Origin: Catenulispora pinistramenti
GTDB lineage: Bacteria; Actinomycetota; Actinomycetes; Streptomycetales; Catenulisporaceae
Direction of reading: 5' to 3'
Assembly: GCF_018274385.1 (NCBI RefSeq)
Contig: NZ_JAAFYZ010000014.1
Location: 1-64,000, forward strand
DNA: 64,000 bases
A model generated the notes under the pieces. It made no database searches. It saw nothing but the letters and a program-made list of their open reading frames with translations, and was not told the origin of the DNA. Below are positions 1 to 64,000 of the stretch, in pieces (positions within the stretch are counted from its first letter, which is position 1; every line of letters begins with the position of its first letter). The translations under genes and the position numbers were made by a program.

Positions 1-682
1 CGCGGACTTTACCCCCGGACACCGGTGCTGTACCCCCCGGGCTGACGACGCGACCGTGGGGAACGGACCGCACCACCTCAGGGACCGCAGCCGCTGAGAC
101 TCACCCGGCCACCCGAGGGAACCGCGCAAGTTTCCCTGAGGTTGTCGAGGCCCGCCGGAGGCCCGGCTCTTCATCACAGTTCTTGATCTTGCTGTTGATT
201 TTGACTGTGCCCTTGTTCTGACTTGCTGGAGTTGAAGAGGCCTGAGGTGGGGCGGGGTTGTGAACGCGAGAACCGGCAGCCGACAAACACACCTGCCACC
301 CTGAACCCCGAACCGGCACAACTATGACCGAAGGCCGTAAAAAGCCTTTGAGGCCCAAAAACTAACCGCAACCTACAAACCAGAACCACCGCACGAAGAC
401 CCTCAGGCCCTCGTGCGAGAAGTCGTCGGCCGCACCCGCACCGCACGCACCACGCCGCACCGCCCCACGCCAACAACGCTCCGGCGGCTGCGCGATGGTC
501 GGTCGCGCGCCGAGATCGCAGCGGCACCGAGAGCGGCGGCGGCCCGGGCGCAGGCGGCAGTTGCCGCAGCCGCTCTCGGTGCCGCTGCCGCTGCCGCCCG
601 GCAAGCCGAGGCCGCGTGAACTGTCTTCCGAGCCGCCGAGTTCCCGAGCCCTGGCCGCCGCTCAACACCGATCGCGCTTCTG
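1..682. other. Intergenic region, no convincing gene
   Basis: No coding frame here can be trusted; frames that stay open are arginine/proline-rich and typical of chance in high-GC DNA. The first 45 bases read in frame 1 as 14 codons ending in TGA at 43-45, which could be the tail of an upstream plus-strand gene, but this is too short to support. Bases about 170-370 are clearly less GC-rich than the rest of the window. The main structure is a long inverted repeat at 518-588, listed separately. Confidence 0.5.
518..588. repeat. Long inverted repeat (26-bp arms)
   Basis: Arms 518-543 and 563-588 are reverse complements with a single mismatch (538/568) around a 19-base loop. The outer 19 bases of each arm match perfectly. 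There is no T-run. It lies about 95 bases beyond the stop codon of the minus-strand aldo/keto reductase, so a transcription-terminating hairpin for that gene is the simplest reading. Confidence 0.65.
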
Positions 683-1717
683 CTATCCCCGCCGGAATGC
701 GGCTTCCAGCGAGCGCGTGCCGTACTCCCAGAAGTTGTCGGCGACGTTGACTGTCTCGCCGGGGCGCACGATCTGGTCGATCCGGTCCAGTACGTCCGTG
801 CTCAGCTCGACCCCGTCCGCGGCCAGGTAGCCGTGCAGGTGCTCCATCGTGCGGGGGCCGATGATGGCCGAGCTGACTGCGGGGTGCCGCGTGGTGAATG
901 CGGTCGCCAGTTGGACCAGCGTCAGACCGGCCTCATCGGCGAGGGCGCCGAGGGCGTCGGCGGCGGCGAACTTGGCGGCGTTGGCCGGGGCGGTGGCGTC
1001 GTAGGTGGCGGCGCTTCGGGCGCGGGCGGGGGAGCCGGGGCCGGTGATCTGGGCGCCGGTGCGGTACTTGCCTGAGAGCCAGCCGCCGGCCAGCGGGCTG
1101 TAGGCCAGGACGCCCAGGCCGTGGCGGGCGGCGGTGGGGAGCAGGTCGTATTCGATTGCCCGGGTGAGGATCGAATACGGCGCCTGCTCGCTGCGCATCC
1201 GGCCGAAGCCGCGGCGGTCGGCGACCCACTGTGCCTCCACGATCTGCGAGGCGGGCACTTTGGAGGCGCCGAAGGACCGGATCTTGCCGGCGCGGACCAG
1301 ATCGGTGAGGGCGCCGAGGGTCTCGTCGATGTCGGTGAACGGGTCCGGGGCTCCGAGTTGGTACAGGTCGATGTAGTCGGTGCCGAGGCGGCGCAGTGAG
1401 CCCTCGACGGCGCGCGTGATCCAGCGCCGCGAGCCGCCGCGGTGGTTCGGGTCGCCGCCGAAGGAGACCCCGAACTTGACGGCCAGGATCACCTCGTCCC
1501 GGCGTCCGTCGGCCAGCGCCTTGCCCAGGATCTCCTCCGACTCGCCGTTCGAGTAGCCGTCCGCGGTGTCGATGGTGGTGATCCCGGCGTCCAGCGCCGC
1601 GTGGACGATCCGGATCGCGTCGTCGTGGTCGGGGTTGCCGAAGGCGCCGAACATCATCGCGCCGAGTGTGAGCCTGCTGACCGAGATTCCGGTGGCTCCG
1701 AGTGGTCGGTAGTCCAT
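683..1717 (-). CDS. Aldo/keto reductase lacking the usual catalytic His
   Basis: A 344-residue NADP-dependent aldo/keto reductase fold protein, probably cytosolic. The start at 1717 gives MDYRPLGATGISVSRLTLG and has AAGGAG about 8 bases upstream; longer frames upstream look unnatural. Asp50 and Tyr55 (TIDTADGYSNGESE) and Lys81 (VILAVKFG) of the catalytic tetrad are present. The fourth residue, His in the family motif YQLHxPD, is Gly122 here (LYQLGAPDP). The late motif with AxLAxxFxxxxPAVSSAIIG-like sequence for cofactor binding is present. It is transcribed away from a TetR gene, and two direct repeats in the shared promoter suggest that regulator controls it. The substrate is unknown; it could be a weak reductase or a non-catalytic relative. 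Confidence 0.88.
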   Translation of the reverse strand: MDYRPLGATGISVSRLTLGAMMFGAFGNPDHDDAIRIVHAALDAGITTIDTADGYSNGESEEILGKALADGRRDEVILAVKFGVSFGGDPNHRGGSRRWITRAVEGSLRRLGTDYIDLYQLGAPDPFTDIDETLGALTDLVRAGKIRSFGASKVPASQIVEAQWVADRRGFGRMRSEQAPYSILTRAIEYDLLPTAARHGLGVLAYSPLAGGWLSGKYRTGAQITGPGSPARARSAATYDATAPANAAKFAAADALGALADEAGLTLVQLATAFTTRHPAVSSAIIGPRTMEHLHGYLAADGVELSTDVLDRIDQIVRPGETVNVADNFWEYGTRSLEAAFRRG

Positions 1718-1774
1718 GAGGACTCCTTTCGCCGGCCGTGGGCAGGGCTCCGGCAGGCGGGTAGGCTGGGATCG

Positions 1775-1838
1775 AAGCGAAGCGGATAGGCTTTCCACTT
1801 CACCCTAGAACCGAAACGGATAGGCTGTCCACTTGACC
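1775..1838. promoter_or_regulatory. Tandem operator-like repeats between AKR and tetR
   Basis: Two 30-bp copies, 1775-1804 and 1809-1838, lie exactly 34 bp apart and differ at 4 positions. Each holds the imperfect dyad GGATAGGCTGTCC (first copy GGATAGGCTTTCC). They fill the divergent promoter, and the second overlaps the TTG start of the regulator. This is the expected place for binding by the TetR protein encoded at 1833; the assignment is inference. Confidence 0.65.
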
Positions 1839-2417
1839 ACGGAACCGACCCCGAAGCCGCTGCCCCCGGCAGCGCGCCGCACCGACGCCGAACGCAACCG
1901 CGCCAAGATCCTCACCGCGGCCCGCGAGGCGTTCGCCGATCCGGACGCCGAGGTGTCGATGGCGGAGGTCGCCCGGCGGGCCGGCGTCGGCATGGCCACC
2001 CTGTATCGCAACTATCCCGGCCGTCCCGAGCTGCTTCAGGCCCTCTACGCCGACGAGGTGGACGCCATCTGTCAGGCTGCTGAGGCCGCCGACGGCCAGT
2101 CGCCGGGCGAGGCGTTGCAAGCCTGGCTGCGGCAGCTGTTCACCTTCTTCGCCGGCAAGCGCCACCTCGCCGCCGAACTGCTCAAGCACACCGACCGGGG
2201 CGACCCGTTGTTCGACGGCGGCCGCGCCGGGGTCGTCGCGGCCGGGGCACCGCTTCTCGCGGCGGCCCAGGCCGCCGGCACCATCCGGGGCGACCTCGAC
2301 ATCGAGCAGGTCCTCGACCTCGTCCACGCGGTCGCCACGATCCGCGGCGACCCGGCCCGCGTCCAGCCGCTGCTGCAAGCGGCGCTGGACGGGCTCCGCG
2401 GCCTGAAGGCGGGCTGA
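1833..2417 (+). CDS. TetR-family regulator (divergent from AKR)
   Basis: A 194-residue TetR-type repressor. Residues about 18-65 form the helix-turn-helix domain (RAKILTAAREAF ... MAEVARRAGVGMATLYRNYPGR), followed by a helical ligand-binding domain. The start must be TTG at 1833: a stop codon (TAG 1821-1823) lies four codons upstream in frame and no other start codon occurs before the DNA-binding domain. No Shine-Dalgarno sequence is visible, so the message may be leaderless. It probably represses itself and the divergent aldo/keto reductase through the paired repeats at 1775-1838. The inducer is unknown. Confidence 0.85.
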   Translation: MTTEPTPKPLPPAARRTDAERNRAKILTAAREAFADPDAEVSMAEVARRAGVGMATLYRNYPGRPELLQALYADEVDAICQAAEAADGQSPGEALQAWLRQLFTFFAGKRHLAAELLKHTDRGDPLFDGGRAGVVAAGAPLLAAAQAAGTIRGDLDIEQVLDLVHAVATIRGDPARVQPLLQAALDGLRGLKAG

Positions 2418-2469
2418 TCCCAGGCTGGTCCCGGTCCCGTCCCCGTACGGCTTGTTTACGCTGTCAGCC

Positions 2470-3222
2470 ATGCGAGGAGATTCCACGGCCCCGAACGCCG
2501 ACGAGCAGCGCGTCCCGGACCGGGCCGAACGGACTCGCGGCCCGCGGCGGGCGCTGGTGGAGGCGGAGATCCTGGACGAAGCGGCGCGGCTGTTCGCCAC
2601 CCGGGGTTTCGCCGCGACCAGCATGCAGGAGATCGCGACCGCCCTCGGAACGAGCCGTCCGGCGCTCTACCACTACTTCACCGGGAAGGACGAGATCCTC
2701 ACCCGCCTGGTTCAAGGGCTGGCGGACGATTCGCGCCGCGCGCTGGACCAGGCCGCGGCGGTCCGGGGCGGTGCCGAGGAGCGGCTGGCCGGCCTGGTCT
2801 GTGCGCTGGCCGCGCCGATCGCCGCCGCGCCGCTGCGGGCCCGGCTCATCCGCAGCAGCCTCATCGAGCTGCTCGACCTGGACGGCCAGTTCGCCGCCGT
2901 GCGCGACGAGGTCCTACTGGCGGTCTCCGGCGTGATCGACGAGGGCTGCGAATCCGGGGAGTTCCGGCGCTGCGACGGCCGGGTCGTGGCGTTCTCGATC
3001 CTAGGCATGATCAACTGGCTGGCCTGGTGGTACGACCCGGCCACGGGACCCTCGCCGGAGGCGTTGACCGGCGAACTCTCCGAGTCGGCCCTGGCCATGG
3101 TCCGTGCGCAGACCGCCGATCACGGCCCGGTCGGCGTCTCGGGCGCGATCGCCGCGATGCGCCGTGACCTGGACTTTCTTGAGCGCACGGTGTGCGGTGA
3201 CGGCAGCGTGACGAAATCCTGA
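2470..3222 (+). CDS. TetR-family regulator beside atypical SDR
   Basis: About 250 residues; the N-terminal HTH (RALVEAEILDEAARLF, then MQEIATALGTSRPALYHYF) is a classic TetR domain, followed by a long helical C-terminal domain. ATG 2470 is preferred over TTG 2452; TACGCT at 2457-2462 sits 7 bases before the ATG, the spacing of a leaderless promoter. It reads toward the SDR gene 163 bases downstream. A perfect palindrome at 3250-3271 between the two contains CTGTCA, also present at the regulator's own start (CGCTGTCAGCC), so the SDR gene is the likely target. Confidence 0.85.
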   Translation: MRGDSTAPNADEQRVPDRAERTRGPRRALVEAEILDEAARLFATRGFAATSMQEIATALGTSRPALYHYFTGKDEILTRLVQGLADDSRRALDQAAAVRGGAEERLAGLVCALAAPIAAAPLRARLIRSSLIELLDLDGQFAAVRDEVLLAVSGVIDEGCESGEFRRCDGRVVAFSILGMINWLAWWYDPATGPSPEALTGELSESALAMVRAQTADHGPVGVSGAIAAMRRDLDFLERTVCGDGSVTKS

Positions 3223-3249
3223 CGGCTGCGTAGATTATTCTACAACCGT

Positions 3250-3271
3250 GTTGACAGCAGAGACTGTCAAC
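3250..3271. promoter_or_regulatory. Palindromic operator candidate upstream of SDR
   Basis: The 8-bp arms GTTGACAG (3250-3257) and CTGTCAAC (3264-3271) are perfect reverse complements around a 6-base spacer. The left arm contains a TTGACA -35-like hexamer, so a bound repressor would block it. The half-site CTGTCA recurs next to the start of the preceding tetR gene. Confidence 0.6.
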
Positions 3272-3385
3272 GCCAACCTGGACGTATGAACGTTCTTCTT
3301 CACCCCACGAATTCCTCGGCCATGGAATGGAACACCCCGGCGGAGTGACGGCGGCATGACAGATCATCGGAAGGGTCATAAGGGC

Positions 3386-4099
3386 ATGCAGTCGGTCGTG
3401 ATCATCGGGGCCACGCAGGGAACCGGTAAGGCACTGGCAGCCGAGTACGCGCGGCGCGGCGCGGACGTCGTGATCACCGGGCGCAGCGCGGAACGGGCCG
3501 CCGATGTGGCGGCCGAACTCGCCAAGGACGTGCCGGGCACCGTCGCCGGCCTGGCCCTGGACCTGACCGCCCCGGCCGACATCGCCGACCGGCTGGCGCC
3601 GATCGAGCGGGTCGACCGGCTCGCCCTGGTCGGCGTGGTCCGGGACCGCAACACCATGGCGGCCTACAACGTGGCCAAGGCCGGCGAACTGGCCGTCACC
3701 AAGGTCGTCGGCTACACCGCGGTCGCCAGCGCGCTCGCCCCGCGCATGGCCCAGGACGCCTCGGTCCTGCTGTTCGGCGGCGTGGCCAAGGACTACCCCT
3801 ACTTCGGATCGACCACCGTGTCCGCGGTGAACGCCGCGGTCACCGGGCTCGTGCGCATGATGAGCCACGAACTCGCCCCGGTCCGGGTCAACGCGCTCCA
3901 TCCCGGGATGATCGAGGACAGCCCGTTCTGGACGGAGAACGCCGACGCGGCGGCGGCCATCGTGGACAGCGCCCGCAGCGCGTCGCTGACCGGGCGGCTC
4001 GGCACTATGGACGAGGTCGTCGACGCCTGCCTGTTCCTGCTGGAGAATGCTTGGGCCAACGGCGTCGATCTGTCTTTGGACGGTGGCCGGCGCTTCTGA
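3386..4099 (+). CDS. SDR-like protein without the Ser-Tyr-Lys catalytic triad
   Basis: A 237-residue Rossmann-fold protein of the short-chain dehydrogenase/reductase superfamily. The start at 3386 is preferred because the nucleotide-binding motif GATQGTG then sits at residues 8-14, the normal place; ATG 3356 would add ten residues. In ordinary SDRs the active site reads YxxxK; the aligned stretch here is VSAVNAAVTGL, so Tyr is Val145 and Lys is Asn149, and the usual catalytic Ser region reads LLFGGVA. The C-terminal part (VRVNALHPGMIEDSPFW, then a gap, then DGGRRF) is otherwise SDR-like. It may bind NAD(P)H without classical catalysis, or belong to a divergent enzyme group. Likely regulated by the upstream TetR protein. 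Confidence 0.82.
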   Translation: MQSVVIIGATQGTGKALAAEYARRGADVVITGRSAERAADVAAELAKDVPGTVAGLALDLTAPADIADRLAPIERVDRLALVGVVRDRNTMAAYNVAKAGELAVTKVVGYTAVASALAPRMAQDASVLLFGGVAKDYPYFGSTTVSAVNAAVTGLVRMMSHELAPVRVNALHPGMIEDSPFWTENADAAAAIVDSARSASLTGRLGTMDEVVDACLFLLENAWANGVDLSLDGGRRF

Positions 4100-4102
4100 G
4101 GT

Positions 4103-4149
4103 CGACGTCTCAGGCGACCAGGCGACGTCTCAGGCGACGTCTCGCGCGA
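4103..4149. repeat. Tandem duplication at SDR/tautomerase gene ends
   Basis: The 15-mer CGACGTCTCAGGCGA occurs at 4103 and 4123, with a third related copy at 4135. On the minus strand the repeated unit encodes the last codons and stop of the tautomerase (Asp-Val-Ala-stop), so its 3' end appears copied in tandem. The SDR stop codon is at 4097-4099, immediately to the left. Confidence 0.7.
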
Positions 4150-4552
4150 CGGCCGTCATGCGTTCGTCGTAGCCCGTCTCGGGATTGACGACGCGGCCGG
4201 CGGCCCACCAGTTCTCGCGGGCGGTCTCCTGGATCACCAGCATGAAGTCCTCCTCGGGGACGTCGGCGTACAACCGGAGGTTGGCGACGATCGCTTGGAA
4301 GAGCTCGTTCTTCTGCTCCGGCGTGCGCTGGTTGAAGGCGAGCTGGATGAACATGGTGCGCTCACCGCGGCGGATGCCGAAGACGACCGGCTGGATGACG
4401 AAGTTCTCGGGGGCGACTTCGTGGAAGACGTGGAACTGATCGTCCTGGGGGATCTTCAGCACGTCGACCATGGACTTGTGCAGGGCTTCGGAGATGAGGC
4501 GGCGGTGTTCGGGGGTGGTGCCCTGGCGGAGGTAGATGTTGATCAGGGGCAT
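4130..4552 (-). CDS. Tautomerase-superfamily protein
   Basis: A 140-residue protein beginning MPLINIYLRQGTT. The Pro directly after Met is the catalytic base of the 4-oxalocrotonate tautomerase/MIF superfamily after Met removal. Its length, about twice a 4-OT subunit, fits the fused two-repeat members related to malonate semialdehyde decarboxylase or cis-CaaD, with the beta-alpha-beta unit seen twice. AAAGG lies 8 bases upstream of ATG. It is divergent from a LysR gene, with a LysR-type box between them, so that regulator probably controls it. The substrate cannot be told from sequence. Confidence 0.85.
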   Translation of the reverse strand: MPLINIYLRQGTTPEHRRLISEALHKSMVDVLKIPQDDQFHVFHEVAPENFVIQPVVFGIRRGERTMFIQLAFNQRTPEQKNELFQAIVANLRLYADVPEEDFMLVIQETARENWWAAGRVVNPETGYDERMTAVARDVA

Positions 4553-4588
4553 GATTTGCCTTTCTGGTGCTGAGTGACAGCTGCGCGA

Positions 4589-4629
4589 GCGTCAGGCGTC
4601 AGGCGTCAGGCGTCAGGCGTCAGGCGTCA
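4589..4629. repeat. 7-bp tandem repeat (GCGTCAG) in divergent promoter
   Basis: Five perfect consecutive copies of GCGTCAG (4589-4623) followed by a sixth partial copy. It lies between the tautomerase and lysR genes, 37 bases from the tautomerase start. Copy number could vary by slippage and alter promoter spacing. Confidence 0.85.
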
Positions 4630-4665
4630 CGCGCTCACGCTCTCGACGCTAGAGACAGCGTGGGC

Positions 4666-4680
4666 ATTCCGCCAACGAAT
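4666..4680. promoter_or_regulatory. LysR-type box (ATTC-N7-GAAT)
   Basis: ATTCCGCCAACGAAT is a perfect 4+4 dyad containing T-N11-A, the hallmark of LysR-family binding sites. It lies 44 bases upstream of the lysR start and about 115 bases from the divergent tautomerase start. A second near-palindrome, TCCGGCATGCTGGA, follows at 4682-4695. Confidence 0.6.
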
Positions 4681-4723
4681 GTCCGGCATGCTGGATATGC
4701 TGTCTCCTCATGGACATCTCCTC

Positions 4724-5635
4724 ATGGACATGACGCTGGTCGGGCTGCGGGTCCTGCGCGAGGTGGCCGAGCGAGGCACCTTCACCGCCGCGGCCGAGGC
4801 GCTGGGCTACACGCAGTCGGCCGTCTCCCGGCAGGTGGCCACCCTGGAACAGGCGACCGGGGCCCGGCTGTTCGATCGCTATCCCGGAGGCGTGCGGCTG
4901 ACCAGCGCGGGGCAGGCGTTGCTGCGGCACGCGGTCACGGCCTTGGAAGCGCTGGAGGCCGCGGATCGGGAGCTGCGCGGGGCGCAGGACGACAGCGGAC
5001 GCGTGCGGCTCGGGTTCTTCCCGGCGGCCGGGGCGGTCATGGTCGCGAGGGCGCTCGCGGCGCTCCGTCGGCAGCGGCCGCACATTCAGGTCAGCACGCG
5101 GGAGGGCACCACTCCCTCGTTGGTGCGGGCGCTGCGGACCGGGGCCCTGGACCTCGCGGTGCTGTCTTCGCGTCCGCCGTACCGGTCGCCGGATACTGAC
5201 GATCCGCCGCTGCACGTGGAGCCGCTGCTGGAGGATCGTCTGCTGGTCGCGGTGCCGGCTGGCGGGCGCTTCGCGAACAGCGGCGCGAGCGTGACGATCG
5301 AGCAGCTGGCGGGGGAGACGTGGATCGCCAGCCCGGCGGGCATCTACGAGCCGCTGCTGGGTGTCTGGCCGGGCCTGCCCGGGCGGCCGCGGGTGCAGCA
5401 CGCCACCCGCGACTGGCTGACCAAGCTGCATCTGGTCGCTGCCGGGCTGGGGATCACCACGGTGCCGTCGACGATGCTGGCCGCGGTGCCGCCGGGGGTG
5501 CGGCTGGTGGAGATCGACGGGGTGCCCGAGGAGCGGCGGCGGGTGAGCCTCGTTCGGCTGCCCGGGGCCGGCCGGGCCTCGGTGGACGCGGTGGCGCTTG
5601 CTTTGCGGGACGAGGCCGGGGTGCTGGCTGAGTAG
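4724..5635 (+). CDS. LysR-family transcriptional regulator
   Basis: About 303 residues. The N-terminal winged HTH (MTLVGLRVLREVAERGTFTA, then YTQSAVSRQVATLEQ) is typical LysR; residues about 90-295 form the periplasmic-binding-protein-like effector domain. ATG 4724 or 4730 gives the normal family N-terminus; upstream frames would prepend residues read through the GCGTCAG repeat. No clear Shine-Dalgarno is seen. Divergent from the tautomerase gene, which is its probable target via the T-N11-A box at 4666-4680. The effector is unknown. Confidence 0.87.
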   Translation: MDMTLVGLRVLREVAERGTFTAAAEALGYTQSAVSRQVATLEQATGARLFDRYPGGVRLTSAGQALLRHAVTALEALEAADRELRGAQDDSGRVRLGFFPAAGAVMVARALAALRRQRPHIQVSTREGTTPSLVRALRTGALDLAVLSSRPPYRSPDTDDPPLHVEPLLEDRLLVAVPAGGRFANSGASVTIEQLAGETWIASPAGIYEPLLGVWPGLPGRPRVQHATRDWLTKLHLVAAGLGITTVPSTMLAAVPPGVRLVEIDGVPEERRRVSLVRLPGAGRASVDAVALALRDEAGVLAE

Positions 5636-5758
5636 CGTGGGGTGGTTTGCCGATGGCTGACCAGTTGCGGTTGAACACAACGTCGAACACAAAGGAGCCA
5701 CCAGCGTCGTCCCCCACCCCCCGAGGGTCCGACCGCCGATGGCTCCCAGCTTCCAGCT

Positions 5759-5792
5759 ACCCGCGCCGGCGCAACCACGCGCCGGCGCGGGT
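5759..5792. terminator. Bidirectional hairpin between lysR and phosphoesterase
   Basis: Perfect 14-bp arms 5759-5772 and 5779-5792 (ACCCGCGCCGGCGC) with a 6-base loop lie between two convergent genes, so the hairpin can terminate both. No T-run follows, as is common in high-GC actinobacteria. Confidence 0.75.
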
Positions 5793-5809
5793 CCACCGAC
5801 CGAGACCGA

Positions 5810-7444
5810 CTACCACCGCGAGGCGATGGCGCCCGTCTTCGGGTTCAGGATGATCTTGTTCCAGATGTCCGGGAAGCTGAAGTCGAACATGTTGCGGATC
5901 GACCCGGCGTTGGCGTCGAACGAGCCGTTGCCGACGCGGCCCAGGTTCCAGTTGTTCTCGACGAACTGCAGGATCGAGGCCTGCGAGATCTGGTTGTGGC
6001 TGATGTAGTTCTGCTTGCTGTAGGGCGAGATCACCAGGAAGGGCTGGCGCGGGCCGACGCCGCAGCGGTCCGCCTGGCCCTTGGCCGGGGCGGCCGCGGT
6101 GCAGGCGGGGGTGCCGTCCAGCGAGGTGTTGGAGCCGTTGACAACCTGGCCGGACTGGTGGTCGTACCAGCCGTCGGAGTCGTCGTAGGCGACGATGACC
6201 GCCGTGTCGCGCCAGTCCGGGGACTTCTGGATGGCGTTGATCTCGGTGGCGATGAAGTTCTGCTCGTCCAGCGGGTCGGAGTAGCCGGCGTGGCCGTCCT
6301 GGTACTCGGCCGCCTTGAGGAAGCTGACGGCCGGGAGGTGGCCGGTGTTCAGGGCGGTGCTGAACTCCGACAGGTCGTACTGGTGGTTCGCCTGGTCGGT
6401 CTTGCCGATCATCGAGGTCTTCGACGGCGGGAGGTGGTGCGGGTTGGCCGTCGACTTGAAGTACTCGAAGGGGTCGTGGTGCGCCGAGTAGTCGGCGGAG
6501 GAGTTGCCGCCGACGTTGGTGTGGGCGGCGCCGCACTGGGCGTAGCCGTTGGCCGACTTGGCGGCGGTGGTGGTGGGGGCGAAGCCGCCCTGGAACCAGC
6601 CCCAGGTCACGTTCTTCTTGTTCAGCAGGTCGCCGACGTTGCTGCCGGACAGGGCGGCCAGCGGCGAGGTGGACGCGTGCCCGTTGTCCGAGCAGTCGTC
6701 GTAGGCCGGGTCGGCGTCGGTGTACAGGGTGCCGACGCCGGAGGCGTTCGGGTTGCCGATGAAGGAGGCCGAGACCGGCTGGCCGGTGGTGGAGTTCACC
6801 GCGGTGGCGCCGTAGGTCTGGCCGGAGATCAGGTTCAGCGCGCCGGGGGTGGACGGGCCGAACACGTCGCTGTAGGAGTTGTCGCTCATCGCGTAGTTCT
6901 GAGCGTAGTTCCACAGGCCGGTGACGGTGTTGCCGTCGTAGTAGTCCATCACCAGGCCGGGCGCGCCGTACAGGACCGGCATGCCGGTGCAGGTGGCCAC
7001 GTTGGTGCTCTGGACGTACTGGTCGTTCTTGCCGTTGTCCGACGCCTTCTGCTCGGCGGTGTAGCCGTGGTTCTGGTCGCAGGTCAGCGCCTGGCTCGGG
7101 GAGAGCCGCTGCGGGTTGTACTGGTTCGGGTTCGCCGTCAGCAGCGAGGGCGTCAGGCCGTTGGCCTTCGGCGTGCTCCACTTCGCGGTGAACGGCGTGC
7201 CGTCGGTGTTCGCGGCCTTCGGGTAGGTGCCGAAGTAGTGGTCGTAGGAGACGTTCTCGTCGAAGAGGACGACCACGTGCTTGATCGGGGTGGTGGTCCG
7301 GCTGTCCCCGTTGCCGCCGTGGCCGTGGTGCCAGTCGTATCCGGACGCGAACGCGCTCGGGGTGGCGACAAGACCGATCACCGCGGCGGCGGCCGTGGTC
7401 AGGACCCACTTCCGGTGGATCAGTCGTTTCTTGCTCTGCGACAT
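5810..7444 (-). CDS. Secreted phosphoesterase (phospholipase C / acid phosphatase family)
   Basis: A 544-residue exported member of the alkaline-phosphatase-superfamily phosphoesterases that include bacterial phospholipase C and AcpA. The start at 7444 has GGAGAG upstream and gives a signal peptide (KKRLIHRKWVLTTAAAAVIG ... ASA). The metal and nucleophile region HVVVLFDENVSYDHYFGTYP matches the family motif with Glu-Asn-(Xaa)-Ser/Thr; the late motif VIVAYDDSDGWYDHQSG supplies further metal ligands, and PFLVISPYSKQNYISH follows. It probably cleaves phosphodiester or phosphomonoester bonds outside the cell. It lies 114 bases behind efeB in the same direction and may be partly cotranscribed. Confidence 0.88.
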   Translation of the reverse strand: MSQSKKRLIHRKWVLTTAAAAVIGLVATPSAFASGYDWHHGHGGNGDSRTTTPIKHVVVLFDENVSYDHYFGTYPKAANTDGTPFTAKWSTPKANGLTPSLLTANPNQYNPQRLSPSQALTCDQNHGYTAEQKASDNGKNDQYVQSTNVATCTGMPVLYGAPGLVMDYYDGNTVTGLWNYAQNYAMSDNSYSDVFGPSTPGALNLISGQTYGATAVNSTTGQPVSASFIGNPNASGVGTLYTDADPAYDDCSDNGHASTSPLAALSGSNVGDLLNKKNVTWGWFQGGFAPTTTAAKSANGYAQCGAAHTNVGGNSSADYSAHHDPFEYFKSTANPHHLPPSKTSMIGKTDQANHQYDLSEFSTALNTGHLPAVSFLKAAEYQDGHAGYSDPLDEQNFIATEINAIQKSPDWRDTAVIVAYDDSDGWYDHQSGQVVNGSNTSLDGTPACTAAAPAKGQADRCGVGPRQPFLVISPYSKQNYISHNQISQASILQFVENNWNLGRVGNGSFDANAGSIRNMFDFSFPDIWNKIILNPKTGAIASRW

Positions 7445-7558
7445 CGGATCTTCTCTCTCCAGAGGCGGTCTTGCCTGTTTATCGGGGGTCAGTCTCGACA
7501 ACCGCAGTGAACGCGCCGGGAATCTCATGAGAATTCTGAGGCTCAGTGCCGCCGACGT

Positions 7559-8797
7559 TCAGGCCAACAATGCCGACCCGAAGAAGTCCGAACCCGACGA
7601 AACCCCCGGAAGCACCAGGAAGTATCCGCCGCCGAACGGCGAGATGTAGTCGTCCAGCGGCTCCCCGCTCAGCCGGTTCTGCACCGTCTCGAACTGCCGG
7701 CGGACGTCCTGCTGGTAGCAGGTGAAGATCAGGCCCATGTCGAGGTTGCCGTTCGGGTCCACGCCGCGGTCGTAGTTGTGGCCGCGCCGCAGGATCCGCG
7801 AACTGTCGGTCGCCGCGGAGCGCGGATTGGCCAGCCGGATGTGACTCGTCAGCGGGATCGTCTCACCGGTGGGGTCGTTGGAGTAGTCCGGCGCGTCGGT
7901 CTCGGCGTGCCCGGACAGCGGGGCCCCGCTGCCGCGCCGCCGGCCGAACATGTTCTCCTGCTCCCCGAGCGAGACCCGGTCCCAGAACTCGGTCAGCATC
8001 CTGATCAGCCGCACGCTCAGGTAGCTGCCGCCGGCCGTCCACGCCGGGTTCTTCGCCGGGTCCACCCACACCAGCCGGCTCATCTGCGCCGGGTCGGTGA
8101 CATCCGGGTTGGCGGTGCCGTCCATGAACCCGAAGTGGTTGCGCGGCGTCCCCGAGGGCCGGGGCGGGCTGACGAAGCCGTCGATCCGCCACCGGATCTG
8201 CGCGGCGCCGCGGACGCTGCGCATGATGTCGCGCAGCGCGTGCAGCACAGTGTCGCTGTGGTCGGCGGAGAGCTGCAGGCTCAGATCGCCGTGGCACTGC
8301 GCCTGGTCGAGGTCGTCGTTCGGGAAGACCGGCATCGGGAACAGCCCGTTGGGCTTGCGCGCGGCCAGCCCGAAGCGGTCGTCGAACAATGAGGAGCCGA
8401 CGCCGAGGGTCACCGTGAGGTTGTCGGCGACGACCTCGGGGCCCAGCGTGCCGGAGTCGGTCGGCGGCCCGCTGACCCCGGCCTGGTCCGGCAGGCCGCC
8501 GGAGGTGAGGAACGCGGCGCGGGCACTGATGGTGCGGAACAGCTCGGTGAGCCCGGCCTTGTCGGTCGCGGTGACGTCGAGCGCCAGCATGATCGTGGCC
8601 GGCGCGGCGGACCGGAGGACCGCGGCCTGGTGCGGGCCGTGGAAGGAGGGCGCGGCGGCGGCTGCGGCGGAGACGGCGGCGGCCGAGGCCGGGTCGCGGG
8701 TCAGCGCCAGGCCGGTGCCGGCCGTGGTCGCGGCGGCCGCCACGCCGCCGATGCCGGCGGCGCGGAGCAGGGACCGGCGTCCGATCGGGGCGGTCAT
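7559..8797 (-). CDS. efeB: DyP-type heme peroxidase EfeB, Tat-exported
   Basis: A 412-residue dye-decolorizing peroxidase of the EfeB class. The start at 8797 gives a twin-arginine signal (GRRSLLRAAGIGGVAAAATT). The family GxxDG motif is present as FGFMDGTANP (distal Asp), the proximal heme His lies in TSHIRLANPR, and the distal Arg in RILRRGHNYD. EfeB proteins take part in iron uptake or heme handling together with EfeO. It follows efeO by 106 bases in the same direction, supporting an efeOB unit. No EfeU permease gene is found in the window. Confidence 0.92.
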   Translation of the reverse strand: MTAPIGRRSLLRAAGIGGVAAAATTAGTGLALTRDPASAAAVSAAAAAAPSFHGPHQAAVLRSAAPATIMLALDVTATDKAGLTELFRTISARAAFLTSGGLPDQAGVSGPPTDSGTLGPEVVADNLTVTLGVGSSLFDDRFGLAARKPNGLFPMPVFPNDDLDQAQCHGDLSLQLSADHSDTVLHALRDIMRSVRGAAQIRWRIDGFVSPPRPSGTPRNHFGFMDGTANPDVTDPAQMSRLVWVDPAKNPAWTAGGSYLSVRLIRMLTEFWDRVSLGEQENMFGRRRGSGAPLSGHAETDAPDYSNDPTGETIPLTSHIRLANPRSAATDSSRILRRGHNYDRGVDPNGNLDMGLIFTCYQQDVRRQFETVQNRLSGEPLDDYISPFGGGYFLVLPGVSSGSDFFGSALLA

Positions 8798-8903
8798 CGG
8801 GGGCTCCCTGGTGTGATCTGGAACGAAGCAGGTGATGCGATGCGGGCGATGGCCGAAGGCGTTGCAGCGGCGGCACAGACCCCGAGCGCGGCGAACTCGG
8901 CCC

Positions 8904-10256
8904 TCACGACTTGTCCAACCGCGGCTCGCAGATCGTCGCGACCGGCGCCAGCAACTCCACCGCACCGCCGGCCGCCGAGTTCAGCGCCTCCCGCTGCGCG
9001 GTCGTGAGCCGCGTCAGCGGCGTCCACGACCCGTCGGCGTGGTGCTGCGCCTGGACCAGGGCGCGCAGCCGGGTCAGCGCGGCGTCGATCCGCGGCAGGT
9101 CGGGGTCGCGCGGCGTGAGGACCGGCCGCAGGATGCCCAGCAGCGACTGGGTGCCGTCGATGTTCGCCTCGACGGTCGCCAGCGTCGTGCCGCTGCCCTG
9201 GTCGCTCTGGCCGGACAGCTCGAAGCGGACCGCGTCCTCCAGGATCTCGTGCGTCCGCAGGCCCAGCTGCAACGGGTCGATCTGGTCGCCCGGGAACTCG
9301 GTCGCCAGCTTGTCCACCGACGCCACCAGATCCCCGGCCGGACCCGCCAGCTGCGCGGCGCTCTGACCGTGCCAGAGCCCGTACTCGATGCGGTGGAAGC
9401 CCCCGAAGCCGGAGTCCCCGACGCCGCCGGGAAGGTCGTTCGGCAGGCCGTCGATCGCGTCGCCCAGGTCGCCGAAGGCGTCGTAGGCGCCGCCGAGGCG
9501 CTCGTACTGCTGGTGCGCGGGGACCCAGTCGGTCCGCGCGGCGTCGAGGTCCCCGGCGGCGATGTCCGTCTGGAGCTTCTGGACCAACGGCTTCAGCTGC
9601 GCCAGGCCGCCCTCGACGTAGGCCTGGTAGGCCTTCACCGGCGCGGTCAGATCCTCGCGTGACACCGGCAGCACGCCGGGCGTCGTCGCCCCGGCCATCG
9701 ACCCCGACGCGCTTGCGCTGACCCGGACCGGCGGCCCGGTGACCGGATCGGCGTCGGCCGGCCAGCAGCGCAGGGCATAGGTGCCGGCGCCGAGCACGAC
9801 CGGCATCTGATCGCTGGTCCCGGCGGCCAGCCCGACGATCTCCCCGTAGATCGCGCCGCTGTCCGGGTCGACCAGGTAGACCTCGGTGGTCTGGATACCG
9901 GTGTTGGCGATCAGCAGGTTCTGCTTGCCCGGCTTGGCCGAGGTCCAGTTGGCGCCGCAGTCATAGGCGTCGACGGTCAGCGCATCAGAGGGCAGACCGG
10001 CGGCGTATTCGGGCTTGGCGGGCGTGTGGTGCATAGAGGTGCCGACGAGTGCGCCGACGACCGCGACGGCGGTGGTGAGCGCCAGGACGACCTTCGGCGA
10101 AGCCAGCCAGGGCGGGATCTTGGACAAGGGGAGCCCCATCATGGCGAGCGTCCGGAACGGTTTCGCCGCCGAGCTTAGGGGATCCTTGGTTGGCGGACGG
10201 CTGTTGGACGTGGAATTCATCCTGGCTTCGCCGAGTGTTGGCTTCGCGGAATTCAT
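8904..10256 (-). CDS. efeO: EfeO-type iron-binding protein (cupredoxin + imelysin/M75)
   Basis: A membrane-anchored periplasmic-side iron-uptake component. Residues about 50-75 form one membrane segment (KVVLALTTAVAVVGALVG), residues about 85-180 a cupredoxin-like domain, and about 190-445 the imelysin/M75 domain with the HxxE motif in GFGGFHRIEYGLW. ATG 10256 and ATG 10220 are both possible; a near-repeat (GAATTCATC) spans both starts and neither has a good ribosome site. In known EfeUOB systems EfeO hands iron to the EfeU permease, but no efeU is seen here, so the partner lies elsewhere or is absent. Divergent from a sigma factor gene 48 bases away. Confidence 0.9.
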   Translation of the reverse strand: MNSAKPTLGEARMNSTSNSRPPTKDPLSSAAKPFRTLAMMGLPLSKIPPWLASPKVVLALTTAVAVVGALVGTSMHHTPAKPEYAAGLPSDALTVDAYDCGANWTSAKPGKQNLLIANTGIQTTEVYLVDPDSGAIYGEIVGLAAGTSDQMPVVLGAGTYALRCWPADADPVTGPPVRVSASASGSMAGATTPGVLPVSREDLTAPVKAYQAYVEGGLAQLKPLVQKLQTDIAAGDLDAARTDWVPAHQQYERLGGAYDAFGDLGDAIDGLPNDLPGGVGDSGFGGFHRIEYGLWHGQSAAQLAGPAGDLVASVDKLATEFPGDQIDPLQLGLRTHEILEDAVRFELSGQSDQGSGTTLATVEANIDGTQSLLGILRPVLTPRDPDLPRIDAALTRLRALVQAQHHADGSWTPLTRLTTAQREALNSAAGGAVELLAPVATICEPRLDKS

Positions 10257-10303
10257 CGCCGGCGACGCAGACCCGGATCGCCGCTTCGTGCGTCTGTGAT
10301 TGC

Positions 10304-10834
10304 GTGGGACGACAAAGCAAGCGAACCGAGCTTGACGCGGACTTCACGGAGTTCGTGGAGGCGAACGCTCACCGCATCCGTGCGCTGGCCCAGTGGCTGA
10401 GCGGCGATCCGGACCGGGCGGCCGATCTCGCGCAGTCGGCGTTGGAACGGACGTATGCGCGGTGGGGACGCATTCAGTCCGGTGATCCGATGGCGTATGT
10501 CCGCAAGGCCCTGCTGAACCAGCAGCGCGACTGGTGGCGCCGTCGTCAGCACCGCCCGGAGTGGCCGACGGCCGAGGTGCCGGACGTCCGCTCGGGGGAG
10601 GACCACGCGGCCAGCCACGCGCAGCGCGACGTGATGCTCGCGGCGCTGGGCCGGCTGACGCGCCGGGAGCGGCAGGTGCTGGTGCTGCGCTACTACGCGG
10701 ATCTGAGCGACGCCCAGATAGCCGCCGAGATCGGCGTGGCGGTGGGCACCGTCAAGAGCACTTCGGCACGGGGGCTGCGCAAGATGCGCGTCTTATTGGG
10801 CTCGGCCGGGGCGCCCGTCCCGGCCGATTGGTAA
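10304..10834 (+). CDS. SigE-family ECF RNA polymerase sigma factor
   Basis: About 176 residues. Region 2 (DFTEFVEANAHRIRALAQWL ... AYVRKALLNQQRDWWRRR) and region 4 (LGRLTRRERQVLVLRYYADL, then AEIGVAVGTVKSTSARGL) are those of the actinobacterial SigE-like sigma-70 group. GTG 10304 gives the usual family start just before DFTEFV; longer readings run into efeO's promoter. No Shine-Dalgarno is seen. The membrane protein 27 bases downstream is the likely anti-sigma partner. It may direct transcription of itself and the divergent efeOB genes, but no promoter consensus was verified. Confidence 0.88.
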   Translation: MGRQSKRTELDADFTEFVEANAHRIRALAQWLSGDPDRAADLAQSALERTYARWGRIQSGDPMAYVRKALLNQQRDWWRRRQHRPEWPTAEVPDVRSGEDHAASHAQRDVMLAALGRLTRRERQVLVLRYYADLSDAQIAAEIGVAVGTVKSTSARGLRKMRVLLGSAGAPVPADW

Positions 10835-10861
10835 GCGGGTTCTCCGATTCGGAGGTGGTGT

Positions 10862-11623
10862 ATGGAAACAACAGATGAGTTCGAGACACACATGCGGGAC
10901 GTCCTGCACGAGGAGGACGACCAGGCGGCCGGGTTCACCGCCGCGCAGGTGATCGCCAAGGGCCGGCACCGGCGGCGGACGCGTACGGCGGCGGTCTCCG
11001 GGGTCGCGCTGGTCGCGGCCGGTGCGGTGGCGGTGGTGCCGAGCGCGTTGATCGGCGGGAGCGGCCACGGCCGCGGCGGGGTGCTGACGGCGGGATCCGG
11101 CTTGCCGGCACCGGTCGCGACCACGACGGGGTCGCTGCCCGCGCCTTCGTCGCCGATGTCGGTGCCCTCTTCGGGGACGTCGACGGGGCAGACGGCCCCG
11201 TCCTCGCCGCCGTCGAGCACGCCGAGCGCGCACGTGGTGCCGCCCGGGACGATCACGCTGGTCGGCGGGTACACGATCACGCTGACCAAGGACTCGGTGA
11301 CGTTCGCGGGCGACGGCGGCGCGGTCGGGCCGCTCTACACCGACAACGGCAACCAGGGCACCGACTCGATCGGCCTGCAATCCTGCGGGCGATTGGTCGG
11401 CGGTGTGTACATCGGCAGCGGCGAGGTCGCCTCAGGCCAGGTGACGGTGGACGGCAAGGTCCATGCCGCGAACATCGTCACGCTGGCCGGGCATCCGGGC
11501 TGGAGTGTGGCCTACGTGGACCTGGCGGCCCTCCCGCAGTCGACCTCGACCATGTCCATCAGCGTCTTCGACGCGGCCGAGCACCAACTGGCGACCTTCG
11601 CGGTACCGCCGCGGGCGCACTGA
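10862..11623 (+). CDS. Single-pass membrane protein, putative anti-sigma partner
   Basis: A 253-residue protein with a cytoplasmic N-terminus of about 40 residues (METTDEFETHMRDVLHEEDD), one membrane helix (about 43-63) preceded by RHRRRTR, then a Ser/Pro/Thr-rich linker to about residue 125 and an extracellular beta-rich domain. GGAGG lies 7 bases before ATG. The arrangement directly behind a SigE-family sigma gene is typical of membrane partners that hold such sigma factors, but no zinc-type anti-sigma motif is present. The function is therefore inferred from position and topology only. Confidence 0.75.
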   Translation: METTDEFETHMRDVLHEEDDQAAGFTAAQVIAKGRHRRRTRTAAVSGVALVAAGAVAVVPSALIGGSGHGRGGVLTAGSGLPAPVATTTGSLPAPSSPMSVPSSGTSTGQTAPSSPPSSTPSAHVVPPGTITLVGGYTITLTKDSVTFAGDGGAVGPLYTDNGNQGTDSIGLQSCGRLVGGVYIGSGEVASGQVTVDGKVHAANIVTLAGHPGWSVAYVDLAALPQSTSTMSISVFDAAEHQLATFAVPPRAH

Positions 11624-11653
11624 GGTACGGCACAGAGCTCTGATGCCCATCTG

Positions 11654-11688
11654 GGTTGTGCCGGGCGTCTGAACCGCCCGGCACAACC
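11654..11688. terminator. Hairpin terminator after sigma/anti-sigma pair
   Basis: Perfect 14-bp arms 11654-11667 and 11675-11688 (GGTTGTGCCGGGCG) around TCTGAAC, 30 bases beyond the stop codon of the preceding gene. No T-run. Confidence 0.75.
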
Positions 11689-11860
11689 GCGGATCCAGGC
11701 ACGGGGCCATGGATGCTGCATTCTGTCACCCCTGGCAGCGCTGTCCCCCGAAAGGTACAGCTCCAGTCACCGCCGGCCCGCAGTACGCGCCATGCTGCTG
11801 GTGGGGCCCGAAGCGGGCGCCTGAACGCCGTCAACCTGGGCCGCGGTAGGAGTGTTCGTC

Positions 11861-12058
11861 ATGGATGTCCGCTACAAGCACCCGAGCCGGGCCAGCCTCC
11901 GGGCCTTCGAGGAGCGCCAGGCCCGGCGTCAGCGGAACCGTACGGTCGGTGCGGTGGTCGGTGGTGTCTCCGTAGCGGTGGCGGCCGCTGCGGCCGTGCT
12001 GCGGGCCGCCGGTGTGGGCGGCCCGTCGGCCGGGCAGCAGCGCCGCGACTCCGACTGA
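11861..12058 (+). CDS. Small membrane protein, 65 residues
   Basis: A short basic protein with one hydrophobic segment (VGAVVGGVSVAVAAAAAVL) preceded by an Arg-rich stretch (ERQARRQRNR). ATG 11861 has TAGGAG 7 bases upstream; GTG 11852 is the other option. Its stop is four bases from the stop of the convergent gene at 12063. No family is recognised; a small single-pass inner-membrane protein is all that can be said. Confidence 0.6.
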   Translation: MDVRYKHPSRASLRAFEERQARRQRNRTVGAVVGGVSVAVAAAAAVLRAAGVGGPSAGQQRRDSD

Positions 12059-12062
12059 GCGC

Positions 12063-12671
12063 TCATTCGCTCACAGCTACTTCTGGCCCGGCTATATCCG
12101 GCACAGCTGTATCCGAGACCGTCGGTACCGTCGCCTCGACGGCGTAGAACAGCGGGATCCGGTGCAGCGCCGGCGGCTCGCCGGGCAGCCCGAGCTCGTG
12201 CCAGCGCCGCTGGATCGCCACCCGGACCAGTTTGCGGGCCCGGTGCAGCAGGAACAGTGCGAGCGGCACCTCGGCGAACGCCGCCGAGGCCAGGCTGACC
12301 CACACGTCCGACGTTCCCCAGTCCAGCACTATGTCGAACCAGGCGTCGCACAGCAGCAGCGTCGCGGTGAACACCGCGAGCATGACGACGATCTGCCGGC
12401 GGAGCATGGCCGCCACGATGGTCCCGGTCAGGGAGAGCAGCAGCAGGATGTCGAAGCCGACCCAGGCCGCGGACCAGGCCTTCGAGCGGTAGCCGGTGGG
12501 CATGGAGATCGCCAGGTAGACGATCCAGGCACCGAGGCCCGTGAGACAGGCCACGAGCACGGTGAGCAGGCGCGAGCGCAGACTTCGCAGGCGCTGCGGG
12601 TGGTTGCCGAGTTCCCGGGCCGCGTCGAGCAGGGATCCGGAGTGAGCAGGAGTTTTGGTTGCCGTGTGCAT
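12063..12671 (-). CDS. Four-helix membrane protein of unknown function
   Basis: 202 residues with about four hydrophobic segments (LLTVLVACLTGLGAWIVYLA; VGFDILLLLSLTGTIVAAML; IVVMLAVFTATLLLCDAWFD; a weaker one near SLASAAFAEVPLALFLLH) and a cytoplasmic C-terminal tail. GGGGGAGA lies upstream of ATG. It is 69 bases behind the MFS exporter and its TetR regulator in the same direction, so it probably belongs to that transcript. The Cys-Asp-Ala-Trp-Phe-Asp motif in helix 3 is conserved-looking, but I do not recognise a named family. Confidence 0.75.
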   Translation of the reverse strand: MHTATKTPAHSGSLLDAARELGNHPQRLRSLRSRLLTVLVACLTGLGAWIVYLAISMPTGYRSKAWSAAWVGFDILLLLSLTGTIVAAMLRRQIVVMLAVFTATLLLCDAWFDIVLDWGTSDVWVSLASAAFAEVPLALFLLHRARKLVRVAIQRRWHELGLPGEPPALHRIPLFYAVEATVPTVSDTAVPDIAGPEVAVSE

Positions 12672-12740
12672 GGCGGTCTCCCCCAGTGCCCGGCCGTGGC
12701 GGCGGGTGGTGCCACGGCCGGGCGGATCGTGCTGTGGGTG

Positions 12741-14276
12741 TCAGTGTGCGAAAACCGGTACCGCGTCCTCGGTGGTCTCGGTGTGGTCGGCCCCGGAGCT
12801 GCCGGAGCCGGCGGCGGGTCCGCCCGTCTGCGGGCGGGCGTTGATCAGCGTCGCGGCCACCAGGGCGGCCAGCGTCAGCAGCCCGGCGGCGATCCAGTAG
12901 GCGGTGGAGAAGCCGTGGACCATGGCGGACAGCTTCAGCTGCGCGCCGCCGGCCGCGGAGTGGACGCCCGCGGCGTGGCCCTTGGCGTAGTTCGCGGTGG
13001 CGCTGTTGGCGATCGTGCTCAGCAGCGAGGTGCCGATCGCGCCGCCGACCTGCTGGGAGGTGCTGACCATCGCCGAGGCGACGCCGGCGTCCTGCGGCCG
13101 GACGCCGTGGGTCGCCACGTTCATGGCCGGCATGAACACCAGGCCCATGCCGAAGCCGAGCATCAGCAGCGCGGGCAGCACGGTGGTGGTGTAGGAGCCG
13201 CTGACCGAGATCTGGGTCAGGATCAGCATCGCCGCCGCGGCGATCGCCGCACCGGGCACCATCAGGAACTTGGTCGGGACCTTGGGCAGCAGCCGGACCG
13301 CGACCTGGGTGGCGCCGAGCATCATGCCGACGACCATCGGCAGGAACGCCAGGCCGCTCTTGAGCGGGCTGTAGCCCAGCACGACCTGCAGGTAGTAGGT
13401 GAGGAACAGGAACGCGCCGAACATCGCGACCACCGCGAGACCGATGGTCAGGTACGCACCGCCGCGGTTGCGGTCGGTGATGACGCGTAGCGGGAGCAGC
13501 GGGCTGGCCACCCGGGTCTGAGAGAAGATGAACGCGGCGAGCAGCACCACCGAGCCGATGATGAACCCGAGCGTGGTCCCCGAGCTCCAACCGTCGGTCT
13601 CGGCCTTGTTGAATCCGTAGACCAGCGAGGCCAGGCCGGCGCCGGCCAGCACGATGCCGAGGATGTCCAGGCGGTTGTGGTTGCGGGTGCCCTCGGGCTC
13701 CTTGATCTCGAAGATCGCGCCGGCCACGGCGACCACGGCGAACAGGACGTTGACGTACAGCGTCCAGCGCCAGTTCGCGTACTCGGTGAGCACACCGCCC
13801 AGCAGCAGGCCGACGGCCGCGCCGCCGCCGGAGATCGCGCCGTAGATGCCGAAGGCCTTGGCACGCTCCTTCGGCAGGGTGAAGGTGACGGTCAGCAGCG
13901 ACAACGCCGCCGGGGCCAGGATCGCGCCGAACGCGCCCTGCAGCGCGCGGGCGCCGAGCAGCATGCTGGTGTTGACGGCCGCGCCGCCGAGCGCCGAGGC
14001 GCCGGCGAAGCCGATCAGGCCGATGAGGAAGGCCCGGCGCCGGCCCCAGCGGTCGGCGATGCGGCCGCCGAACAGCAGCAGCCCGCCGAAGGCCAGGGCG
14101 TAGGCGGTGACCACCCACTGCCGGTTGGCGTCGGAGATGCCCAGGTCGCGCTGGGCGGAGGGGAGGGCGATGTTGACGATGGTGCCGTCCAGGACGACCA
14201 TCAGCTGGGCCAGGGCGATGAAGGCCAGGGCCCGCCACCGCCTCGGGTCGAGGGTCTGGGTTATGGACTCGGTCAT
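12741..14276 (-). CDS. MFS drug exporter, DHA2 (EmrB/QacA) type
   Basis: A 511-residue, 14-helix major facilitator protein. Motif D1 (LDGTIVNIALPSAQRDL) and motif A (GGRIADRWGRRRAF) define the DHA2 proton-driven efflux group; a proline/glycine-rich motif C (GALGGAAVNTSMLLGARALQ region and following) lies in helix 5. It probably expels a toxic hydrophobic compound. The start overlaps the stop codon of the tetR gene by 4 bases (ATGA), so the two are translationally coupled. The TetR protein upstream is the obvious local repressor. Confidence 0.92.
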   Translation of the reverse strand: MTESITQTLDPRRWRALAFIALAQLMVVLDGTIVNIALPSAQRDLGISDANRQWVVTAYALAFGGLLLFGGRIADRWGRRRAFLIGLIGFAGASALGGAAVNTSMLLGARALQGAFGAILAPAALSLLTVTFTLPKERAKAFGIYGAISGGGAAVGLLLGGVLTEYANWRWTLYVNVLFAVVAVAGAIFEIKEPEGTRNHNRLDILGIVLAGAGLASLVYGFNKAETDGWSSGTTLGFIIGSVVLLAAFIFSQTRVASPLLPLRVITDRNRGGAYLTIGLAVVAMFGAFLFLTYYLQVVLGYSPLKSGLAFLPMVVGMMLGATQVAVRLLPKVPTKFLMVPGAAIAAAAMLILTQISVSGSYTTTVLPALLMLGFGMGLVFMPAMNVATHGVRPQDAGVASAMVSTSQQVGGAIGTSLLSTIANSATANYAKGHAAGVHSAAGGAQLKLSAMVHGFSTAYWIAAGLLTLAALVAATLINARPQTGGPAAGSGSSGADHTETTEDAVPVFAH

Positions 14277-14944
14277 GACGAGGTGGTCCTTGTCTGGGTG
14301 TGGCCGGTGTGCGGGTTCGGGGCCGCCTCGCTCTGTGCGCAGGGCTTGGTGAGCGGCAGGATGATCTGGTCGAGGATGGTGAGGATGAACGCCGGATCCG
14401 GCGGTCGGCCGGTCAGGATCAGCCGGTGGAAGACCATGGACGGGACGATGTCGGACAGCAGTTCGTAGTTCGGGACCGGTGCGATCTCGCCGCGCTCGAT
14501 CGCCCGGTCGAAGACGGCCCGGTACACCGCCTTGCGCGGTGCGATGAACAGCTCGGCGAACGCCGCGCGCAGCTTGGCGTCATGGACCAGGCCCGACACC
14601 AGACCGGCCTGGACGTCGGTGCGGAACGTGTCGTCCACGTCGTTGAAGTGACAGGTGAGCTCGACCAGGTCGCCGCGCAGGGTCCCGGTGTTTGGCTGCA
14701 CGGGGGCGGCCTTCATCCGGCCGACCGCGTCCACGACCAGCTCCGCCTTGCCGGCCCAGCGCCGATAGCAGGTCGCCTTCCCGGCGCCGGCCCGGGCGGC
14801 CACGGCGTCGATGGTCAGCCGGTCGTAGCCGACCTCGGCCAGCACCTCCAGGGCGGCCTGGCGCAGGGCGTCGTCCCGAGACGCGTCGCGCTTGCGCCCG
14901 GGGGTGTGGACAGTCTCCTCGGCCTGTACCACCTGGCTGGTCAT
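14273..14944 (-). CDS. TetR-family repressor of the MFS exporter
   Basis: 223 residues with an N-terminal TetR HTH (RDDALRQAALEVLAEVGYDR, then VAARAGAGKATCYRRWAGK) and a C-terminal domain of the TetR_C type often seen with exporters (VPNYELLSDIVPSMVFHRLI). GAGAGG lies upstream of ATG. Cotranscribed with and overlapping the MFS gene. Upstream, a perfect CGAAAC-N6-GTTTCG dyad and a second half-site form the likely operator for autoregulation. The ligand is probably the exporter's substrate. Confidence 0.9.
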   Translation of the reverse strand: MTSQVVQAEETVHTPGRKRDASRDDALRQAALEVLAEVGYDRLTIDAVAARAGAGKATCYRRWAGKAELVVDAVGRMKAAPVQPNTGTLRGDLVELTCHFNDVDDTFRTDVQAGLVSGLVHDAKLRAAFAELFIAPRKAVYRAVFDRAIERGEIAPVPNYELLSDIVPSMVFHRLILTGRPPDPAFILTILDQIILPLTKPCAQSEAAPNPHTGHTQTRTTSS

Positions 14945-14975
14945 CGGTGCTCGCCTCTCAATGCTGAACGAGTTT

Positions 14976-15029
14976 GTATCGAAACGGGAGTGTCTCGGAA
15001 CTCCATCGTATCGAAACTAACCCGTTTCG
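14976..15029. promoter_or_regulatory. TetR operator candidates for the exporter operon
   Basis: GTATCGAAAC occurs at 14976-14985 and 15008-15017, 32 bp apart. The second copy forms a perfect dyad CGAAAC-N6-GTTTCG (15012-15017 / 15024-15029). On the minus strand TACGAT just inside the dyad is a good -10 hexamer for the tetR promoter. Confidence 0.65.
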
Positions 15030-15061
15030 CAAAAGCGGGCCGGGATGACGCCCGGGTGACG

Positions 15062-15104
15062 CGCATCACCCCAGGTCAGCGGGTTGCTGACCTGGGGTGA
15101 TGCG
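15062..15104. terminator. Hairpin terminator after NYN gene (recurrent family)
   Basis: Perfect 18-bp arms 15062-15079 and 15087-15104 with the 7-base loop CGGGTTG, 15 bases beyond the stop of the minus-strand NYN gene. The core CCCCAGGTCAG / CTGACCTGGGG is shared almost exactly with the hairpin after glnA (28838-28878). Confidence 0.85.
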
Positions 15105-15119
15105 TTGAGGAAGCGGCGG

Positions 15120-15890
15120 CTACTGGTCCGCGCGGGCCTCGTAGCGCTTGTCCCGGATGTAGATCTGGGCCGGCGCGCCCGCTCCGGCGCTCCGGCGGTC
15201 GACGTCGAACAGGCCGGTCGCCGTCACCAGATTGCTGAGCTTGGGGTAGCCGTAGGTGCGGGAGTCGAAGTCCGGCTGCTGGTTGGTCAGGATCTGGCCG
15301 ACGCCGGACAGGCCGGCCCAGCCGTCCTCGTCGCTGGCCGCCTCCACCACGGTCCGCAGCAGGCTGACGAGCTTCGCGTCGCCGCGCAGCTTGGCCGCCG
15401 TGCTCTTCGCGGTCGGCTTCGCCGTGGCCTCCGGCACGACCTCGTCGGTGACCGCCAGGTTCTCGGTGTAGATGAACTTGTCGCACGCCGCGACGAACGG
15501 CTTCGGCGTCTTGCGCTCGCCGAACCCGTAAACGATCAGTCCGGACTCCCGGATCCGGGCGGCCAGCCGGGTGAAGTCGCTGTCCGAGGACACGATGCAG
15601 AACCCGTCGAAACGCCCGGAGTACAGCAGGTCCATGGCGTCGATCACCATCGCGGCGTCGGTGGCGTTCTTGCCGGAGGTGTAGGCGAACTGCTGGATCG
15701 GCTGGATGCTCAGCGTCAGCAGCTGCTCCTTCCACCCTTTGAGGCTGGTCCCGGTCCAGTCGCCGTAGGCGCGCTTGACGTGCGCCGTGCCGTACTTGGC
15801 GATCTCCGCGAGCAGGGTCGGCGCGTTGCCCGGCTGGGCGTTGTCCGCGTCGATCAGTACCGCGAGCTTGACCGCGTCTTCCGCGACCAC
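15120..15890 (-). CDS. NYN-domain (LabA/DUF88-like) protein with OST-HTH tail
   Basis: 256 residues. Residues about 8-150 form a NYN domain of the PIN-like nuclease superfamily, with acidic residues in AVLIDADNAQ, the TDAAMVIDAMDLLY helix and CIVSSDSDFT, which would bind metal. The C-terminal part (about 175-245; LVSLLRTVVEAASDEDGWA ... DFDSRTYGYPKLSNLVTATG) matches an OST-HTH/LOTUS RNA-binding domain. GTG 15890 has GGAGGGAG upstream. Such proteins are probably RNA processing or turnover factors, but bacterial members are little studied. It stands alone between convergent or unrelated neighbours. Confidence 0.88.
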   Translation of the reverse strand: MVAEDAVKLAVLIDADNAQPGNAPTLLAEIAKYGTAHVKRAYGDWTGTSLKGWKEQLLTLSIQPIQQFAYTSGKNATDAAMVIDAMDLLYSGRFDGFCIVSSDSDFTRLAARIRESGLIVYGFGERKTPKPFVAACDKFIYTENLAVTDEVVPEATAKPTAKSTAAKLRGDAKLVSLLRTVVEAASDEDGWAGLSGVGQILTNQQPDFDSRTYGYPKLSNLVTATGLFDVDRRSAGAGAPAQIYIRDKRYEARADQ

Positions 15891-15924
15891 GTGGTTCTCC
15901 CTCCGACACGGTCCACGATAGCCG

Positions 15925-17130
15925 TCACTTCCCCAACCGCTCGGGAACGCCGTCGAGGACGAGGGCTGCCGCGCCGCGTGCCCCGGCGCTGTCGCCGAGC
16001 AGGCTCGGGACGATCCGCAGGCGCTGGTGCAGCGAGCCCATGGTGCCCCGGTTCAGCGTGCGGCGCATCGGCTCCAGCAGCGCCTCGCCCGCCTCGACCA
16101 GGTCGCCGCCGATGACCACGAGTTCCGGATTGAGCAGCGAGACGACGGTGGACAGCGCCCGGCCGACCGCCTCCCCGGCGTCCTCGACGGCCCGCAGCGC
16201 CCCGCGGTCGCCCCGGCGCAGCAGGTCGGCCAGGTCGACGCTGCCGACCGGCTGCCCCCAACTCCGGGCCAGCAGCCCGGTGATCGCGGCCGGGCTGGCG
16301 ACGGTCTCCAGGCAGCCGCGACCGCCGCAGCGGCAGACCGCGCCGTCGCGCTCGACCACCACGTGCCCGAGCTCGCCGGCCAGCCCGAGATGGCCCAGGA
16401 GCATGCGGCCGTCGCTCATCATGCCGGCGCCGATGCCGGCGGCCAGCCGCACGTAGACCACGTCGGCGCAGTCGCGGGCCGCGCCGAAGCGCCGCTCGGC
16501 GAGCACGCCGGCGTTGGCGTCGTTGATGATCCGCGTCGGCAGTCCGGTCCGTGCGGCGAGCACGTCGGCCGGCCGGGTGCCGACCCAGCCGGGCATGATC
16601 CCCTCGGCCCGGAGCCCGCCGGTGGCCTTGTCGACGGGGCAGGCGATCCCCAGCCCCAGCCCCAGGATCTTCTCCGGCGCCACGGCCGTGTCCTGGACCG
16701 CGCTCGCGATGAGCCGCACGGCGGTGTCCAGCGCCCGCTCCGGATCGTCGTCGACGGCGATCGCCTCGGACCGGTCCCAGCGCGACGTTCCGACGACATC
16801 GGTCAAAACAGCGCGGACATGATCGTGCCCCACGTCGAGCCCGACCGCGTAGCCGGCATCAGGCTCCAGAGACACCAGCTGAGGCGGCCGGCCGGCGCGC
16901 TGACCCGCCGTCGGCGCGCCGTCGGCGCTCTCGCGCACCAGTCCGGCCGTGATCAGCTCCAGGATCACCGAGCCCACGGTGGCGCGCGCCAATCCGGTGC
17001 GGCGGACCAGTTCGGCCCGGGACAGCGCGGGGGCGTCGGTGAGGGCCTGCAGTACTCGGACCCGCCCCAGGTTGTGCAGGTTGACAGGGGTCTGGGCGGC
17101 GGCGTCTGGCTCGATGGCGGTCGGGTGCAC
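15925..17130 (-). CDS. ROK-family sugar-responsive repressor
   Basis: About 401 residues: an N-terminal winged HTH (LSRAELVRRTGLARATVGSV) and a ROK domain with sugar-kinase fold (GLDVGHDHVRAVLTD, INDANAGVLAERRF, and zinc motif CRCGGRGCLE preceded by ELGHVVVE). GTG 17130 fits a leaderless message, as TAGGGT lies 6 bases upstream. NagC/XylR-type ROK proteins repress sugar-use genes until their sugar binds. The divergent neighbour is a large secreted GH3 glycosidase, its probable target, with 143 bases of shared promoter. The ATP-binding kinase activity may or may not be kept. Confidence 0.88.
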   Translation of the reverse strand: MHPTAIEPDAAAQTPVNLHNLGRVRVLQALTDAPALSRAELVRRTGLARATVGSVILELITAGLVRESADGAPTAGQRAGRPPQLVSLEPDAGYAVGLDVGHDHVRAVLTDVVGTSRWDRSEAIAVDDDPERALDTAVRLIASAVQDTAVAPEKILGLGLGIACPVDKATGGLRAEGIMPGWVGTRPADVLAARTGLPTRIINDANAGVLAERRFGAARDCADVVYVRLAAGIGAGMMSDGRMLLGHLGLAGELGHVVVERDGAVCRCGGRGCLETVASPAAITGLLARSWGQPVGSVDLADLLRRGDRGALRAVEDAGEAVGRALSTVVSLLNPELVVIGGDLVEAGEALLEPMRRTLNRGTMGSLHQRLRIVPSLLGDSAGARGAAALVLDGVPERLGK

Positions 17131-17273
17131 GCCGCGCACCCTAGCAGCGCCACTAAAGCTCGATCTAGTCAAAACTGCTTCGTCATATGTTTCCAGTCTC
17201 TTGACTTTCGCGCATACTCGGCTGAATGTGATGGGCGGCGAGTGCTCCAGCAGGCATCCAGTTCGGAGGCGCA

Positions 17274-20200
17274 ATGGAACAGCACAGACGCACCAAACGG
17301 CCCAGACTGCGCAGGACGGCCCATGCGACGGTGGCCCTCACCGTCGGACTGGCCATCGCGGTATCCGCCGCACCGGCCTCATCGGCCGGGGCCGCGGCAG
17401 GCGGGGCCGCGGCGGCGAAGAGAACGCAGCTGCCGATCTATCTCGACACCCACTACAGCCCCGAGGCCCGTGCCGCGGATCTGGTGTCCCGGATGACGCT
17501 CCCTGAGAAGGTGGCGCAGCTGAGCACCAACAGCGGGCCGGCGATCCCGCGGCTGGGAGTGCAGCAGTACACGTATTGGAGTGAGGGCCAGCACGGCGTC
17601 AACACGCTCGGCGCCAACCAGGACAACGGCGGCAACGGCGGCGCGGTCCGGTCGACCAGCTTCCCGACGAACTTCGCCAGCACCATGTCCTGGGACCCGA
17701 GCCTGGTCTACCAGGAGACCACGGCGATCTCCGACGAGGCGCGCGGGTTCCTGGACAAGTCGCTGTTCGGCGTGAACCAGAACAATCTCGGGCCGTCGGC
17801 GAGCGATTACGGCAGCCTCACGTTCTGGGCCCCGACCGTGAACATGGACCGCGATCCCCGCTGGGGCCGGACCGACGAGGCGTTCGGCGAGGATCCGTAT
17901 CTGGTCTCGCAGATGGCCGGCGCGTTCGTCAACGGCTACGAGGGAAACACCCCGACCGGCCAGTCCGAGACCGGGTATCTCAAGGTCGCGGCCACCGCGA
18001 AGCACTACGCGCTGAACAACGTCGAGCAGGACCGTACCGGCGTCTCGTCCAACGTCAGCGACACCGACCTGCACGACTACTACACCAAGCAGTTCGCGAG
18101 CCTCATCGAGAACGCGCATGTCTCGGGCCTGATGACGTCGTACAACGCCATCAACGGCACCCCGTCCGTCGCCGACACGTACACCGCGAACCAGCTCGCG
18201 CAGCGCCAGTACGGCTTCAACGGCTACGTGACCTCCGACTGCGGCGCCATCGGCACGACCTACCAGACCTTCCCGAGCGGTCACAACTGGGCGCCGCCCG
18301 GCTGGAGCACCGACGGCAAGAGCTCCAGCGGGACGTGGACGAACACCGCGACCGGGGCCACCGTCCCGGCTCAGGCCGGCGGCCAGGCGTACGCGCTGCG
18401 CGCGGGTACCGACCTGAACTGCTCCGGCGGCGAGAACACGTACGCTGACATCACGGCCGCGATCAACGCCGGGATCCTCAGCGAGGGCGTCATCGACAAC
18501 GCGCTCGTGAAGATCTTCACGGTGCGGATGCAGACCGGCGAGTTCGACCCCGCGGGCTCGAATCCGTACACGAACATCACCAAGGCGCAGATCCAGAGCC
18601 CGGCGCACCAGGCGCTGGCGACCAAGGTCGCCGACAACTCGCTGGTGCTGCTGAAGAACCAGCCGGCCACTGCGGCATCCGCCTCGGCATCCGCCGGGGC
18701 ATCCACCGGGGCCTCCAGCTCGGCGGCCGTCGCCAAACCGCTGCTCCCGTTGTCCGCGGCGGCCACGAGCAAGATCGTGATCGTCGGCGACATGGCGAAC
18801 GCCGTGACCCTGGGCAACTACTCCAGCGATCCGACGCTCCAGGTCAGTCCGGTGCAGGGCATCACCGCCGCGGTACAGAAGGCGAATCCCGGCGCGACCG
18901 TCACCTTCGACGCCTGCGGTACCTCCACCACGGCGACCACCGCGGCCACCTGCTCGGCGCAGACCCTCGCCGATGTGGCGAGCGCCGACGCGGTCATCGT
19001 CTTCGTCGGGACCAACCAGCAGATCGCCGACGAGGGCAAGGACCGCACCTCGATCGCCATGCCGGGCAACTACGACTCGCTGATCAACCAGGTCGCGGCG
19101 GTCGGCAACCCGCGCATGGTGCTGGCGATCCAGTCCGGCGGCCCGGTGCAGATCGACAACGTGCAGAAGGACTTCCCGTCGATCGTGTTCAGCGGCTTCA
19201 ACGGCGAGAGCCAGGGCACGGCCCTGGCCGACGTGCTGTTCGGCAAGCAGAACCCGGACGGGCACCTCGACTTCACCTGGTACGCCGACGACTCGCAGCT
19301 CCCCGCGATGTCGAACTACGGACTCACCCCGGCCGAGACCGGCGGGCTGGGCCGTACCTACATGTACTTCACCGGCACCCCCACCTACCCCTTCGGCTAC
19401 GGCCTGAGCTATTCGACCTTCAGCTTCTCCGGCATCCACGCCGACCGCCGCACCGCCGACGCGAACGGCAGCCAGAGCGTCATTGTCACGGTGACGAACA
19501 CCGGCAGCACGGCGGGCAGCACCGTGGCGCAGCTCTACGCGCAGCCGAAGTTCACGGTCGCCGGCCAGACCTTCCCGCAGGAACAGCTGGTCGGCTTCCA
19601 GAAGAGCAAGGTGCTGAAGCCGGGGGAGAGCCAGCGCCTCACGGTCAGCGCGCAGATCCCCGATCTGGGCATCTGGAATCCGGACACCATGAACTCGGTG
19701 GTCTACGACGGCACCTACGGGTTCGAGGTCGGCGCCGACGCGACGGATCTGCGCGGCGGCGTCGACGTCGCGGTGACCGGCGCGCTGACGCCGCGGGTCA
19801 GCAGCGTCTCCGTGCAGCCCGACCAGGTCGACTTCCAGGTCGGCCAGACGCTCGACCTCACCGGCAAGAACCCGTGGATCGCGGACGACACCACCGGCGT
19901 CGGCTCGGTTCCGCAGGGCCGGAACATGAGCGTCACGGCCGACGGCATCATCGAGGCCGCGGACGCCGACGGCAGTTTCGCCGACCTTTCCAAGGCGCAC
20001 GTGAGCTACCGCAGCAGCGATCCGCGCGTGGCGACCGTCAACTCCAAGGGACTGGTCACGGCGGTCGGCACTGGCGCGGCGGACATCACGGTCACCGTCG
20101 ACGGGGTCAGCGGATCGACGCCGATCGTCGTCGGCCACGCGGTGTCCGTCGCGACGCCCGCGCTCGCGCAGCCCGGCCAGGCCTCGACGGTCAGTACGAC

Positions 20201-21881
20201 GTTCACTAACACGGCCGCGGCGTCGACCGGGTCCGGCGCGGTGACCGACGTCGCGATGAACCTCGATCTGCCCGCCGGCTGGACCGCGACCGCGACCAGC
20301 CCGGCGAGCTTCGCCAGTGTCGCGCCCGGTCAGAAGGTGACCACCACCTGGTCGGTGACCGTCCCGAACGGTGCCGGGGGTACGTACACGCTGAACGCCG
20401 ATGCGACCGTCGGAGGCAAGCACGACAGCACCGGCTACAGCCAACTGGCGGTGCCGTACACCTCGCTCCCGGCGGCCTTCAACAACGACGCGATCACCAA
20501 CGACAGCAACCGCGGCGGCGCCGATCTGGACGGGGCCGGCGCGAGCTATTCGGCGCAGGCACTGGCCTCGGTCGGGGTGACGCCGGGAGCACCGCTGGTG
20601 CATGACGGCCTCACCTTCACCTGGCCCGACCGACAGGTCGGCCAGTCTGACAACGTGGTCGCCGCCGGGCAGACCATCGACGTCTCCGGCTCGGGCTCCA
20701 CGCTCGGCCTGCTGGGCACCAGCACCTGGGGACCCAGCACCGGCAGCGGCACGATCACCTACACCGACGGCAGCACCCAGCCCTACACGATCGGCTTCGG
20801 CGACTGGGCCAACGGCACCCCGCCGACCGGTGCCGACGTGGCGATCCGCGCGCCCTACGGCAACCAGCCGGGGAACCAGACCGGCTGGGCGGCGACCGTC
20901 GACTACTACCCGATCACGATCGACCCGGCCAAGACCGTGCAGTCGATCACGCTGCCCACCGGCAGCGCGCAACCGCACGGCGGGATCCCGGCGCTGCACA
21001 TCTTCGCCATGTCCATCAAGTCCGACCAGCTGTCCGTCGCCGCCCCGCCGGCTCTGGAACCGGGCTCCTCGGGCACGGTGACCACGACGCTGGCGAACCC
21101 GTCGTCGGCGGCGCTGACCAACGTGGCGCTCGCGTTGACGCTCCCCGGCGGCTGGACCGCGACGAACAGCACGCCGAACACGTTCGCCTCGGTGCCGGCC
21201 GGCGCGACGGTCTCGACGACCTGGTCGGTGTCGGTACCGGCGGCCCAACAGCCGGGATCGCAGGTGATCGGGGTGACGGAGAGCGTCGGCGGCAGCCAGG
21301 CCGGCATCTCCGGCACCCCGACCACGGTGGCCTATCCGTCGCTGACCGCCGGGTTCAACAACGTGTCCATCACGGACGACGCGAACCACGGGCCCGGCAA
21401 TCTCGACGGCGGCGGCAACAGCTTCTCCGCGCAGGCACTGGCCGCGGCCGGACTGAACCCGGCAGGCCAGTTCACCTTCAACGGGCTCGTGTTCACCTGG
21501 CCCGGCGCCGCCGCGGGCACCGCCGACAACATCGAGGCCGACGGCCGCTCGTTCAGCGTCACCGGCAGCGGCACCACGCTCGGCTTCCTCGGCGCCGCCG
21601 CCAACGGCCAGTCGTCCGGTACCGCGACGATCACCTACACCGACGGCACCACACAGCAGTTCACGCTCGGGTTCGGCGACTGGGCGTCCACGTCGCCGTT
21701 CCCGGGTTCACAGGTCGCGGTGACTTCGGCATATGGCAACACCTCCAGCGGCAAGTCGCCGTGGAAGGCCTCGGTTTTCTACGACGGTGTGACGCTTCAA
21801 GCCGGGAAGACCGTGCAGTCGGTGACGCTGCCGGCCGGCACGTCGTCGCCGCTGCATGTGTTCGCGGCGGCCATCGGCTGA
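17274..21881 (+). CDS. Secreted multidomain GH3 glycosidase, 1535 residues
   Basis: An exported glycoside hydrolase family 3 enzyme (beta-glucosidase or beta-xylosidase type). GGAGG lies 6 bases before ATG. Order: signal peptide 1-40; GH3 N-terminal barrel about 60-400 with KHYALNN and the nucleophile Asp322 in YVTSDCGAIG; GH3 C-terminal sandwich about 455-690 (FNGESQGTALADVLFG); fibronectin-like domain about 710-790; BIG2-like domain about 844-957; then a duplicated pair of NEW3-like domain plus an unnamed beta module (958-1248 and 1250-1535). The paired modules share motifs such as SYSAQAL, FTWP, TITYTDG and FGFGDW-like GFGDW. Most GH3 enzymes have 600-900 residues, so the tail is unusually long and probably binds polysaccharide. 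Likely repressed by the divergent ROK protein. Confidence 0.92.
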   Translation: MEQHRRTKRPRLRRTAHATVALTVGLAIAVSAAPASSAGAAAGGAAAAKRTQLPIYLDTHYSPEARAADLVSRMTLPEKVAQLSTNSGPAIPRLGVQQYTYWSEGQHGVNTLGANQDNGGNGGAVRSTSFPTNFASTMSWDPSLVYQETTAISDEARGFLDKSLFGVNQNNLGPSASDYGSLTFWAPTVNMDRDPRWGRTDEAFGEDPYLVSQMAGAFVNGYEGNTPTGQSETGYLKVAATAKHYALNNVEQDRTGVSSNVSDTDLHDYYTKQFASLIENAHVSGLMTSYNAINGTPSVADTYTANQLAQRQYGFNGYVTSDCGAIGTTYQTFPSGHNWAPPGWSTDGKSSSGTWTNTATGATVPAQAGGQAYALRAGTDLNCSGGENTYADITAAINAGILSEGVIDNALVKIFTVRMQTGEFDPAGSNPYTNITKAQIQSPAHQALATKVADNSLVLLKNQPATAASASASAGASTGASSSAAVAKPLLPLSAAATSKIVIVGDMANAVTLGNYSSDPTLQVSPVQGITAAVQKANPGATVTFDACGTSTTATTAATCSAQTLADVASADAVIVFVGTNQQIADEGKDRTSIAMPGNYDSLINQVAAVGNPRMVLAIQSGGPVQIDNVQKDFPSIVFSGFNGESQGTALADVLFGKQNPDGHLDFTWYADDSQLPAMSNYGLTPAETGGLGRTYMYFTGTPTYPFGYGLSYSTFSFSGIHADRRTADANGSQSVIVTVTNTGSTAGSTVAQLYAQPKFTVAGQTFPQEQLVGFQKSKVLKPGESQRLTVSAQIPDLGIWNPDTMNSVVYDGTYGFEVGADATDLRGGVDVAVTGALTPRVSSVSVQPDQVDFQVGQTLDLTGKNPWIADDTTGVGSVPQGRNMSVTADGIIEAADADGSFADLSKAHVSYRSSDPRVATVNSKGLVTAVGTGAADITVTVDGVSGSTPIVVGHAVSVATPALAQPGQASTVSTTFTNTAAASTGSGAVTDVAMNLDLPAGWTATATSPASFASVAPGQKVTTTWSVTVPNGAGGTYTLNADATVGGKHDSTGYSQLAVPYTSLPAAFNNDAITNDSNRGGADLDGAGASYSAQALASVGVTPGAPLVHDGLTFTWPDRQVGQSDNVVAAGQTIDVSGSGSTLGLLGTSTWGPSTGSGTITYTDGSTQPYTIGFGDWANGTPPTGADVAIRAPYGNQPGNQTGWAATVDYYPITIDPAKTVQSITLPTGSAQPHGGIPALHIFAMSIKSDQLSVAAPPALEPGSSGTVTTTLANPSSAALTNVALALTLPGGWTATNSTPNTFASVPAGATVSTTWSVSVPAAQQPGSQVIGVTESVGGSQAGISGTPTTVAYPSLTAGFNNVSITDDANHGPGNLDGGGNSFSAQALAAAGLNPAGQFTFNGLVFTWPGAAAGTADNIEADGRSFSVTGSGTTLGFLGAAANGQSSGTATITYTDGTTQQFTLGFGDWASTSPFPGSQVAVTSAYGNTSSGKSPWKASVFYDGVTLQAGKTVQSVTLPAGTSSPLHVFAAAIG

Positions 21882-21903
21882 TCATGGTCGGCTGAGTTCC
21901 GCG

Positions 21904-21936
21904 GTGCCCCAGATCGGTCTTGCCGATCTGGGGCAC
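21904..21936. terminator. Hairpin between GH3 and dioxygenase genes
   Basis: Perfect 14-bp arms 21904-21917 and 21923-21936 (GTGCCCCAGATCGG) with loop TCTTG, between two convergent genes. It resembles the CCCCAGGTCAG hairpin family but with a different stem centre. Confidence 0.75.
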
Positions 21937-21966
21937 TACTCGTATTCCGGTTCTGCGGCCCGGGGT

Positions 21967-23034
21967 TCAGCCCGCGCTCTCTGCGCGTGTCAGTACTTTG
22001 TGATTGCTGGCGACGCCGTCGAGATCTATGTAGCAGCCCTGGAGGTGGCGTCGGCCGTCGGCGGTGAATCCGGTGCGCGCGTGCAGGACGCGGGTGTTGT
22101 CGAAGATGACGCAGTCGCCGGGGCCGAGCCGGAACTGGACCGCTGCTGTGGCGTCGTAGAGCAGGTCGGCGAAGGCACGGTATGCGGCGTAGAAGGCTTC
22201 GATGTCATCTGGCTCCAGGCTGACCGGCTGCATGGAGCGGTTGTTGAAACGGACCTCGCGGACGCGGCCTTTCGCGTCCAGGCCGATCAGCGGCTGGGTC
22301 GAGCTCAGGTCGGTGTTCGCATCGCGGTAGCGGAACGTCACCGGTGTCGTGGTGAGCGAGCGGAACGCCGCCGGGTCGGCAGCGCGCAGCCGTCCGGCCG
22401 CCTCGAACCCGTCGACCAACGCCGAGTCGCCGCCCTCGGCCGCGTTGACCAGGCAGTGCAGGAGCTGGACGGTGGGCACCGGGTCCCGGTAGGGGTTGTC
22501 GGTGTGCGGGGTGATCGGCAGGTTGGTGAACGCCAGGTTGGTCGCCGCGGGTTCGGTGCGGACTTCGAAGACCTCGCCGTAGTTGGTGGTGCGGACGTAA
22601 CCGAATTCCGAGGCGACGCGCAGGACCGTGCGGTCTTGGACGGGCACGCCGTGGAGCAGCGCGTAGCCCTGGCGGAGTACCGCGTCGAGGCAGGCGGTCC
22701 GGATGTCGTCGGTGGTGAGGAAGCCGTCCCACGCGAAGCGCGGAATCGGGTGGGACGCGCCGTGCCACAGCGTCTTCGCGTCCTCGGTCCTCGGGTTCGG
22801 TGTGGTGGCCGGCGCGGACGGGTGGTTCGCGACCAGCCATTCGCGGGGGAAGGTCGCGACGTGGCCGTCCGGGGCGAATGTGAAGGTGACGTGGTCCGGC
22901 GTCTCGTCGACGCCGCTCGCCTCCGGGGCGATCGGCAGGTCGGTGATGCCGAACAGCTTCTGACCACTGACCGGGTCCACGCACTCCGGGCAGTGGCAGT
23001 TGTCGCGGAGCCAGATGGCCGGGATCTGCGTCAT
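21967..23034 (-). CDS. Gamma-butyrobetaine dioxygenase-like Fe(II)/2OG enzyme
   Basis: 355 residues. The N-terminal domain (about 1-90) carries the zinc-binding cysteines of the gamma-butyrobetaine/trimethyllysine hydroxylase family (Cys13, Cys15, Cys18 in DNCHCPECVDP). Residues about 100-350 form the TauD-like double-stranded helix with iron ligands His177 and Asp179 (ITPHTDNPY) and His318 (RVLHARTGF), and a later Arg for 2-oxoglutarate. AGGAG lies upstream of ATG 23034. It follows the GntR gene by 20 bases, forming a two-gene operon. The substrate is probably a betaine or trimethylated amine; true carnitine synthesis is not certain. Confidence 0.9.
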   Translation of the reverse strand: MTQIPAIWLRDNCHCPECVDPVSGQKLFGITDLPIAPEASGVDETPDHVTFTFAPDGHVATFPREWLVANHPSAPATTPNPRTEDAKTLWHGASHPIPRFAWDGFLTTDDIRTACLDAVLRQGYALLHGVPVQDRTVLRVASEFGYVRTTNYGEVFEVRTEPAATNLAFTNLPITPHTDNPYRDPVPTVQLLHCLVNAAEGGDSALVDGFEAAGRLRAADPAAFRSLTTTPVTFRYRDANTDLSSTQPLIGLDAKGRVREVRFNNRSMQPVSLEPDDIEAFYAAYRAFADLLYDATAAVQFRLGPGDCVIFDNTRVLHARTGFTADGRRHLQGCYIDLDGVASNHKVLTRAESAG

Positions 23035-23054
23035 GATTCCGTCTCCTGTTTTCG

Positions 23055-23801
23055 TTACCGGTCGCGGATGGAGCGCGCCAGCGGTGCGGACGCGACGGAG
23101 TTGCGCACGATGAACGTCATCGCGTCGCCGAGATAGCGGTCGTCGGACCATTCGAGCGGGCTGCCGGACGGGTCGGTGGCGCGCCGGCGCTCGCGCAGGA
23201 GCGCGGTGCCGGCGGCCGTCTCCAGAAGCGCGGCGTCGGCGGGGTCGGCGTTGATCGCGTCGATGGCGTGCTCGGCGTGCTCGAGGAAGATCCCGAACAG
23301 TTCCAGCGCGTCGCAGATGGACTCCCGGTCCAGATCGACGGTGGCGAGCAGGGTCCCGACCCGTTCCACGTAAGCGGTTCGCTCGATCATCACCGGACGC
23401 CCGGACAGCAGCCGGACGCGGGTCAGCCGGAAGACCGGATCGCCGACCGCCAGGCCAAGCTTCTCGGCCTCCTGGTCGTCCGCCATGGCGCGCTCCAGGC
23501 TGATGGTGCGTCCGGAGGGGACCTCGCCGATCAGCCGGGCCCACCGCGAGAAGGACCTCAGCTCGCCGAAGTTCTGCTCGCGCGGCCGGGCCAGGACGGT
23601 GCGCCGCGCGCCTTGGTGCGAGGCGATGACGCCTTCTTCGGTGAGCAGGGCGAACGCGCGGCGGACGGTGCTGCGGGAGACGCTGTACGCCTCGGCGATC
23701 TCGTGTTCCGACGGGAGCTTGGCGCCGAGCGGATGGACCCCGTCGAGGACCGCTTCCCGTAGTCGCTCCGCCAGCTGGCGGTACCCGAGGACCGTCGACA
23801 T
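23055..23801 (-). CDS. GntR-family regulator, HutC/UTRA type
   Basis: 248 residues: an N-terminal GntR winged HTH (LPSEHEIAEAYSVSRSTVRR) and a C-terminal UTRA effector domain (FRLTRVRLLSGRPVMIERTAY). GGAGG lies 8 bases before ATG. It is the first gene of an operon with the dioxygenase and is preceded by two tandem 20-bp repeats likely to be its own operator. The effector may be the dioxygenase substrate or product; this is inference. Confidence 0.9.
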   Translation of the reverse strand: MSTVLGYRQLAERLREAVLDGVHPLGAKLPSEHEIAEAYSVSRSTVRRAFALLTEEGVIASHQGARRTVLARPREQNFGELRSFSRWARLIGEVPSGRTISLERAMADDQEAEKLGLAVGDPVFRLTRVRLLSGRPVMIERTAYVERVGTLLATVDLDRESICDALELFGIFLEHAEHAIDAINADPADAALLETAAGTALLRERRRATDPSGSPLEWSDDRYLGDAMTFIVRNSVASAPLARSIRDR

Positions 23802-23852
23802 CCGTTGCCTCCGCCTACTTCGCCTACTTCACGCCTACTTGGCTCCGCCAAC

Positions 23853-23892
23853 TTGTGGGACCAAGATAGCAGTTGTGGGACTAAGTTGGCAG
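23853..23892. promoter_or_regulatory. Tandem 20-bp operator repeat upstream of gntR
   Basis: Two adjacent 20-bp units, 23853-23872 and 23873-23892, share 17 of 20 positions; each starts TTGTGGGAC and ends GCAG. They lie 52-91 bases upstream of the gntR start. Three copies of GCCTACTT at about 23814-23840 lie between them and the gene. Confidence 0.65.
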
Positions 23893-23965
23893 CGGATGCC
23901 CCACCGATGATCTTCGTTCGCGATACAACCCCGTCTGCCGGTCCCCCGGTTAAAGAGGGGTGAGA

Positions 23966-25477
23966 GTGATCGGGAGGGGAACGTCCTTTGCCTCGGTTGG
24001 GCTGGGAGTCGCTTCAGCTGTGGCGATGGCTGTACGGCTGCTGATACCAGTCCCAGTGGGCATGGCCGATAACAACGACGGGTCCCGGCTGCTGTGCCTG
24101 GTCGGTGCGGACGCGCGGGTCGTTCACGGCGCGCAGGTGCCCTTCTGGCGTTACGTCGTGGAGAACTATCCCGCTGTGGGGCCGCGTCACCGATGCGAGT
24201 CGTATCCGTCCACGATGCTTCTTCCCGCCTGGCTCGCGGCGGCGGTCCACCGGTACGTGCTCAGGCTTCCCGGCGTCATCGACCTGCGGGAACTGGTCAT
24301 CGAGTACTGCGTCATCGTCGGGTTCGTGATGTGGGCTGCTTCGCGGCTGGTACGAGGTTTGTCCGTGGCGCCGCGCGTTGTCGTCCTCGGTTCGTTGTTC
24401 TTGGTCCTGGCCGAGGCCACCTTCGCCGACTATGCGAACTCGCCCTACACGGAGACTGCCGCGATCTGGGGTCTTGCGGTGTTCGCGGTGGCAGGCGTCG
24501 CGGCCATGACCGAACATCGGAGACGACGCGCCGCGTATGTCGTCGCGTGGTCGGGGGCACTGTTCGCCGTCGGTGCGAAAGTCGAGTCCCTGACACTGGT
24601 GGTGCCGTTGGGAGCCTTCTTCGTCGGCTGTCGAGGAGGGTGGCGCCGTCTTGGCGGACGTTCTTTGGACCGCTCTATCCCCGTGCTCGCCGTCGTCTCG
24701 CTGATCGGCGTGGCCATGTGGCAGGGCGGTGTCTTCGGGGGCGGCCCCAGGGACCAGCAGACGAACGTGCGGAACGAACTCACCATGACGCTCATGCCGT
24801 TGTCGGACGACCCGGGCGCCGTGGCCGCGGGGCTCGGGCTGCCGCGTTCCCTCGGCGGCTACAGCGGCACCAGCATCTGGTCCGCGCATCCGATCCAGCA
24901 GGATCCCGCGTTCGACTCCTCGCGCGTCACCATCCCGCGCCTCGGCGGCTATCTCGCCACCCACCCCCGACTCGCGGCCCGGGTCCTGGCAAGCGGATCA
25001 GGGCCCTTCTCGCGGATGTTCCGCACCGGCTACTACATCGGCAACTACAGCAAGGCCGACAGCCGGGGGCAGGCCCAGCGGGAGGAGCACCGGGTCGCGG
25101 TCGTCTCCTGGCTGGCGAACCGCTTCGCCTGGGTCGGCTTCGGCGGCATCGTGGCGTACTGGATCGCCTGTTTCGCCGGGGCGATCACCCTTCGCCGCCG
25201 CGGCGCGAAGGGCTCGCTCCGGCACGCGTTCGCCACGGTCGCCCTCGTGCTCGCGGCCGGCTCGGTGTTCCAGTACCTGACCGCCGTCTTCGGGGAGGGC
25301 AACGAAGTCACGAAGCACTTGGCGATAAGCCTGTTCTGCGCCACGCTCGCACCCCTGTGGATATTCGCGGCCCGATTCGCGCGCAGCGTTTCGTCCCTCC
25401 GCGATCTCATCGACGATGAAGCGCCCCCGACAAGCGGTCAGCTCGCACCCTGCGCGCTCTTCAACCGCCCGGCCTGA
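23966..25477 (+). CDS. Polytopic membrane protein, GT-C glycosyltransferase-like
   Basis: About 503 residues with some ten hydrophobic helices and a large loop after the middle. The segment just after helix 1 (MADNNDGSRLLCLVGADARV) carries an acidic Asp in the first extracytoplasmic loop, as in GT-C-fold lipid-linked sugar transferases, and LAEATFADYANSPYTETAA has the second acidic/aromatic cluster. That similarity is by pattern, not by a recognised family signature. GTG 23966 sits 6 bases after AGAGGGG; GTG 23960 is the alternative. The 3' end overlaps the convergent lipoprotein gene by 40 bases. Confidence 0.7.
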   Translation: MIGRGTSFASVGLGVASAVAMAVRLLIPVPVGMADNNDGSRLLCLVGADARVVHGAQVPFWRYVVENYPAVGPRHRCESYPSTMLLPAWLAAAVHRYVLRLPGVIDLRELVIEYCVIVGFVMWAASRLVRGLSVAPRVVVLGSLFLVLAEATFADYANSPYTETAAIWGLAVFAVAGVAAMTEHRRRRAAYVVAWSGALFAVGAKVESLTLVVPLGAFFVGCRGGWRRLGGRSLDRSIPVLAVVSLIGVAMWQGGVFGGGPRDQQTNVRNELTMTLMPLSDDPGAVAAGLGLPRSLGGYSGTSIWSAHPIQQDPAFDSSRVTIPRLGGYLATHPRLAARVLASGSGPFSRMFRTGYYIGNYSKADSRGQAQREEHRVAVVSWLANRFAWVGFGGIVAYWIACFAGAITLRRRGAKGSLRHAFATVALVLAAGSVFQYLTAVFGEGNEVTKHLAISLFCATLAPLWIFAARFARSVSSLRDLIDDEAPPTSGQLAPCALFNRPA

Positions 25478-26256
25478 ACATCGGAAAGGTGGGACAGAAG
25501 CGTCCCGCCCATCTGCTTCAGCACCGTGGGATCGGTCGACACCGGCCCGATGATGGCGACGACCGAGACCGCCGTACCGACCGCGACCAGTTCGGCGGCC
25601 ATCAGCTCGGCCTTGCCGTCGGCGGTCAGGTAGTCGATGTAGCCGGCCTGCCCGGCCTTGGCCAGTTCCGGAATCGCGCTGGGCGACATGGTGACAGAGC
25701 CGCCGCCCTGCTGCGGCACGGAGAGGCTCTGGCACCCCTTGAGCCCCGCGGCGAGATCGGTGATCAGCGCCGAGGCCTTGGCAGCGGAGGGGAACGTCAT
25801 CACCGAGTCCTCGATCGAGTGGCCGTCCCCGGCCTTCGTGAGCTCGCGGTCCACCTCGGCCGTCGTGCCGTACTTAGGGACCAGGGCTTCCTGCGCGTCC
25901 ACGAAGACCTGGCAGGCACTACCCCCGGTGGCCACCACGTCCTGGACGTTCGTGGTCGCCTTGCTGTCCTGCGAGGGGTCGAAGGTGTAGCCGGCTTCGT
26001 CCTTGCCGGTCAGCAGGATCTGCTTGCTGATCACGTCCGTCGTCAGCGTGGATCCGGAGGCGCTACCGGAGGATGCGGCCTGTGCACTCGTACTCGGACT
26101 TGCGCTCGTACTCGAAACTGCACCCGTCCTCGTACTCGCCGACGGTTTGGCGGCCTTCGCCGAACCGCCGGTGCTACAGGCCGCCATGCTCAGGACTATC
26201 GCTGCGAAGACGGCTATGGAAACACCCTTGGTCCCGAACGGCATGGCGGTCAACAT
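25438..26256 (-). CDS. Lipoprotein of unknown function
   Basis: Up to 272 residues. A lipoprotein signal peptide ends in LSMAAC, so the Cys is the lipid-modified residue and the protein sits on the outer face of the membrane. A Ser/Ala/Thr-rich linker reaches about residue 75, then a globular domain with one pair of cysteines (GGSACQVF and LKGCQSL). ATG 26244 may be the real start, since TATGTT lies 7 bases upstream of it as for leaderless messages. No named family is recognised; the fold resembles sensor domains of secreted actinobacterial lipoproteins only in general size. Confidence 0.75.
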   Translation of the reverse strand: MLTAMPFGTKGVSIAVFAAIVLSMAACSTGGSAKAAKPSASTRTGAVSSTSASPSTSAQAASSGSASGSTLTTDVISKQILLTGKDEAGYTFDPSQDSKATTNVQDVVATGGSACQVFVDAQEALVPKYGTTAEVDRELTKAGDGHSIEDSVMTFPSAAKASALITDLAAGLKGCQSLSVPQQGGGSVTMSPSAIPELAKAGQAGYIDYLTADGKAELMAAELVAVGTAVSVVAIIGPVSTDPTVLKQMGGTLLSHLSDVQAGRLKSAQGAS

Positions 26257-26604
26257 AGCAGCACCCAGAGACGGCCGAAATGAACAACGAGTGTCACCGC
26301 GATCAGCGATCTAGCACCAGCCGTCGCGACGCACGAGATCTCGGGCGGCGCCGATCAGCACCGCGAGGGCAGCGCGCTCGGGGACGTAGCGCGGGAGAGC
26401 GGGAGAGGCCGAATCCTGCTGCGGACCGGCGCCCCAACTGGACGGGTCCTTACTGTGGCGACGGGCCCACTTTCGGCCTCCCCACGCCGTACCAGCCCCA
26501 GAGGTCTTGTCCAGGCCGGGCGCGCCAGCGGCAGCATTCCGCACGGATACGAACATGCCGCCTGTCCGACATTGCCACGATATTCGGCGCCCACAGTGCC
26601 ACGG
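26257..26604. other. Intergenic region without a clear gene
   Basis: No reading frame here has convincing coding character or a ribosome site. A minus-strand frame ending near 26311 encodes a C-terminal stretch (ERAALAVLIGAARDLVRRDG) that looks like a protein tail, so this could be decayed coding DNA in keeping with the remnant at its right side. Confidence 0.4.
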
Positions 26605-26920
26605 CTAATGTGCGTCGAGATCGGACAGCTGGGCCCGGACCCGCTCGATGGCCGGGCCCATTCCAAGGCGTCGGTAGATATGCAACGCCTGGTTCAGGTA
26701 TGCCAGGCCCTGGGCGCGATCGCCGGTAGCCAGGTCGTGGTCGGCTATACCCTCTAGAGAGATCGCCTCGTCGGTGGGTTTGTGTAGTTCCCGGTTCATG
26801 GCCAGGGCCTGCTGATATAGCGTGACGGCGCGGATGCGGCGCCGAGCGCGGCGATGGTGGCGGCGTGATAGTTCAGCACGGTGGCCTCGCCACCACGGTC
26901 ACCGATCTTTCGCCCCGGAT
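26605..26920 (-). pseudogene. Frameshifted TPR-protein remnant
   Basis: Reading right to left, one frame gives TPR-like sequence IGDRGGEATVLNYHAATIAA and then LG; after about 26840-26846 the homology continues in another frame as RRIRAVTLYQQALAMNRELH, then KPTDEAISLEGIADHDLATG and LAYLNQALHIYRRLG, ending at stop 26605-26607. The repeated pattern (GDR..EA..L..IA, then A...YQQAL) is that of the tetratricopeptide tails of SARP/NB-ARC-type actinobacterial regulators. One missing base would restore the frame. No N-terminal domain is present, so this is a broken gene end. Confidence 0.75.
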
Positions 26921-26992
26921 CAAGATCATCCGGCCCATTTCGGGCCCGCATGAGGCTCGAAAACACTCATGATCAACACCGAGTGTCCAATT

Positions 26993-27036
26993 TAGATGTC
27001 GAAGTACTAGACATGGAAACCTGTGAGCTGCGGAAA
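26993..27036. repeat. Repeat copy C (44 bp), glnA-end related
   Basis: This 44-bp segment matches 27997-28040 at about 39 of 44 positions without gaps, and patchy similarity continues to about 27085. It begins with TAGATGTCGAAGTA, a copy of the last codons and stop of glnA on the minus strand, and ends with CTGCGGAAA. It lies just upstream of the hypothetical gene at 27118. Confidence 0.75.
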
Positions 27037-27117
27037 CGCGGCGAGTGGGTACGGGCGGCCCACTCTGGGCCCACCCCGCCTACGCGAGCTGGACTCGTCT
27101 CCAGCACCTCGAACATC

Positions 27118-27654
27118 ATGGCCGCTGTGAACCTCTACGAAGTGGTGCCTGATCCTCCTGACGACGTCCACGAACGTTGGCGGAACCGCGAGGCCCCCGA
27201 CGGAGACTTCATCGTGTACTCCGACGGGTCGCTGTCGGTGATGAGCCTGGTACGACTCCGTGCGCATGACGCGCGCCACGACCCGCGGTCGGAGGACTGG
27301 CACTGGTCGCAGACCCTGCGGGCCACTGCGTGGCGCGCCGGCGACTGGCTGGACGTCGACGGGACGATGGCCTCGTCCAGCCACGCCGGGTACCGTGCCC
27401 TCGCCGGGGAGTCGGCGAGCCACGGCAGCATCGGCTGGGTCGCGCTGACCCTTGACGACGAGCAGCGCACGCTGCAGTGGCTGGCAGTGGCCTGCTCGTC
27501 CAACCCGTTCGCCGAAGTCACCCTGGACGAGGCCACGGTCACCGCCACCAGCACCCTGGGGCGCGTCTGGGCCTTCCCGCGCGACGCCCCGCATCTGGTG
27601 GCGATCACCGCGGACCCGGACTATCCATGGCCGCGCACTGTTGGGGAACGGTAG
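27118..27654 (+). CDS. Hypothetical protein, 178 residues
   Basis: No family recognised. ATG 27118 (MAAVNLYEVVPDPPDDVHER) is preferred because upstream in-frame sequence runs through repeat copy C; GTG 27127 is the alternative and neither has a clear ribosome site. The protein is acidic, Trp-rich (WHWSQTLRATAWRAGDWLDV) and soluble, with no signal peptide or membrane segment. Codon use (strong G/C at third positions) supports coding. Its place among repeats, a toxin-antitoxin pair and gene remnants suggests an accessory, possibly immunity-like gene; that is inference from context only. Confidence 0.6.
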   Translation: MAAVNLYEVVPDPPDDVHERWRNREAPDGDFIVYSDGSLSVMSLVRLRAHDARHDPRSEDWHWSQTLRATAWRAGDWLDVDGTMASSSHAGYRALAGESASHGSIGWVALTLDDEQRTLQWLAVACSSNPFAEVTLDEATVTATSTLGRVWAFPRDAPHLVAITADPDYPWPRTVGER

Positions 27655-27675
27655 GGCGCTACCCAGGCCGTACGG

Positions 27676-27882
27676 CTACTCGCCCTCGACGGCCACAGCG
27701 GCAAGCTTGTCGAGCAGCGCGGTGATGACGGCGTCGGTCAACCGGTAGCCGTCGGCAGTCCGCGTCGGGCAGAACGTCCGCGACCAGGTGATCGCGAAGT
27801 CGTGCTCCTGGTCGACGTGCACCACGGTCGGCTCGCCGTGCTTGCCGCACGCGCGGTAGTCGAGGGCGGGATCCGCCGCAGC
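27676..27882 (-). pseudogene. C-terminal remnant of an SMI1/KNR4-like protein
   Basis: On the minus strand, a frame ending at TAG 27676-27678 encodes ADPALDYRACGKHGEPTVV followed by HVDQEHDFAITWSRTF and an amphipathic tail. The pattern DYR.CG..GEP.VVHVDQE.D..ITW is characteristic of the C-terminal part of SMI1/KNR4 (SUKH) family proteins, which often act as immunity proteins to contact-dependent toxins. The N-terminal two thirds are missing: homology stops exactly where repeat copy A begins (27883). No start codon precedes it. It is a truncated gene. Confidence 0.65.
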
Positions 27883-28010
27883 GATCCTCGGACCTGTAGA
27901 TACGCGTATCGCCCCAGGTCAGCGACTTGCAGAACTGGGGCGATACGGGGTGCTGCAACATTCTCAAACTGCGTCTCCGCAGGCCAAGCCACGTTCTAGA
28001 TGTCGAAGTA
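27883..28010. repeat. Repeat copy A (128 bp), duplicate of glnA end and terminator
   Basis: Aligns without gaps to 28815-28942 at about 110 of 128 positions. It includes a decayed copy of the CCCCAGGTCAG hairpin and, on the minus strand, codons for Glu-Tyr-Phe-Asp-Ile-stop matching the true glnA C-terminus (Leu-Tyr-Phe-Asp-Ile-stop). Bases 27997-28040 overlap the segment shared with copy C. It abuts the SMI1 remnant on one side and vapC on the other. Confidence 0.85.
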
Positions 28011-28085
28011 CTCGCCATGAAAACCTCTGACCTGCGGAAAACCTGCCGCTGAGTATGCCGGGCCCACTTCGGCCCACATGCCTTA

Positions 28086-28496
28086 CTAGCTGCGGATATC
28101 CTGCTGTCGAAGCTCCGACAGTACAGAGGCGATGGCCACGAAGTCGTTGTCGACGTGCAGAACCGTGAGGCCGTGGTGCACGGCTGTCGCGGCGACCAGA
28201 AGGTCGATGGGGCCGGGTCCGCGGTGCTGCGACTTGAGCGTGAGTTTGTACTGGGCGGCATCGACCCAGCGCCATGCATCCTTCGGCACTGGTGCCATCC
28301 CACACAGGACATCGACGACGCTGGCCATTTCGTCACGGTGTGCGGCATTCTCCGCAGAATAGAGAATCTCGGCGCGTGTCGGTTCGCTGACGTGGAACAG
28401 ACCCTCCGCGCCGTAGTGCTCCCAGGCCTTCATCGTCTCCGGGGTGCGCGTCAGATGCCAGAAGGCTGAGGTGTCGAGGAGGAACCCGAACTTCAC
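28086..28496 (-). CDS. vapC: VapC-type PIN-domain toxin ribonuclease
   Basis: About 136 residues. PIN-domain acidic residues are visible: Asp in FGFLLDTSAFW, Glu in TRAEILYSAE, Asp in GPIDLLVAATA and Asp in LHVDNDF. VapC toxins are metal-dependent RNases that cut tRNA, rRNA or mRNA and are held inactive by the cognate VapB. GTG 28496 overlaps the vapB stop as GTGA; GTG 28505 is a longer option. The pair is tightly coupled and lies between two glnA-end repeats (A and B). Confidence 0.92.
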   Translation of the reverse strand: MKFGFLLDTSAFWHLTRTPETMKAWEHYGAEGLFHVSEPTRAEILYSAENAAHRDEMASVVDVLCGMAPVPKDAWRWVDAAQYKLTLKSQHRGPGPIDLLVAATAVHHGLTVLHVDNDFVAIASVLSELRQQDIRS

Positions 28497-28714
28497 TCGT
28501 GCCACGCCTCTTTTCGTGCTTCGTACGCGGCGATGCCCCTGTCGAAGTCGCCTTGTGCGCCCATGGCGGTTAGCTTCCGCATAGCCTCAAGGCGCCTCAG
28601 CCTGGCTGCTGTCTCCTGCAGGGCCTTGTTGACGGTGTCCTTCTTCGTCGTCGTTCCCAGCAGCCTCATGGCCTCTGCCAGTGCGTCCTCGTCTAGATCG
28701 ATTTGGGTGAGCGA
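28493..28714 (-). CDS. vapB: VapB-type antitoxin
   Basis: About 73 residues from GTG 28714 (VSLTQIDLDEDALAEAMRLL), with GGAGG 6 bases upstream. The N-terminal ribbon-helix-helix-like part (TQIDLDEDALAEAMRLLGTT) and KKDTVNKALQETAARLRRLE match the short VapB family common in actinobacteria; the C-terminal tail (FDRGIAAYEARKEAWHE) would wrap the toxin. It overlaps vapC by 4 bases. The palindromes at 28740-28780 are the likely autoregulatory operator. Confidence 0.9.
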   Translation of the reverse strand, partial: SLTQIDLDEDALAEAMRLLGTTTKKDTVNKALQETAARLRRLEAMRKLTAMGAQGDFDRGIAAYEARKEAWHE

Positions 28715-28739
28715 CACGGGTCCGCCTCCGATCTGGTCG

Positions 28740-28780
28740 CATGTACATGGCATGTGTCCCTAATGTACATCATGTACATG
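28740..28780. promoter_or_regulatory. Operator for vapBC (CATGTACATG palindromes)
   Basis: Perfect palindromes CATGTACATG at 28740-28749 and 28771-28780, plus ATGTACAT at 28763-28770, all lie just upstream of the vapB GTG (28714). Such clustered palindromes are typical of toxin-antitoxin autoregulation. Confidence 0.75.
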
Positions 28781-28814
28781 CCGATGTCAGGCCCACGGGC
28801 GGGTGAACATGAGG

Positions 28815-28942
28815 GATCCCCGGACCCATAGATACGGGTATCGCCCCAGGTCAGCGGCTTGCTGACCTGGGGCGATACGAGGTGGCGCATTTTCTTCAAA
28901 CTGCGTTTCCGCAGGTCAAGCCACGTTCTAAATGTCGAAGTA
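28815..28942. repeat. Repeat copy B: authentic glnA 3' end and terminator
   Basis: The 128-bp parent copy of repeat A; it contains the last five codons and stop of glnA (28928-28942) and the downstream terminator. A second copy lies 932 bp to the left, on the far side of vapBC. Confidence 0.85.
28838..28878. terminator. Hairpin terminator of glnA
   Basis: Perfect 17-bp arms 28838-28854 and 28862-28878 around CGGCTTG, 50 bases beyond the glnA stop. The core is nearly identical to the hairpin at 15062-15104. Confidence 0.88.
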
Positions 28943-30352
28943 GAGCTCGAACTCATGCGGCGTGGGCCGCAGCCGAACCGGGTCGACCTCCCGCTCCCGC
29001 TTGTACGAGATCCACGTGTCGATCAGGTCCTGGGTGAACACGCCGCCCTCGAGCAGGTACTCGTGGTCGGCCTCCAGGGAGTCCAGCACTGCCGGGAGGC
29101 TGCCGGGGACCTGGGGGATCGAGGCGTGCTCGTCCGGCGGGAGCTCGTAGAGGTCCTTGTCGACCGGGGCCATCGGCTCGATCTTGTTCTTCACGCCGTC
29201 CAGGCCGGCCATCATCATCGCGGAGAAGGCCAGGTACGGGTTCGAGGAGGGGTCCGGGCAGCGGAACTCGATGCGCTTGGCCTTCGGGTTCGAGCCGGTG
29301 ATCGGGATGCGGATGCAGGCCGAGCGGTTGCGCTGGCTGTAGACCAGGTTGACCGGCGCCTCGTAGCCGGGGACCAGGCGGCGGTAGCTGTTGACCGTCG
29401 GGTTGGTGAAGGCCAGCAGTGAGGGGGCGTGCTTCAGGATGCCGCCGATGTAGTGGCGGGCGGTGTCCGACAGGCCCGCGTAGCCGACCTCGTCGTAGAA
29501 CAGCGGGACGCCGTCCTTCCACAGGCTCTGGTGGCAGTGCATGCCCGAGCCGTTGTCGCCGAAGACCGGCTTGGGCATGAAGGTCGCGGTCTTGCCGGCC
29601 TGCCAGGCCACGTTCTTGATGATGTACTTGAACAGCATCAGGTCGTCGGCGGCGGCCAGCAGGGTGTTGAACCGGTAGTTGATCTCCGCCTGGCCGGCCG
29701 AGCCGACCTCGTGGTGCTGGCGCTCGACGATCAGGCCGGACTCGATGAGCGTGCGGCTCATGGTCGCGCGCAGGTCCGTGTAGTGGTCGTTCGGGGCCAC
29801 CGGGAAGTAGCCGCCCTTGACCCGCGGCTTGTAGCCCCGGTTGCCGCCCTCTTCGGAGCGCCCGGTGTTCCAGAACGCCGCCTCGGCGTCGATGTGGTAG
29901 AAGCTCTCGCCGGGGCCGGAGGCGAAGCGGACGTCGTCGAACACGTAGAACTCGGCCTCCGGGCCGAAGTAGCACGTGTCGGCGATGCCGGTGCCCTTCA
30001 GGTACGCCTCGGCCTTCTTGGCCACGTTGCGCGGGTCGCGGGAGTAGGCCTCACCGGTCAGCGGGTCGTGGATGAAGAAGTTGATGTTGAGGGTCTTCTC
30101 CGCGCGGAACGGGTCCAGGCGGGCGGTGCTGACGTCGGGCAGCAGCTGCATGTCCGACTCGTGGATGGCCTGGAAGCCGCGGATCGAGGAGCCGTCGAAG
30201 GCCAGGCCCTGGGCGAAGACGTCGGCGTCGAACGACTCAACCGGCACCGTGAAGTGCTGCATCACCCCGGGCAGGTCACAGAACCGCACATCGACGCTCT
30301 TCACGTCGTTGTCCCTGAGGTACGCCAGTACCTCGTCGGCGTTCGAGAACAT
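28928..30352 (-). CDS. glnA: Glutamine synthetase, type I
   Basis: 474 residues, the normal length of GSI-beta. It makes glutamine from glutamate, ammonium and ATP as a cytosolic dodecamer. Visible signatures: FDGSSIRGF near the N-terminus, the metal-binding [28 protein letters not shown], the ATP/glutamate region [11 protein letters not shown] and [18 protein letters not shown], and the adenylylation Tyr in [14 protein letters not shown] lies upstream of ATG 30352. A two-box GlnR site lies about 95-130 bases upstream. It precedes, divergently, the RDD gene of the glnA-lip block. Confidence 0.97.
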
Positions 30353-30444
30353 CCACTACTCCTTTGAGTACTCTCACCGGCCGGAAGCCTCTCGCCACCG
30401 GGGCCGGGACCCAACGGGCACTTCTGTGACCGTAGGACCGGGGG

Positions 30445-30482
30445 GTTTCCCGGCCGTGTCCCTTTTGTTTCCGGCGTGTTAC
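30445..30482 (-). promoter_or_regulatory. GlnR double binding site upstream of glnA
   Basis: On the minus strand the order is GTAAC-N6-GAAAC-N6-GACAC-N6-GAAAC, exactly the gTnAc-n6-GaAAc double-box known for the actinobacterial nitrogen regulator GlnR. Plus-strand half-sites are at 30445, 30456, 30467 and 30478, i.e. 11 bp apart, one helical turn. The distance to glnA is as in Streptomyces. Confidence 0.85.
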
Positions 30483-30593
30483 ACGGAGCCCGGCTCCCTT
30501 CCAACCTACCCTGTGGGCAGGTCGGCGCCCCTGGAATGGTCGGGGGCGACGTTGGTGGCGGGCGTGGAAAGTGTGCGGGGTACCGTGGACGCC

Positions 30594-31001
30594 ATGACCT
30601 CGTCCGACTATTCCGGCCAGCGTTTCGGCCTCCCGCAGACCGGTCCGGGCTCGATGGCCCCGGTCGGCCGCCGGCTGGCCGCGTTGATGATCGACTGGGC
30701 CATCGCCTACGGCGTGGCCTACCTGCTGGTCGGCGACCGGCTGTTCAAGTCCGGCCAGTTCGCGGCACTGAGCCTGCTGGCGGTGATGTACCTGGTGGGC
30801 CTGTCCATCAGCGGCTCCACCTTCGGGATGGCGATCCTGGGCCTGCGGGTCAGCTCCGATCAGGGGGCCAGGGCCACGCCGTACAAGATCGCGATGCGCA
30901 CCGTGCTGTTGTTCCTGGTCATCCCGGCGGTGGTCTGGGACGCCGACGGCCGCGGCCTGCACGACCGGGTCGCGCACACGATGATCATCTCCACCCGCTG
31001 A
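30594..31001 (+). CDS. RDD-family membrane protein
   Basis: 135 residues with the RDD signature (APVGRRLAALMIDWAIAYGV; Arg and Asp at the start of helix 1) and three hydrophobic helices, ending GRGLHDRVAHTMIIS, typical of the family. ATG 30594 follows TACCGT by 7 bases, so the transcript may be leaderless. RDD proteins are small inner-membrane proteins of uncertain, possibly transport, function. Its place between glnA and the DUF4191 gene is conserved in Streptomyces as I know it. Confidence 0.9.
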   Translation: MTSSDYSGQRFGLPQTGPGSMAPVGRRLAALMIDWAIAYGVAYLLVGDRLFKSGQFAALSLLAVMYLVGLSISGSTFGMAILGLRVSSDQGARATPYKIAMRTVLLFLVIPAVVWDADGRGLHDRVAHTMIISTR

Positions 31002-31150
31002 CCGATCCGGCGCGTGGAGCACGGCCCCGCGGCCGAAAAGCAAGCGATATCCGCATCGGGCGCCCACGAGACGCACGCTGACCAGCGTCTCCGCGCAATG
31101 CCTCGCGCAGTGCCCCGCCCAGTGCCCCGGCACGTACCCGCGCACAACGC

Positions 31151-31187
31151 CGACGGCCCGCGACCGGAGACCGGTCGCGGGCCGTCG
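31151..31187. terminator. Hairpin between RDD and DUF4191 genes
   Basis: Perfect 17-bp arms 31151-31167 and 31171-31187 (CGACGGCCCGCGACCGG) with a 3-base loop, between convergent genes, so it can serve both. Confidence 0.85.
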
Positions 31188-31243
31188 TACGTTCCATGGC
31201 GTTTCGCTAGGGTTACAGCACGCAGACGCGGGCTTGTGACGAT

Positions 31244-31969
31244 TCAGCGCACCTGGCCGCGCGGCATCTTGCCGTTACGCGGCATCGGGCCCTTCGGGAT
31301 CGGCATGTTCGGCCCGACGGCCTTGAGCCGGTTCTGGTACTCCTGCACCTGTGCCGGACGCAGGTAGCCCTTGCCGGTGGCCGGCTTGAGCCGCATCACC
31401 TTCTTGTTCAGCCGCCCCAGCGGCACCATGCCCTCTTCGTCGCCGGCCACGATGTCCTCGGCGACCAGCGGCACGTCCGGGCCGAACAGCCGGGTCAGGT
31501 GCCGGCGCTCCTCGGTGAACAGCGCCTTGAGCCGGTTCGGGTTGCCCTCGCCGACCAGGACGATGCCCGGGCGGCCGAGCACCCGGTGGATCATGTCCTG
31601 CTGCCGGTTGAAGCGGACGCCGGGGGTGACGTCCCAGCCCCGGCGCAGCGTGTCCAGCACCGAGGCGGCGGCGCCGGCCTGGTCCTTGATCGAGGAGTAG
31701 GCCGCACGCTGGGCCCGCCGCCCGAAGACGATCATCGCGGCCAGTACCGCGACCGGGATGCCGAAGATGCCGTAGAAAAGCGGGGAGCCGAGCGCGAAGC
31801 CCAGCGCCACGAACACCACCAGGGCGGCCACGGCCCAGGCGGCCAGGACCAGGGGAAGCTTGGGATCCTCCTTGCGGGTCATCCCGTAGACCTCGCGGAT
31901 CTGCTTCAGCCGACCCTTTTTCTTGGGCGCATCCCCGTCGGCGGGGGTCTTCGTGGTGTCGCGTGCCAT
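31244..31969 (-). CDS. DUF4191 membrane protein
   Basis: 241 residues: a basic N-terminal tail (APKKKGRLKQIREVYGMTRK), two close hydrophobic helices (about 43-62 and 66-86), then a soluble domain (VLDTLRRGWDVTPGVRFNR ... IVLVGEGNPNRLKALFTEER). This is the actinobacterial DUF4191 family found next to lipA. ATG 31969 is used; upstream in-frame sequence is implausible. Its role is not known; conservation beside lipoate genes suggests, but does not show, a link. Confidence 0.88.
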   Translation of the reverse strand: MARDTTKTPADGDAPKKKGRLKQIREVYGMTRKEDPKLPLVLAAWAVAALVVFVALGFALGSPLFYGIFGIPVAVLAAMIVFGRRAQRAAYSSIKDQAGAAASVLDTLRRGWDVTPGVRFNRQQDMIHRVLGRPGIVLVGEGNPNRLKALFTEERRHLTRLFGPDVPLVAEDIVAGDEEGMVPLGRLNKKVMRLKPATGKGYLRPAQVQEYQNRLKAVGPNMPIPKGPMPRNGKMPRGQVR

Positions 31970-32019
31970 GCCACGCAGGATACGTGGTGCCCGCGCCCGG
32001 TGGTAAACCAGTGCGGACG

Positions 32020-32205
32020 TTATCGGGTCCGCAGGCTCATCGCGGTGAGCGATTCGTGCGCCTCGGCCCGCAGCGCGGCCCGTTCCCGGCCCTCCAGCAC
32101 GGCGGCGTGGGCGTTGGCCAACGCGCCGCGCTGGCCGCCGGCCCGCAGGACCCGGCGCTCGAACGATAGAAGCATGGTGCGGACGGAGTACGTTGTGGTG
32201 CTCAT
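32020..32205 (-). CDS. Small basic protein between DUF4191 and lipA
   Basis: 61 residues (MSTTTYSVRTMLLSFERRVL at the start), Arg/Ala-rich, predicted helical, without a membrane segment. A GAGG sequence lies about 9 bases before ATG. Streptomyces carries a small unnamed gene at the same place between the DUF4191 gene and lipA, which is the main support. No function is known. Confidence 0.5.
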   Translation of the reverse strand: MSTTTYSVRTMLLSFERRVLRAGGQRGALANAHAAVLEGRERAALRAEAHESLTAMSLRTR

Positions 32206-32367
32206 GGCAAGACCTCGACCAGGAGAAAAGAGGGGGGACGTCGGGGGAGCGGAGCCGGTGGCGGTCCACCACCACTGTCAATATTCTTTGTTACAGGGCC
32301 TAGTGTGGCCGGTCAAATCGTGGTAACGGGATACGCAATACTGCGGATCCCGTTCCGCCGGCACACA

Positions 32368-32402
32368 AAACGGCCCCGGTCCGATCTGGACCGGGGCCGT
32401 TG
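32368..32402. terminator. Hairpin downstream of lipA
   Basis: Perfect 15-bp arms 32368-32382 and 32388-32402 (AAACGGCCCCGGTCC) around GATCT; A-run on one side and T on the other give some tail in both directions. It lies beyond the minus-strand lipA stop and upstream of the small gene at 32020. Confidence 0.85.
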
Positions 32403-32460
32403 TTCGCAGCGTCCTAACAAAGGGGCTGAGTAGCGGTTTTCGAAACCGTCTGAGGTGCGA

Positions 32461-32540
32461 CCAACGTCACGCCGGGACGGCCGACATCATCTCGGATCCA
32501 CCGACGTTACGCCGGGCGGGCCGACGTCACGCCGGAACGC
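32461..32540. repeat. Four 20-bp tandem units overlapping the lipA stop
   Basis: Units start at 32461, 32481, 32501 and 32521, exactly 20 bp apart; three carry CC(A/G)ACGT(C/T)ACGCCGG and the 32481 unit is decayed. The unit at 32521 contains the lipA stop codon (32527-32529), so the repeats appear to be copies of the lipA 3' end spreading downstream. Confidence 0.8.
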
Positions 32541-33480
32541 CGGCCGCGGCCGCCTCGCGCGCCTCGACGGCCTCCTTGTACAGCCGCCCGGCCCGGTACG
32601 AGGAGCGGACCAGCGGCCCGGACATGACGCCGAAGCCCATCTCCCGAGCCTCCTCGGCCAGCTCCACGAACTCCTCGGGCTTCACCCAGCGCATCACCGG
32701 GTGGTGCCGCGGCGAGGGCCGCAGGTACTGGGTGATGGTGACCAGGTCGCAGCCGGCCTCGCGCAGGTCGGCCAGGGCCTGCGAGATCTCCTCGCGCTCC
32801 TCGCCCATGCCCAGGATCAGGTTGGACTTGGTGACCAGGCCGAAGTCGCGGGCCTGGCGGATGACGTCCAGCGAGCGCTCGTAGCGGAAGCCGGGGCGGA
32901 TCTCCTTGAAGATCCGAGGCACGGTCTCGATGTTGTGCGCCAGCACCTCCGGCCGGCTGCCGAAGACCTCGGCGAGGTGTTCGGGCTTGGCGTGGAAGTC
33001 CGGGATCAGCAGTTCGACGCCGCAGCCGGGCAGCATCGCGTGGATCTGGCGGACGGTCTCGGCGTACAGCCAGGAGCCCTCGTCCTCGAGGTCGTCGCGG
33101 GCCACGCCGGTGACGGTCGCGTACTTCAGGCCCATGGTCTGCACCGACTCGGCCACGCGCCGCGGCTCGTCGGTGTCGTAGGCCTTGGGCTTGCCGGTGT
33201 CGATCTGGCAGAAGTCACAGCGCCGGGTGCACTGGTCGCCGCCGATGAGGAAGGTGGCCTCGCGATCTTCCCAGCACTCGTAGATGTTCGGACAGCCGGC
33301 CTCTTCGCACACCGTGTGCAGGCCCTCGCTGCGCACCAGGCTCTTCAGCCCGGTGTACTCCGGACCCATCTTGGCGCGGGTCTTGATCCAGCTGGGTTTC
33401 TTCTCGATGGGGACGGCGCTGTTGCGGACCTCAAGCCGGAGCAGCTTGCGGCCTTCGGGTTCTGGGGTGACGGCCGTCAC
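32527..33480 (-). CDS. lipA: Lipoyl synthase (radical SAM)
   Basis: 317 residues, normal length. It inserts two sulfur atoms into protein-bound octanoyl groups to form lipoyl cofactors of 2-oxoacid dehydrogenases and the glycine cleavage H protein. The auxiliary cluster motif C58-x4-C63-x5-C69 ([12 protein letters not shown]) and the radical-SAM motif C84-x3-C88-x2-C91 (CTRRCDFC) are intact, as is the C-terminal RSSYRAG. GTG 33480 has AAGGAG upstream. It follows lipB by 97 bases. Confidence 0.97.
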
Positions 33481-33577
33481 TTCGAGTCTCCTTGCGTCAA
33501 TCGGATACCGCGTCAGTCGGATACCGCGGAGCGCGTACCGCGCATACCTGTGATTAGCAGCCTACGGGGCGCGCGGG

Positions 33578-34387
33578 CTATTCCTTCCCGGCGCCGACGA
33601 GGCCGTACGCCTCGGAAACCACGTCGTCCAGGTGCCCGGCCACCAGCGGCGCGACCTCCTCGACCGTGATGTCCCGGCCCAGCTCGGCGGACAGCGAGGT
33701 GACGCCGGCGTTCCGGATCCCGCAGGGGATGATCTTGTCGAACCAGGCCAGGTCGACATCGCAGTTCATCGAGAAACCGTGCATGGTCACGCCCTTGGCG
33801 ACCCGCACGCCGATCTGCGCCAGCTTGCGGTCGGCCTTGCGCTGTCCGGCGTTGGACGGCGCGTACTCGGGCCCGGCCAGCCGGGGGTCGAACTCTTCGT
33901 CGTCGTCCACCGGCGCGCCGACGGTCTTCAGCCGCAGGTTCAGGCCGCCCAGGTCCTGGCGCTCGATCTCATCGCCCAGGATCCACACGCCGCTGCGGCC
34001 GTGGATCCGGGTGGCCTGCGGCAGGCCCAGGTCGGCACAGGTTCGCAGCAGTGCTTCTTCCAGCCGCCGGACGTGGCCCACCACGTCCATCGCCTCCGGC
34101 AGCCGCAGGATCGGGTAGCCGACCAGCTGGCCGGGGCCGTGGAAGGTGATGCGGCCGCCGCGGTCGACGTCGATGACCGGGGTGCCGTCGGTGGGTCGCT
34201 CCTCGGGGGCGGAGCGGCGTCCGGCCGTGAACACCGGGGGGTGCTCCAGCAGGATCAGGGTGTCGTCGATCTCGTCGGCGACCCGTCGGGCGTGGACCTC
34301 GCGCTGGAGATCCCACGCGGCCAGATACGGAACGGCCTCCGCGCCGAAGCCGGCGCGGAGGACCGAGATTCCACGTTCGTCAGACAC
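33578..34387 (-). CDS. lipB: Octanoyl-[ACP]:protein octanoyltransferase
   Basis: 269 residues. LipB transfers octanoate from ACP to lipoyl domains for LipA. The signature [17 protein letters not shown] is present, with catalytic Cys222 ([13 protein letters not shown]) and Lys188 ([10 protein letters not shown]). Residues about 140-187 form an extra, charged insert between the RSGVWI strand and the catalytic Lys compared with enterobacterial LipB, as seen in actinobacterial relatives. It is upstream of lipA in the same operon. Confidence 0.95.
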
Positions 34388-34424
34388 CCCTCAAGGGTAC
34401 GCCTGGTTCTTACCGCCCCTGCTG

Positions 34425-36194
34425 CTACTGGGTCGGGGTGGTCGCCAGCACACCGAGGGTGACGTTGACGGTCGTGGTGGAGCCGTTGCGGGAGTAGGTG
34501 ATCGGGACGGTGTCGCCCGGCCGGTGCGAGCGCACCGCGGCCGCCACGTCCTGGTAGGAGTACACCAGGCGGTCGCCGATCTTGGTTATCACGTCGCCGG
34601 CCTTCAGGCCCGCCTTGTCGGCCGGGGCGCCGGCGGTGACCTGCTCCACCTTGTAGCCGGTCGCGGTGCGGGTGGTGGTGTCGCTCTGGCCGTTCTGCGC
34701 CACACCCAGCGACGCGATCTGCGCCGGCTTGCCCTGGGCCAGGGCGTCCACGATGGGCAGCGCCTCGGAGATCGGGATCGCGAAGCCCAGGCCGATGGAG
34801 CCGGCCTGCGAGCTGCCGCCGCCCAGACCGCCGGAGCTCTGGTCGTTGGAGGCGATCGCGGAGTTGATGCCGATCACGTTGCCCTCCATGTCCACCAGCG
34901 GGCCGCCGGAGTTCCCGGGGTTGATCGCGGCGTCGGTCTGGACCGCGTCCAGGACCACGGTGCTGCCGTTCTCCGCCTGGGTCTCCACCGGCCGGTTCAG
35001 GGCACTGACGATGCCGGAGGTGACGGTGCTGGTCAGGCCGAGCGGCGAGCCGATCGCCACCACCTGCTGGCCGACCTGCAGGTTCTTGGAGTCGGCGAAG
35101 GAGGCCTTGGTCAGCCCGGAGACGCCGTCGACCTTTATCACCGCGAGGTCGGCCAGCGGCTCGTCGCCGACGATGTGCGCGTTGGCGGTCCGGCCGTCGC
35201 TGAAGGTGACGGTGATGGTCGCCGCGCCGCCGCCGCTGCTGCCCCCGCTGTTCCCGCCGCTACCGCCGCTGTTCCCGCCACTGCCACCCCCGAACGGGTT
35301 GCCGTTGCCGTTGCCATTGCCGTTCTGGCTGGAGCTGCCGGTGTTCTGGTTCGGGTCGGCGGCGGCGATCACGTGGTTGTTGGTGACGATCAGGCCGTCC
35401 GAGCTGTAGATGATGCCCGTGCCCTCGTCGCCGCTGCCGTTGCCTTGGCTGACCTGGATGTCCACCACGCTCGGCATCACGTGCGCGGAGACCTGGGTGA
35501 CGCTGCCGGGGGTGCTCAGCGCGGTGTTGTTGGTGTTCAGGGGGGAGCGCGAGCTGGAGGCGGCCGTGTCGGAGGAGGAGCTGTTGTTGTCCTTGGCCGC
35601 GTAGGTGACCGCGGTGCCGATGCCGCCGCCGATCAGCCCGGCGACCAGGGCCACGGCGACCAGCATCTTGCCGGCGCCGAGCGAGGAGCGCTGGGAGGTG
35701 GCGACGGGGGGAGAGTAGGGCGGGAAGGCCGTGCCGTCCGAGGGCGCGGCCCAGTTCGGCGGGGGCGTCGGGCCGGGGCCGAGGTGGCCGCCCAGGCCCG
35801 GCTGCGGCGCCTGCTGGCCCGGCGCGCCCTGGCCGAACGCGGCGCCGGGCTGGGTCTGCGGCTGGATCGGGGGCTGCGGCTGGGCCTGGGGCTGCGGTGC
35901 CTGCGGGGCCGGGCCCGACTGTGCCTGGTACCCGCCGGCGGCCGGGTCCGGCGGGGCCGGGACCGCGGGCTGGATCAGGGTCGCGTCCGGCTCTCCCGGG
36001 ACGGGCTGCGACGCCGCGGTCGGCGGGAGCGCGTCCTGCTGCGGGAGCATTGCCTGGGGGTCCTGAGCCCCGGAGCCGCTGGGCGCGGCGGGGTTCGCGC
36101 CGAAGCTTGCGCGCACGTCCTGGTCCGCCGCTTCGTTGGCGCCGTTGTCGCCCAGGCCGCCGACGCCGCCTGCGTTGCTCGAGGGTTCGTTCAT
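34425..36194 (-). CDS. pepD: HtrA-like membrane serine protease with PDZ (PepD type)
   Basis: 589 residues. A long Pro/Gln/Gly-rich cytoplasmic region (1-170) precedes one membrane helix (about 176-199). The trypsin-like domain follows with catalytic His274 (TNNHVIAAA), Asp349 (PLADLAVIKVD) and Ser429 (INPGNSGGPLVD). A Gly/Asn/Ser-rich loop (about 284-323) sits between His and Asp. One PDZ domain ends the protein (about 490-585). It acts on misfolded proteins outside the membrane. It lies 214 bases downstream of the mprB-like kinase, as pepD does in mycobacteria; a hairpin in between suggests partly separate expression. No strong ribosome site is seen. Confidence 0.93.
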   Translation of the reverse strand: MNEPSSNAGGVGGLGDNGANEAADQDVRASFGANPAAPSGSGAQDPQAMLPQQDALPPTAASQPVPGEPDATLIQPAVPAPPDPAAGGYQAQSGPAPQAPQPQAQPQPPIQPQTQPGAAFGQGAPGQQAPQPGLGGHLGPGPTPPPNWAAPSDGTAFPPYSPPVATSQRSSLGAGKMLVAVALVAGLIGGGIGTAVTYAAKDNNSSSSDTAASSSRSPLNTNNTALSTPGSVTQVSAHVMPSVVDIQVSQGNGSGDEGTGIIYSSDGLIVTNNHVIAAADPNQNTGSSSQNGNGNGNGNPFGGGSGGNSGGSGGNSGGSSGGGAATITVTFSDGRTANAHIVGDEPLADLAVIKVDGVSGLTKASFADSKNLQVGQQVVAIGSPLGLTSTVTSGIVSALNRPVETQAENGSTVVLDAVQTDAAINPGNSGGPLVDMEGNVIGINSAIASNDQSSGGLGGGSSQAGSIGLGFAIPISEALPIVDALAQGKPAQIASLGVAQNGQSDTTTRTATGYKVEQVTAGAPADKAGLKAGDVITKIGDRLVYSYQDVAAAVRSHRPGDTVPITYSRNGSTTTVNVTLGVLATTPTQ

Positions 36195-36354
36195 GAGGAG
36201 GAGCTTCGCCTGTTCACCTTAAATGCTGCTGAGACCCGGACAAGAGGTGACCGAAAAAGGAGGGCCGCGTACCCCTGTGTTTCCACAGGTACGGGTCCTG
36301 TTGGGTAACGACTTGGGTAACGACCATATGCGGTACTTGCTTTAAGAACGGCAT

Positions 36355-36386
36355 CAGGCGCGTTCGCCCATAGGGGAACGCGCCTG
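36355..36386. terminator. Hairpin between mprB and pepD
   Basis: Perfect 11-bp arms 36355-36365 and 36376-36386 (CAGGCGCGTTC) just beyond the kinase stop codon. It may end the mprAB transcript or attenuate readthrough into pepD. Confidence 0.7.
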
Positions 36387-36408
36387 TGAGGTGCCACTCA
36401 GGTTCCGC

Positions 36409-37965
36409 TTAAGAACCCGCTGCCGAGCCGCTGCTAGTCGAGTCGGCGTCCTCGGTCGGCCGCCCGGGGAGCCACAGTCCGAGCAGCGCCCCGCCGCTCG
36501 GCGCCCGCGCCGCCGCGACCCGGCCGCCGTGGTTCTCGGCGGCCTGCCGCACGATGGCCAGGCCCAGCCCGGAGCCCGGCATGGTGCGGGCCTCGGTGGA
36601 GCGGTAGAAGCGCTCGAAGACGTGCGGCATGTCCTCTTCGGCGATGCCCGGACCCTGGTCCGAGACCTGGAGCAAGCCGTCGGCCAGGCGCACCGTGACG
36701 GTCCCGTCCTCCGGGCTCCATTTGCCGGCGTTGTCCAGCAGGTTCGTCACGGCGCGCTCCAGCGCCGCCGGATCGCCTTCCAGGAACCAGGGCTGGAGCT
36801 GGATGTCGAACTTCAGTCCCGGGGCCCGCCTGCGGACCCGGTCCACGGCCTGCCGCACCACGTCGCCCAGGTTCACCGGCTCCGGCGCGGCCTGCGGCTT
36901 GGCGTCGCGGGAGAGCTCGACCAGGTCGCCGACCAGCACCGAGAGCTCTTCCATCTGGGCCCGGACGTCGGCGATGAGCTCGGACCGGTCGGCGTCGCTG
37001 ATCCGCGGCGGGCCCGAACCGGGCGCGGCGTGTTCGGACTCGCCGCCGCCGAAGACCTGGGAGAGCAGGTCGATGTTGGTGCGCATCGAGGTCAGCGGGG
37101 TGCGCAGCTCGTGGCCGGCGTCGGCGATCAGGCGTCGTTGATGGTCCTGCGAGCGGGCCAGCGCGGTCAGCATGCTGTTGAAGCTGGTGGCCAGCCGGGC
37201 CAGCTCGTCGGTGCCCTGGACCTCGATCGGGCGCAGGTCGCCGGTCCGGGCCACGTACTCGGTGGCCTCGGTGAGCCGGTCCACCGGGCGCAGGCCGGCC
37301 CGGCCGACGGTGATGCCCGCGCTGCCGGCGACCGCGATGCCGGCGATGCCGACCAGTATGGAGACCAGGCTGAGCCGGCTGAGGGTCTGCTGGGTGTCGT
37401 GCATGGACTGCGCGAGCAGGAGGGCCTGGCGGGTCCCGGGGGAGTACTCGCTCGGCGGCACCGGCACGGTGATCGCCCGGGCCTTGGTGCCGTCGCCGAA
37501 GACGATGGTCCGGAAGTTGCTGGCGGTCCCGCCGGCCTGCGCGACCGCGACGTCGGCCGGGATCGGCTGCACCGACGGGATGACCGTCGACGGCGCGATG
37601 TAGTTGATCACGCCGTCGCTGTCGAAGACCACGACCTCGGTGTCCGTGTACAAGGGCACGTCGAGATTGCCCTTGACCTGGAGCTTGGTCTGGTTGTCCT
37701 CCTGGATCTGCACCTCTTTGGCGATCTGGGTGGCGTGGCTGCTCAGCGTGGTGTCCATCTGGCTCAGGATCTGGTTCCGCACCGTCACCCAGCCCGCGAT
37801 CGAGGCCAGCGCCACGCTCAGCCCCACCGCGACCATCACCAGCGCGGTGATCCGGGTCCGCAGCGGGACGTGCGACATCACCTCCGTGATCTTCGCGCGC
37901 AACCGTTCGTAGGGTCCCAGGTGCTCCTCGGATTCCGGGTGTTCAGCAGTGATCAGAGGGTTCAC
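36409..37965 (-). CDS. mprB: Sensor histidine kinase, MprB-like
   Basis: 518 residues: helix 1 (about 38-60), an extracytoplasmic sensor of about 135 residues, helix 2 (about 196-218), a HAMP linker to about 272, the dimerisation box with phospho-acceptor His285 ([14 protein letters not shown]), and the ATPase domain with N, G1 and G2 boxes ([36 protein letters not shown]). MprB relatives sense cell-envelope and detergent stress. The start overlaps the regulator's stop by 4 bases. Confidence 0.93.
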
Positions 37966-38651
37966 GGTGCCGTCTCACGCAGGGAGTACCCCACCCCGCG
38001 GACCGTGTGGATCAGGCGGGGCAGTTCGTCGGCCTCGGTCTTGCGGCGCAGGTAGCCGACGTAGACCTCGAGCGAGTTGGCGGTGGTCGGGAAGTCGTAG
38101 CCCCAGACCTCTTCCAGGATCTGGGCCCGGGTCAGGACCTGCCGGGGGTGCCGCATCAGCAGCTCCAGCAGGTTGAACTCGGTGCGGGTCAGGCGCACCG
38201 GCTTGCCGGCCCGGGTCACCTCGCGGGTGGCCGGGTCCAGGGTGAGGTCGGCGAAGGCCAGCGGGGCGTCGGACTGGTCGGCCAGGCTGCCCTGGGTGCG
38301 GCGCAGCAGCGCGCGCAGCCGGGCCAGCAACTCCTCCAGCGCGAACGGCTTGGGGAGGTAGTCGTCGGCGCCGGCGTCCAGGCCGGCCACCCGGTCCGGG
38401 ACCGCGTCGCGCGCGGTGAGTAGCAGGACCGGCAGGTCCTCGCCGGCCGAGCGCAGCCGGCGGCAGGTCTCCAGGCCGTCCAGCCGGGGCATCATGACGT
38501 CGAGCACGACGGCGTCCGGCCGCCGCTTCGCGATCGCTTCCAGTGCCGCCAGCCCGTCGGCCGCCAGCTCGACCTCGTAGCCGTTGAAGGCCAGCGAGCG
38601 GCGCAGCGAGTCCCGGACCGCCTGATCGTCGTCCACCACGAGGATGTGCAT
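37962..38651 (-). CDS. mprA: OmpR-family response regulator, MprA-like
   Basis: 229 residues. Receiver domain with Asp51 as phosphorylation site ([13 protein letters not shown]), acidic pocket in VVDDDQ and Lys in LPKPF; C-terminal winged helix ([20 protein letters not shown] ... [11 protein letters not shown]). It forms a coupled pair with the kinase downstream (ATGA overlap). A 19-bp direct-repeat site resembling an MprA box lies 20-40 bases upstream, consistent with autoregulation. Confidence 0.95.
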
Positions 38652-38671
38652 GGCCGCATTCTGCCCCTCTC

Positions 38672-38690
38672 GGTTGAGAAGACGCTGAGA
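38672..38690 (-). promoter_or_regulatory. MprA-box-like direct repeat
   Basis: On the minus strand TCTCAGCG-TCT-TCTCAACC: two 8-bp units with starts 11 bp apart, 19 bp in total, matching the size and layout described for the mycobacterial MprA box. It lies 20 bases upstream of mprA. Confidence 0.55.
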
Positions 38691-38761
38691 TCATGCCGAT
38701 GTTTTTCCAGACGGCCGCCTTGCCGTCGCGCATGCGGATTAGTCCGTTAGAGGGATACGCG

Positions 38762-38787
38762 TTATCCACAACCCCGGTTTATCCACA
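38762..38787 (+). promoter_or_regulatory. Two DnaA-box-like sequences
   Basis: TTATCCACA occurs twice in the same orientation, at 38762-38770 and 38779-38787, 17 bp apart, in the intergenic region before the DUF4192 gene. The sequence is the classical E. coli DnaA box; Streptomyces boxes usually read TTGTCCACA. No oriC genes are near, so a regulatory or titration role is more likely than an origin. Confidence 0.5.
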
Positions 38788-38840
38788 GTCGGTCATGTCT
38801 TGGTCGCGCTCCGTACCCGCGAATCGGCACAGTAGCGGTC

Positions 38841-40826
38841 ATGGATCACGACCTCACCTCCGCCCCCGGAGCCGCGGCCCCCGCCGCCGGCCTCCGGCCC
38901 GGCGGCCCCGATACCGGCGGCGCCGCATCCGGAGCCGAATCCGGAGCCCAGCGCCCGCCCCGGCCGCGCAGTGCGCGCGGCGGGATCCCGGGCCAGGCCG
39001 GCGGCGGCGCGGGTGGCGGGGGCGGTGCGAGTGGAAGTGCTGATGTCGGGAGTGCCGATGTTGGCAGTGCCGATGTCGGCAGTGCCGATGGCGGCACCGC
39101 CGACCAGGGAGCGACCGCCGAGGCCGCCGCCGGCCCGGTCAGCACCGTCCGCCTGGCCTCCCCCGGCTCGGTGGTCGCCTCGATCCCGTTCCTGTTCGGC
39201 TTCCACCCGGAGAACAGCCTGGTGATCCTGGGCATCAGCCATTCGGCCGAAGGCGGCAGCTTCATCCGGCACGGCGTCCGCATCGACCTGGACCAGGTCC
39301 GCGGCCAGGAACGCGGCACCGCCCTGGAACTCGCGGCCCGGCTGCGCGACCAGGATGCTGACATCGCCATCCTGGTCGCCTTCGGCCCGCGCGCCGCGAC
39401 CGGCGCCAAGGCCCGCCCCGACCACTGCCGCAAACTGATGGCCGCGTTCCGCGCCCAGCTCGAGGCGGCGGCCAGCGAGGAACGCGTCACCGTCGTCGAC
39501 GCCCTCTACAGCGCCAACGGCCGCTGGTGGTCCTACATGTGCCGCAACAACCGCTGCTGCCCGGCGGCCGGCACCGTGGTCCCGGCCGAGGCCCCCGCCG
39601 CTCTGGCCGGCGCCTTCGCGACCCGCGGCCACACGGTCTACGCCAGCCGCGAAGCCCTCGACGCCACCTTGGACCCCTACCCGCCGGAAGCCCTGGCCCG
39701 TACCGCCGAGGCCGCCGAACACCTGGACCCCACCTGGTACGACACCGACGCCGGCCTGGCCGACGCCCGCCGTCTGATGGACGTCCTCCTGGCCCGCTGC
39801 GGCCCCGACACCGAGCCGGCCACATCCCGCGCCCCCCGAACCGACGGCCCCCGCGCCGGCCGCCGGGGCCTGTCCGACAGCGCCACCACGGCCCTCGCCG
39901 GCCGATCGGGCCGCGCGGCTGATGCCGCGGCCTCGTCATCGGATGACGCTTCTGGCGTCGGCGGTTCCGACTCGCAGCCTCATGACGGCTTCAGCGGTTC
40001 GGCGGCGAGTCCGTCCTCCCGGTCGGATGCCGATGACGGTCCCGCATCTCCGGGCTCTGCCTTCGGCAGCTCTGCGTTCGACGGCTCTGCGTTTGATGGT
40101 TCGGCGTTTGATGGTTCGGCGTTTGATGGTTCTGGCTCCGACAGCTCTCCCGCCGACCAGTCCGAGCCGCGCCCCCCGCACTCCACCGGTGCCGTCATCC
40201 CGGCGGCTCGCAACTCCCGCCGGGTCAGCAACCGCATTCCGTCGCTCGCCGGCAAGTCCGAGGGCGTGCCGCTCGGTGCGCTCGCCGAGCCGCCCGGCTC
40301 GTTGCTCGCACCGCCGGTCATCACCGACGGCGAGGCGGCCGAGCTGCTGATCGCGCTGCTCAACTGGCGGGTGCGCGACTACCTGGCGTGCGCCGCCGCG
40401 ACCGTGGACTCCGCCGGGCGGCTGCTGCGCCTCGGCGCCGAGTTGGCCCGGCGCGCGCCCCATCCTGAGCTTCGCCTCGCCCCCTACGCGCTGGCCGCGT
40501 GGGCGGCGTGGGCGATCGGCCGGCCCGCCATCGCGCAGTGTGCGGTGGATCGGGCGCTGGCCATTGATTCCGAGTACAAGTTCGCCTCGCTGATCCGCGC
40601 CGGCCTGCACCACGCCATCGACGGCGAGGGCGTGCGCGAGTCCGCCGCCAGTACGCGGCGCGACCTGTTCGGCGAGGCCGCCGTCGAATCCGACACCGTC
40701 GCCGGTTTCGACAACGGCGCCGGTTTTGACAGTTCAGATCCGGACTCCGCTCCGGCCCCGATCCCTTCTCCCCGCTCCACCGAAAACGTCCCCACCGAAT
40801 CCGGAACCGATCTGGAGATCCCATGA
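38841..40826 (+). CDS. DUF4192 protein with low-complexity inserts
   Basis: 661 residues. DUF4192 sequence starts near residue 95 (VSTVRLASPGSVVASIPFLF, GFHPENSLVILG) and continues to about 330 (RWWSYMCRNNRCCPAAGT), then resumes at about 490-620 (DGEAAELLIALLNWRVRDYL ... ALAAWAAWAIGRPAIAQCAV, ALAIDSEYKFASLI). Between lie about 160 residues of Ser/Asp/Gly-rich sequence with four SAFDG repeats, and the N-terminus has SADVG repeats. Other DUF4192 proteins are about 350-400 residues, so the length comes from these inserts. Function unknown. The stop overlaps the next start by 4 bases. Confidence 0.87.
   Translation: MDHDLTSAPGAAAPAAGLRPGGPDTGGAASGAESGAQRPPRPRSARGGIPGQAGGGAGGGGGASGSADVGSADVGSADVGSADGGTADQGATAEAAAGPVSTVRLASPGSVVASIPFLFGFHPENSLVILGISHSAEGGSFIRHGVRIDLDQVRGQERGTALELAARLRDQDADIAILVAFGPRAATGAKARPDHCRKLMAAFRAQLEAAASEERVTVVDALYSANGRWWSYMCRNNRCCPAAGTVVPAEAPAALAGAFATRGHTVYASREALDATLDPYPPEALARTAEAAEHLDPTWYDTDAGLADARRLMDVLLARCGPDTEPATSRAPRTDGPRAGRRGLSDSATTALAGRSGRAADAAASSSDDASGVGGSDSQPHDGFSGSAASPSSRSDADDGPASPGSAFGSSAFDGSAFDGSAFDGSAFDGSGSDSSPADQSEPRPPHSTGAVIPAARNSRRVSNRIPSLAGKSEGVPLGALAEPPGSLLAPPVITDGEAAELLIALLNWRVRDYLACAAATVDSAGRLLRLGAELARRAPHPELRLAPYALAAWAAWAIGRPAIAQCAVDRALAIDSEYKFASLIRAGLHHAIDGEGVRESAASTRRDLFGEAAVESDTVAGFDNGAGFDSSDPDSAPAPIPSPRSTENVPTESGTDLEIP
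40071..40130 (+). repeat. Four 15-bp repeats inside the DUF4192 gene
   Basis: Units at 40071, 40086, 40101 and 40116 each encode Ser-Ala-Phe-Asp-Gly; the last two are identical. Codon use in the later units (TTT, GAT, GGT) is unusually A/T-ending for this genome, suggesting recent expansion by slippage. Confidence 0.85.
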
Positions 40827-41764
40827 ACCGCATAGAGCAAGTCGCCCCGCCGGCCCCGGCGCAGCAGCCGCAGCCCCGCCTTCCCCGGGCCCTGGCCGAC
40901 GTTCGGCGTCGAGCCGCACACGCCCTGTTCCAGCCCCGTGCGACGCCGACCCGTACCCGGCGTGGCACCACCGGTCTCGCCGTCGCGATCGCGGTGCTCG
41001 CCGTGCCGATGCTGCCGAACCCGGCCCTCGGTGCCGCGTCGACCGGCGCCGATCCGGTCAAGCCCAGCGCACCGCAGGCCCGGCACCACCTGAACCACGA
41101 CCGCGTCGAGCCCGAGCCGGGCACCATGACCGTCCAAGAATGGGCGGCCTCCGGCTGGACACTCACCGTCCCGGACCACCCGGCCGACATGGGTCTGCTG
41201 GGCCACATCCTGGCCACCCGCCACCACGGCCACTACGTCCCGTGGCTCGCCGAGCCTGCCCTCGTGGCCCACGCCAACGCCGGCCCCGGCGTCCCCGCTA
41301 CCGCGACCGGCGTCCCCGCCAACGGCCGCCGGCCGGTGATCGACGCCTTCCGGGTATCCCACACCAGTCCCCGTGCGGAGGAGCTGTACACCCCAGAGTC
41401 GCAGGCTGCTGCCGGCCTGACGTCCGCCCCTGCGGCCCGCTCCCGAACCCTCCCGAACCCGCTGGTCCCGGCCGCGAGACCGGCCAACACCAAGCAGATG
41501 CTGGTGGCGGGCAGGCAATCCGCCGATATCCCCGACATCCCCGGCGGCGTCGCGGCCCGATCGTCCGCGCCTCAGTCGCACCAGGCATCGGCCGCGGCCG
41601 ACCCGTCGGCGTCCCCGTGTCTGCGCGAGGCCTCCGTGGCCGGCAACGACCGCCAGATGGTGGCGCACCTGCACCCGGCCACGGACGCCATGGACGTCGT
41701 CGTCACCCACCGCCGCACCCCTTGTACGGCGATGGTCGACTACCTGTCCCAGGCCCGCGCCTGA
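40823..41764 (+). CDS. Exported protein of unknown function
   Basis: 313 residues, coupled to the DUF4192 gene by an ATGA overlap. A basic N-terminus (RRGTTGLAVAIAVLAVPMLP) contains one hydrophobic segment at about 48-65, suggesting a signal anchor or long signal peptide. The region 95-135 (TMTVQEWAASGWTLTVPDHP ... HILATRHHGHYVPW) looks like a compact domain; the rest is Pro/Ala-rich with two late cysteines. No family is recognised. The 3' end overlaps the convergent cytochrome gene by 25 bases. Confidence 0.7.
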   Translation: MNRIEQVAPPAPAQQPQPRLPRALADVRRRAAHALFQPRATPTRTRRGTTGLAVAIAVLAVPMLPNPALGAASTGADPVKPSAPQARHHLNHDRVEPEPGTMTVQEWAASGWTLTVPDHPADMGLLGHILATRHHGHYVPWLAEPALVAHANAGPGVPATATGVPANGRRPVIDAFRVSHTSPRAEELYTPESQAAAGLTSAPAARSRTLPNPLVPAARPANTKQMLVAGRQSADIPDIPGGVAARSSAPQSHQASAAADPSASPCLREASVAGNDRQMVAHLHPATDAMDVVVTHRRTPCTAMVDYLSQARA

Positions 41765-42516
41765 TGGACGGCCCGGCCTTCCTCTCGATCGCGCGCGCCC
41801 GCCTCGCCGCGGGCCGCGCGGTCCTCCGCCTCACCCACGGCATCCGGGTCCGGGTCCCCGTCTCCGGACCGGTCCTGCGCCGCCACCTCGGCGGCCCAGG
41901 CCGGATGCTCCCGTTGCGCCCAACCCCGCGTGACATATCCAGTGCGCATCCCGATCCGGGCCTGGCGGTCGTTCAGTGCGAACCACACATGACCGATCAC
42001 CACGAACCCGATCGCCAGCGCCAGCCAGTCGTGCACGAACGTCGCACCGGTCCGGGCCGACACCCCGACCAGGTGCGGAAACCACATCAGGGTCCCGGTC
42101 CCGGCCATCACCAGGATCGCCCCGCACTGGAACGCCGCGTTCAGCTTCTGCCCCGCGTTGAACTTGCCGACCGGCAGCGCCAGCTCCCGGGCCCGCTCAC
42201 GCCGCCAGGCCCGATTCCGCAGCCACTCGCGGTCGGTCTCGCCGTGCCGGTTCAGCCGCCGCACATCTGCCCGGTACGCCCGCGAGAACAGCCCCGCCGC
42301 CATCGGGATGGGCAGCGCGAACCCGCAGTACAGATGGATCAACGCCACGACCGGACGGTGCCCGATCCGCACCGACAACGAGGGCAGGTACAGCACCGCC
42401 CCGGTGGCGATCAGCACCAGCATCAACGTGGCGGTCGCGCGGTGGACGTACCGTTCGGCGCGCGTGAAGCGCTCGATGCGCCGCCGGACGGCGCCGGCCT
42501 CAGCCGGTCGGGACAT
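41740..42516 (-). CDS. Cytochrome b561-type membrane subunit
   Basis: 258 residues with four membrane helices in the formate-dehydrogenase-gamma/cytochrome b561 pattern. Likely heme-ligand histidines: RYVHRATATLML, VALIHLYCGFAL, FVHDWLALAIG and VVIGHVWFALND. GGAGG lies 8 bases before ATG 42516. It overlaps the sulfite-oxidase-like gene by 17 bases, so the two form a complex in which this subunit links the molybdenum enzyme to the quinone pool. The C-terminal 50 residues are charged and cytoplasmic. Confidence 0.87.
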   Translation of the reverse strand: MSRPAEAGAVRRRIERFTRAERYVHRATATLMLVLIATGAVLYLPSLSVRIGHRPVVALIHLYCGFALPIPMAAGLFSRAYRADVRRLNRHGETDREWLRNRAWRRERARELALPVGKFNAGQKLNAAFQCGAILVMAGTGTLMWFPHLVGVSARTGATFVHDWLALAIGFVVIGHVWFALNDRQARIGMRTGYVTRGWAQREHPAWAAEVAAQDRSGDGDPDPDAVGEAEDRAARGEAGARDREEGRAVHQARAWDR

Positions 42517-43264
42517 CGCCGTTCCTCCCGTTGGACTTCCCGACCCAGGCGTCGATGTCATAGCCGTAGCCTTCCCAGTAGCCGGGATGGACCGCGTCCA
42601 CCACCTGGATCTCCTGGAGCCACTTGATGCTCTTGTACCCGTACATCGGCGCCGCGTAGAGCCGCACCGGCCCGCCGTGCTCATGGCTCACCGGCCCGCC
42701 GAGCATCTTCAGCGCCACCAGCATGTCCGGGTTCTGGGCCTGGTCCAGCGTCAACGACTCGGTATAGGTCCCGTCGAAGGAGACGAACCGCAACGCCTTC
42801 GCCGAACTCTGCACCCCGGCCAGCGCCAACATGTCGCTCAGCCGAACCCCGCTCCACGGCACCTTCGGCACCCGCCACCCGGTGACGCACTGGAAGTCCC
42901 GCACCATGTCGATCTGCGGAAGCGCCGCCAGATCGGTCAGCGAGTAGTGCTGCGGCCGGTCCACCAGGCCGGTGACGGACAGCCGGTAGGTGTTCGGATC
43001 CGGCGTCGGGACGCTCCCGGTCACCGTGTAGATGCGGAACTGGTTCCCCAGGGGGAGCAGGTTCGTCAGCCCGGTCGGATCGTGCGCCGCGACGTCGGCC
43101 AGGAACCGCTGGACGGCGGACCCGCCGAGCACGCCCATCGCACCCAGCCCCACCACCCCGAACACCACACGTCGCCCGACCGGCCGCCCCTCCCGATCAG
43201 ACCGGCCAGGCCCGTCACCGCTCCCGCTCGCACCACCGCGGGCAGCGTCCATTGCCTCTGCCAC
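42500..43264 (-). CDS. Molybdopterin-dependent oxidoreductase, sulfite-oxidase fold
   Basis: 254 residues. A hydrophobic N-terminal segment with a twin Arg (VGRRVVFGVVGLGAMGVLGG) suggests Tat export or an anchor. The molybdenum cofactor domain shows the Cys ligand in RDFQCVTGWRVP, VPWSGVRLSDML and YAAPMYGYKSIKWLQEIQVV, as in YedY/MsrP and bacterial sulfite oxidases. The C-terminal dimerisation domain of true sulfite oxidases is absent. Start is GTG 43264 or ATG 43252; neither has a clear ribosome site. Partner: the cytochrome b subunit just downstream. The substrate is not known. Confidence 0.87.
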   Translation of the reverse strand: MAEAMDAARGGASGSGDGPGRSDREGRPVGRRVVFGVVGLGAMGVLGGSAVQRFLADVAAHDPTGLTNLLPLGNQFRIYTVTGSVPTPDPNTYRLSVTGLVDRPQHYSLTDLAALPQIDMVRDFQCVTGWRVPKVPWSGVRLSDMLALAGVQSSAKALRFVSFDGTYTESLTLDQAQNPDMLVALKMLGGPVSHEHGGPVRLYAAPMYGYKSIKWLQEIQVVDAVHPGYWEGYGYDIDAWVGKSNGRNGDVPTG

Positions 43265-43403
43265 AGGCCCATCACATCACCGCAGGTCATGCTGCACCAG
43301 CAAACAGGAGGGAGGTTCCTTGGTTCGTAATAATTGGAACCGAGCGAAGCCGGTCATGTGTCTTCCCCTCCAACCCCGAGAATCGCAGCCTGGAGGACAC
43401 CGA

Positions 43404-44108
43404 GTGACTGAGCCGATGCCTTGCCGGACCGACCGGGCCCCGTTCGACCGACTCTTCGCCGAGGGGGCGGCCGCGGTGGCCGACGGCTCGCACCGGATCG
43501 AGGTGCCGCCCGGTGGCGGTAGCCGGCGGTGGGGTGTGTCGGCGCTGCTCCGGCCCGATCCCGGGGCGGAGGCGTCGCTGGCGGAGTTGGCCCGCGAAGC
43601 CGCGGTGGTCGCCGGTGACGGTCACTGGCTGACCGGTGCCGTGGGCAACTCGCACCTGACGATGCGTGCCCTCGAGTACCCGCGTGCCGACATCCGGGAC
43701 GACGATCCGTGTGTCGCGCGCTACGCCAAGGCCCTGAGCGTGGCGTCGGCCGGCGTACCGCCTCTGGCGTTCGACATCTTCGGCCTGACGCTGACCCCGT
43801 TGTCGGTGATGGCGTGCGCGCTCCCGGTCGATGACGCCCCGGACCGGCTCTCAGCGGCCTACGCCGCCGCGCTCGGCGACGACGCCTGGCTGGAGGACGG
43901 GATCGGGCTCAAGCGCGACATCTGGTATCTCAACATCCTGCACTTCGCCGCCCCGGTCGGTGATCCCCGGGCCCTGATCGACTGGGTCGCCGACCGGCGC
44001 GACCTGACCCCGATCCCGCTGCGCGCCACCGAGGTCGAGATCGCCACCTGGCGTTTCACCGGGAGTGCCATGAAGCCGCTGCGGTTAGCCGCGTCGGTGC
44101 TTCGGTGA
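43404..44108 (+). CDS. Hypothetical protein, possible 2H-phosphoesterase fold
   Basis: 234 residues, from GTG 43404 with GGAGG 8 bases upstream. Motif GNSHLTMRALEYPR resembles the first HxT motif of the 2H phosphoesterase/LigT superfamily, and YLNILHFAAPVGDPRALIDW could hold the second His, but the Thr/Ser after it is Ala, so activity is doubtful. No signal peptide or membrane segment. The gene ends inside the convergent broken gene at 44085. The family call is tentative. Confidence 0.6.
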   Translation: MTEPMPCRTDRAPFDRLFAEGAAAVADGSHRIEVPPGGGSRRWGVSALLRPDPGAEASLAELAREAAVVAGDGHWLTGAVGNSHLTMRALEYPRADIRDDDPCVARYAKALSVASAGVPPLAFDIFGLTLTPLSVMACALPVDDAPDRLSAAYAAALGDDAWLEDGIGLKRDIWYLNILHFAAPVGDPRALIDWVADRRDLTPIPLRATEVEIATWRFTGSAMKPLRLAASVLR

Positions 44109-44426
44109 GCCGATCATGCCCCGGAGGGCTTCGGCATGCGCCCAGGCCGGGCGTCCGGGTCCGGTGATGTGCGACCAGGGCTGGTCCGGGTGCAGGCCCA
44201 GGCGCCGGAGCTGGTCCGCGCGGAGCTTGATCGAGAACGTGCCGTGCCAGTGTCCGTCGTCACGGACTCCGCAGTACAGGTCGATGCGGACGTCGGCGAG
44301 GTCGAACGGGAACCAGTCGATGCCGCGGTCGATCAGTCAAAGGGCGACGGCGCGCACGGGTGCCGGGCAGCCCGGCAGGTTCTCGTAGCCGATCACTGTG
44401 ATCCACGCAGGATCCTCATTCGCCAT
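44085..44426 (-). pseudogene. Small gene interrupted by one in-frame TGA
   Basis: From ATG 44426 the frame reads MANEDPAWITVIGYENLPGC and PAPVRAVAL, meets TGA at 44337-44339, then continues with good codon use as LIDRGIDWFPFDLADVRIDL, YCGVRDDGHWHGTFSIKLRA and DQLRRLGLHPDQPWSHITGP to a stop at 44085-44087. The part after the stop has the composition of a real protein. One base change would restore a 113-codon gene. It may be a recent pseudogene or a sequencing error. No family recognised. Confidence 0.65.
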
Positions 44427-44513
44427 ATGACGATCGTATTCGTTGGACTCGTGCGGATCCGGTGATTAACCGGGGTGCCCACCTGCCATGATCTGGTTGG
44501 CCGGCCCCAGTTC

Positions 44514-44528
44514 TCGTCACCCTGACGA
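44514..44528. promoter_or_regulatory. Palindrome upstream of Nudix regulator gene
   Basis: TCGTCA-CCC-TGACGA is a perfect dyad 21 bases upstream of the Nudix/NrtR-like start; TACGAT at about 44535-44540 would be the -10 box of a leaderless promoter just beside it. Autoregulation is plausible. Confidence 0.5.
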
Positions 44529-44548
44529 CATCACGCTACGATGGTCCA

Positions 44549-45331
44549 ATGCCACAGGACCTCGACCCGGACTACGACCCGACCGACTATCCGCCGTTCG
44601 CGGTGACCGTGGATCTGGTCGTGCTGACCGTGGCCGAGCAGGGGCTGAGTGTCCTGGCCGTGCGGCGGGGGGAGCCGCCCTTCGCGGACCGCTGGGCGTT
44701 GCCCGGCGGGTTCGTGAAGCCCGACGAGAGTCTGGGCGACGCCGCGGTGCGGGAGCTGGCCGAGGAGACCGGGCTGGGGCTGGAGGTCGCCGGGCAGGAT
44801 TCGCAGGGCGTGCCCGACCACGGCGTGCACCTGGAGCAGCTGGCCAGCTACGGCACCCCGGACCGGGACCCGCGGATGCGGGTGGTGTCGGTGGCGTATC
44901 TGGCGCTCGCGCCGCTGACCTCGCTGCAGGAGGGTTCTGAGGGGCCGTTCCCGGCGGCCGGGGGTGACGCGCGGGCGGCGGAGTGGCTGCCGGTCGTCAA
45001 GCTGCCCGGTTCGGAGGGGCTGGCCTTCGACCACGCGCGGATCCTGGCCGACGGGATCGAGCGGGCCAGGTCGAAGATCGAGTACTCGTCGCTGGCCGCG
45101 GCGTTCTGCCCGCCGGAGTTCACCGTGGGGGAGCTGCGCAACGTCTACGAGGCGGTGTGGGGCGTGCAGCTCGATCCGCGGAACTTCCATCGGAAGGTGA
45201 CCGGGACACCGGGCTTCCTGGTGCCGACCGGCGGCACCACCTCGCGGCAGGGTGGCCGGCCGGCGCAGCTGTTCCGGCGGGGGAGCGCGACGTTGCTGAA
45301 CCCGCCGATGCTGCGGCCGTCCGGAGACTGA
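44549..45331 (+). CDS. Nudix-domain regulator, NrtR-like
   Basis: 260 residues: an N-terminal Nudix domain (about 15-155) with the Nudix box core GGFVKPDESLGDAAVRELA followed by EETGL, and a C-terminal winged helix (PPEFTVGELRNVYEAVWGVQ, NFHRKVTGTPGFLVPTG). This is the layout of NrtR, a repressor of NAD metabolism that binds ADP-ribose, and of related sugar-linked regulators. The Nudix box retains the REUxEE core, so hydrolase activity is possible. No NAD genes adjoin, so the regulon is not evident. Confidence 0.88.
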   Translation: MPQDLDPDYDPTDYPPFAVTVDLVVLTVAEQGLSVLAVRRGEPPFADRWALPGGFVKPDESLGDAAVRELAEETGLGLEVAGQDSQGVPDHGVHLEQLASYGTPDRDPRMRVVSVAYLALAPLTSLQEGSEGPFPAAGGDARAAEWLPVVKLPGSEGLAFDHARILADGIERARSKIEYSSLAAAFCPPEFTVGELRNVYEAVWGVQLDPRNFHRKVTGTPGFLVPTGGTTSRQGGRPAQLFRRGSATLLNPPMLRPSGD

Positions 45332-45381
45332 GCGGTCTGAAGAGGGAGACTGAGCGGTCTGAAGAGACTGAGCGGTCTGAA
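45326..45381. repeat. Three direct repeats starting at the Nudix stop codon
   Basis: GACTGAGCGGTCTGAA occurs at 45326, 45348 and 45366. The first copy contains the stop codon of the preceding gene (TGA 45329-45331). Confidence 0.85.
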
Positions 45382-45424
45382 CCGGTGGAACCGAGCCGGT
45401 GGACTGACCGAACCGGACCCCGGC

Positions 45425-45715
45425 TCAGGTCTCCCCGCCCAGATCCACGACGTAGGCCTCGTAGACCAGGTCGTTCCCGCGCTGGCAGTGCCGGTTGAGC
45501 CGGCGGGCCAGGTCGGCCAGCTGCTTGTCGGCCATGCCCGCGAGGTCGCACTGCACGGCGCGCAGTTCGGCGTGCTCGCGGATCAGGTTCTGGACGGCGA
45601 AGGTCAGGCGCGGGTCGGCGGCGACGATCTCGGCGTACAGCCCGTGTTCGCCTTCGGTCGCGGCCAGGTGTTCGGCGATGGCGGCGGAAAGGGGTACGGC
45701 GGGTGCGAGGTCCAT
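45425..45715 (-). CDS. Small helical protein of unknown function
   Basis: 96 residues from ATG 45715, with AGGAGG 6 bases upstream. The sequence is all-helical in pattern (AIAEHLAATEGEHGLYAEIV; LIREHAELRAVQCDLAG; LNRHCQRGNDLVYEAYVVDL), with several His and Glu residues placed like those of a short hemerythrin-type helix bundle, though the metal motif is not complete. No family is assigned with confidence. It ends 94 bases from the convergent Nudix gene. Confidence 0.65.
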   Translation of the reverse strand: MDLAPAVPLSAAIAEHLAATEGEHGLYAEIVAADPRLTFAVQNLIREHAELRAVQCDLAGMADKQLADLARRLNRHCQRGNDLVYEAYVVDLGGET

Positions 45716-45965
45716 TGCAGACCTCCTCGCGAGTGGGGGGTTCCTCTCATGGTGCGCATGCCCGAGGGGGGTTGTCCAGAAGCTGGCGGTAGGCAAGCTG
45801 CTGCGACACTTCATCACTCTTCACGGTGATTTCCCCCGGTCCCGTGAGTGATCACGGCTACCGTAGCGGACAGCGATGTCGCGGACGGTGATCAATCACT
45901 GGACACCGGCTGCCGGACCGCCCGGCGCCGCGCGGCGGGTCGGGCCCGGAGCAAGAGGAGTCGCG

Positions 45966-47999
45966 GTGATCGAGGCGATCGAGCTGACCAGCACCCGCCG
46001 ATCCCGCGGCGCGGGCGGTGGTCCCGTGGAGAAGGTCTCGTTCGATGTCTACCCGGGCCAGGTCACAGCCCTGCTCGGGGCCCCGGGTACGGGAAAGTCC
46101 ACAGTCCTGCGCCTGATGGTCGAGCTCGAGGCCGGCGGCGGCCGCACCCTGTTCGGCGGCCGTCCCTACCGGGCCCTGCGGCCCGCGGTCCGCGAGGTGG
46201 GCCTGGCCCTGAACCCCGACGCCGTCCACCCCGGCCGCACCGTGCAGGCCCACCTGCAGCTCTACTCGGCCGGCGGCGGCGTCCCCAAGGCCCGCGTCGC
46301 CGAGGTCCTGGAGGTCGCGGGCCTGTCCACGCAGGCCACGGTCCGCTGCGGCCGCCTCGACCCGGGCCAGCGCCAGCGCCTGGCCATCGCCGCGGCCCTG
46401 CTCGGCGACCCCGCGGCCCTGATCCTGGACGAGCCCCGGGCCCTGGACAGCCACGGCATGTCCTGGTTCCACGCCCTGATCCGCGCCTACGCCGCCCAGG
46501 GCCGCACCGTCCTGGTCGCGGCCACCGACCCCGACACCCTGTCCGGCACCGCCGACCACGTCGTCGTCCTCCGCCGCGACGAGCAGGACGGCGTCAGCCG
46601 GGTCATCGCCAGCCGCTCCGCCGCCGAGGTCTTCGACGAAAGCCGCGCCACCGTCGTCCAGGTCCGCAGCCCCCAGGCCGCACGCCTGGCCGCGGCCCTG
46701 GAATCCGAAGGCGCCGCCCTGGCCGCCGCCGGCCCCGGCGCCCTCCAGGTCCGCGGCCTGGACCGGGCCCGCATCGGCGAGATCGCCCACGTCACCGGCA
46801 TCTGCTTGCACGAACTCAGCGAGATCGGCCAGGACGACGACGTCTTCGGCCTGCGCCCGGTCCCGCGCCAGAAGGAGCTCCTGCCCGGCCTCAACCGCAC
46901 CACCGCCTGGCACTCGGGGGTGCGGGTGGTCGCGGAGGAGATCGAAGAGGCGGAGCTGGTCGAGGCGCAGGTGCCGGCAGCCGCCGCCCGCGAGGAGCTG
47001 GTCGGGGCGCTGGCCGGGGCCGCTACTGCGATGGCTGAGCCGCAGGTGCAGGTGGCTGGCGTTCGCGAGGAGCTGGTCGGAGCGCACGCCGCTACTGCGA
47101 TGGCAGAGCCGCGGGTGTCGGTAGCTGGCGTTCGCGAGGAGCTGGTCGGGGCGCACGCCGCTACTGCGACGGCTGAGCTGCAGGCGCCGGTGGTTGGTGC
47201 TCGCGAGGAGCTGGTCCGGGCACAGGCCGGGGCTGGCGTCGCGGCGGCTGAGCGGCAGGAGGCTGAGGCTGGCGAGGCGGCACGGAATGGTGCTGGCGGG
47301 CGGTCTTCGGGGAGCTCGCATGCTGAGCCGCGTGAATCGGTCGCGGCTGTTGAGGTGTCGCTGCCGCAAGGGCTGGCGGCTGAGACCAGCCAGGCGAGCC
47401 AGGGCATTGGCGTGTGGCCAGCGCAGCAGCGGGAGTCTGCAGGCGCTGTCGACGCTGAGCATGAGTTGGCACAAACCGGAGTGTGGCCATCGCAGGGCTC
47501 GGTCGCTGAGCCGCGTGAGTCGGCGGCGACCACACCCGCAGACCTGTCAGCGACTCATGTCAGCGAGGCGCCCAAACCGTTCGCCGGCTCGTGGCGTTCC
47601 CAGGGCTCGGTTGCCCATTCACGCTGGTCGGCCGCCCAACCCAAGAAGGCCGACACCGCCGGCGCCAGCTCCGAATCGCCGCACCGCAGCAGCCCGTTCG
47701 GCCTTCGGCGGGGTCGCAACAAAGCCGAGTCGCAGCCTCCTGTGTCGCCGCTCGAACCTCCCGCAGCCCTTGGCCAGCCCGCCGTGCCGTTCACCGTCGC
47801 GACCGCGACCGTCGAGCCCGCCGCCGAGGCGAGCGACGGCATGACCCCGTGGCGCGCCGTCGCGGCGCGGGCGTCGCAGGGCCAGCAGACAGCCGGCCAG
47901 CAGACAGCCGGTCAGCAAGCACCAGGCCAGCAAGCACCAGGCCAGCAGCACCCTCCGGTCGCGGAGGCGGCCCCGGCAGAGCAGGATGCTTCCGCATGA
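45966..47999 (+). CDS. ABC transporter ATPase with long repeat-rich tail
   Basis: About 677 residues. AGGAG lies 6 bases before GTG 45966. Residues 1-230 form an ABC ATPase of the ABC-2 exporter type: Walker A GAPGTGKST, signature region LDPGQRQRLAIAAALLGDP in place of LSxGMRQRLG, Walker B ALILDEP. The switch His after Walker B is missing (VLVAATDPDTL where VLVSSH is usual). After about residue 330 comes a tail of some 340 residues, Ala/Glu/Ser-rich, starting with four related 23-residue repeats (REELVGAHAATAMAEPRV). The permease gene overlaps its stop by 4 bases. Such a tail is not part of standard ABC ATPases; its role is unknown. Confidence 0.8.
   Translation: MIEAIELTSTRRSRGAGGGPVEKVSFDVYPGQVTALLGAPGTGKSTVLRLMVELEAGGGRTLFGGRPYRALRPAVREVGLALNPDAVHPGRTVQAHLQLYSAGGGVPKARVAEVLEVAGLSTQATVRCGRLDPGQRQRLAIAAALLGDPAALILDEPRALDSHGMSWFHALIRAYAAQGRTVLVAATDPDTLSGTADHVVVLRRDEQDGVSRVIASRSAAEVFDESRATVVQVRSPQAARLAAALESEGAALAAAGPGALQVRGLDRARIGEIAHVTGICLHELSEIGQDDDVFGLRPVPRQKELLPGLNRTTAWHSGVRVVAEEIEEAELVEAQVPAAAAREELVGALAGAATAMAEPQVQVAGVREELVGAHAATAMAEPRVSVAGVREELVGAHAATATAELQAPVVGAREELVRAQAGAGVAAAERQEAEAGEAARNGAGGRSSGSSHAEPRESVAAVEVSLPQGLAAETSQASQGIGVWPAQQRESAGAVDAEHELAQTGVWPSQGSVAEPRESAATTPADLSATHVSEAPKPFAGSWRSQGSVAHSRWSAAQPKKADTAGASSESPHRSSPFGLRRGRNKAESQPPVSPLEPPAALGQPAVPFTVATATVEPAAEASDGMTPWRAVAARASQGQQTAGQQTAGQQAPGQQAPGQQHPPVAEAAPAEQDASA
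46990..47270 (+). repeat. 69-bp tandem repeats in the ABC ATPase tail
   Basis: GCGAGGAGCTGGTC starts at 46990, 47065, 47134 and 47203; the last three are exactly 69 bp apart, the first 75 bp. The two middle units are nearly identical. Each unit encodes 23 residues. Confidence 0.85.
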
Positions 48000-48811
48000 T
48001 CGCCGCGTTCCGTTACGAACTTCGCCGGTTGGGGAGCCTGCGGGCCACTCGGCGGGTGCCGGGGGGTGCGGCCGTCGTGGCCGCCGCGTTCGGGGTGGCG
48101 GCCGCGTTGGCGGTGTCGGCGGGTGCCTCGGAGCGGATCGTCGCCTTGTTGCGGCTGGCGGGGACGTTGCCCGCGTTGGCCGCCGCCGTCGTGATCGGCG
48201 CGGCCTCCTCGGGGCATGAGCGGCACCACGAGATGCGTTACGTGACCCTTGCCGTGGTGCCCCGGCGGGCGTGGCTGACGGTCGCCAAGGCCACGCTGAC
48301 CGCGCTCCTGTCCGCCCTCACCGGTGCGCTGGTCGCCCTGTCCGCCGCCCTCGGCTACGCCCTCGCGCTGGCGTGGGCCTACGCCGGCGACCGCACGCTG
48401 ATCCCCGACGGCGCCGCCGCCGACCCCGTGCTCCAGGGTGTGGCGCCGGCGGCCGCGGCGGCGCTGGCGGCCGGGCTGTTCGGTTTGGCCATCGGGTGGC
48501 TGACCGCCTGGTACCGGGTGTCGGTCGCGGTGGCCGTGGCGGTCGTGGCGCTGGCCGTGCCGGTGGCCGCCGGCCGGCTGCTGACCGGGATGCCCGGCGT
48601 CGCCAAGGCCCTGACCGGCGCCGAGCAGTCCCTGCGGGACACCCCCGTGCTGTCCTCGCTGCTCAACCCCCGCGTGCTGACCGCGTGGCCGCCGCTGAAG
48701 TCGGGGGTGCACCCGCTCCCGCCGACGTCCCTCGCGGCCACCGCCCTGCTGGCGACGGTGGCCCTGCTCGGCATCGCCGCGGGTGCCATGCGGTGGCAGC
48801 GCGGCGAGTGA
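47996..48811 (+). CDS. ABC-2-like membrane permease
   Basis: 271 residues, six hydrophobic segments (for example AAVVAAAFGVAAALAVSAGA, TALLSALTGALVALSAALGY, AAAALAAGLFGLAIGWLTAW). ATG 47996 overlaps the ATPase stop, so the pair is coupled. The segment GHERHHEMRYVTLAVVPRRA is typical of the cytosolic loop of ABC-2 permeases. The substrate is unknown. The ATPase's missing switch His makes active transport uncertain. Confidence 0.82.
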   Translation: MIAAFRYELRRLGSLRATRRVPGGAAVVAAAFGVAAALAVSAGASERIVALLRLAGTLPALAAAVVIGAASSGHERHHEMRYVTLAVVPRRAWLTVAKATLTALLSALTGALVALSAALGYALALAWAYAGDRTLIPDGAAADPVLQGVAPAAAAALAAGLFGLAIGWLTAWYRVSVAVAVAVVALAVPVAAGRLLTGMPGVAKALTGAEQSLRDTPVLSSLLNPRVLTAWPPLKSGVHPLPPTSLAATALLATVALLGIAAGAMRWQRGE

Positions 48812-48837
48812 GGGCGAGACGGACGGCCGGATGAGGA

Positions 48838-49236
48838 TCAGGCCTCGTCCAGCTTCAAGCTCACCGAGTTGATGCAGTAGCGCTGCCCGCCGTGGTCCAC
48901 CGGACCGTCGTCGAACACGTGCCCCAGATGCGATCCGCAAGCCGCGCAGCGCACCTCGGTCCGCACCATCCCGTGGCTCGTGTCCTGGAGCAGCGTCACC
49001 GCGTCGCCCTCGCCGGGCTCGTAGAACGACGGCCACCCGCAGTGTGAGTCGTACTTCGCCTGCGACCGGAACAACGGCGCGTCACAAGCGCGACAGTGGT
49101 ACGTCCCCTCTGTGTGCGTGGACACGTACTCCCCGCTCCACGGCCGCTCCGTCCCGGCCTCGCGCAGCACCGTGAACTCCATCGGCGTCAGCAACGACCG
49201 CCACTCCGTCTCGCTCTTCTCCACCTTCTCGACCAT
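48838..49236 (-). CDS. msrB: Peptide-methionine (R)-S-oxide reductase
   Basis: 132 residues. MsrB repairs methionine-R-sulfoxide in proteins. Zinc cysteines are in YHCRACDAPL and VRCAACGSHLGHVF; the catalytic Cys is in RYCINSVSLKL, and HCGWPSFYEP is the family signature. ATG 49236 has AAGG upstream at a normal distance; GTG 49245 would add three residues. It directly follows the RibD-like reductase in the same direction, almost certainly in one transcript. Confidence 0.95.
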   Translation of the reverse strand: MVEKVEKSETEWRSLLTPMEFTVLREAGTERPWSGEYVSTHTEGTYHCRACDAPLFRSQAKYDSHCGWPSFYEPGEGDAVTLLQDTSHGMVRTEVRCAACGSHLGHVFDDGPVDHGGQRYCINSVSLKLDEA

Positions 49237-49241
49237 GTGAC

Positions 49242-50018
49242 TCACCCTTCCTTACCGGAACCGGCTGCGGAACCGTGTGTTCCTCCGACTAGATAACGCG
49301 CGAAGAGGAACCCGTCTTCCGTGAGCAGGCTGTGCAGTATCAGCGGTAACCCCTCCGTAAGGTCCGGCCCGGCCAGGATCCGCATCGAGTCCCCGCCGCG
49401 CAGCTGCGGCGCCACCGACAGGCACAGCTCGTCCAGCTTCCCGGCCGCCGCCAGCTGCCCGAGCAGGTGCGGCCCGCCCTCGCACAGGATCCGCCCCAGC
49501 CCGCGCTCGGCCAGCCGCTCCACGGCCAGCGCCAGGTCGACCTGGCCGGTCCCGGCCGCGATCACCTCGGCCCCGGCCTCGGCGGCGGCGTCGATGCGGT
49601 CCTGCGGGGCGTCGGTGGCGGTGAGCACGATGGTCGGGACCGCGGGGGAGGTGAACAGCGGCTGCGACCAGTCCAGGTCCATGGCGCGGGAGACCACGGC
49701 GATGGCCGCGGTCGGGGCCTGACCCGCGGCGGCGCGGGCGGCCTGGTACTGCTCCCGCACCCGCGTCGGGCGGTACTGCTCGGCGCGCACGGTACCGGCG
49801 CCGACCAGCACCACGTCCGCCAGCGCCCGCAGCACCCCGAAGATCCGCTTGTCCGCCTCGCCGGAGATGCCCTCGGACTTGCCGCCGGCGGTCGCGGCGC
49901 CGTCGACGGTGGCGACCATGTTGGCCCGCACCCAGCGCGGGGCGCCCGCCGGGTAGGCGTAGACCTCCGCCAGGTCGACCTGGCGGTTGCGGGGCGGGGG
50001 TGGCAGCAGCTGATACAT
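49242..50018 (-). CDS. RibD C-terminal-domain reductase
   Basis: 258 residues of the dihydrofolate-reductase-like fold seen in the RibD reductase domain (NMVATVDGAATAGGKSEGIS; DVVLVGAGTVRAEQYRPTR; ILCEGGPHLLGQLAAAGKLD; DELCLSVAPQLRGG). Family members reduce the riboflavin precursor 5-amino-6-ribosylaminouracil phosphate, but stand-alone actinobacterial copies may have other roles. No deaminase domain or other rib gene is near. A near-perfect CRP-type site lies 67 bases upstream, shared with the divergent ATPase gene. Confidence 0.88.
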   Translation of the reverse strand: MYQLLPPPPRNRQVDLAEVYAYPAGAPRWVRANMVATVDGAATAGGKSEGISGEADKRIFGVLRALADVVLVGAGTVRAEQYRPTRVREQYQAARAAAGQAPTAAIAVVSRAMDLDWSQPLFTSPAVPTIVLTATDAPQDRIDAAAEAGAEVIAAGTGQVDLALAVERLAERGLGRILCEGGPHLLGQLAAAGKLDELCLSVAPQLRGGDSMRILAGPDLTEGLPLILHSLLTEDGFLFARYLVGGTHGSAAGSGKEG

Positions 50019-50084
50019 GGGTCCAGCGAATCACACCAGGAGACTTCTGACACGCGCGGCACATCCACCCGTCGCACAAGGCTT

Positions 50085-50100
50085 TGTGACCGGCTTCACA
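50085..50100. promoter_or_regulatory. CRP/GlxR-type site TGTGA-N6-TCACA
   Basis: TGTGACCGGCTTCACA matches the CRP-family consensus exactly. It lies between the divergent reductase (start 50018) and ZapE-like (start 50163) genes, 67 and 62 bases from their starts. A second dyad, CACATGTG, follows directly. Confidence 0.6.
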
Positions 50101-50162
50101 TGTGATCAACTACACCCCTCACATGGTCCTGGACACCCGCTCCGGCCTGCGACATTGGAAGT

Positions 50163-51242
50163 GTGCCGACGTCTGCTCCGATAGTCTCCGCGAATGCCGC
50201 GACCCTCGTCGGCCGCCGGCCCGAAGTCGGTGCGGACCGGCTGGTCGCCGACCTGGTCCCGCCGCCGCGTTTCGACCAGGTGCGGTTCTCCAGCTACCTG
50301 CCGAACCCAGCCGAGCCCAGCCAGACCGCGGCCCGCGACCGGTTGCAGGCCTTCGCCGCGACCGTGGGCGCCGCGCCGAAGAAGAGCGGCGGGCTGTTCC
50401 GGAAGAAGGCTCCCGCGACCGGCGCGATCGGCGTCTACCTCGACGGCGGTTTCGGCGTCGGCAAGACCCACCTGCTGGCCTCGCTCTGGCACGAGTCCCC
50501 GGCCCCGCGTGAGAAGAAGGCGTACGGCACCTTCGTCGAGTACACCAGCCTGGTCGGCGCCCTCGGCTTCAACGCCGCGGTGGAGCGGCTGTCGGATTTC
50601 GCCCTGGTCTGCATCGACGAGTTCGAACTCGACGACCCCGGCGACACCGTCCTGGTCTCCACCCTGCTCACCCGGCTGTCCGACCGCGGCGTGAAGCTGG
50701 CCGCGACCTCCAACACGCTGCCGGACAAGCTCGGCGAGGGCCGGTTCGCGGCCGCCGACTTCCTGCGCGAGATCCAGGCCCTGTCCGCGCGCTTCGAAGT
50801 GATCCGCGTGGACGGCCCCGACTACCGGCACCGCGACCTGCCGACGCCGCCCGCCCCGGTCGCCGAGGACGTCGTGCTCCGCACCGCGGACGAGCTCCCC
50901 GGCGCCACCCTGGACTCCTTCGACGGCCTGACCCACGAGTTGGCCGCGGTCCACCCCAGCCGCTACGGCGCCCTGATAGACGGCGTCAGCGCGGTCGGGC
51001 TCACCGGCGTCCGGCCGCTGGACGACCAGAACGTCGCCCTGCGCCTGGTGGTCCTGATAGACCGGCTCTACGACCGCAAGGTCCCGGTGGTCGCCTCCGG
51101 CACGCCGCTCGGCGACCTGTTCACGCCTGAGTTGCTGCGCGGCGGCTACCGCAAGAAGTACCTGCGCGCGGTCTCCCGCATCACCGCGCTGGCCCGGGAC
51201 GGCGCGGCGCTGGCCCTGGCGCACGACCCGGCCCACGCCTGA
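50163..51242 (+). CDS. zapE: ZapE/AFG1-like ATPase
   Basis: 359 residues of the AFG1/ZapE P-loop ATPase family. Walker A GGFGVGKTHLLASLWH, Walker B LVCIDEFELDD, sensor LAATSNTLPDKLGEGRF and the family's C-terminal YDRKVPVVASG region. In proteobacteria ZapE acts at the division ring under low oxygen; in eukaryotes AFG1 aids mitochondrial protein turnover. The role in actinomycetes is not settled. GTG 50163 is used; GTG at 50161 is out of frame. Divergent from the RibD-like gene. Confidence 0.88.
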   Translation: MPTSAPIVSANAATLVGRRPEVGADRLVADLVPPPRFDQVRFSSYLPNPAEPSQTAARDRLQAFAATVGAAPKKSGGLFRKKAPATGAIGVYLDGGFGVGKTHLLASLWHESPAPREKKAYGTFVEYTSLVGALGFNAAVERLSDFALVCIDEFELDDPGDTVLVSTLLTRLSDRGVKLAATSNTLPDKLGEGRFAAADFLREIQALSARFEVIRVDGPDYRHRDLPTPPAPVAEDVVLRTADELPGATLDSFDGLTHELAAVHPSRYGALIDGVSAVGLTGVRPLDDQNVALRLVVLIDRLYDRKVPVVASGTPLGDLFTPELLRGGYRKKYLRAVSRITALARDGAALALAHDPAHA

Positions 51243-51409
51243 CTGACCTTGCCGTCGGCTGACACAGCTTGCCGCCTGGCCCAGCCCGCCGCCTGACCAG
51301 CCCGCAACTCGTCCCCGCGGCCGTCCCGCTCGCCGTCCCACCTATCCCGCGAGCGCCGGAACGGCTCCCATGACGTGCGAACCGGTAGCCCGGATGGCAG
51401 GCTTCCTTC

Positions 51410-52255
51410 ATGGCGAAGTCCTACACGCACCTGCTGCGGGCCCCCGATTCCCCGGTCAAGCTGTCCAAGCTGGCGTCCGACGCGCACCCCGGCGTGGACT
51501 CGAAATCCGAGGCGCTGCAGAAGCTGCCGAAACTCGCGGCGCGCCTGGCGGACTTGCAGGAGCGGCTGTTCGCACAGTCCCGGGGCGGCACCGAGCCGGC
51601 CCGCCAGAGCCTGTTGCTGGTGTTGCAGGGCATGGACACCTCGGGCAAGGGCGGCACAGTCAAGCACGTGGCCGGCGTCATGGACCCCGGCGGCCTGCAC
51701 ATCACCTCCTTCAAGGCCCCGACCAAGGAGGAGCTGTCCCACGACTTCCTGTGGCGGATCCGCAAGGCTCTGCCGAAGCCCGGCGTGGTCGGGGTCTTCG
51801 ACCGCAGCCACTACGAGGACGTCCTCATCGTCCGGGTCCGCGACCTGGTCCCGCGCGAGCAGTGGGAGCTGCGCTACGGCCTGATCAACGAGTTCGAGCA
51901 GGAACTCGCCGACCAGGGCACGACCGTGGTCAAGTGCTTCCTGCACATCAGCCGCGACACCCAGAAGGAACGGCTGCTGGCCCGCCTGGACGATCCCACC
52001 AAGCTGTGGAAGTACAGCACCAACGACGTCGCCGAGCGCAAGCTCTGGCCGGCGTACAAAGAGGCGTATCAGGCCGCGTTGAACCTGACTTCGACCGAGA
52101 CAGCGCCCTGGTACGTGATCCCGGCCGACCGCAAGTGGTACCGGAACTTCGCCATCACCAACCTGTTGGTGGAGACGCTGGAGCGGCTGGATCCGAAATG
52201 GCCGCCGGCCGGGTACGACATCGAGGAGGAGAAGCAGCGCGTGCTCGCTTCCTGA
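51410..52255 (+). CDS. ppk2: Polyphosphate kinase 2 family protein
   Basis: 281 residues of the PPK2 family, which transfer phosphate between polyphosphate and nucleotides. Walker A LQGMDTSGKGGTVKHV, the Lys/Arg lid region after PTKEELSHDFLWRIRKALP and Walker B GVFDRSHYEDVLIVRV are intact. A single domain of this length fits the short class-I/III PPK2 enzymes that phosphorylate NMP or NDP. It is a lone gene; the 170 bases upstream hold no gene but contain short imperfect repeats after the ZapE stop. Confidence 0.93.
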   Translation: MAKSYTHLLRAPDSPVKLSKLASDAHPGVDSKSEALQKLPKLAARLADLQERLFAQSRGGTEPARQSLLLVLQGMDTSGKGGTVKHVAGVMDPGGLHITSFKAPTKEELSHDFLWRIRKALPKPGVVGVFDRSHYEDVLIVRVRDLVPREQWELRYGLINEFEQELADQGTTVVKCFLHISRDTQKERLLARLDDPTKLWKYSTNDVAERKLWPAYKEAYQAALNLTSTETAPWYVIPADRKWYRNFAITNLLVETLERLDPKWPPAGYDIEEEKQRVLAS

Positions 52256-52341
52256 TTCGAACGCAGTCTCAACACGGATTTGTGATCGAGGGGCGCCCTC
52301 TGACAGGTTGATTTGATCATCGTCTTGTCAGGAGTGGAGCA

Positions 52342-53046
52342 ATGAGGACTACGCGATCCGCCGCCGCCGCGGCCGTGTTCGCCGCCGTTTTGCTGGCGGG
52401 GGCCTGTTCGAGCAGCACGAAGTCCACGGCCGCCGCCGGAGCGCCGGCGCAGACGACCTCCTCGGCCGCCGCGCCGGTGACCGTGACGTCCACCGTGACC
52501 TCGGCCCCGGGGTCCGCCTCGGGCTCCTCGTCCGGCGGCGGGCAGTCCACTGCGGTCCCGTCGAGCGCGGGCTCGTCCCCGGCCACTGCCCCGGGCAGCG
52601 CTTCCGGGTCGGCGTGCCAGGCCTCGAATCTCAAGGTCACCATCATCCACGGCACCGACGCCGACCCGGACCCGAGCAAGACCAACGACCCGGCGACCGT
52701 CTCGTTCCAGAACACCGGCCAGAGCACCTGCACCATGCAGGGCCACGCGCAGGTCGACCTGGTCTCGACCTCCGGCATGGACTGGCCGCTGGAGGACCAG
52801 TCCGGCACCACCCCGAAGCTCACGCTGGCGCCCGGCACCAGCGCGCTGGCGAGCCTGTACGTGCTCTCGCACACCGACGGCGCCGGCACCAACGGCTTCC
52901 AGGTGAAGTCGGCCGTCATCATCCCGCCGGACACCAAGACCCCGACGACCGTCCCGTGGCCGTGGACCTGGGCCCTGGAGGACCAGTCCGCCGCGACTCA
53001 CCCGGGCACGTTCATCGGCGCGGTGAACCAGACCGCCTCCAGCTGA
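52342..53046 (+). CDS. Lipoprotein with DUF4232-type domain
   Basis: 234 residues. The lipobox LLAGAC places the lipid Cys at residue 22; a Ser/Ala/Thr/Gly-rich linker extends to about residue 90. The C-terminal domain (SACQASNLKVTIIHGTD ... VSFQNTGQSTCTMQGHAQVD ... LTLAPGTSALASLYV) matches the secreted DUF4232 family, with its two conserved cysteines. GGAGTGGAG lies before ATG. Function unknown. Confidence 0.88.
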   Translation: MRTTRSAAAAAVFAAVLLAGACSSSTKSTAAAGAPAQTTSSAAAPVTVTSTVTSAPGSASGSSSGGGQSTAVPSSAGSSPATAPGSASGSACQASNLKVTIIHGTDADPDPSKTNDPATVSFQNTGQSTCTMQGHAQVDLVSTSGMDWPLEDQSGTTPKLTLAPGTSALASLYVLSHTDGAGTNGFQVKSAVIIPPDTKTPTTVPWPWTWALEDQSAATHPGTFIGAVNQTASS

Positions 53047-53065
53047 CCGGCGACCGGCGACCGGC
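53045..53065. repeat. 7-bp triplicate (GACCGGC) at a stop codon
   Basis: Three consecutive copies of GACCGGC; the first two bases of the array are the last two of the lipoprotein's TGA stop (53044-53046). Confidence 0.85.
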
Positions 53066-53102
53066 GATCGCTGACCGCAGAGCGGTCGTTATCCTTCGCG
53101 GC

Positions 53103-53606
53103 ATGCCGACACCGACGAAGATCCGCGAAGCCACCGACGAGGACTGGCCGCACATCTGGCCGTTCTTCCGCGCCATCTGCGCTGAGGGGGATACCTACTC
53201 CTACCCCTACGAGCCCACCGAGCAGGAGGGCCGCGCGCTCTGGATGGAGCGGCCGCCGGGGCTGACCGTGGTCGCCGTCGACGCCGACGGCACCGTGCTG
53301 GGCAGCGCCAAGATGGGCCCGAACCGGCCCGGCCCCGGCGCGCACGTGGCCACCGGGAGCTACATGGTGGCTCCGGAGGCCGCGGGCCGGGGCATCGGCC
53401 GGGCCCTGGGCGAGTACTCGCTGAAGTGGGCGCGTGAGCAGGGCTACCGCGCGATGCAGTTCAACGTCGTGGTCGAGAGCAACGCCCGAGCGGTGCACCT
53501 GTGGCAGTCGATCGGGTTCCGGATCATCGGGACTGTGCCGGAGGCGTACAAGAGCCGCACGCACGGCTACGTCGGCCTGCACGTGATGTATCAGAAGCTG
53601 GATTGA
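53103..53606 (+). CDS. GNAT-family N-acetyltransferase
   Basis: 167 residues from ATG 53103. The acetyl-CoA-binding motif A is seen in YMVAPEAAGRGIGRALGEYS, and motif B in NARAVHLWQSIGFRIIGTVP with the Tyr-containing end HGYVGLHVMYQ. It adds an acetyl group to an amine on a small molecule or protein; the substrate cannot be told. TATCCT lies 8 bases upstream of ATG, as for a leaderless start. Confidence 0.9.
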   Translation: MPTPTKIREATDEDWPHIWPFFRAICAEGDTYSYPYEPTEQEGRALWMERPPGLTVVAVDADGTVLGSAKMGPNRPGPGAHVATGSYMVAPEAAGRGIGRALGEYSLKWAREQGYRAMQFNVVVESNARAVHLWQSIGFRIIGTVPEAYKSRTHGYVGLHVMYQKLD

Positions 53607-53608
53607 GA

Positions 53609-53659
53609 ACGGTCCCGGTCCGAGCTCCGCGACTTCGGGCGGGTTCGGACCGGGACCGT
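53609..53659. terminator. Bidirectional hairpin after GNAT gene
   Basis: Perfect 15-bp arms 53609-53623 and 53645-53659 (ACGGTCCCGGTCCGA) with a 21-base loop, starting 3 bases after the GNAT stop and facing the convergent reductase gene. Confidence 0.8.
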
Positions 53660-53681
53660 CTTCGACTGGGGCGACAGGTGC

Positions 53682-54659
53682 CTACGGGACCAGCAGCAGC
53701 TTGCCTGTCGTCTTGCGCGACTCCATGTCGGTCTGCGCCTGAGCGGCCTCGCCGAGCGGGTACGTGGCGCCGATCCGCACGGACAGCGTCCCGTCCTGGA
53801 GCCAGCGGAACAGGTCCCCGGCGCGCCACTCCAGCTCCTGGCGGGCGGCGATGTAGCTGCCGAGCGTCGGGCGGGTCAGGAACAGCGAGCCGCCCTGCAT
53901 CAGCCGCAGCGGCGCGACCGGCGGCACCGGGCCGGAGGCGTTGCCGAAGCTGACCAGCATGCCGCGGACCCGCAGCGAGGCCAGCGAGGCGTCGAAGGTG
54001 TCCTTGCCGACGCCGTCGTAGACCACGTGCACGCCCTGCCCGCCGTTGCGGCTGCGCACCTCGGCCGCCAGCTCCTCGCCGGACAGCTGGTCGTAGCGGA
54101 TCACCTCGTCGGCGCCGGCCTCGGCGGCCAGCTTGGCCTTCTCGGCGCTGGAGACGGTGCCGATCACCTTGGCCCCGGCCGCCTTCACCATCTGGATCAG
54201 CAGCAGACCCATGCCGCCGGCCGCGGCGTGCACCAGGGCGGTCTCGCCGGCCTTGATCGGGTACGTGCTCTGCGTCAGGTAGTGCGCGGTCATGCCCTGC
54301 AGCAGCACCGCGGCGGCGGTCTCGATGTCCACGCCGTCCGGCACCGGCACCGCCCGCTCGGCCGGCACGATCACCTGTTCGGCGTAGCTGCCGCGGGCGT
54401 CCGCGCTGGCCACCCGGTCCCCGGCCTTGAAGTCCGTGACGCCCTCGCCGACCGCCAGCACATGCCCGGCCACCTCGGCACCCGGGGTGAACGGCGGCTC
54501 GATCGGATACAGGCCGATGCGCGAGTAGATCTCGGTGAAGTTCACGCCGGCGGCGCCGACCTTCACCAGGAGCTCCCCGGGCCCCGGTTCCGGGTCGTTG
54601 ACGTCTGAGAGCTGGAGGACCTCGGGCCCGCCGGTCTGGCCGACGACGATCGCGCGCAT
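53682..54659 (-). CDS. Zinc-independent quinone oxidoreductase (MDR family)
   Basis: 325 residues of the NADPH:quinone reductase branch of the medium-chain dehydrogenase/reductase family. The N-terminal GroES-like domain lacks zinc ligands (GVNFTEIYSRIGLYPIEPPF, TPGAEVAGHVLAVGEGV), and the NADPH-binding motif is ALVHAAAGGMGLLLIQMVKA. AAAGGAT lies upstream of ATG. It reduces quinones or related enones in the cytosol. It lies behind the sulfur operon in the same direction, with 121 bases between, probably transcribed on its own. Confidence 0.93.
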   Translation of the reverse strand: MRAIVVGQTGGPEVLQLSDVNDPEPGPGELLVKVGAAGVNFTEIYSRIGLYPIEPPFTPGAEVAGHVLAVGEGVTDFKAGDRVASADARGSYAEQVIVPAERAVPVPDGVDIETAAAVLLQGMTAHYLTQSTYPIKAGETALVHAAAGGMGLLLIQMVKAAGAKVIGTVSSAEKAKLAAEAGADEVIRYDQLSGEELAAEVRSRNGGQGVHVVYDGVGKDTFDASLASLRVRGMLVSFGNASGPVPPVAPLRLMQGGSLFLTRPTLGSYIAARQELEWRAGDLFRWLQDGTLSVRIGATYPLGEAAQAQTDMESRKTTGKLLLVP

Positions 54660-54780
54660 ACACGGATCCTTTCAAAGGTTGCCAGGGTTCGCAGCTTGCA
54701 ACCCCGCTCCGGCCGCGCTGATTCCGCCGGCCCGGATGCCGGAAAGGCGCGCGGGACGGTTCAGCTCAGGTCAGCTCAGC

Positions 54781-55542
54781 TCACGCCACGTGCGCCAGGC
54801 ACCGGGTCCGCGCCCCGTCGAACCGGGCCAGTACCGCCGAGGCCACCTCCGGCGCGTTCCCGAGCTCGTCGGCCACCGCGTCCGCCCCGGCTCGCAGCGC
54901 CGAGCCGCGGATCCGGTCGGCGAGCAATCCCGGCGCCAGGAAGTACGGCGCCACCACGACCCGCCGCGCGCCGCGGCTCCGCAGCGCGCGCACGGCCGCC
55001 CCGGCCTGGTCTCCGACCGCCGGTACCGGCACCACGCGCTCCCAGCCGCTGCGCTGCCAGCCCTCGGCCAGCTCGTCCACCGCGGCGGCGGCCACCCGGT
55101 CCGAGGACCCGGCCCAGGCCAGCACCACGGACGCTTCCTCGTCCCCGGGCCACACTCCGGCCTCGCGCAGCCGCCGCTCCAGTCCGGCCAGCACCAGCGG
55201 GTGCGGACCCAGCGGCTCGGCCAGCACCGGCGTCGCCACCACGGACCGCCAGCGCGGGGGCAGCGACTCGTGCGCGGCCAGCACCGCGGCTGGAATGTCC
55301 TGCCGCACGTGGTAGGCCGAGTTCAGGAGCAGCGGCACCACCTTCACGTGCTGATACCCGTCGCGGACCAGGCCCTGAAGGGCCCGCGCCGTGGTCGGAC
55401 CGCAGTGGTCGAGGAACGCGGTCTCCACCCGCAGCTCCGGCCGCTGCGCGCGAACCGTGTCCACGAGTGCTGTGATGACTTCGCGGTGCCGCGGGTCGCG
55501 GCTTCCATGGGCGACCGCCAGCATCGCCTCTGCCTGCTTCAC
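54781..55542 (-). CDS. Sirohydrochlorin chelatase-like protein (CbiX/SirB)
   Basis: 253 residues with two CbiX-type halves. The first carries the metal/tetrapyrrole His residues in LAVAHGSRDPRH and LLLNSAYHVRQDIP; the second (VLAWAGSSDRVAAAAVDELA, RVVVAPYFLAPGLLADRI) is degenerate. In sulfur operons this protein inserts iron into sirohydrochlorin to make siroheme for sulfite reductase. GTG 55542 overlaps the permease stop (GTGA), so it ends the cys operon. Confidence 0.88.
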   Translation of the reverse strand: MKQAEAMLAVAHGSRDPRHREVITALVDTVRAQRPELRVETAFLDHCGPTTARALQGLVRDGYQHVKVVPLLLNSAYHVRQDIPAAVLAAHESLPPRWRSVVATPVLAEPLGPHPLVLAGLERRLREAGVWPGDEEASVVLAWAGSSDRVAAAAVDELAEGWQRSGWERVVPVPAVGDQAGAAVRALRSRGARRVVVAPYFLAPGLLADRIRGSALRAGADAVADELGNAPEVASAVLARFDGARTRCLAHVA

Positions 55543-56432
55543 GCCAACCCCCTCGCCTTGAGCACGCGCCGTTCCAGGGGCGCGAAGAGCAGCTGGTTGA
55601 CCGCCACGCCGACGGCCAGGATGAGCACGATGGCGGCGAACGCGCCGGACATGTCGTTGGCGTCCTGGGAGTTTTTCAGCAGGAAGCCCAGTGAGTGTCC
55701 CAGGCTCGCGGACTGGACGATGATTTCCGAGGCCAGCAGCGAACGCCAGGCGAAGGCCCAGCCCTGGCGCAGCCCGGCGAGGTAGCCGGGCAGCGCGGCC
55801 GGGAGCAGGACGTGGCGGACGGAGGCCAGGCCGCGGGCGCCGATGTTGTGGCCGACCCGCAGATAGATCGGCGGCACCTGGTCCAGGCCGGACATGACGC
55901 CGACGGCGATGGAGGGCACCGCGCCGAGCAGGACGACGGTGTAGAGCATGGCCGGGGTGGGGCCGAAGAACATCAGCGCCGGCGGGACCCAGGCGACCGA
56001 GGGCAGGGACTGGAGCCCGGACAGGATCGGCCCGAGGCCTGAGCGGACGGCCTTGTAACGCCCGACCAGGATTCCCAGCGGGGTGCCGAGGGCGACCGAG
56101 GCGCCGAAGCCGACGGCGCCGTGGCCGATGCTGTGGCCGACCGCTCCCCAGGCGTCGCCGCCGGAGAAGGTGTCCTTGAGCGAGGAGAAGACCTCCGACG
56201 GCCCGGGCAGCTTCCAGTCCGGCCAGATCTTCGCCGCGTACAGGAGCTGCCAGACGGCCACGATCAGCGCGAGGACGACGATCGGGGGTAAGACAGAGGC
56301 GGCCACCTGCCTGAGTCTGCCGGATTCCGGTTCCGTGGAGGTTTCCAGCGCGTCAAGCCCGGCTTCGATGTGTGCCAGCGTGTCGCCGCCGGTGGCGGCC
56401 CCGGCGGCGGTGTCGGTGGTGTCAGCGGCCAT
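55539..56432 (-). CDS. ABC permease for sulfonate/sulfate-like substrate
   Basis: 297 residues, an SsuC/TauC-type permease with six helices. The ATPase contact loop (EAA motif) is in VGHNIGARGLASVRHVLLPA, and SLPSVAWVPPALMFFGPT is typical of this branch. A 45-residue polar N-terminal extension precedes helix 1. It overlaps the ATPase gene by 11 bases and the chelatase gene by 4. It forms the membrane channel for the importer encoded by this operon. Confidence 0.92.
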   Translation of the reverse strand: MAADTTDTAAGAATGGDTLAHIEAGLDALETSTEPESGRLRQVAASVLPPIVVLALIVAVWQLLYAAKIWPDWKLPGPSEVFSSLKDTFSGGDAWGAVGHSIGHGAVGFGASVALGTPLGILVGRYKAVRSGLGPILSGLQSLPSVAWVPPALMFFGPTPAMLYTVVLLGAVPSIAVGVMSGLDQVPPIYLRVGHNIGARGLASVRHVLLPAALPGYLAGLRQGWAFAWRSLLASEIIVQSASLGHSLGFLLKNSQDANDMSGAFAAIVLILAVGVAVNQLLFAPLERRVLKARGLA

Positions 56433-57222
56433 GGCGGCTGATCTCCTTGCGCAGGTGGTCGGTGATCTCCACCGACAGGTCGGCGACGGCCTTGTCCTCG
56501 ATGCGGCGTGGCTGCGGGATGTCCACTTCCCACTGCTGAGCGACCCGGCCCGGGCGCGAGGACAGCAGCACCACCCGCTGGCCCAGGCGCACGGCCTCGC
56601 GGACGTTGTGGGTGACGAACAGGACCGCGAGCCCGGTGGCCTCCCACAGCCGGATCAGTTCCTCGTGCAGCACGTCCCGGGTGATGGCGTCCAGGGCGGC
56701 GAAGGGCTCGTCCATCAGCAGCACCGGGGTGTCCTGGGCCAGCGCCCGGGCCAGTGCCACGCGCTGCCGCATCCCGCCGGAGAGCTGGTGCGGCCGCTTG
56801 TCGTACGCACCGCGCAGCCGGACCAGGTCCAACAGCCGCTCGGTCTCGGCCTGCCGGTCGCGGCGCCGGGACAGCCCGCGCAGCCGCAGCGCCAGGTCGA
56901 TGTTCTCCCCGGCGGTCAGCCACGGGAACAGCGCGGACTCCTGGAACATCAGGGCGGCGCGGCCGGAGGGCACCTCGACGGTGCCCGAGCTCGGCGCGTC
57001 CAGGTCGGCGACCAGGTTCAGCAGCGTGGACTTGCCGCAGCCGGAGGCGCCGAGCAGGCACACGAACTCGCCGGGGGCCACGGTCAGGTCGATGCCGTCC
57101 AGCACCGGGGCGCCGCCGGCGAAGGTCTTGCCGACCCCGGACAGGCGCACAGCGGCGGGGGCGGTGCCGGTCGCGGACGTGACAGTACCGGGAGGCGCCG
57201 AGGTCTCGACGGTGGCGGTCAT
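56422..57222 (-). CDS. ABC importer ATPase, SsuB/TauB type
   Basis: 266 residues with all ATPase motifs: Walker A LLGASGCGKSTLLN, Q-loop LMFQESALFPW, signature LSGGMRQRVALARAL, Walker B PVLLMDEPFAALD, switch His FVTHNVREAV. The branch energises nitrate/sulfonate/taurine importers. AAGGGG lies upstream of ATG 57222. It sits between the binding protein (24 bases upstream) and the permease genes. Confidence 0.95.
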   Translation of the reverse strand: MTATVETSAPPGTVTSATGTAPAAVRLSGVGKTFAGGAPVLDGIDLTVAPGEFVCLLGASGCGKSTLLNLVADLDAPSSGTVEVPSGRAALMFQESALFPWLTAGENIDLALRLRGLSRRRDRQAETERLLDLVRLRGAYDKRPHQLSGGMRQRVALARALAQDTPVLLMDEPFAALDAITRDVLHEELIRLWEATGLAVLFVTHNVREAVRLGQRVVLLSSRPGRVAQQWEVDIPQPRRIEDKAVADLSVEITDHLRKEISRHGR

Positions 57223-57246
57223 GGCGGTATCCCCTTCGCTTCTTCG

Positions 57247-58440
57247 CTACTTGCTCGACAGCCCGGCGTCGGACACCGCGGCCCGGCCGTCCCGGGCCAG
57301 TTCGGTGTTCAGCAGCGTCAGGTCGAAGATGCCGTGCAGGTCGGTCTGCTTGAGCAGGCCGGTGGCCACGGCGTGGTCCATGGAGGTCTGGAGGGAGGCG
57401 GCCAGTGGGTCGTCGGTCACCGTCTGTTCGCTGACCGCGCGGGCGATCTCGGCGGCGGTGAGGGCCTTGCCGGTGAGGGCCTTGAGCTGGTCGTTGACCA
57501 GGGTCTGGGTGGCGGCCGGGTTCGCGGTGATCCAGGAGTTGGCGGCGATCTGCCCGTCGATCAGGGCCTTGACGGTGTCCGGGTGCGCGGTCAGGAAGTC
57601 CGTGGACACGACCAGGTTGGTGGTCGCGAACTGCCCGCCGGGCCACAGACTGCGCTCGTCGACCAGCACCTTCGCCCCGGCCTCGGCCACCATCCGGGAG
57701 GCCCACGGTTCGGGCAGCCAGGCGCCGTCGATGTGTCCGGCCTTGAACTGGTCCAGGGTGGCCGCGTTGTCCTGCGGGTTCACCGAGACGTCGCCGGTCC
57801 CGTCGGGGTTGGCCGTGAGGCCGTTCTGCTTGAGCCAGGCGCGCAGGGCGACGTCCTGGGTGTTGCCCTTCTGCGGGGTGGCCAGGGTCTTGCCCTTGAG
57901 GTCCGCGACGGAGGTGATCCCGGGCCGCACCACCAGCTCCGCGCCGCCGCTCGTGGCGCCCGCGACGATCCGCAGTGCCTGGCCGTGCGATTGGGCGAAG
58001 GCGGACAGGGCTGAGGACGGTCCGACATAGGCGGCGTCCAACTGGCCGCCGAGCAGCGCGGTCATCTCGGCCGGGCCGGCGTTGTAGATCTGGGTGGTGA
58101 GCTTGGTGGTGCCCAGTGCCTTGGCGAAGTCGCCGTGGGCGACCCCGACCACGGCGGTGGCGTGCGTGACGTTGGCGAAGTAGCCCAGCCGCAGCTCACC
58201 GGCGGCCGTGGAGGTGGTACCCACGGCGACGGAGGAGGAAGTGTCGGCCGATCCGGAGCTGTGGTCCGTGGTGGAGACGTACGCGGCGATCACCATCACC
58301 ACCGACACGATCAGCCAGCCGGCCGCGACGGTGGCGGCGACGGCAGAGAACGCCCTTCGTATCAACGCACGCTCCAGGGGGACTACAGGGATCTTCGATG
58401 TCGGAACAGCGAGCAGCGGTGAGGCACCGCGGCCCGACAT
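57247..58440 (-). CDS. Membrane-anchored substrate-binding protein, SsuA/NMT1 type
   Basis: 397 residues. An uncleaved-looking N-terminal helix (about 32-55, VAATVAAGWLIVSVVMVIAA) replaces a lipobox, so the binding protein is anchored by a signal anchor. The periplasmic-binding domain starts at RLGYFANVTHATAVVGVAHG and continues with AYVGPSSALSAFAQSHGQAL and DGAWLPEPWASRMV, typical of the aliphatic-sulfonate/nitrate-binding family. It follows cysN by 43 bases. In this context it probably brings in a sulfonate or sulfate. Confidence 0.9.
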   Translation of the reverse strand: MSGRGASPLLAVPTSKIPVVPLERALIRRAFSAVAATVAAGWLIVSVVMVIAAYVSTTDHSSGSADTSSSVAVGTTSTAAGELRLGYFANVTHATAVVGVAHGDFAKALGTTKLTTQIYNAGPAEMTALLGGQLDAAYVGPSSALSAFAQSHGQALRIVAGATSGGAELVVRPGITSVADLKGKTLATPQKGNTQDVALRAWLKQNGLTANPDGTGDVSVNPQDNAATLDQFKAGHIDGAWLPEPWASRMVAEAGAKVLVDERSLWPGGQFATTNLVVSTDFLTAHPDTVKALIDGQIAANSWITANPAATQTLVNDQLKALTGKALTAAEIARAVSEQTVTDDPLAASLQTSMDHAVATGLLKQTDLHGIFDLTLLNTELARDGRAAVSDAGLSSK

Positions 58441-58483
58441 CGGACGTCCCCGGTGAAGTTGTGGGTGAACAGGGCGCGCTCGA

Positions 58484-59830
58484 TCACGAGAAGACCCCCA
58501 GCGGGTCCCCGGACATGCCGGCGGTGAGGGTGTCGCCGCTGGCCGGGTCGATCAGCAGGAACGAGCCGGTCTCGCGGTCGGTGGCGTAGGGCTCCAGCAG
58601 GATCGGCGAGGCGGTGCGCAGGACCACCCGGCCGATGTCGTTGGCGTGCAGGGTGTGCGGGGCCGGGGCGTCGTGGTCCCAGTCGAACTCGTCGGTCCCG
58701 GCCGGGCCGGCGGCGGCGGCGGCCAGCGGGTCGGTGATGTCCAGCTTGGCGGAGATCTCCTTCACGATCGCCTTGACCGTGCGGGTGGTGTGCTTCAGCA
58801 GCACCCGGTCGCCGACGCTCAGCGGCTTCTCCGACAGGTGGCAGACGGTCGCCACCACGTCTTGCACCGCGGTCGGGGCGGCCTCGGCCGGGGCGATCAG
58901 GTCGCCGCGGGAGACGTCCAGCTCGTCGGTCAGCAGCACGGTGGCGGCCTGCCCGGCGGTGGCCCGCTCGACCGGGCGGCCCAGCAGGTCTATGGCGGCG
59001 ATCGTCGAGCGCTGACCCGAGGGCAGCACCACGATCGGGTCGCCGACCTCCAGGTGCCCGGAGGCGACGGTACCGGCGTAGCCGCGGTAGTCGGCGCTCT
59101 GGTGCCGGATCACGTACTGCACCGGGAACCGGCCGGCCGGGCGCCGCTCGGTCTGGACCGGGACGTTCTCCAGGAACTCCAGCAGCGTCGGGCCCTCGAA
59201 CCAGGCCAGATCCGCCGAGGGCTCCACGACGTTGTCCCCGCGCAGCGCCGACACCGGAAGCGCCGCGTGGTGCTCGATTCCGAGCGCGCTGGCGTAGGCG
59301 GCGAAGTCGGCCTCGATCTCGGCGAACCGGTCCTTGTCGAAGTCGACCAGGTCCATCTTGTTCACCGCCAGCAGCACCCGCGGCACCCGCAGCAGGGCCG
59401 AGACCGCGGTGTGGCGCAGGGTTTGCGAGGCCAGACCCTTGCGAGCGTCGACCAGAATGACCGCCAGCTCGGCGGTCGAGGCGCCGGTGACCATGTTGCG
59501 GGTGTACTGCACGTGCCCGGGTGTGTCGGCCAGGATGAACCGGCGCTTGGGCGTGGCGAAGTAGCGGTAGGCGACATCGATGGTGATGCCCTGCTCCCGC
59601 TCGGAGCGCAGTCCGTCGGTCAGCAGCGCCAGGTCCGCCTGTTCCAGCCCGCGGTTGCGCGAGGTGCGCTCCACCGCCTCGTACTGGTCGGCCAGCACCG
59701 ACTTGGTGTCGAAGAGCAGCCGGCCCACCAGGGTCGACTTGCCGTCGTCGACGCTGCCGGCGGTGGCCAGCCGCAGCAGTCCGGCGACGTGGGTGTCCTT
59801 AGAGGTCGGCGCGTCCAGCAGCACAGTCAT
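58484..59830 (-). CDS. cysN: Sulfate adenylyltransferase GTPase subunit
   Basis: 448 residues. CysN hydrolyses GTP to drive formation of APS from sulfate and ATP by CysD. GTPase motifs: P-loop ATAGSVDDGKSTLVGRL, switch region EQGITIDVAYRYF, DTPGHVQYTRNM and NKMDLVDF; EF-Tu-like barrels follow. There is no fused APS kinase (CysC), so the length is that of the stand-alone form. Two bases separate it from cysD. Confidence 0.96.
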   Translation of the reverse strand: MTVLLDAPTSKDTHVAGLLRLATAGSVDDGKSTLVGRLLFDTKSVLADQYEAVERTSRNRGLEQADLALLTDGLRSEREQGITIDVAYRYFATPKRRFILADTPGHVQYTRNMVTGASTAELAVILVDARKGLASQTLRHTAVSALLRVPRVLLAVNKMDLVDFDKDRFAEIEADFAAYASALGIEHHAALPVSALRGDNVVEPSADLAWFEGPTLLEFLENVPVQTERRPAGRFPVQYVIRHQSADYRGYAGTVASGHLEVGDPIVVLPSGQRSTIAAIDLLGRPVERATAGQAATVLLTDELDVSRGDLIAPAEAAPTAVQDVVATVCHLSEKPLSVGDRVLLKHTTRTVKAIVKEISAKLDITDPLAAAAAGPAGTDEFDWDHDAPAPHTLHANDIGRVVLRTASPILLEPYATDRETGSFLLIDPASGDTLTAGMSGDPLGVFS

Positions 59831-59832
59831 GA

Positions 59833-60756
59833 CTAGAAGTACCCTTCTCGCTTACGGTCCTCCATAGCCGCCTCGGACAGGCGGTCGTCCGCGCGGGAGG
59901 CCCCGCGCTCGGTGATCCGGGAAGCAGTGATCTCAGCGATGACCGTGGCCACGTCGACGGCGGTGGAATCCACCGCGCCGGTGCACGACATGTCCCCGAC
60001 AGTCCGGTAACGCACTACGCGGGTCTGGACCGGCTCGTCTTCGCGCGGCCCGCCCCAGTCGCCGGGGGACAGCCACATGCCGCCTCGGGCGAACACCTGC
60101 CGCTCGTGCGCGTAGTAGATCTCCGGCAGCACGATGTCCTGCTCGGCGATGTACTGCCACACGTCCAGCTCGGTCCAGTTGGACAGCGGGAACACCCGCA
60201 CGTGCTCACCGGGCCGGTGCCGGCCGTTGTACAGCCGCCACAGCTCCGGACGCTGCCGCTTGGGGTCCCACTGCCCGAAGTCGTCGCGCAGCGAGAAGAC
60301 CCGCTCTTTCGCGCGGGCCTTCTCCTCGTCGCGACGTCCGCCGCCGAAGACGGCGTCGAATTTGTGGGATTGGATCGCGTCCACCAGCGGCACTGTCTGC
60401 AACGGGTTACGCGTCCCGTCCGGGCGCTCGGTCAGCCGGCCGTCGTCGATGTAGTCCTGGACGTGCGCCACGAACAACTGGAGCCCGTGCTCGGCAACAG
60501 TGCGGTCGCGCATCGCCAGCACCTCCGGGAAGTTGTGCCCGGTGTCCACGTGCAGCAGCCCGAACGGCACCGGCGCCGGCGCGAACGCCTTCAGCGCCAG
60601 GTGCAGCATGACGATCGAGTCCTTGCCGCCGGAGAACAACAGCACCGGCCGCTCGAACTCGGCCGCCACCTCGCGGATGATGTGCACCGCCTCGGCCTCC
60701 AGCGTGCGCAGGTGATCGTGCGCCGGGGCCGTCTCGTCGTGGGTCAGGGTAGTCAT
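59833..60756 (-). CDS. cysD: Sulfate adenylyltransferase catalytic subunit
   Basis: 307 residues of the PP-loop ATP pyrophosphatase fold: LLFSGGKDSIVMLHLAL, LLHVDTGHNFPEV, VFGGGRRDEEKARAKERVFS and FPLSNWTELDVWQYI are all intact. It forms APS with CysN. One base separates its ATG from the cysH stop, so the three genes are tightly coupled. Confidence 0.97.
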   Translation of the reverse strand: MTTLTHDETAPAHDHLRTLEAEAVHIIREVAAEFERPVLLFSGGKDSIVMLHLALKAFAPAPVPFGLLHVDTGHNFPEVLAMRDRTVAEHGLQLFVAHVQDYIDDGRLTERPDGTRNPLQTVPLVDAIQSHKFDAVFGGGRRDEEKARAKERVFSLRDDFGQWDPKRQRPELWRLYNGRHRPGEHVRVFPLSNWTELDVWQYIAEQDIVLPEIYYAHERQVFARGGMWLSPGDWGGPREDEPVQTRVVRYRTVGDMSCTGAVDSTAVDVATVIAEITASRITERGASRADDRLSEAAMEDRKREGYF

Positions 60757-60757
60757 G

Positions 60758-61480
60758 TCAGGTGTGCAGTCCGCATTCGGTCTTGGCGTTGCCGGCCCAC
60801 CGGCCGGCCCGCGGGTCCTCGCCGGGCCGGGGCTTGCGCGTGCAGGGCTCGCAGCCGATCGAGGTGTAACCCTCCATGAACAGGGGGTTGGTCAGCACGC
60901 CGTGGTCGGTGATGTAGGCGTCGAGGTCGGCCTGGGTCCAGGCGGCGAGCGGGGAGATCTTGACCATGTCGCGCTTGGCGTCGTAGCCGACCACCGGGAT
61001 GTCCGCGCGGGTCGGGGACTCCTCGCGGCGCATGCCGTTGATCCAGGCCGTGTACGGCTTCAGCGCCCGCTCCAGCGGCTCGACCTTGCGCAGCGCACAA
61101 CACTTGTCGGGGTCGCGCTCGTAAAGCCGCGGGCCGTGTTCGGCGTCCTGCTCGGCGACCGTCCGCAGCGGGGTGATGTTCAGCAGCCGCACCGGGTACA
61201 CCTCGGCGACGGCGTCCCGGGTGCCGATGGTCTCGGCGAAGTGGTAGCCGGTGTCCAGGAACGCGACGTCGATGTCCGGCGCCGCGACGGAGGCCAGGTG
61301 CACCAGGTGGGTGTCGGCCATCGAGGAGGCGACGACCAGGTCCGTGCCGAAGGTGGCGTGGGCCCATTCGACGATCCGCCCGGCCGGGGCGTGTTCCAGC
61401 TCTGCGTTGGCCTGCTCGGCCAGCGCTCGCAGGTCGCCGGCCCGGGGCTTGACCGACGCGGGTGCGGTGTCCGCTGACAT
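60758..61480 (-). CDS. cysH: APS reductase (assimilatory, [4Fe-4S])
   Basis: 240 residues. Two cysteine pairs (Cys127-Cys128 in PDKCCALRKVEP and Cys210/Cys213 in IGCEPCTRKP) bind a [4Fe-4S] cluster, which marks use of APS rather than PAPS; Cys236 in ECGLHT is the catalytic residue. So sulfate can be reduced without APS kinase, in keeping with the absence of cysC. The ribosome site AAGGGG lies in a small stem (GGGGAAGCCCC). The gene is first in the operon behind the leader peptide at 61634. Confidence 0.96.
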   Translation of the reverse strand: MSADTAPASVKPRAGDLRALAEQANAELEHAPAGRIVEWAHATFGTDLVVASSMADTHLVHLASVAAPDIDVAFLDTGYHFAETIGTRDAVAEVYPVRLLNITPLRTVAEQDAEHGPRLYERDPDKCCALRKVEPLERALKPYTAWINGMRREESPTRADIPVVGYDAKRDMVKISPLAAWTQADLDAYITDHGVLTNPLFMEGYTSIGCEPCTRKPRPGEDPRAGRWAGNAKTECGLHT

Positions 61481-61504
61481 TTCGGGGCTTCCCCTTACAG
61501 TGGC

Positions 61505-61538
61505 GGGCGCGCGGGCGTGCCGGACGCCCGACGCGCCC
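61505..61538 (-). terminator. Attenuator-like hairpin between leader peptide and cysH
   Basis: Arms 61505-61518 and 61524-61538 pair over 14 bp with one bulged base (61531) around GCCGG. It lies 25 bases upstream of the cysH start and 96 bases after the leader-peptide stop, where an attenuator or ribosome-site-masking structure would act. Confidence 0.6.
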
Positions 61539-61633
61539 GGACCGCATGAGGCGGCGTCCTCGGACGGCGTGGGGGAAGGGCCGGCGGGACCGTGCGCCCT
61601 GAAGGATCTTCGGTGACAGATCGCGGGCGAGGT

Positions 61634-61720
61634 CTACTGGGCCGGCATACAGACCATGCTGGACAGCCGTCCGAAGTCGACGTGACGCCGACCGACGAGC
61701 GCGATTCCAGCACGAGACAT
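61634..61720 (-). CDS. Leader peptide of the cys operon, 28 residues
   Basis: From ATG 61720 the frame encodes MSRAGIALVGRRHVDFGRLS followed by SMVCMPAQ and a TAG stop. The pattern MSR.GIAL...RHVD..R..S..C is that of the short putative leader peptides found upstream of sulfur-assimilation genes in many actinobacteria. One Cys codon lies near the end, suited to sensing cysteinyl-tRNA or translation speed. No Shine-Dalgarno is seen, so it may be leaderless. It lies 153 bases upstream of cysH. Confidence 0.8.
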   Translation of the reverse strand: MSRAGIALVGRRHVDFGRLSSMVCMPAQ

Positions 61721-61747
61721 GCTTAGAGAGTCGCACGCGGTCCGCGG

Positions 61748-61805
61748 GTCGTCCACTGTCGTCCATGATGCGGACCATGTGTCTCACGCCACGTTGAGGT
61801 GGCGT
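61748..61805. promoter_or_regulatory. Repeats in the cysH/LLM divergent promoter
   Basis: GTCGTCCA occurs at 61748 and 61758, exactly 10 bp apart, 28 bases upstream of the leader-peptide start. A perfect dyad ACGCCAC-N6-GTGGCGT lies at 61786-61805. Either could be a regulator site; which gene is served is not known. Confidence 0.5.
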
Positions 61806-61962
61806 AATGGGGTTGTTGCGCCGGAGTCGGGGCTTTAGGCTGCCGATACTCCGAGAGGGAGCTCCCCAGAGGGAACGCCGCAGAACGGGAGCCTTAGGCT
61901 TCGCATTGCCGAAGTCCTGGAGGGGGCGGCATTGTTTCGTCGTTCCCTTATGGAGGTTATTC

Positions 61963-62811
61963 ATGGAAGTCGGAATCGGCTTGCCCGTCAGCACCCCCGA
62001 GGTGCTGCTCGACTGGGCCCGGGCCGCTGACACCGGACCGTTCTCCACCCTCGGTCTGCTCGACCGTATCGTCTTTGAGAACCCCGAACCGCTGGTGACG
62101 CTGTCCGTCCTGGCCGGTGCGACCACCCGGGTCCGGCTGCAGACCGAGGTGCTGCTGGCGCCGCTGCGCGAGCCCGTCCTGCTGGCCAAGCAGGCCGCCA
62201 CCCTCGACCGGCTCAGCGGCGGCCGCTTCGTCCTGGGGCTGGGCGTCGGCGGCCGGGAGGACGACTTCGAGGCGGTCGGCGCCGACTACCGGTCGCGCGG
62301 CCGGCGCATGGACGAGCAGATGGAAGTGATGCGGCGCGTCTGGTCCGGCGCTGACTACAGCGACACCCTGGGCCCGATCGGCCCGCTGCCCCACCGCGAG
62401 AACGGCCCCGAGGTGCTGTTCGGCGCGTTCGCGCCGGCCGCGCTGGGCCGGATCGCCCGATTCGGCGACGGACTGCTGGCCGTCGCGCCGCCGCAGATGA
62501 TCGGCGCTCAGATCGAAACGGTTCGCCGAACCTGGCAGGAGGCCGGCCGGGACGGAGCGCCGCGGATCGTCGCCCAGGTCAACGCCGCGCTCGGCCCCGA
62601 GCCGGTGATCGAGGAGGCCCGTACGGCGATGGGCGGCTACTACCGCTTCGCCGGCGAGATGGGCGAGCAGTTCGTCGCCGCGATGATCACCACGCCGGAG
62701 GGGGTCCGGGAGGCCGTCGCGGCGTACGCCGACCAGGGCGTCGACGAGGTGATGTTCTACTGCTACGGCCGCGACCCCAAGCAGGTCGACCGGCTGGCCG
62801 ACGCGCTCTGA
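61963..62811 (+). CDS. LLM-class flavin-dependent oxidoreductase
   Basis: 282 residues of the luciferase-like TIM-barrel family (VLLAPLREPVLLAKQAATLD, RLSGGRFVLGLGVGGREDDF, EQMEVMRRVWSG). GGAGG lies 8 bases before ATG 61963. Members use FMN or F420. The late region (AAYADQGVDEVMFYCYGRD) is also typical. The substrate is unknown; its place opposite the sulfur operon could hint at a sulfonate-related monooxygenase, but that is inference only. Confidence 0.9.
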   Translation: MEVGIGLPVSTPEVLLDWARAADTGPFSTLGLLDRIVFENPEPLVTLSVLAGATTRVRLQTEVLLAPLREPVLLAKQAATLDRLSGGRFVLGLGVGGREDDFEAVGADYRSRGRRMDEQMEVMRRVWSGADYSDTLGPIGPLPHRENGPEVLFGAFAPAALGRIARFGDGLLAVAPPQMIGAQIETVRRTWQEAGRDGAPRIVAQVNAALGPEPVIEEARTAMGGYYRFAGEMGEQFVAAMITTPEGVREAVAAYADQGVDEVMFYCYGRDPKQVDRLADAL

Positions 62812-62880
62812 GGTCGACGGTGCGCACTGCGGGGCGTGCTCTGAGGCCGTAGAACCGCGATGCCGGATGTGCTCTGAGGG
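62805..62880. repeat. 33-bp spaced repeats starting at a stop codon
   Basis: GCTCTGAGG occurs at 62805, 62838 and 62871, exactly 33 bp apart. The first contains the stop codon of the LLM gene (TGA 62809-62811). Between the copies similarity is weak, so this is a decayed tandem repeat. Confidence 0.75.
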
Positions 62881-62898
62881 CGGGGACTTACTCCGCGC

Positions 62899-64000
62899 TC
62901 AGAGCAGCCGCGCGTTGTGTGTCGCCTCCTTGACGACGTCGCCGAGGTGGCCGGTCAGCGCCTGCTTGGCGACGCTGAGCGTGAAGCCCTTGATCGTCTC
63001 GGCCGGGGTGTGCGCCGGTAGCGCCAGTGCGTAGGGATCGACCACCACGTCGACCACCACCGGACCCCCGCGGTGGTTCAGGGCCTCCTTCAGGCCCTGT
63101 TCCAGATCCGCGGGGCGTTCGATCCTGATGCCCCTGGCACCCATCGCCTCGGCGACCTTGGCGAAGTCCGGGTTCTGGAAGTCCACGCCCCACGGTGTGA
63201 GCCCGGCCTCCTGCATCTCGATCCAGACGAAGTCGAGCTTGCCGTTGTTCAGGATCACGTGCACGATCTCGGCCTTGCGCTGCACCTCCGTGAGGAGGTC
63301 GCCGAGGCCGAGCATCGTGAAGCCGCCGTCGCCGCACAGGGCGATCGCCGCGCGGTCCGGGAAGGCCATCTTGGCGCCGAACGCGTTCGGCGAGGCGCTG
63401 GCCATCGAGGCCCAAGTGAGGCTGCCGAACATGTGGCGCTTCGGGCCGAAGTGCAGGTAGTGCGCGGCCCAGATGCACGCGGTGCCGGTGTCCACGGTGA
63501 AGACCGCCTCTTCGGGCGCGAGCCGGTCCAGGGTCGCGGTCAGGTACTCGGGACGGATCTGCTTCAGGGCCGGGCCGCGTTCGACATAGTGCTGCAACTG
63601 CTTGTCGAAGTCCTCTGTCTTCTTCAGACACTTGCGCAGGAAGCTGTCGTCGGTCTTCGCCGACACCTGCGGCAGCAGTTTGTCCAGGGTCGCACCGACG
63701 TCGCCGACCAGCCCGTGGACCAGCGGCACGCGGCGGCCCAGCCGGCGGCCGTCCCGGTCCACCTGGACCACCTTGACGCCGCTGTGCGGGAGGAACTGCG
63801 GGAACGGGAAGTCCGTGCCGAGCATCAGGAGCACGTCGGCGTGGTTCGCCGCCTCCCAGCAGCCGCCGTAGCCGAGCAGCCCGGTCATGCCGACCGCGTG
63901 CGGGTTGTCGTACTCCAGCCACTGCTTGCCCTTGAAGCTGTAGCCGACCGGTGCGTTCAGCTTGTCCGCGAGGGCGCGGACCTGATCCCGGGCGTTCTGG
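62899..64000 (-). CDS. poxB: Pyruvate dehydrogenase (quinone)/pyruvate oxidase-like, 5' end cut
   Basis: The C-terminal 367 or so residues of a thiamine-diphosphate enzyme; the frame runs open to the right edge (QNARDQVRALADKLNAPVGY at the edge), so the N-terminal third is outside the window. The central domain (GYGGCWEAANHADVLLMLGT) and the ThDP-binding motif CGDGGFTMLGLGDL ending in ILNNGK are present. The sequence fits the PoxB branch, which oxidises pyruvate to acetate and passes electrons to quinone; acetolactate-synthase-like relatives cannot be ruled out from the visible part. Confidence 0.88.
   Translation of the reverse strand, partial: QNARDQVRALADKLNAPVGYSFKGKQWLEYDNPHAVGMTGLLGYGGCWEAANHADVLLMLGTDFPFPQFLPHSGVKVVQVDRDGRRLGRRVPLVHGLVGDVGATLDKLLPQVSAKTDDSFLRKCLKKTEDFDKQLQHYVERGPALKQIRPEYLTATLDRLAPEEAVFTVDTGTACIWAAHYLHFGPKRHMFGSLTWASMASASPNAFGAKMAFPDRAAIALCGDGGFTMLGLGDLLTEVQRKAEIVHVILNNGKLDFVWIEMQEAGLTPWGVDFQNPDFAKVAEAMGARGIRIERPADLEQGLKEALNHRGGPVVVDVVVDPYALALPAHTPAETIKGFTLSVAKQALTGHLGDVVKEATHNARLL

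Follow-up and report, generated by a model that had tools for sequence, protein, structure and literature searches.

The stretch of DNA that we analysed (the window) comprises 64,000 nucleotides of the 11.5 Mb genome of Catenulispora pinistramenti and carries, on its minus strand, a group of sulfur genes preceded by a very short open reading frame. This frame (61634..61720, minus strand) consists of 28 codons and a TAG stop, encodes the peptide MSRAGIALVGRRHVDFGRLSSMVCMPAQ with C24 as its single cysteine, and is fully or nearly identical in ten Catenulispora genomes. Its stop lies 153 nt ahead of the start (61480) of cysH, the gene for phosphoadenylyl-sulfate reductase (CysH/PAPS reductase; 60758..61480, minus strand), which is followed by cysD (59833..60756, minus) and cysN (58484..59830, minus), coding for the small and large subunits of sulfate adenylyltransferase, respectively. 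The original prediction of a 28-residue peptide with an RHVD...Cys pattern upstream of cysH holds at these positions. The CysH proteins of the window and of Catenulispora pinisilvae share 98% identity; the latter species has a second CysH-like gene (locus L032, 6001-6666), 80% identical, and no leader of this type was found near it. The leader, the hairpins and the ribosome-site stem described below were present in ten of the ten Catenulispora genomes examined, and because of this recurrence we do not attribute the leader and its RNA elements to chance.

Comparison of the window peptide with NCBIfam profiles gave as its best family match the Ms4527A type (NF042936, leader_Ms4527A; 28.5 bits, E 8e-7), with a further match to cis_reg_atten (NF042934; 20.4 bits, E 3e-4), and because these scores fall under both curated cut-offs (at least 45 and at least 27 bits, respectively) the peptide is best described as a relative of these families. 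It has the same 19-residue core as NF042934, with all four invariant residues, and differs in having Gly at -7, where Cys, Gln or Leu are commoner. The wider class of actinobacterial cysteine leaders, recognised by Arg -13, Asp -9, Arg -6 and Cys 0 at fixed spacing, takes in the window peptide through R11, D15, R18 and C24, and its Cys 0 is encoded by TGT (61649..61651, minus strand), the codon that we found at this position in the wider class. The claim that the peptide is a conserved actinobacterial leader of the cysteine class before sulfur genes, with a conserved Cys codon, was likewise upheld. We regard the frame ahead of cysH as a genuine leader of a known type that looks functional, in a one-Cys variant.

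This genome holds 13 leaders of the cysteine type, some of them under the curated cut-offs; eight leaders other than that of the window reach the cut-off of NF042934. Among the products of the genes behind the 13 are a sulfonate-binding protein, ThiS with cysteine synthase, sulfite reductase, CysH, two luciferase-like monooxygenases, TauD, a rhodanese and several transporters. The window peptide was matched in 198 of 198 genomes in an order-wide search, a class-wide sample of Actinomycetes contained at least one leader in 79 of 118 genomes (50 of 73 genera), and a phylum-wide search gave matches in only 3 of 60 genomes, all three within the Actinomycetes class. A motif search of the Cellulomonas cysH loci (L038-L055), confined to leaders of the GIALV type, did not find that type.

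Examination of 88 distinct cores from the class-wide sample showed Arg -13, Asp -9, Arg -6 and Cys 0 to be invariant in all of them while the Arg and Asp codons vary widely, which indicates that the peptide itself is under selection. Pairwise differences at 4-fold sites among the ten Catenulispora genomes amounted to 3.5% in the leader against 20% in cysH, and this low divergence therefore points to a constraint beyond the peptide. Codons 2-10 of the Streptomyces leaders are conserved and made of rare A/T-rich codons (TCT, GGA, ATT, TTG, AGT), unlike the GC-rich second half. Upstream of the window leader, alignment revealed a -10-like element, GACTCT (61727..61732, minus strand), with A and T at the two conserved positions (class-wide, NANNNT peaks at -8/-7), and a -35-like element, TGGAC (61751..61755, minus strand), conserved in Catenulispora and Streptomyces leaders; both stand at leaderless spacing, with the transcript start predicted at or adjoining the leader ATG. 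In 55% of leaders a -10-like pattern ends 7 or 8 bases upstream of the start, against about 2-3% at most other offsets; a Shine-Dalgarno-like site is present in only 12%. Such a promoter pattern would be the signature of leaderless transcripts.

The cysteine that ends the motif is encoded by an invariant UGU throughout the family. All 76 of the Streptomyces and Catenulispora leaders tabulated have TGT at Cys 0, in genomes in which TGT accounts for only 9 to 16% of Cys codons, and the 13 paralogous leaders of this genome all have TGT there and mostly TGC at their other cysteines. In the class-wide sample, drawn mostly from new genera and counted with the shortened loci L176, L179, L190 and L191 left out, Cys 0 was UGU in 92 of 92 leaders, a constancy that has no simple probability because the sequences are related; the other Cys positions of the same peptides had 107 UGC against 20 UGU (84% UGC). 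The class-wide searches could not have favoured a codon because they were run at the protein level. When a degenerate pattern of the Streptomyces sir leader was sought in 294 Streptomycetales genomes, its TGT version occurred in 238 and its TGC version in 0. The codons neighbouring the UGU have changed many times among leaders. A fixed UGU was not reported in the literature that we searched, whose coverage of subscription journals was thin and which is thus weak evidence of novelty; the rule that Cys 0 is always UGU appears to be undescribed so far.

These observations allow several explanations. A cause at the RNA or DNA level (base pairing, or a protein or nuclease site), rather than decoding, may have fixed the UGU, and the unusually conserved 4-fold sites of the Catenulispora leaders do speak for a constraint at the RNA level; however, the flanking codons vary on both sides, UGU is kept before unrelated genes, and no enrichment of its complement was found downstream (ACA 48 against 51 expected; 4-base complement 24 against 18.6 expected), so that we regard this explanation as unlikely. 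That the frame is untranslated, its conservation reflecting promoter and RNA structure only, would agree with the very few nucleotide changes among Catenulispora, but it is very hard to reconcile with amino acids that are kept across genera while their codons change, with the leaderless start signal at the ATG and with the ribosome occupancy reported for a mycobacterial Cys leader (PMC4633059). Attenuation might also depend on supply only, any Cys codon serving and the peptide sequence being irrelevant, as the universal Cys codon near the stop and the Cys runs of mycobacterial-type members would suggest. Yet many members, including the window leader, have a single Cys codon, the Arg/Asp/Arg residues are invariant with varying codons, UGU is strict at Cys 0 whereas UGC prevails among the other Cys codons, and the Rhodobacterales cysS leader, in contrast, uses mostly UGC (PMC8632094); we consider a supply-only mechanism quite improbable.

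Two hairpins lie between the Cys codon and cysH. The one called H2 (GCCGGC...GCCGGC; 61580..61646, minus strand) follows just after the Cys codon and encloses the leader stop, with conserved stems, a variable inner loop and a z of -2.8 against shuffles. The other is a strong bulged hairpin (61505..61538, minus strand) of 14 G-C-rich pairs with one bulged U, placed 24 nt before the cysH ATG, whose local fold has an energy of -33.6 kcal/mol, whereas shuffled sequences average -25.3 (z -2.8) and 1 in 200 of them reaches the same stability; 97% of its cells are paired across ten species. For each of the two hairpins, 197 to 199 of 200 shuffles were less stable. The cysH ribosome site itself lies in a small stem, GGGG-AAG-CCCC (61484..61494, minus strand). 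Both the bulged hairpin, kept in ten Catenulispora, and the second small stem with the ribosome site had been foreseen in the original prediction; the covariation check that it proposed yielded no compensatory changes in the ten Catenulispora, because the pairs hardly vary. H2 does not figure in that prediction, nor do the invariant UGU, the leaderless promoter pattern, the C-rich stretch after the leader and the second leader ahead of sir. We found no U-tract or terminator-like site of an intrinsic attenuator in the gap between leader and cysH, no Rfam match at the locus and, in an alignment of 13 Streptomyces sir leaders, no convincing common fold after the leader. Since the 61505-61538 hairpin was not seen in the Streptomyces homologues, it is not counted as part of the shared core. 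In the Streptomyces sir leaders (L056-L105) the ribosome site GAAGGAC is often within a mini-hairpin, GUCC-CGAA-GGAC, different in sequence from the cysH stem and the same in arrangement.

The unmasking model was evaluated by folding 41 sequences (10 Catenulispora, 31 Streptomyces sir genes) with three ribosome positions against none. With a stalled ribosome the opening energy of the ribosome site went from 9.4 to 9.95 kcal/mol in the ten Catenulispora and from 8.60 to 8.45 kcal/mol in the 31 Streptomyces sir genes, and the proposal that a ribosome stalled at Cys frees the ribosome site was not supported, there being no consistent opening in the 41 sequences. The cysteine-responsive, translation-coupled attenuation that had been suggested for this locus is supported in part: the conserved Cys-class leader before sulfur genes stands, while the freeing of the ribosome site found no support in this test. 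Pure translational attenuation, in which folding masks the cysH ribosome site and a ribosome stalled at Cys opens it (also the model for M. smegmatis), would be consistent with a ribosome site within a conserved small stem, with the partly kept upstream segment of the CUUCCCC type, complementary to GGGGAAG, with hairpins conserved in ten Catenulispora and with the mycobacterial precedent given in PMC9031893 and PMC13091356. It is weakened by an opening energy that fell by no more than 0.5 kcal/mol, if at all, in 9 of the 10 Catenulispora and 22 of the 31 Streptomyces sequences, by the lack of compensatory changes and by downstream structures that are not common to Streptomyces. We view it as a serious but doubtful alternative.

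Stretches in which C exceeds G are the usual mark of Rho loading. The gap between leader and cysH (61481..61633, minus strand) is a candidate for such a region, with a skew of 0.127 over its first 110 nt. Across the leaders the signal is strong and sets in exactly at the leader stop: over the next 120 nt or so, C climbs to about 45% while G drops to about 28%. Averaged over 90 leaders, the C>G skew was 0.158, whereas it was 0.046 upstream of other genes (p = 8e-18) and 0.010 after other stops (p = 5e-24). This skew is a composition signal and not proof of Rho binding, and because it was noticed after the folding test had failed it should be taken as a lead and not as a planned test. Rho has been proposed for mycobacterial cys leaders on other grounds (PMC1262725), and genes downstream of uORFs can be subject to both routes of control simultaneously (PMC12121999).

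Taking all of these results, the reading that we favour, and hold to be probable with due reserve, is that the peptide assists a pause at the UGU under Cys-tRNA scarcity and that control is exerted downstream by Rho termination or by masking of the ribosome site. The leaderless mRNA would begin at the leader AUG, and the ribosome would make the RRHVD.GR...C peptide and slow at the single UGU when Cys-tRNA is scarce, a pause to which Arg -13, Asp -9 and Arg -6 in the nascent peptide may add strength, together with wobble decoding of UGU by the single Cys tRNA. With cysteine plentiful the ribosome would finish and leave at the stop a few codons on, the C-rich, G-poor RNA being left naked, which may favour termination by Rho or keep the cysH ribosome site closed; a paused ribosome may relieve either of the two.

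The comparative evidence behind the sensing part of the favoured reading is strong, whereas its output part is our inference. The conserved peptide, whose Arg and Asp codons vary freely, the UGU of all 92 class-wide leaders and of the pattern counts (238 genomes against 0), and the 13 paralogues, all with UGU at Cys 0 and placed before sulfur-assimilation, sulfonate, cysteine-synthase, rhodanese, TauD and transporter genes, argue for it, as do the leaderless promoter signal, the skew of 0.158 after the leader stop and the cysteine response of mycobacterial relatives reported in PMC9031893 and PMC13091356. Several points argue against it. A ribosome halted a few codons ahead of the stop would cover just the beginning of the C-rich stretch, which makes a block of Rho hard to explain. 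Reviews of the mycobacterial work describe control at the level of translation, and in the folding calculations a ribosome stalled at Cys did not open the ribosome site. A bolder version, which we offer tentatively and would not expect to hold in full, is that of an Actinomycetes arrest peptide in which one UGU, and not Cys codons generally, would be the sensor, the nascent chain and wobble decoding would pause the ribosome, the C-rich RNA would hand the decision to Rho, and a dozen sulfur operons would form one regulon without a protein regulator. TnaC controls Rho termination. The leader studied here would resemble it in its working, through conserved residues in a short nascent chain (PMC8429421, PMC10941005); unlike the proposed UGU pause, TnaC senses free tryptophan at its stop codon, and the likeness drawn here concerns function.

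Actinobacterial cysteine leaders have so far been known mainly as mycobacterial polycysteine tracts. The leaderless Cys sORFs of M. smegmatis are described in reviews as exerting cysteine-responsive control (PMC9031893, PMC13091356). Like the Ms4527A-type polycysteine leaderless sORFs of mycobacteria (NF042936; Canestrari 2020), the window leader is a short ORF before sulfur genes, predicted here to be leaderless, with an RR.VD..R core and a Cys near the stop; unlike them it has one Cys and not a Cys run, and in this comparison the C-rich stretch was examined for the class of the window leader. The cys leaders of Seliverstov 2005 (including acnes) also have Cys codons near the stop and no terminator hairpin, with Rho suggested by the authors, but carry runs of Cys codons, and the cys operons of Streptomyces and Catenulispora are not described in the accessible part of that paper (PMC1262725). 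The Rhodobacterales cysS attenuator uORFC-8-2 likewise has conserved Cys codons in a uORF that precedes a Cys gene, and differs in its tandem Cys, dominant UGC and intrinsic terminator (PMC8632094). In our comparison the core shared by the actinobacterial leaders is one position whose codon is fixed, set within a conserved peptide. This moves the question from the number of Cys codons to why UGU and why this nascent chain, and a one-base synonymous change from UGU to UGC would be a direct test of the sensing step.

A close relative of the leader, MSRAGIALVSRRHVDLGRMSSAIC..., precedes sir in Streptomyces, about 2.1 kb ahead of cysH. In Catenulispora a distance of about 5.5 to 8.4 kb separates the sir leader from the cysH leader. 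In this genome the genes that lie between the two are unrelated, and the second leader, MSRAGIALVSRRHVDYGRLSSMACTVRTAL, stands before the sulfite reductase gene outside the window (G000:C46:70002-70076; L006, L154) and is followed by a C-rich gap with a skew of 0.255. The Streptomyces sir-cysH operon is split in this genome, each half with its own leader. An Actinospica locus likewise has two leaders, and the paired leaders of both genera therefore indicate that the leader follows transcription units; it would travel with each new unit of a split operon as a portable control module. Between the sulfur units, the window encodes a luciferase-like oxidoreductase on the plus strand (61807-62811), whose start is probably near 61963, and on the minus strand a thiamine-diphosphate enzyme similar to pyruvate oxidase (62899-64000). 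Just 3' of sir (L154) there is a small Cys-rich ORF, zinc ribbon-like (APAYCPYCGDEDL...CRSCRRVFEV). A third leader on the same contig (G000:C46:71733-71786; L018) has three Cys codons, TGC, TGC and TGT, and precedes a symporter of the sodium:dicarboxylate type that may carry cystine.
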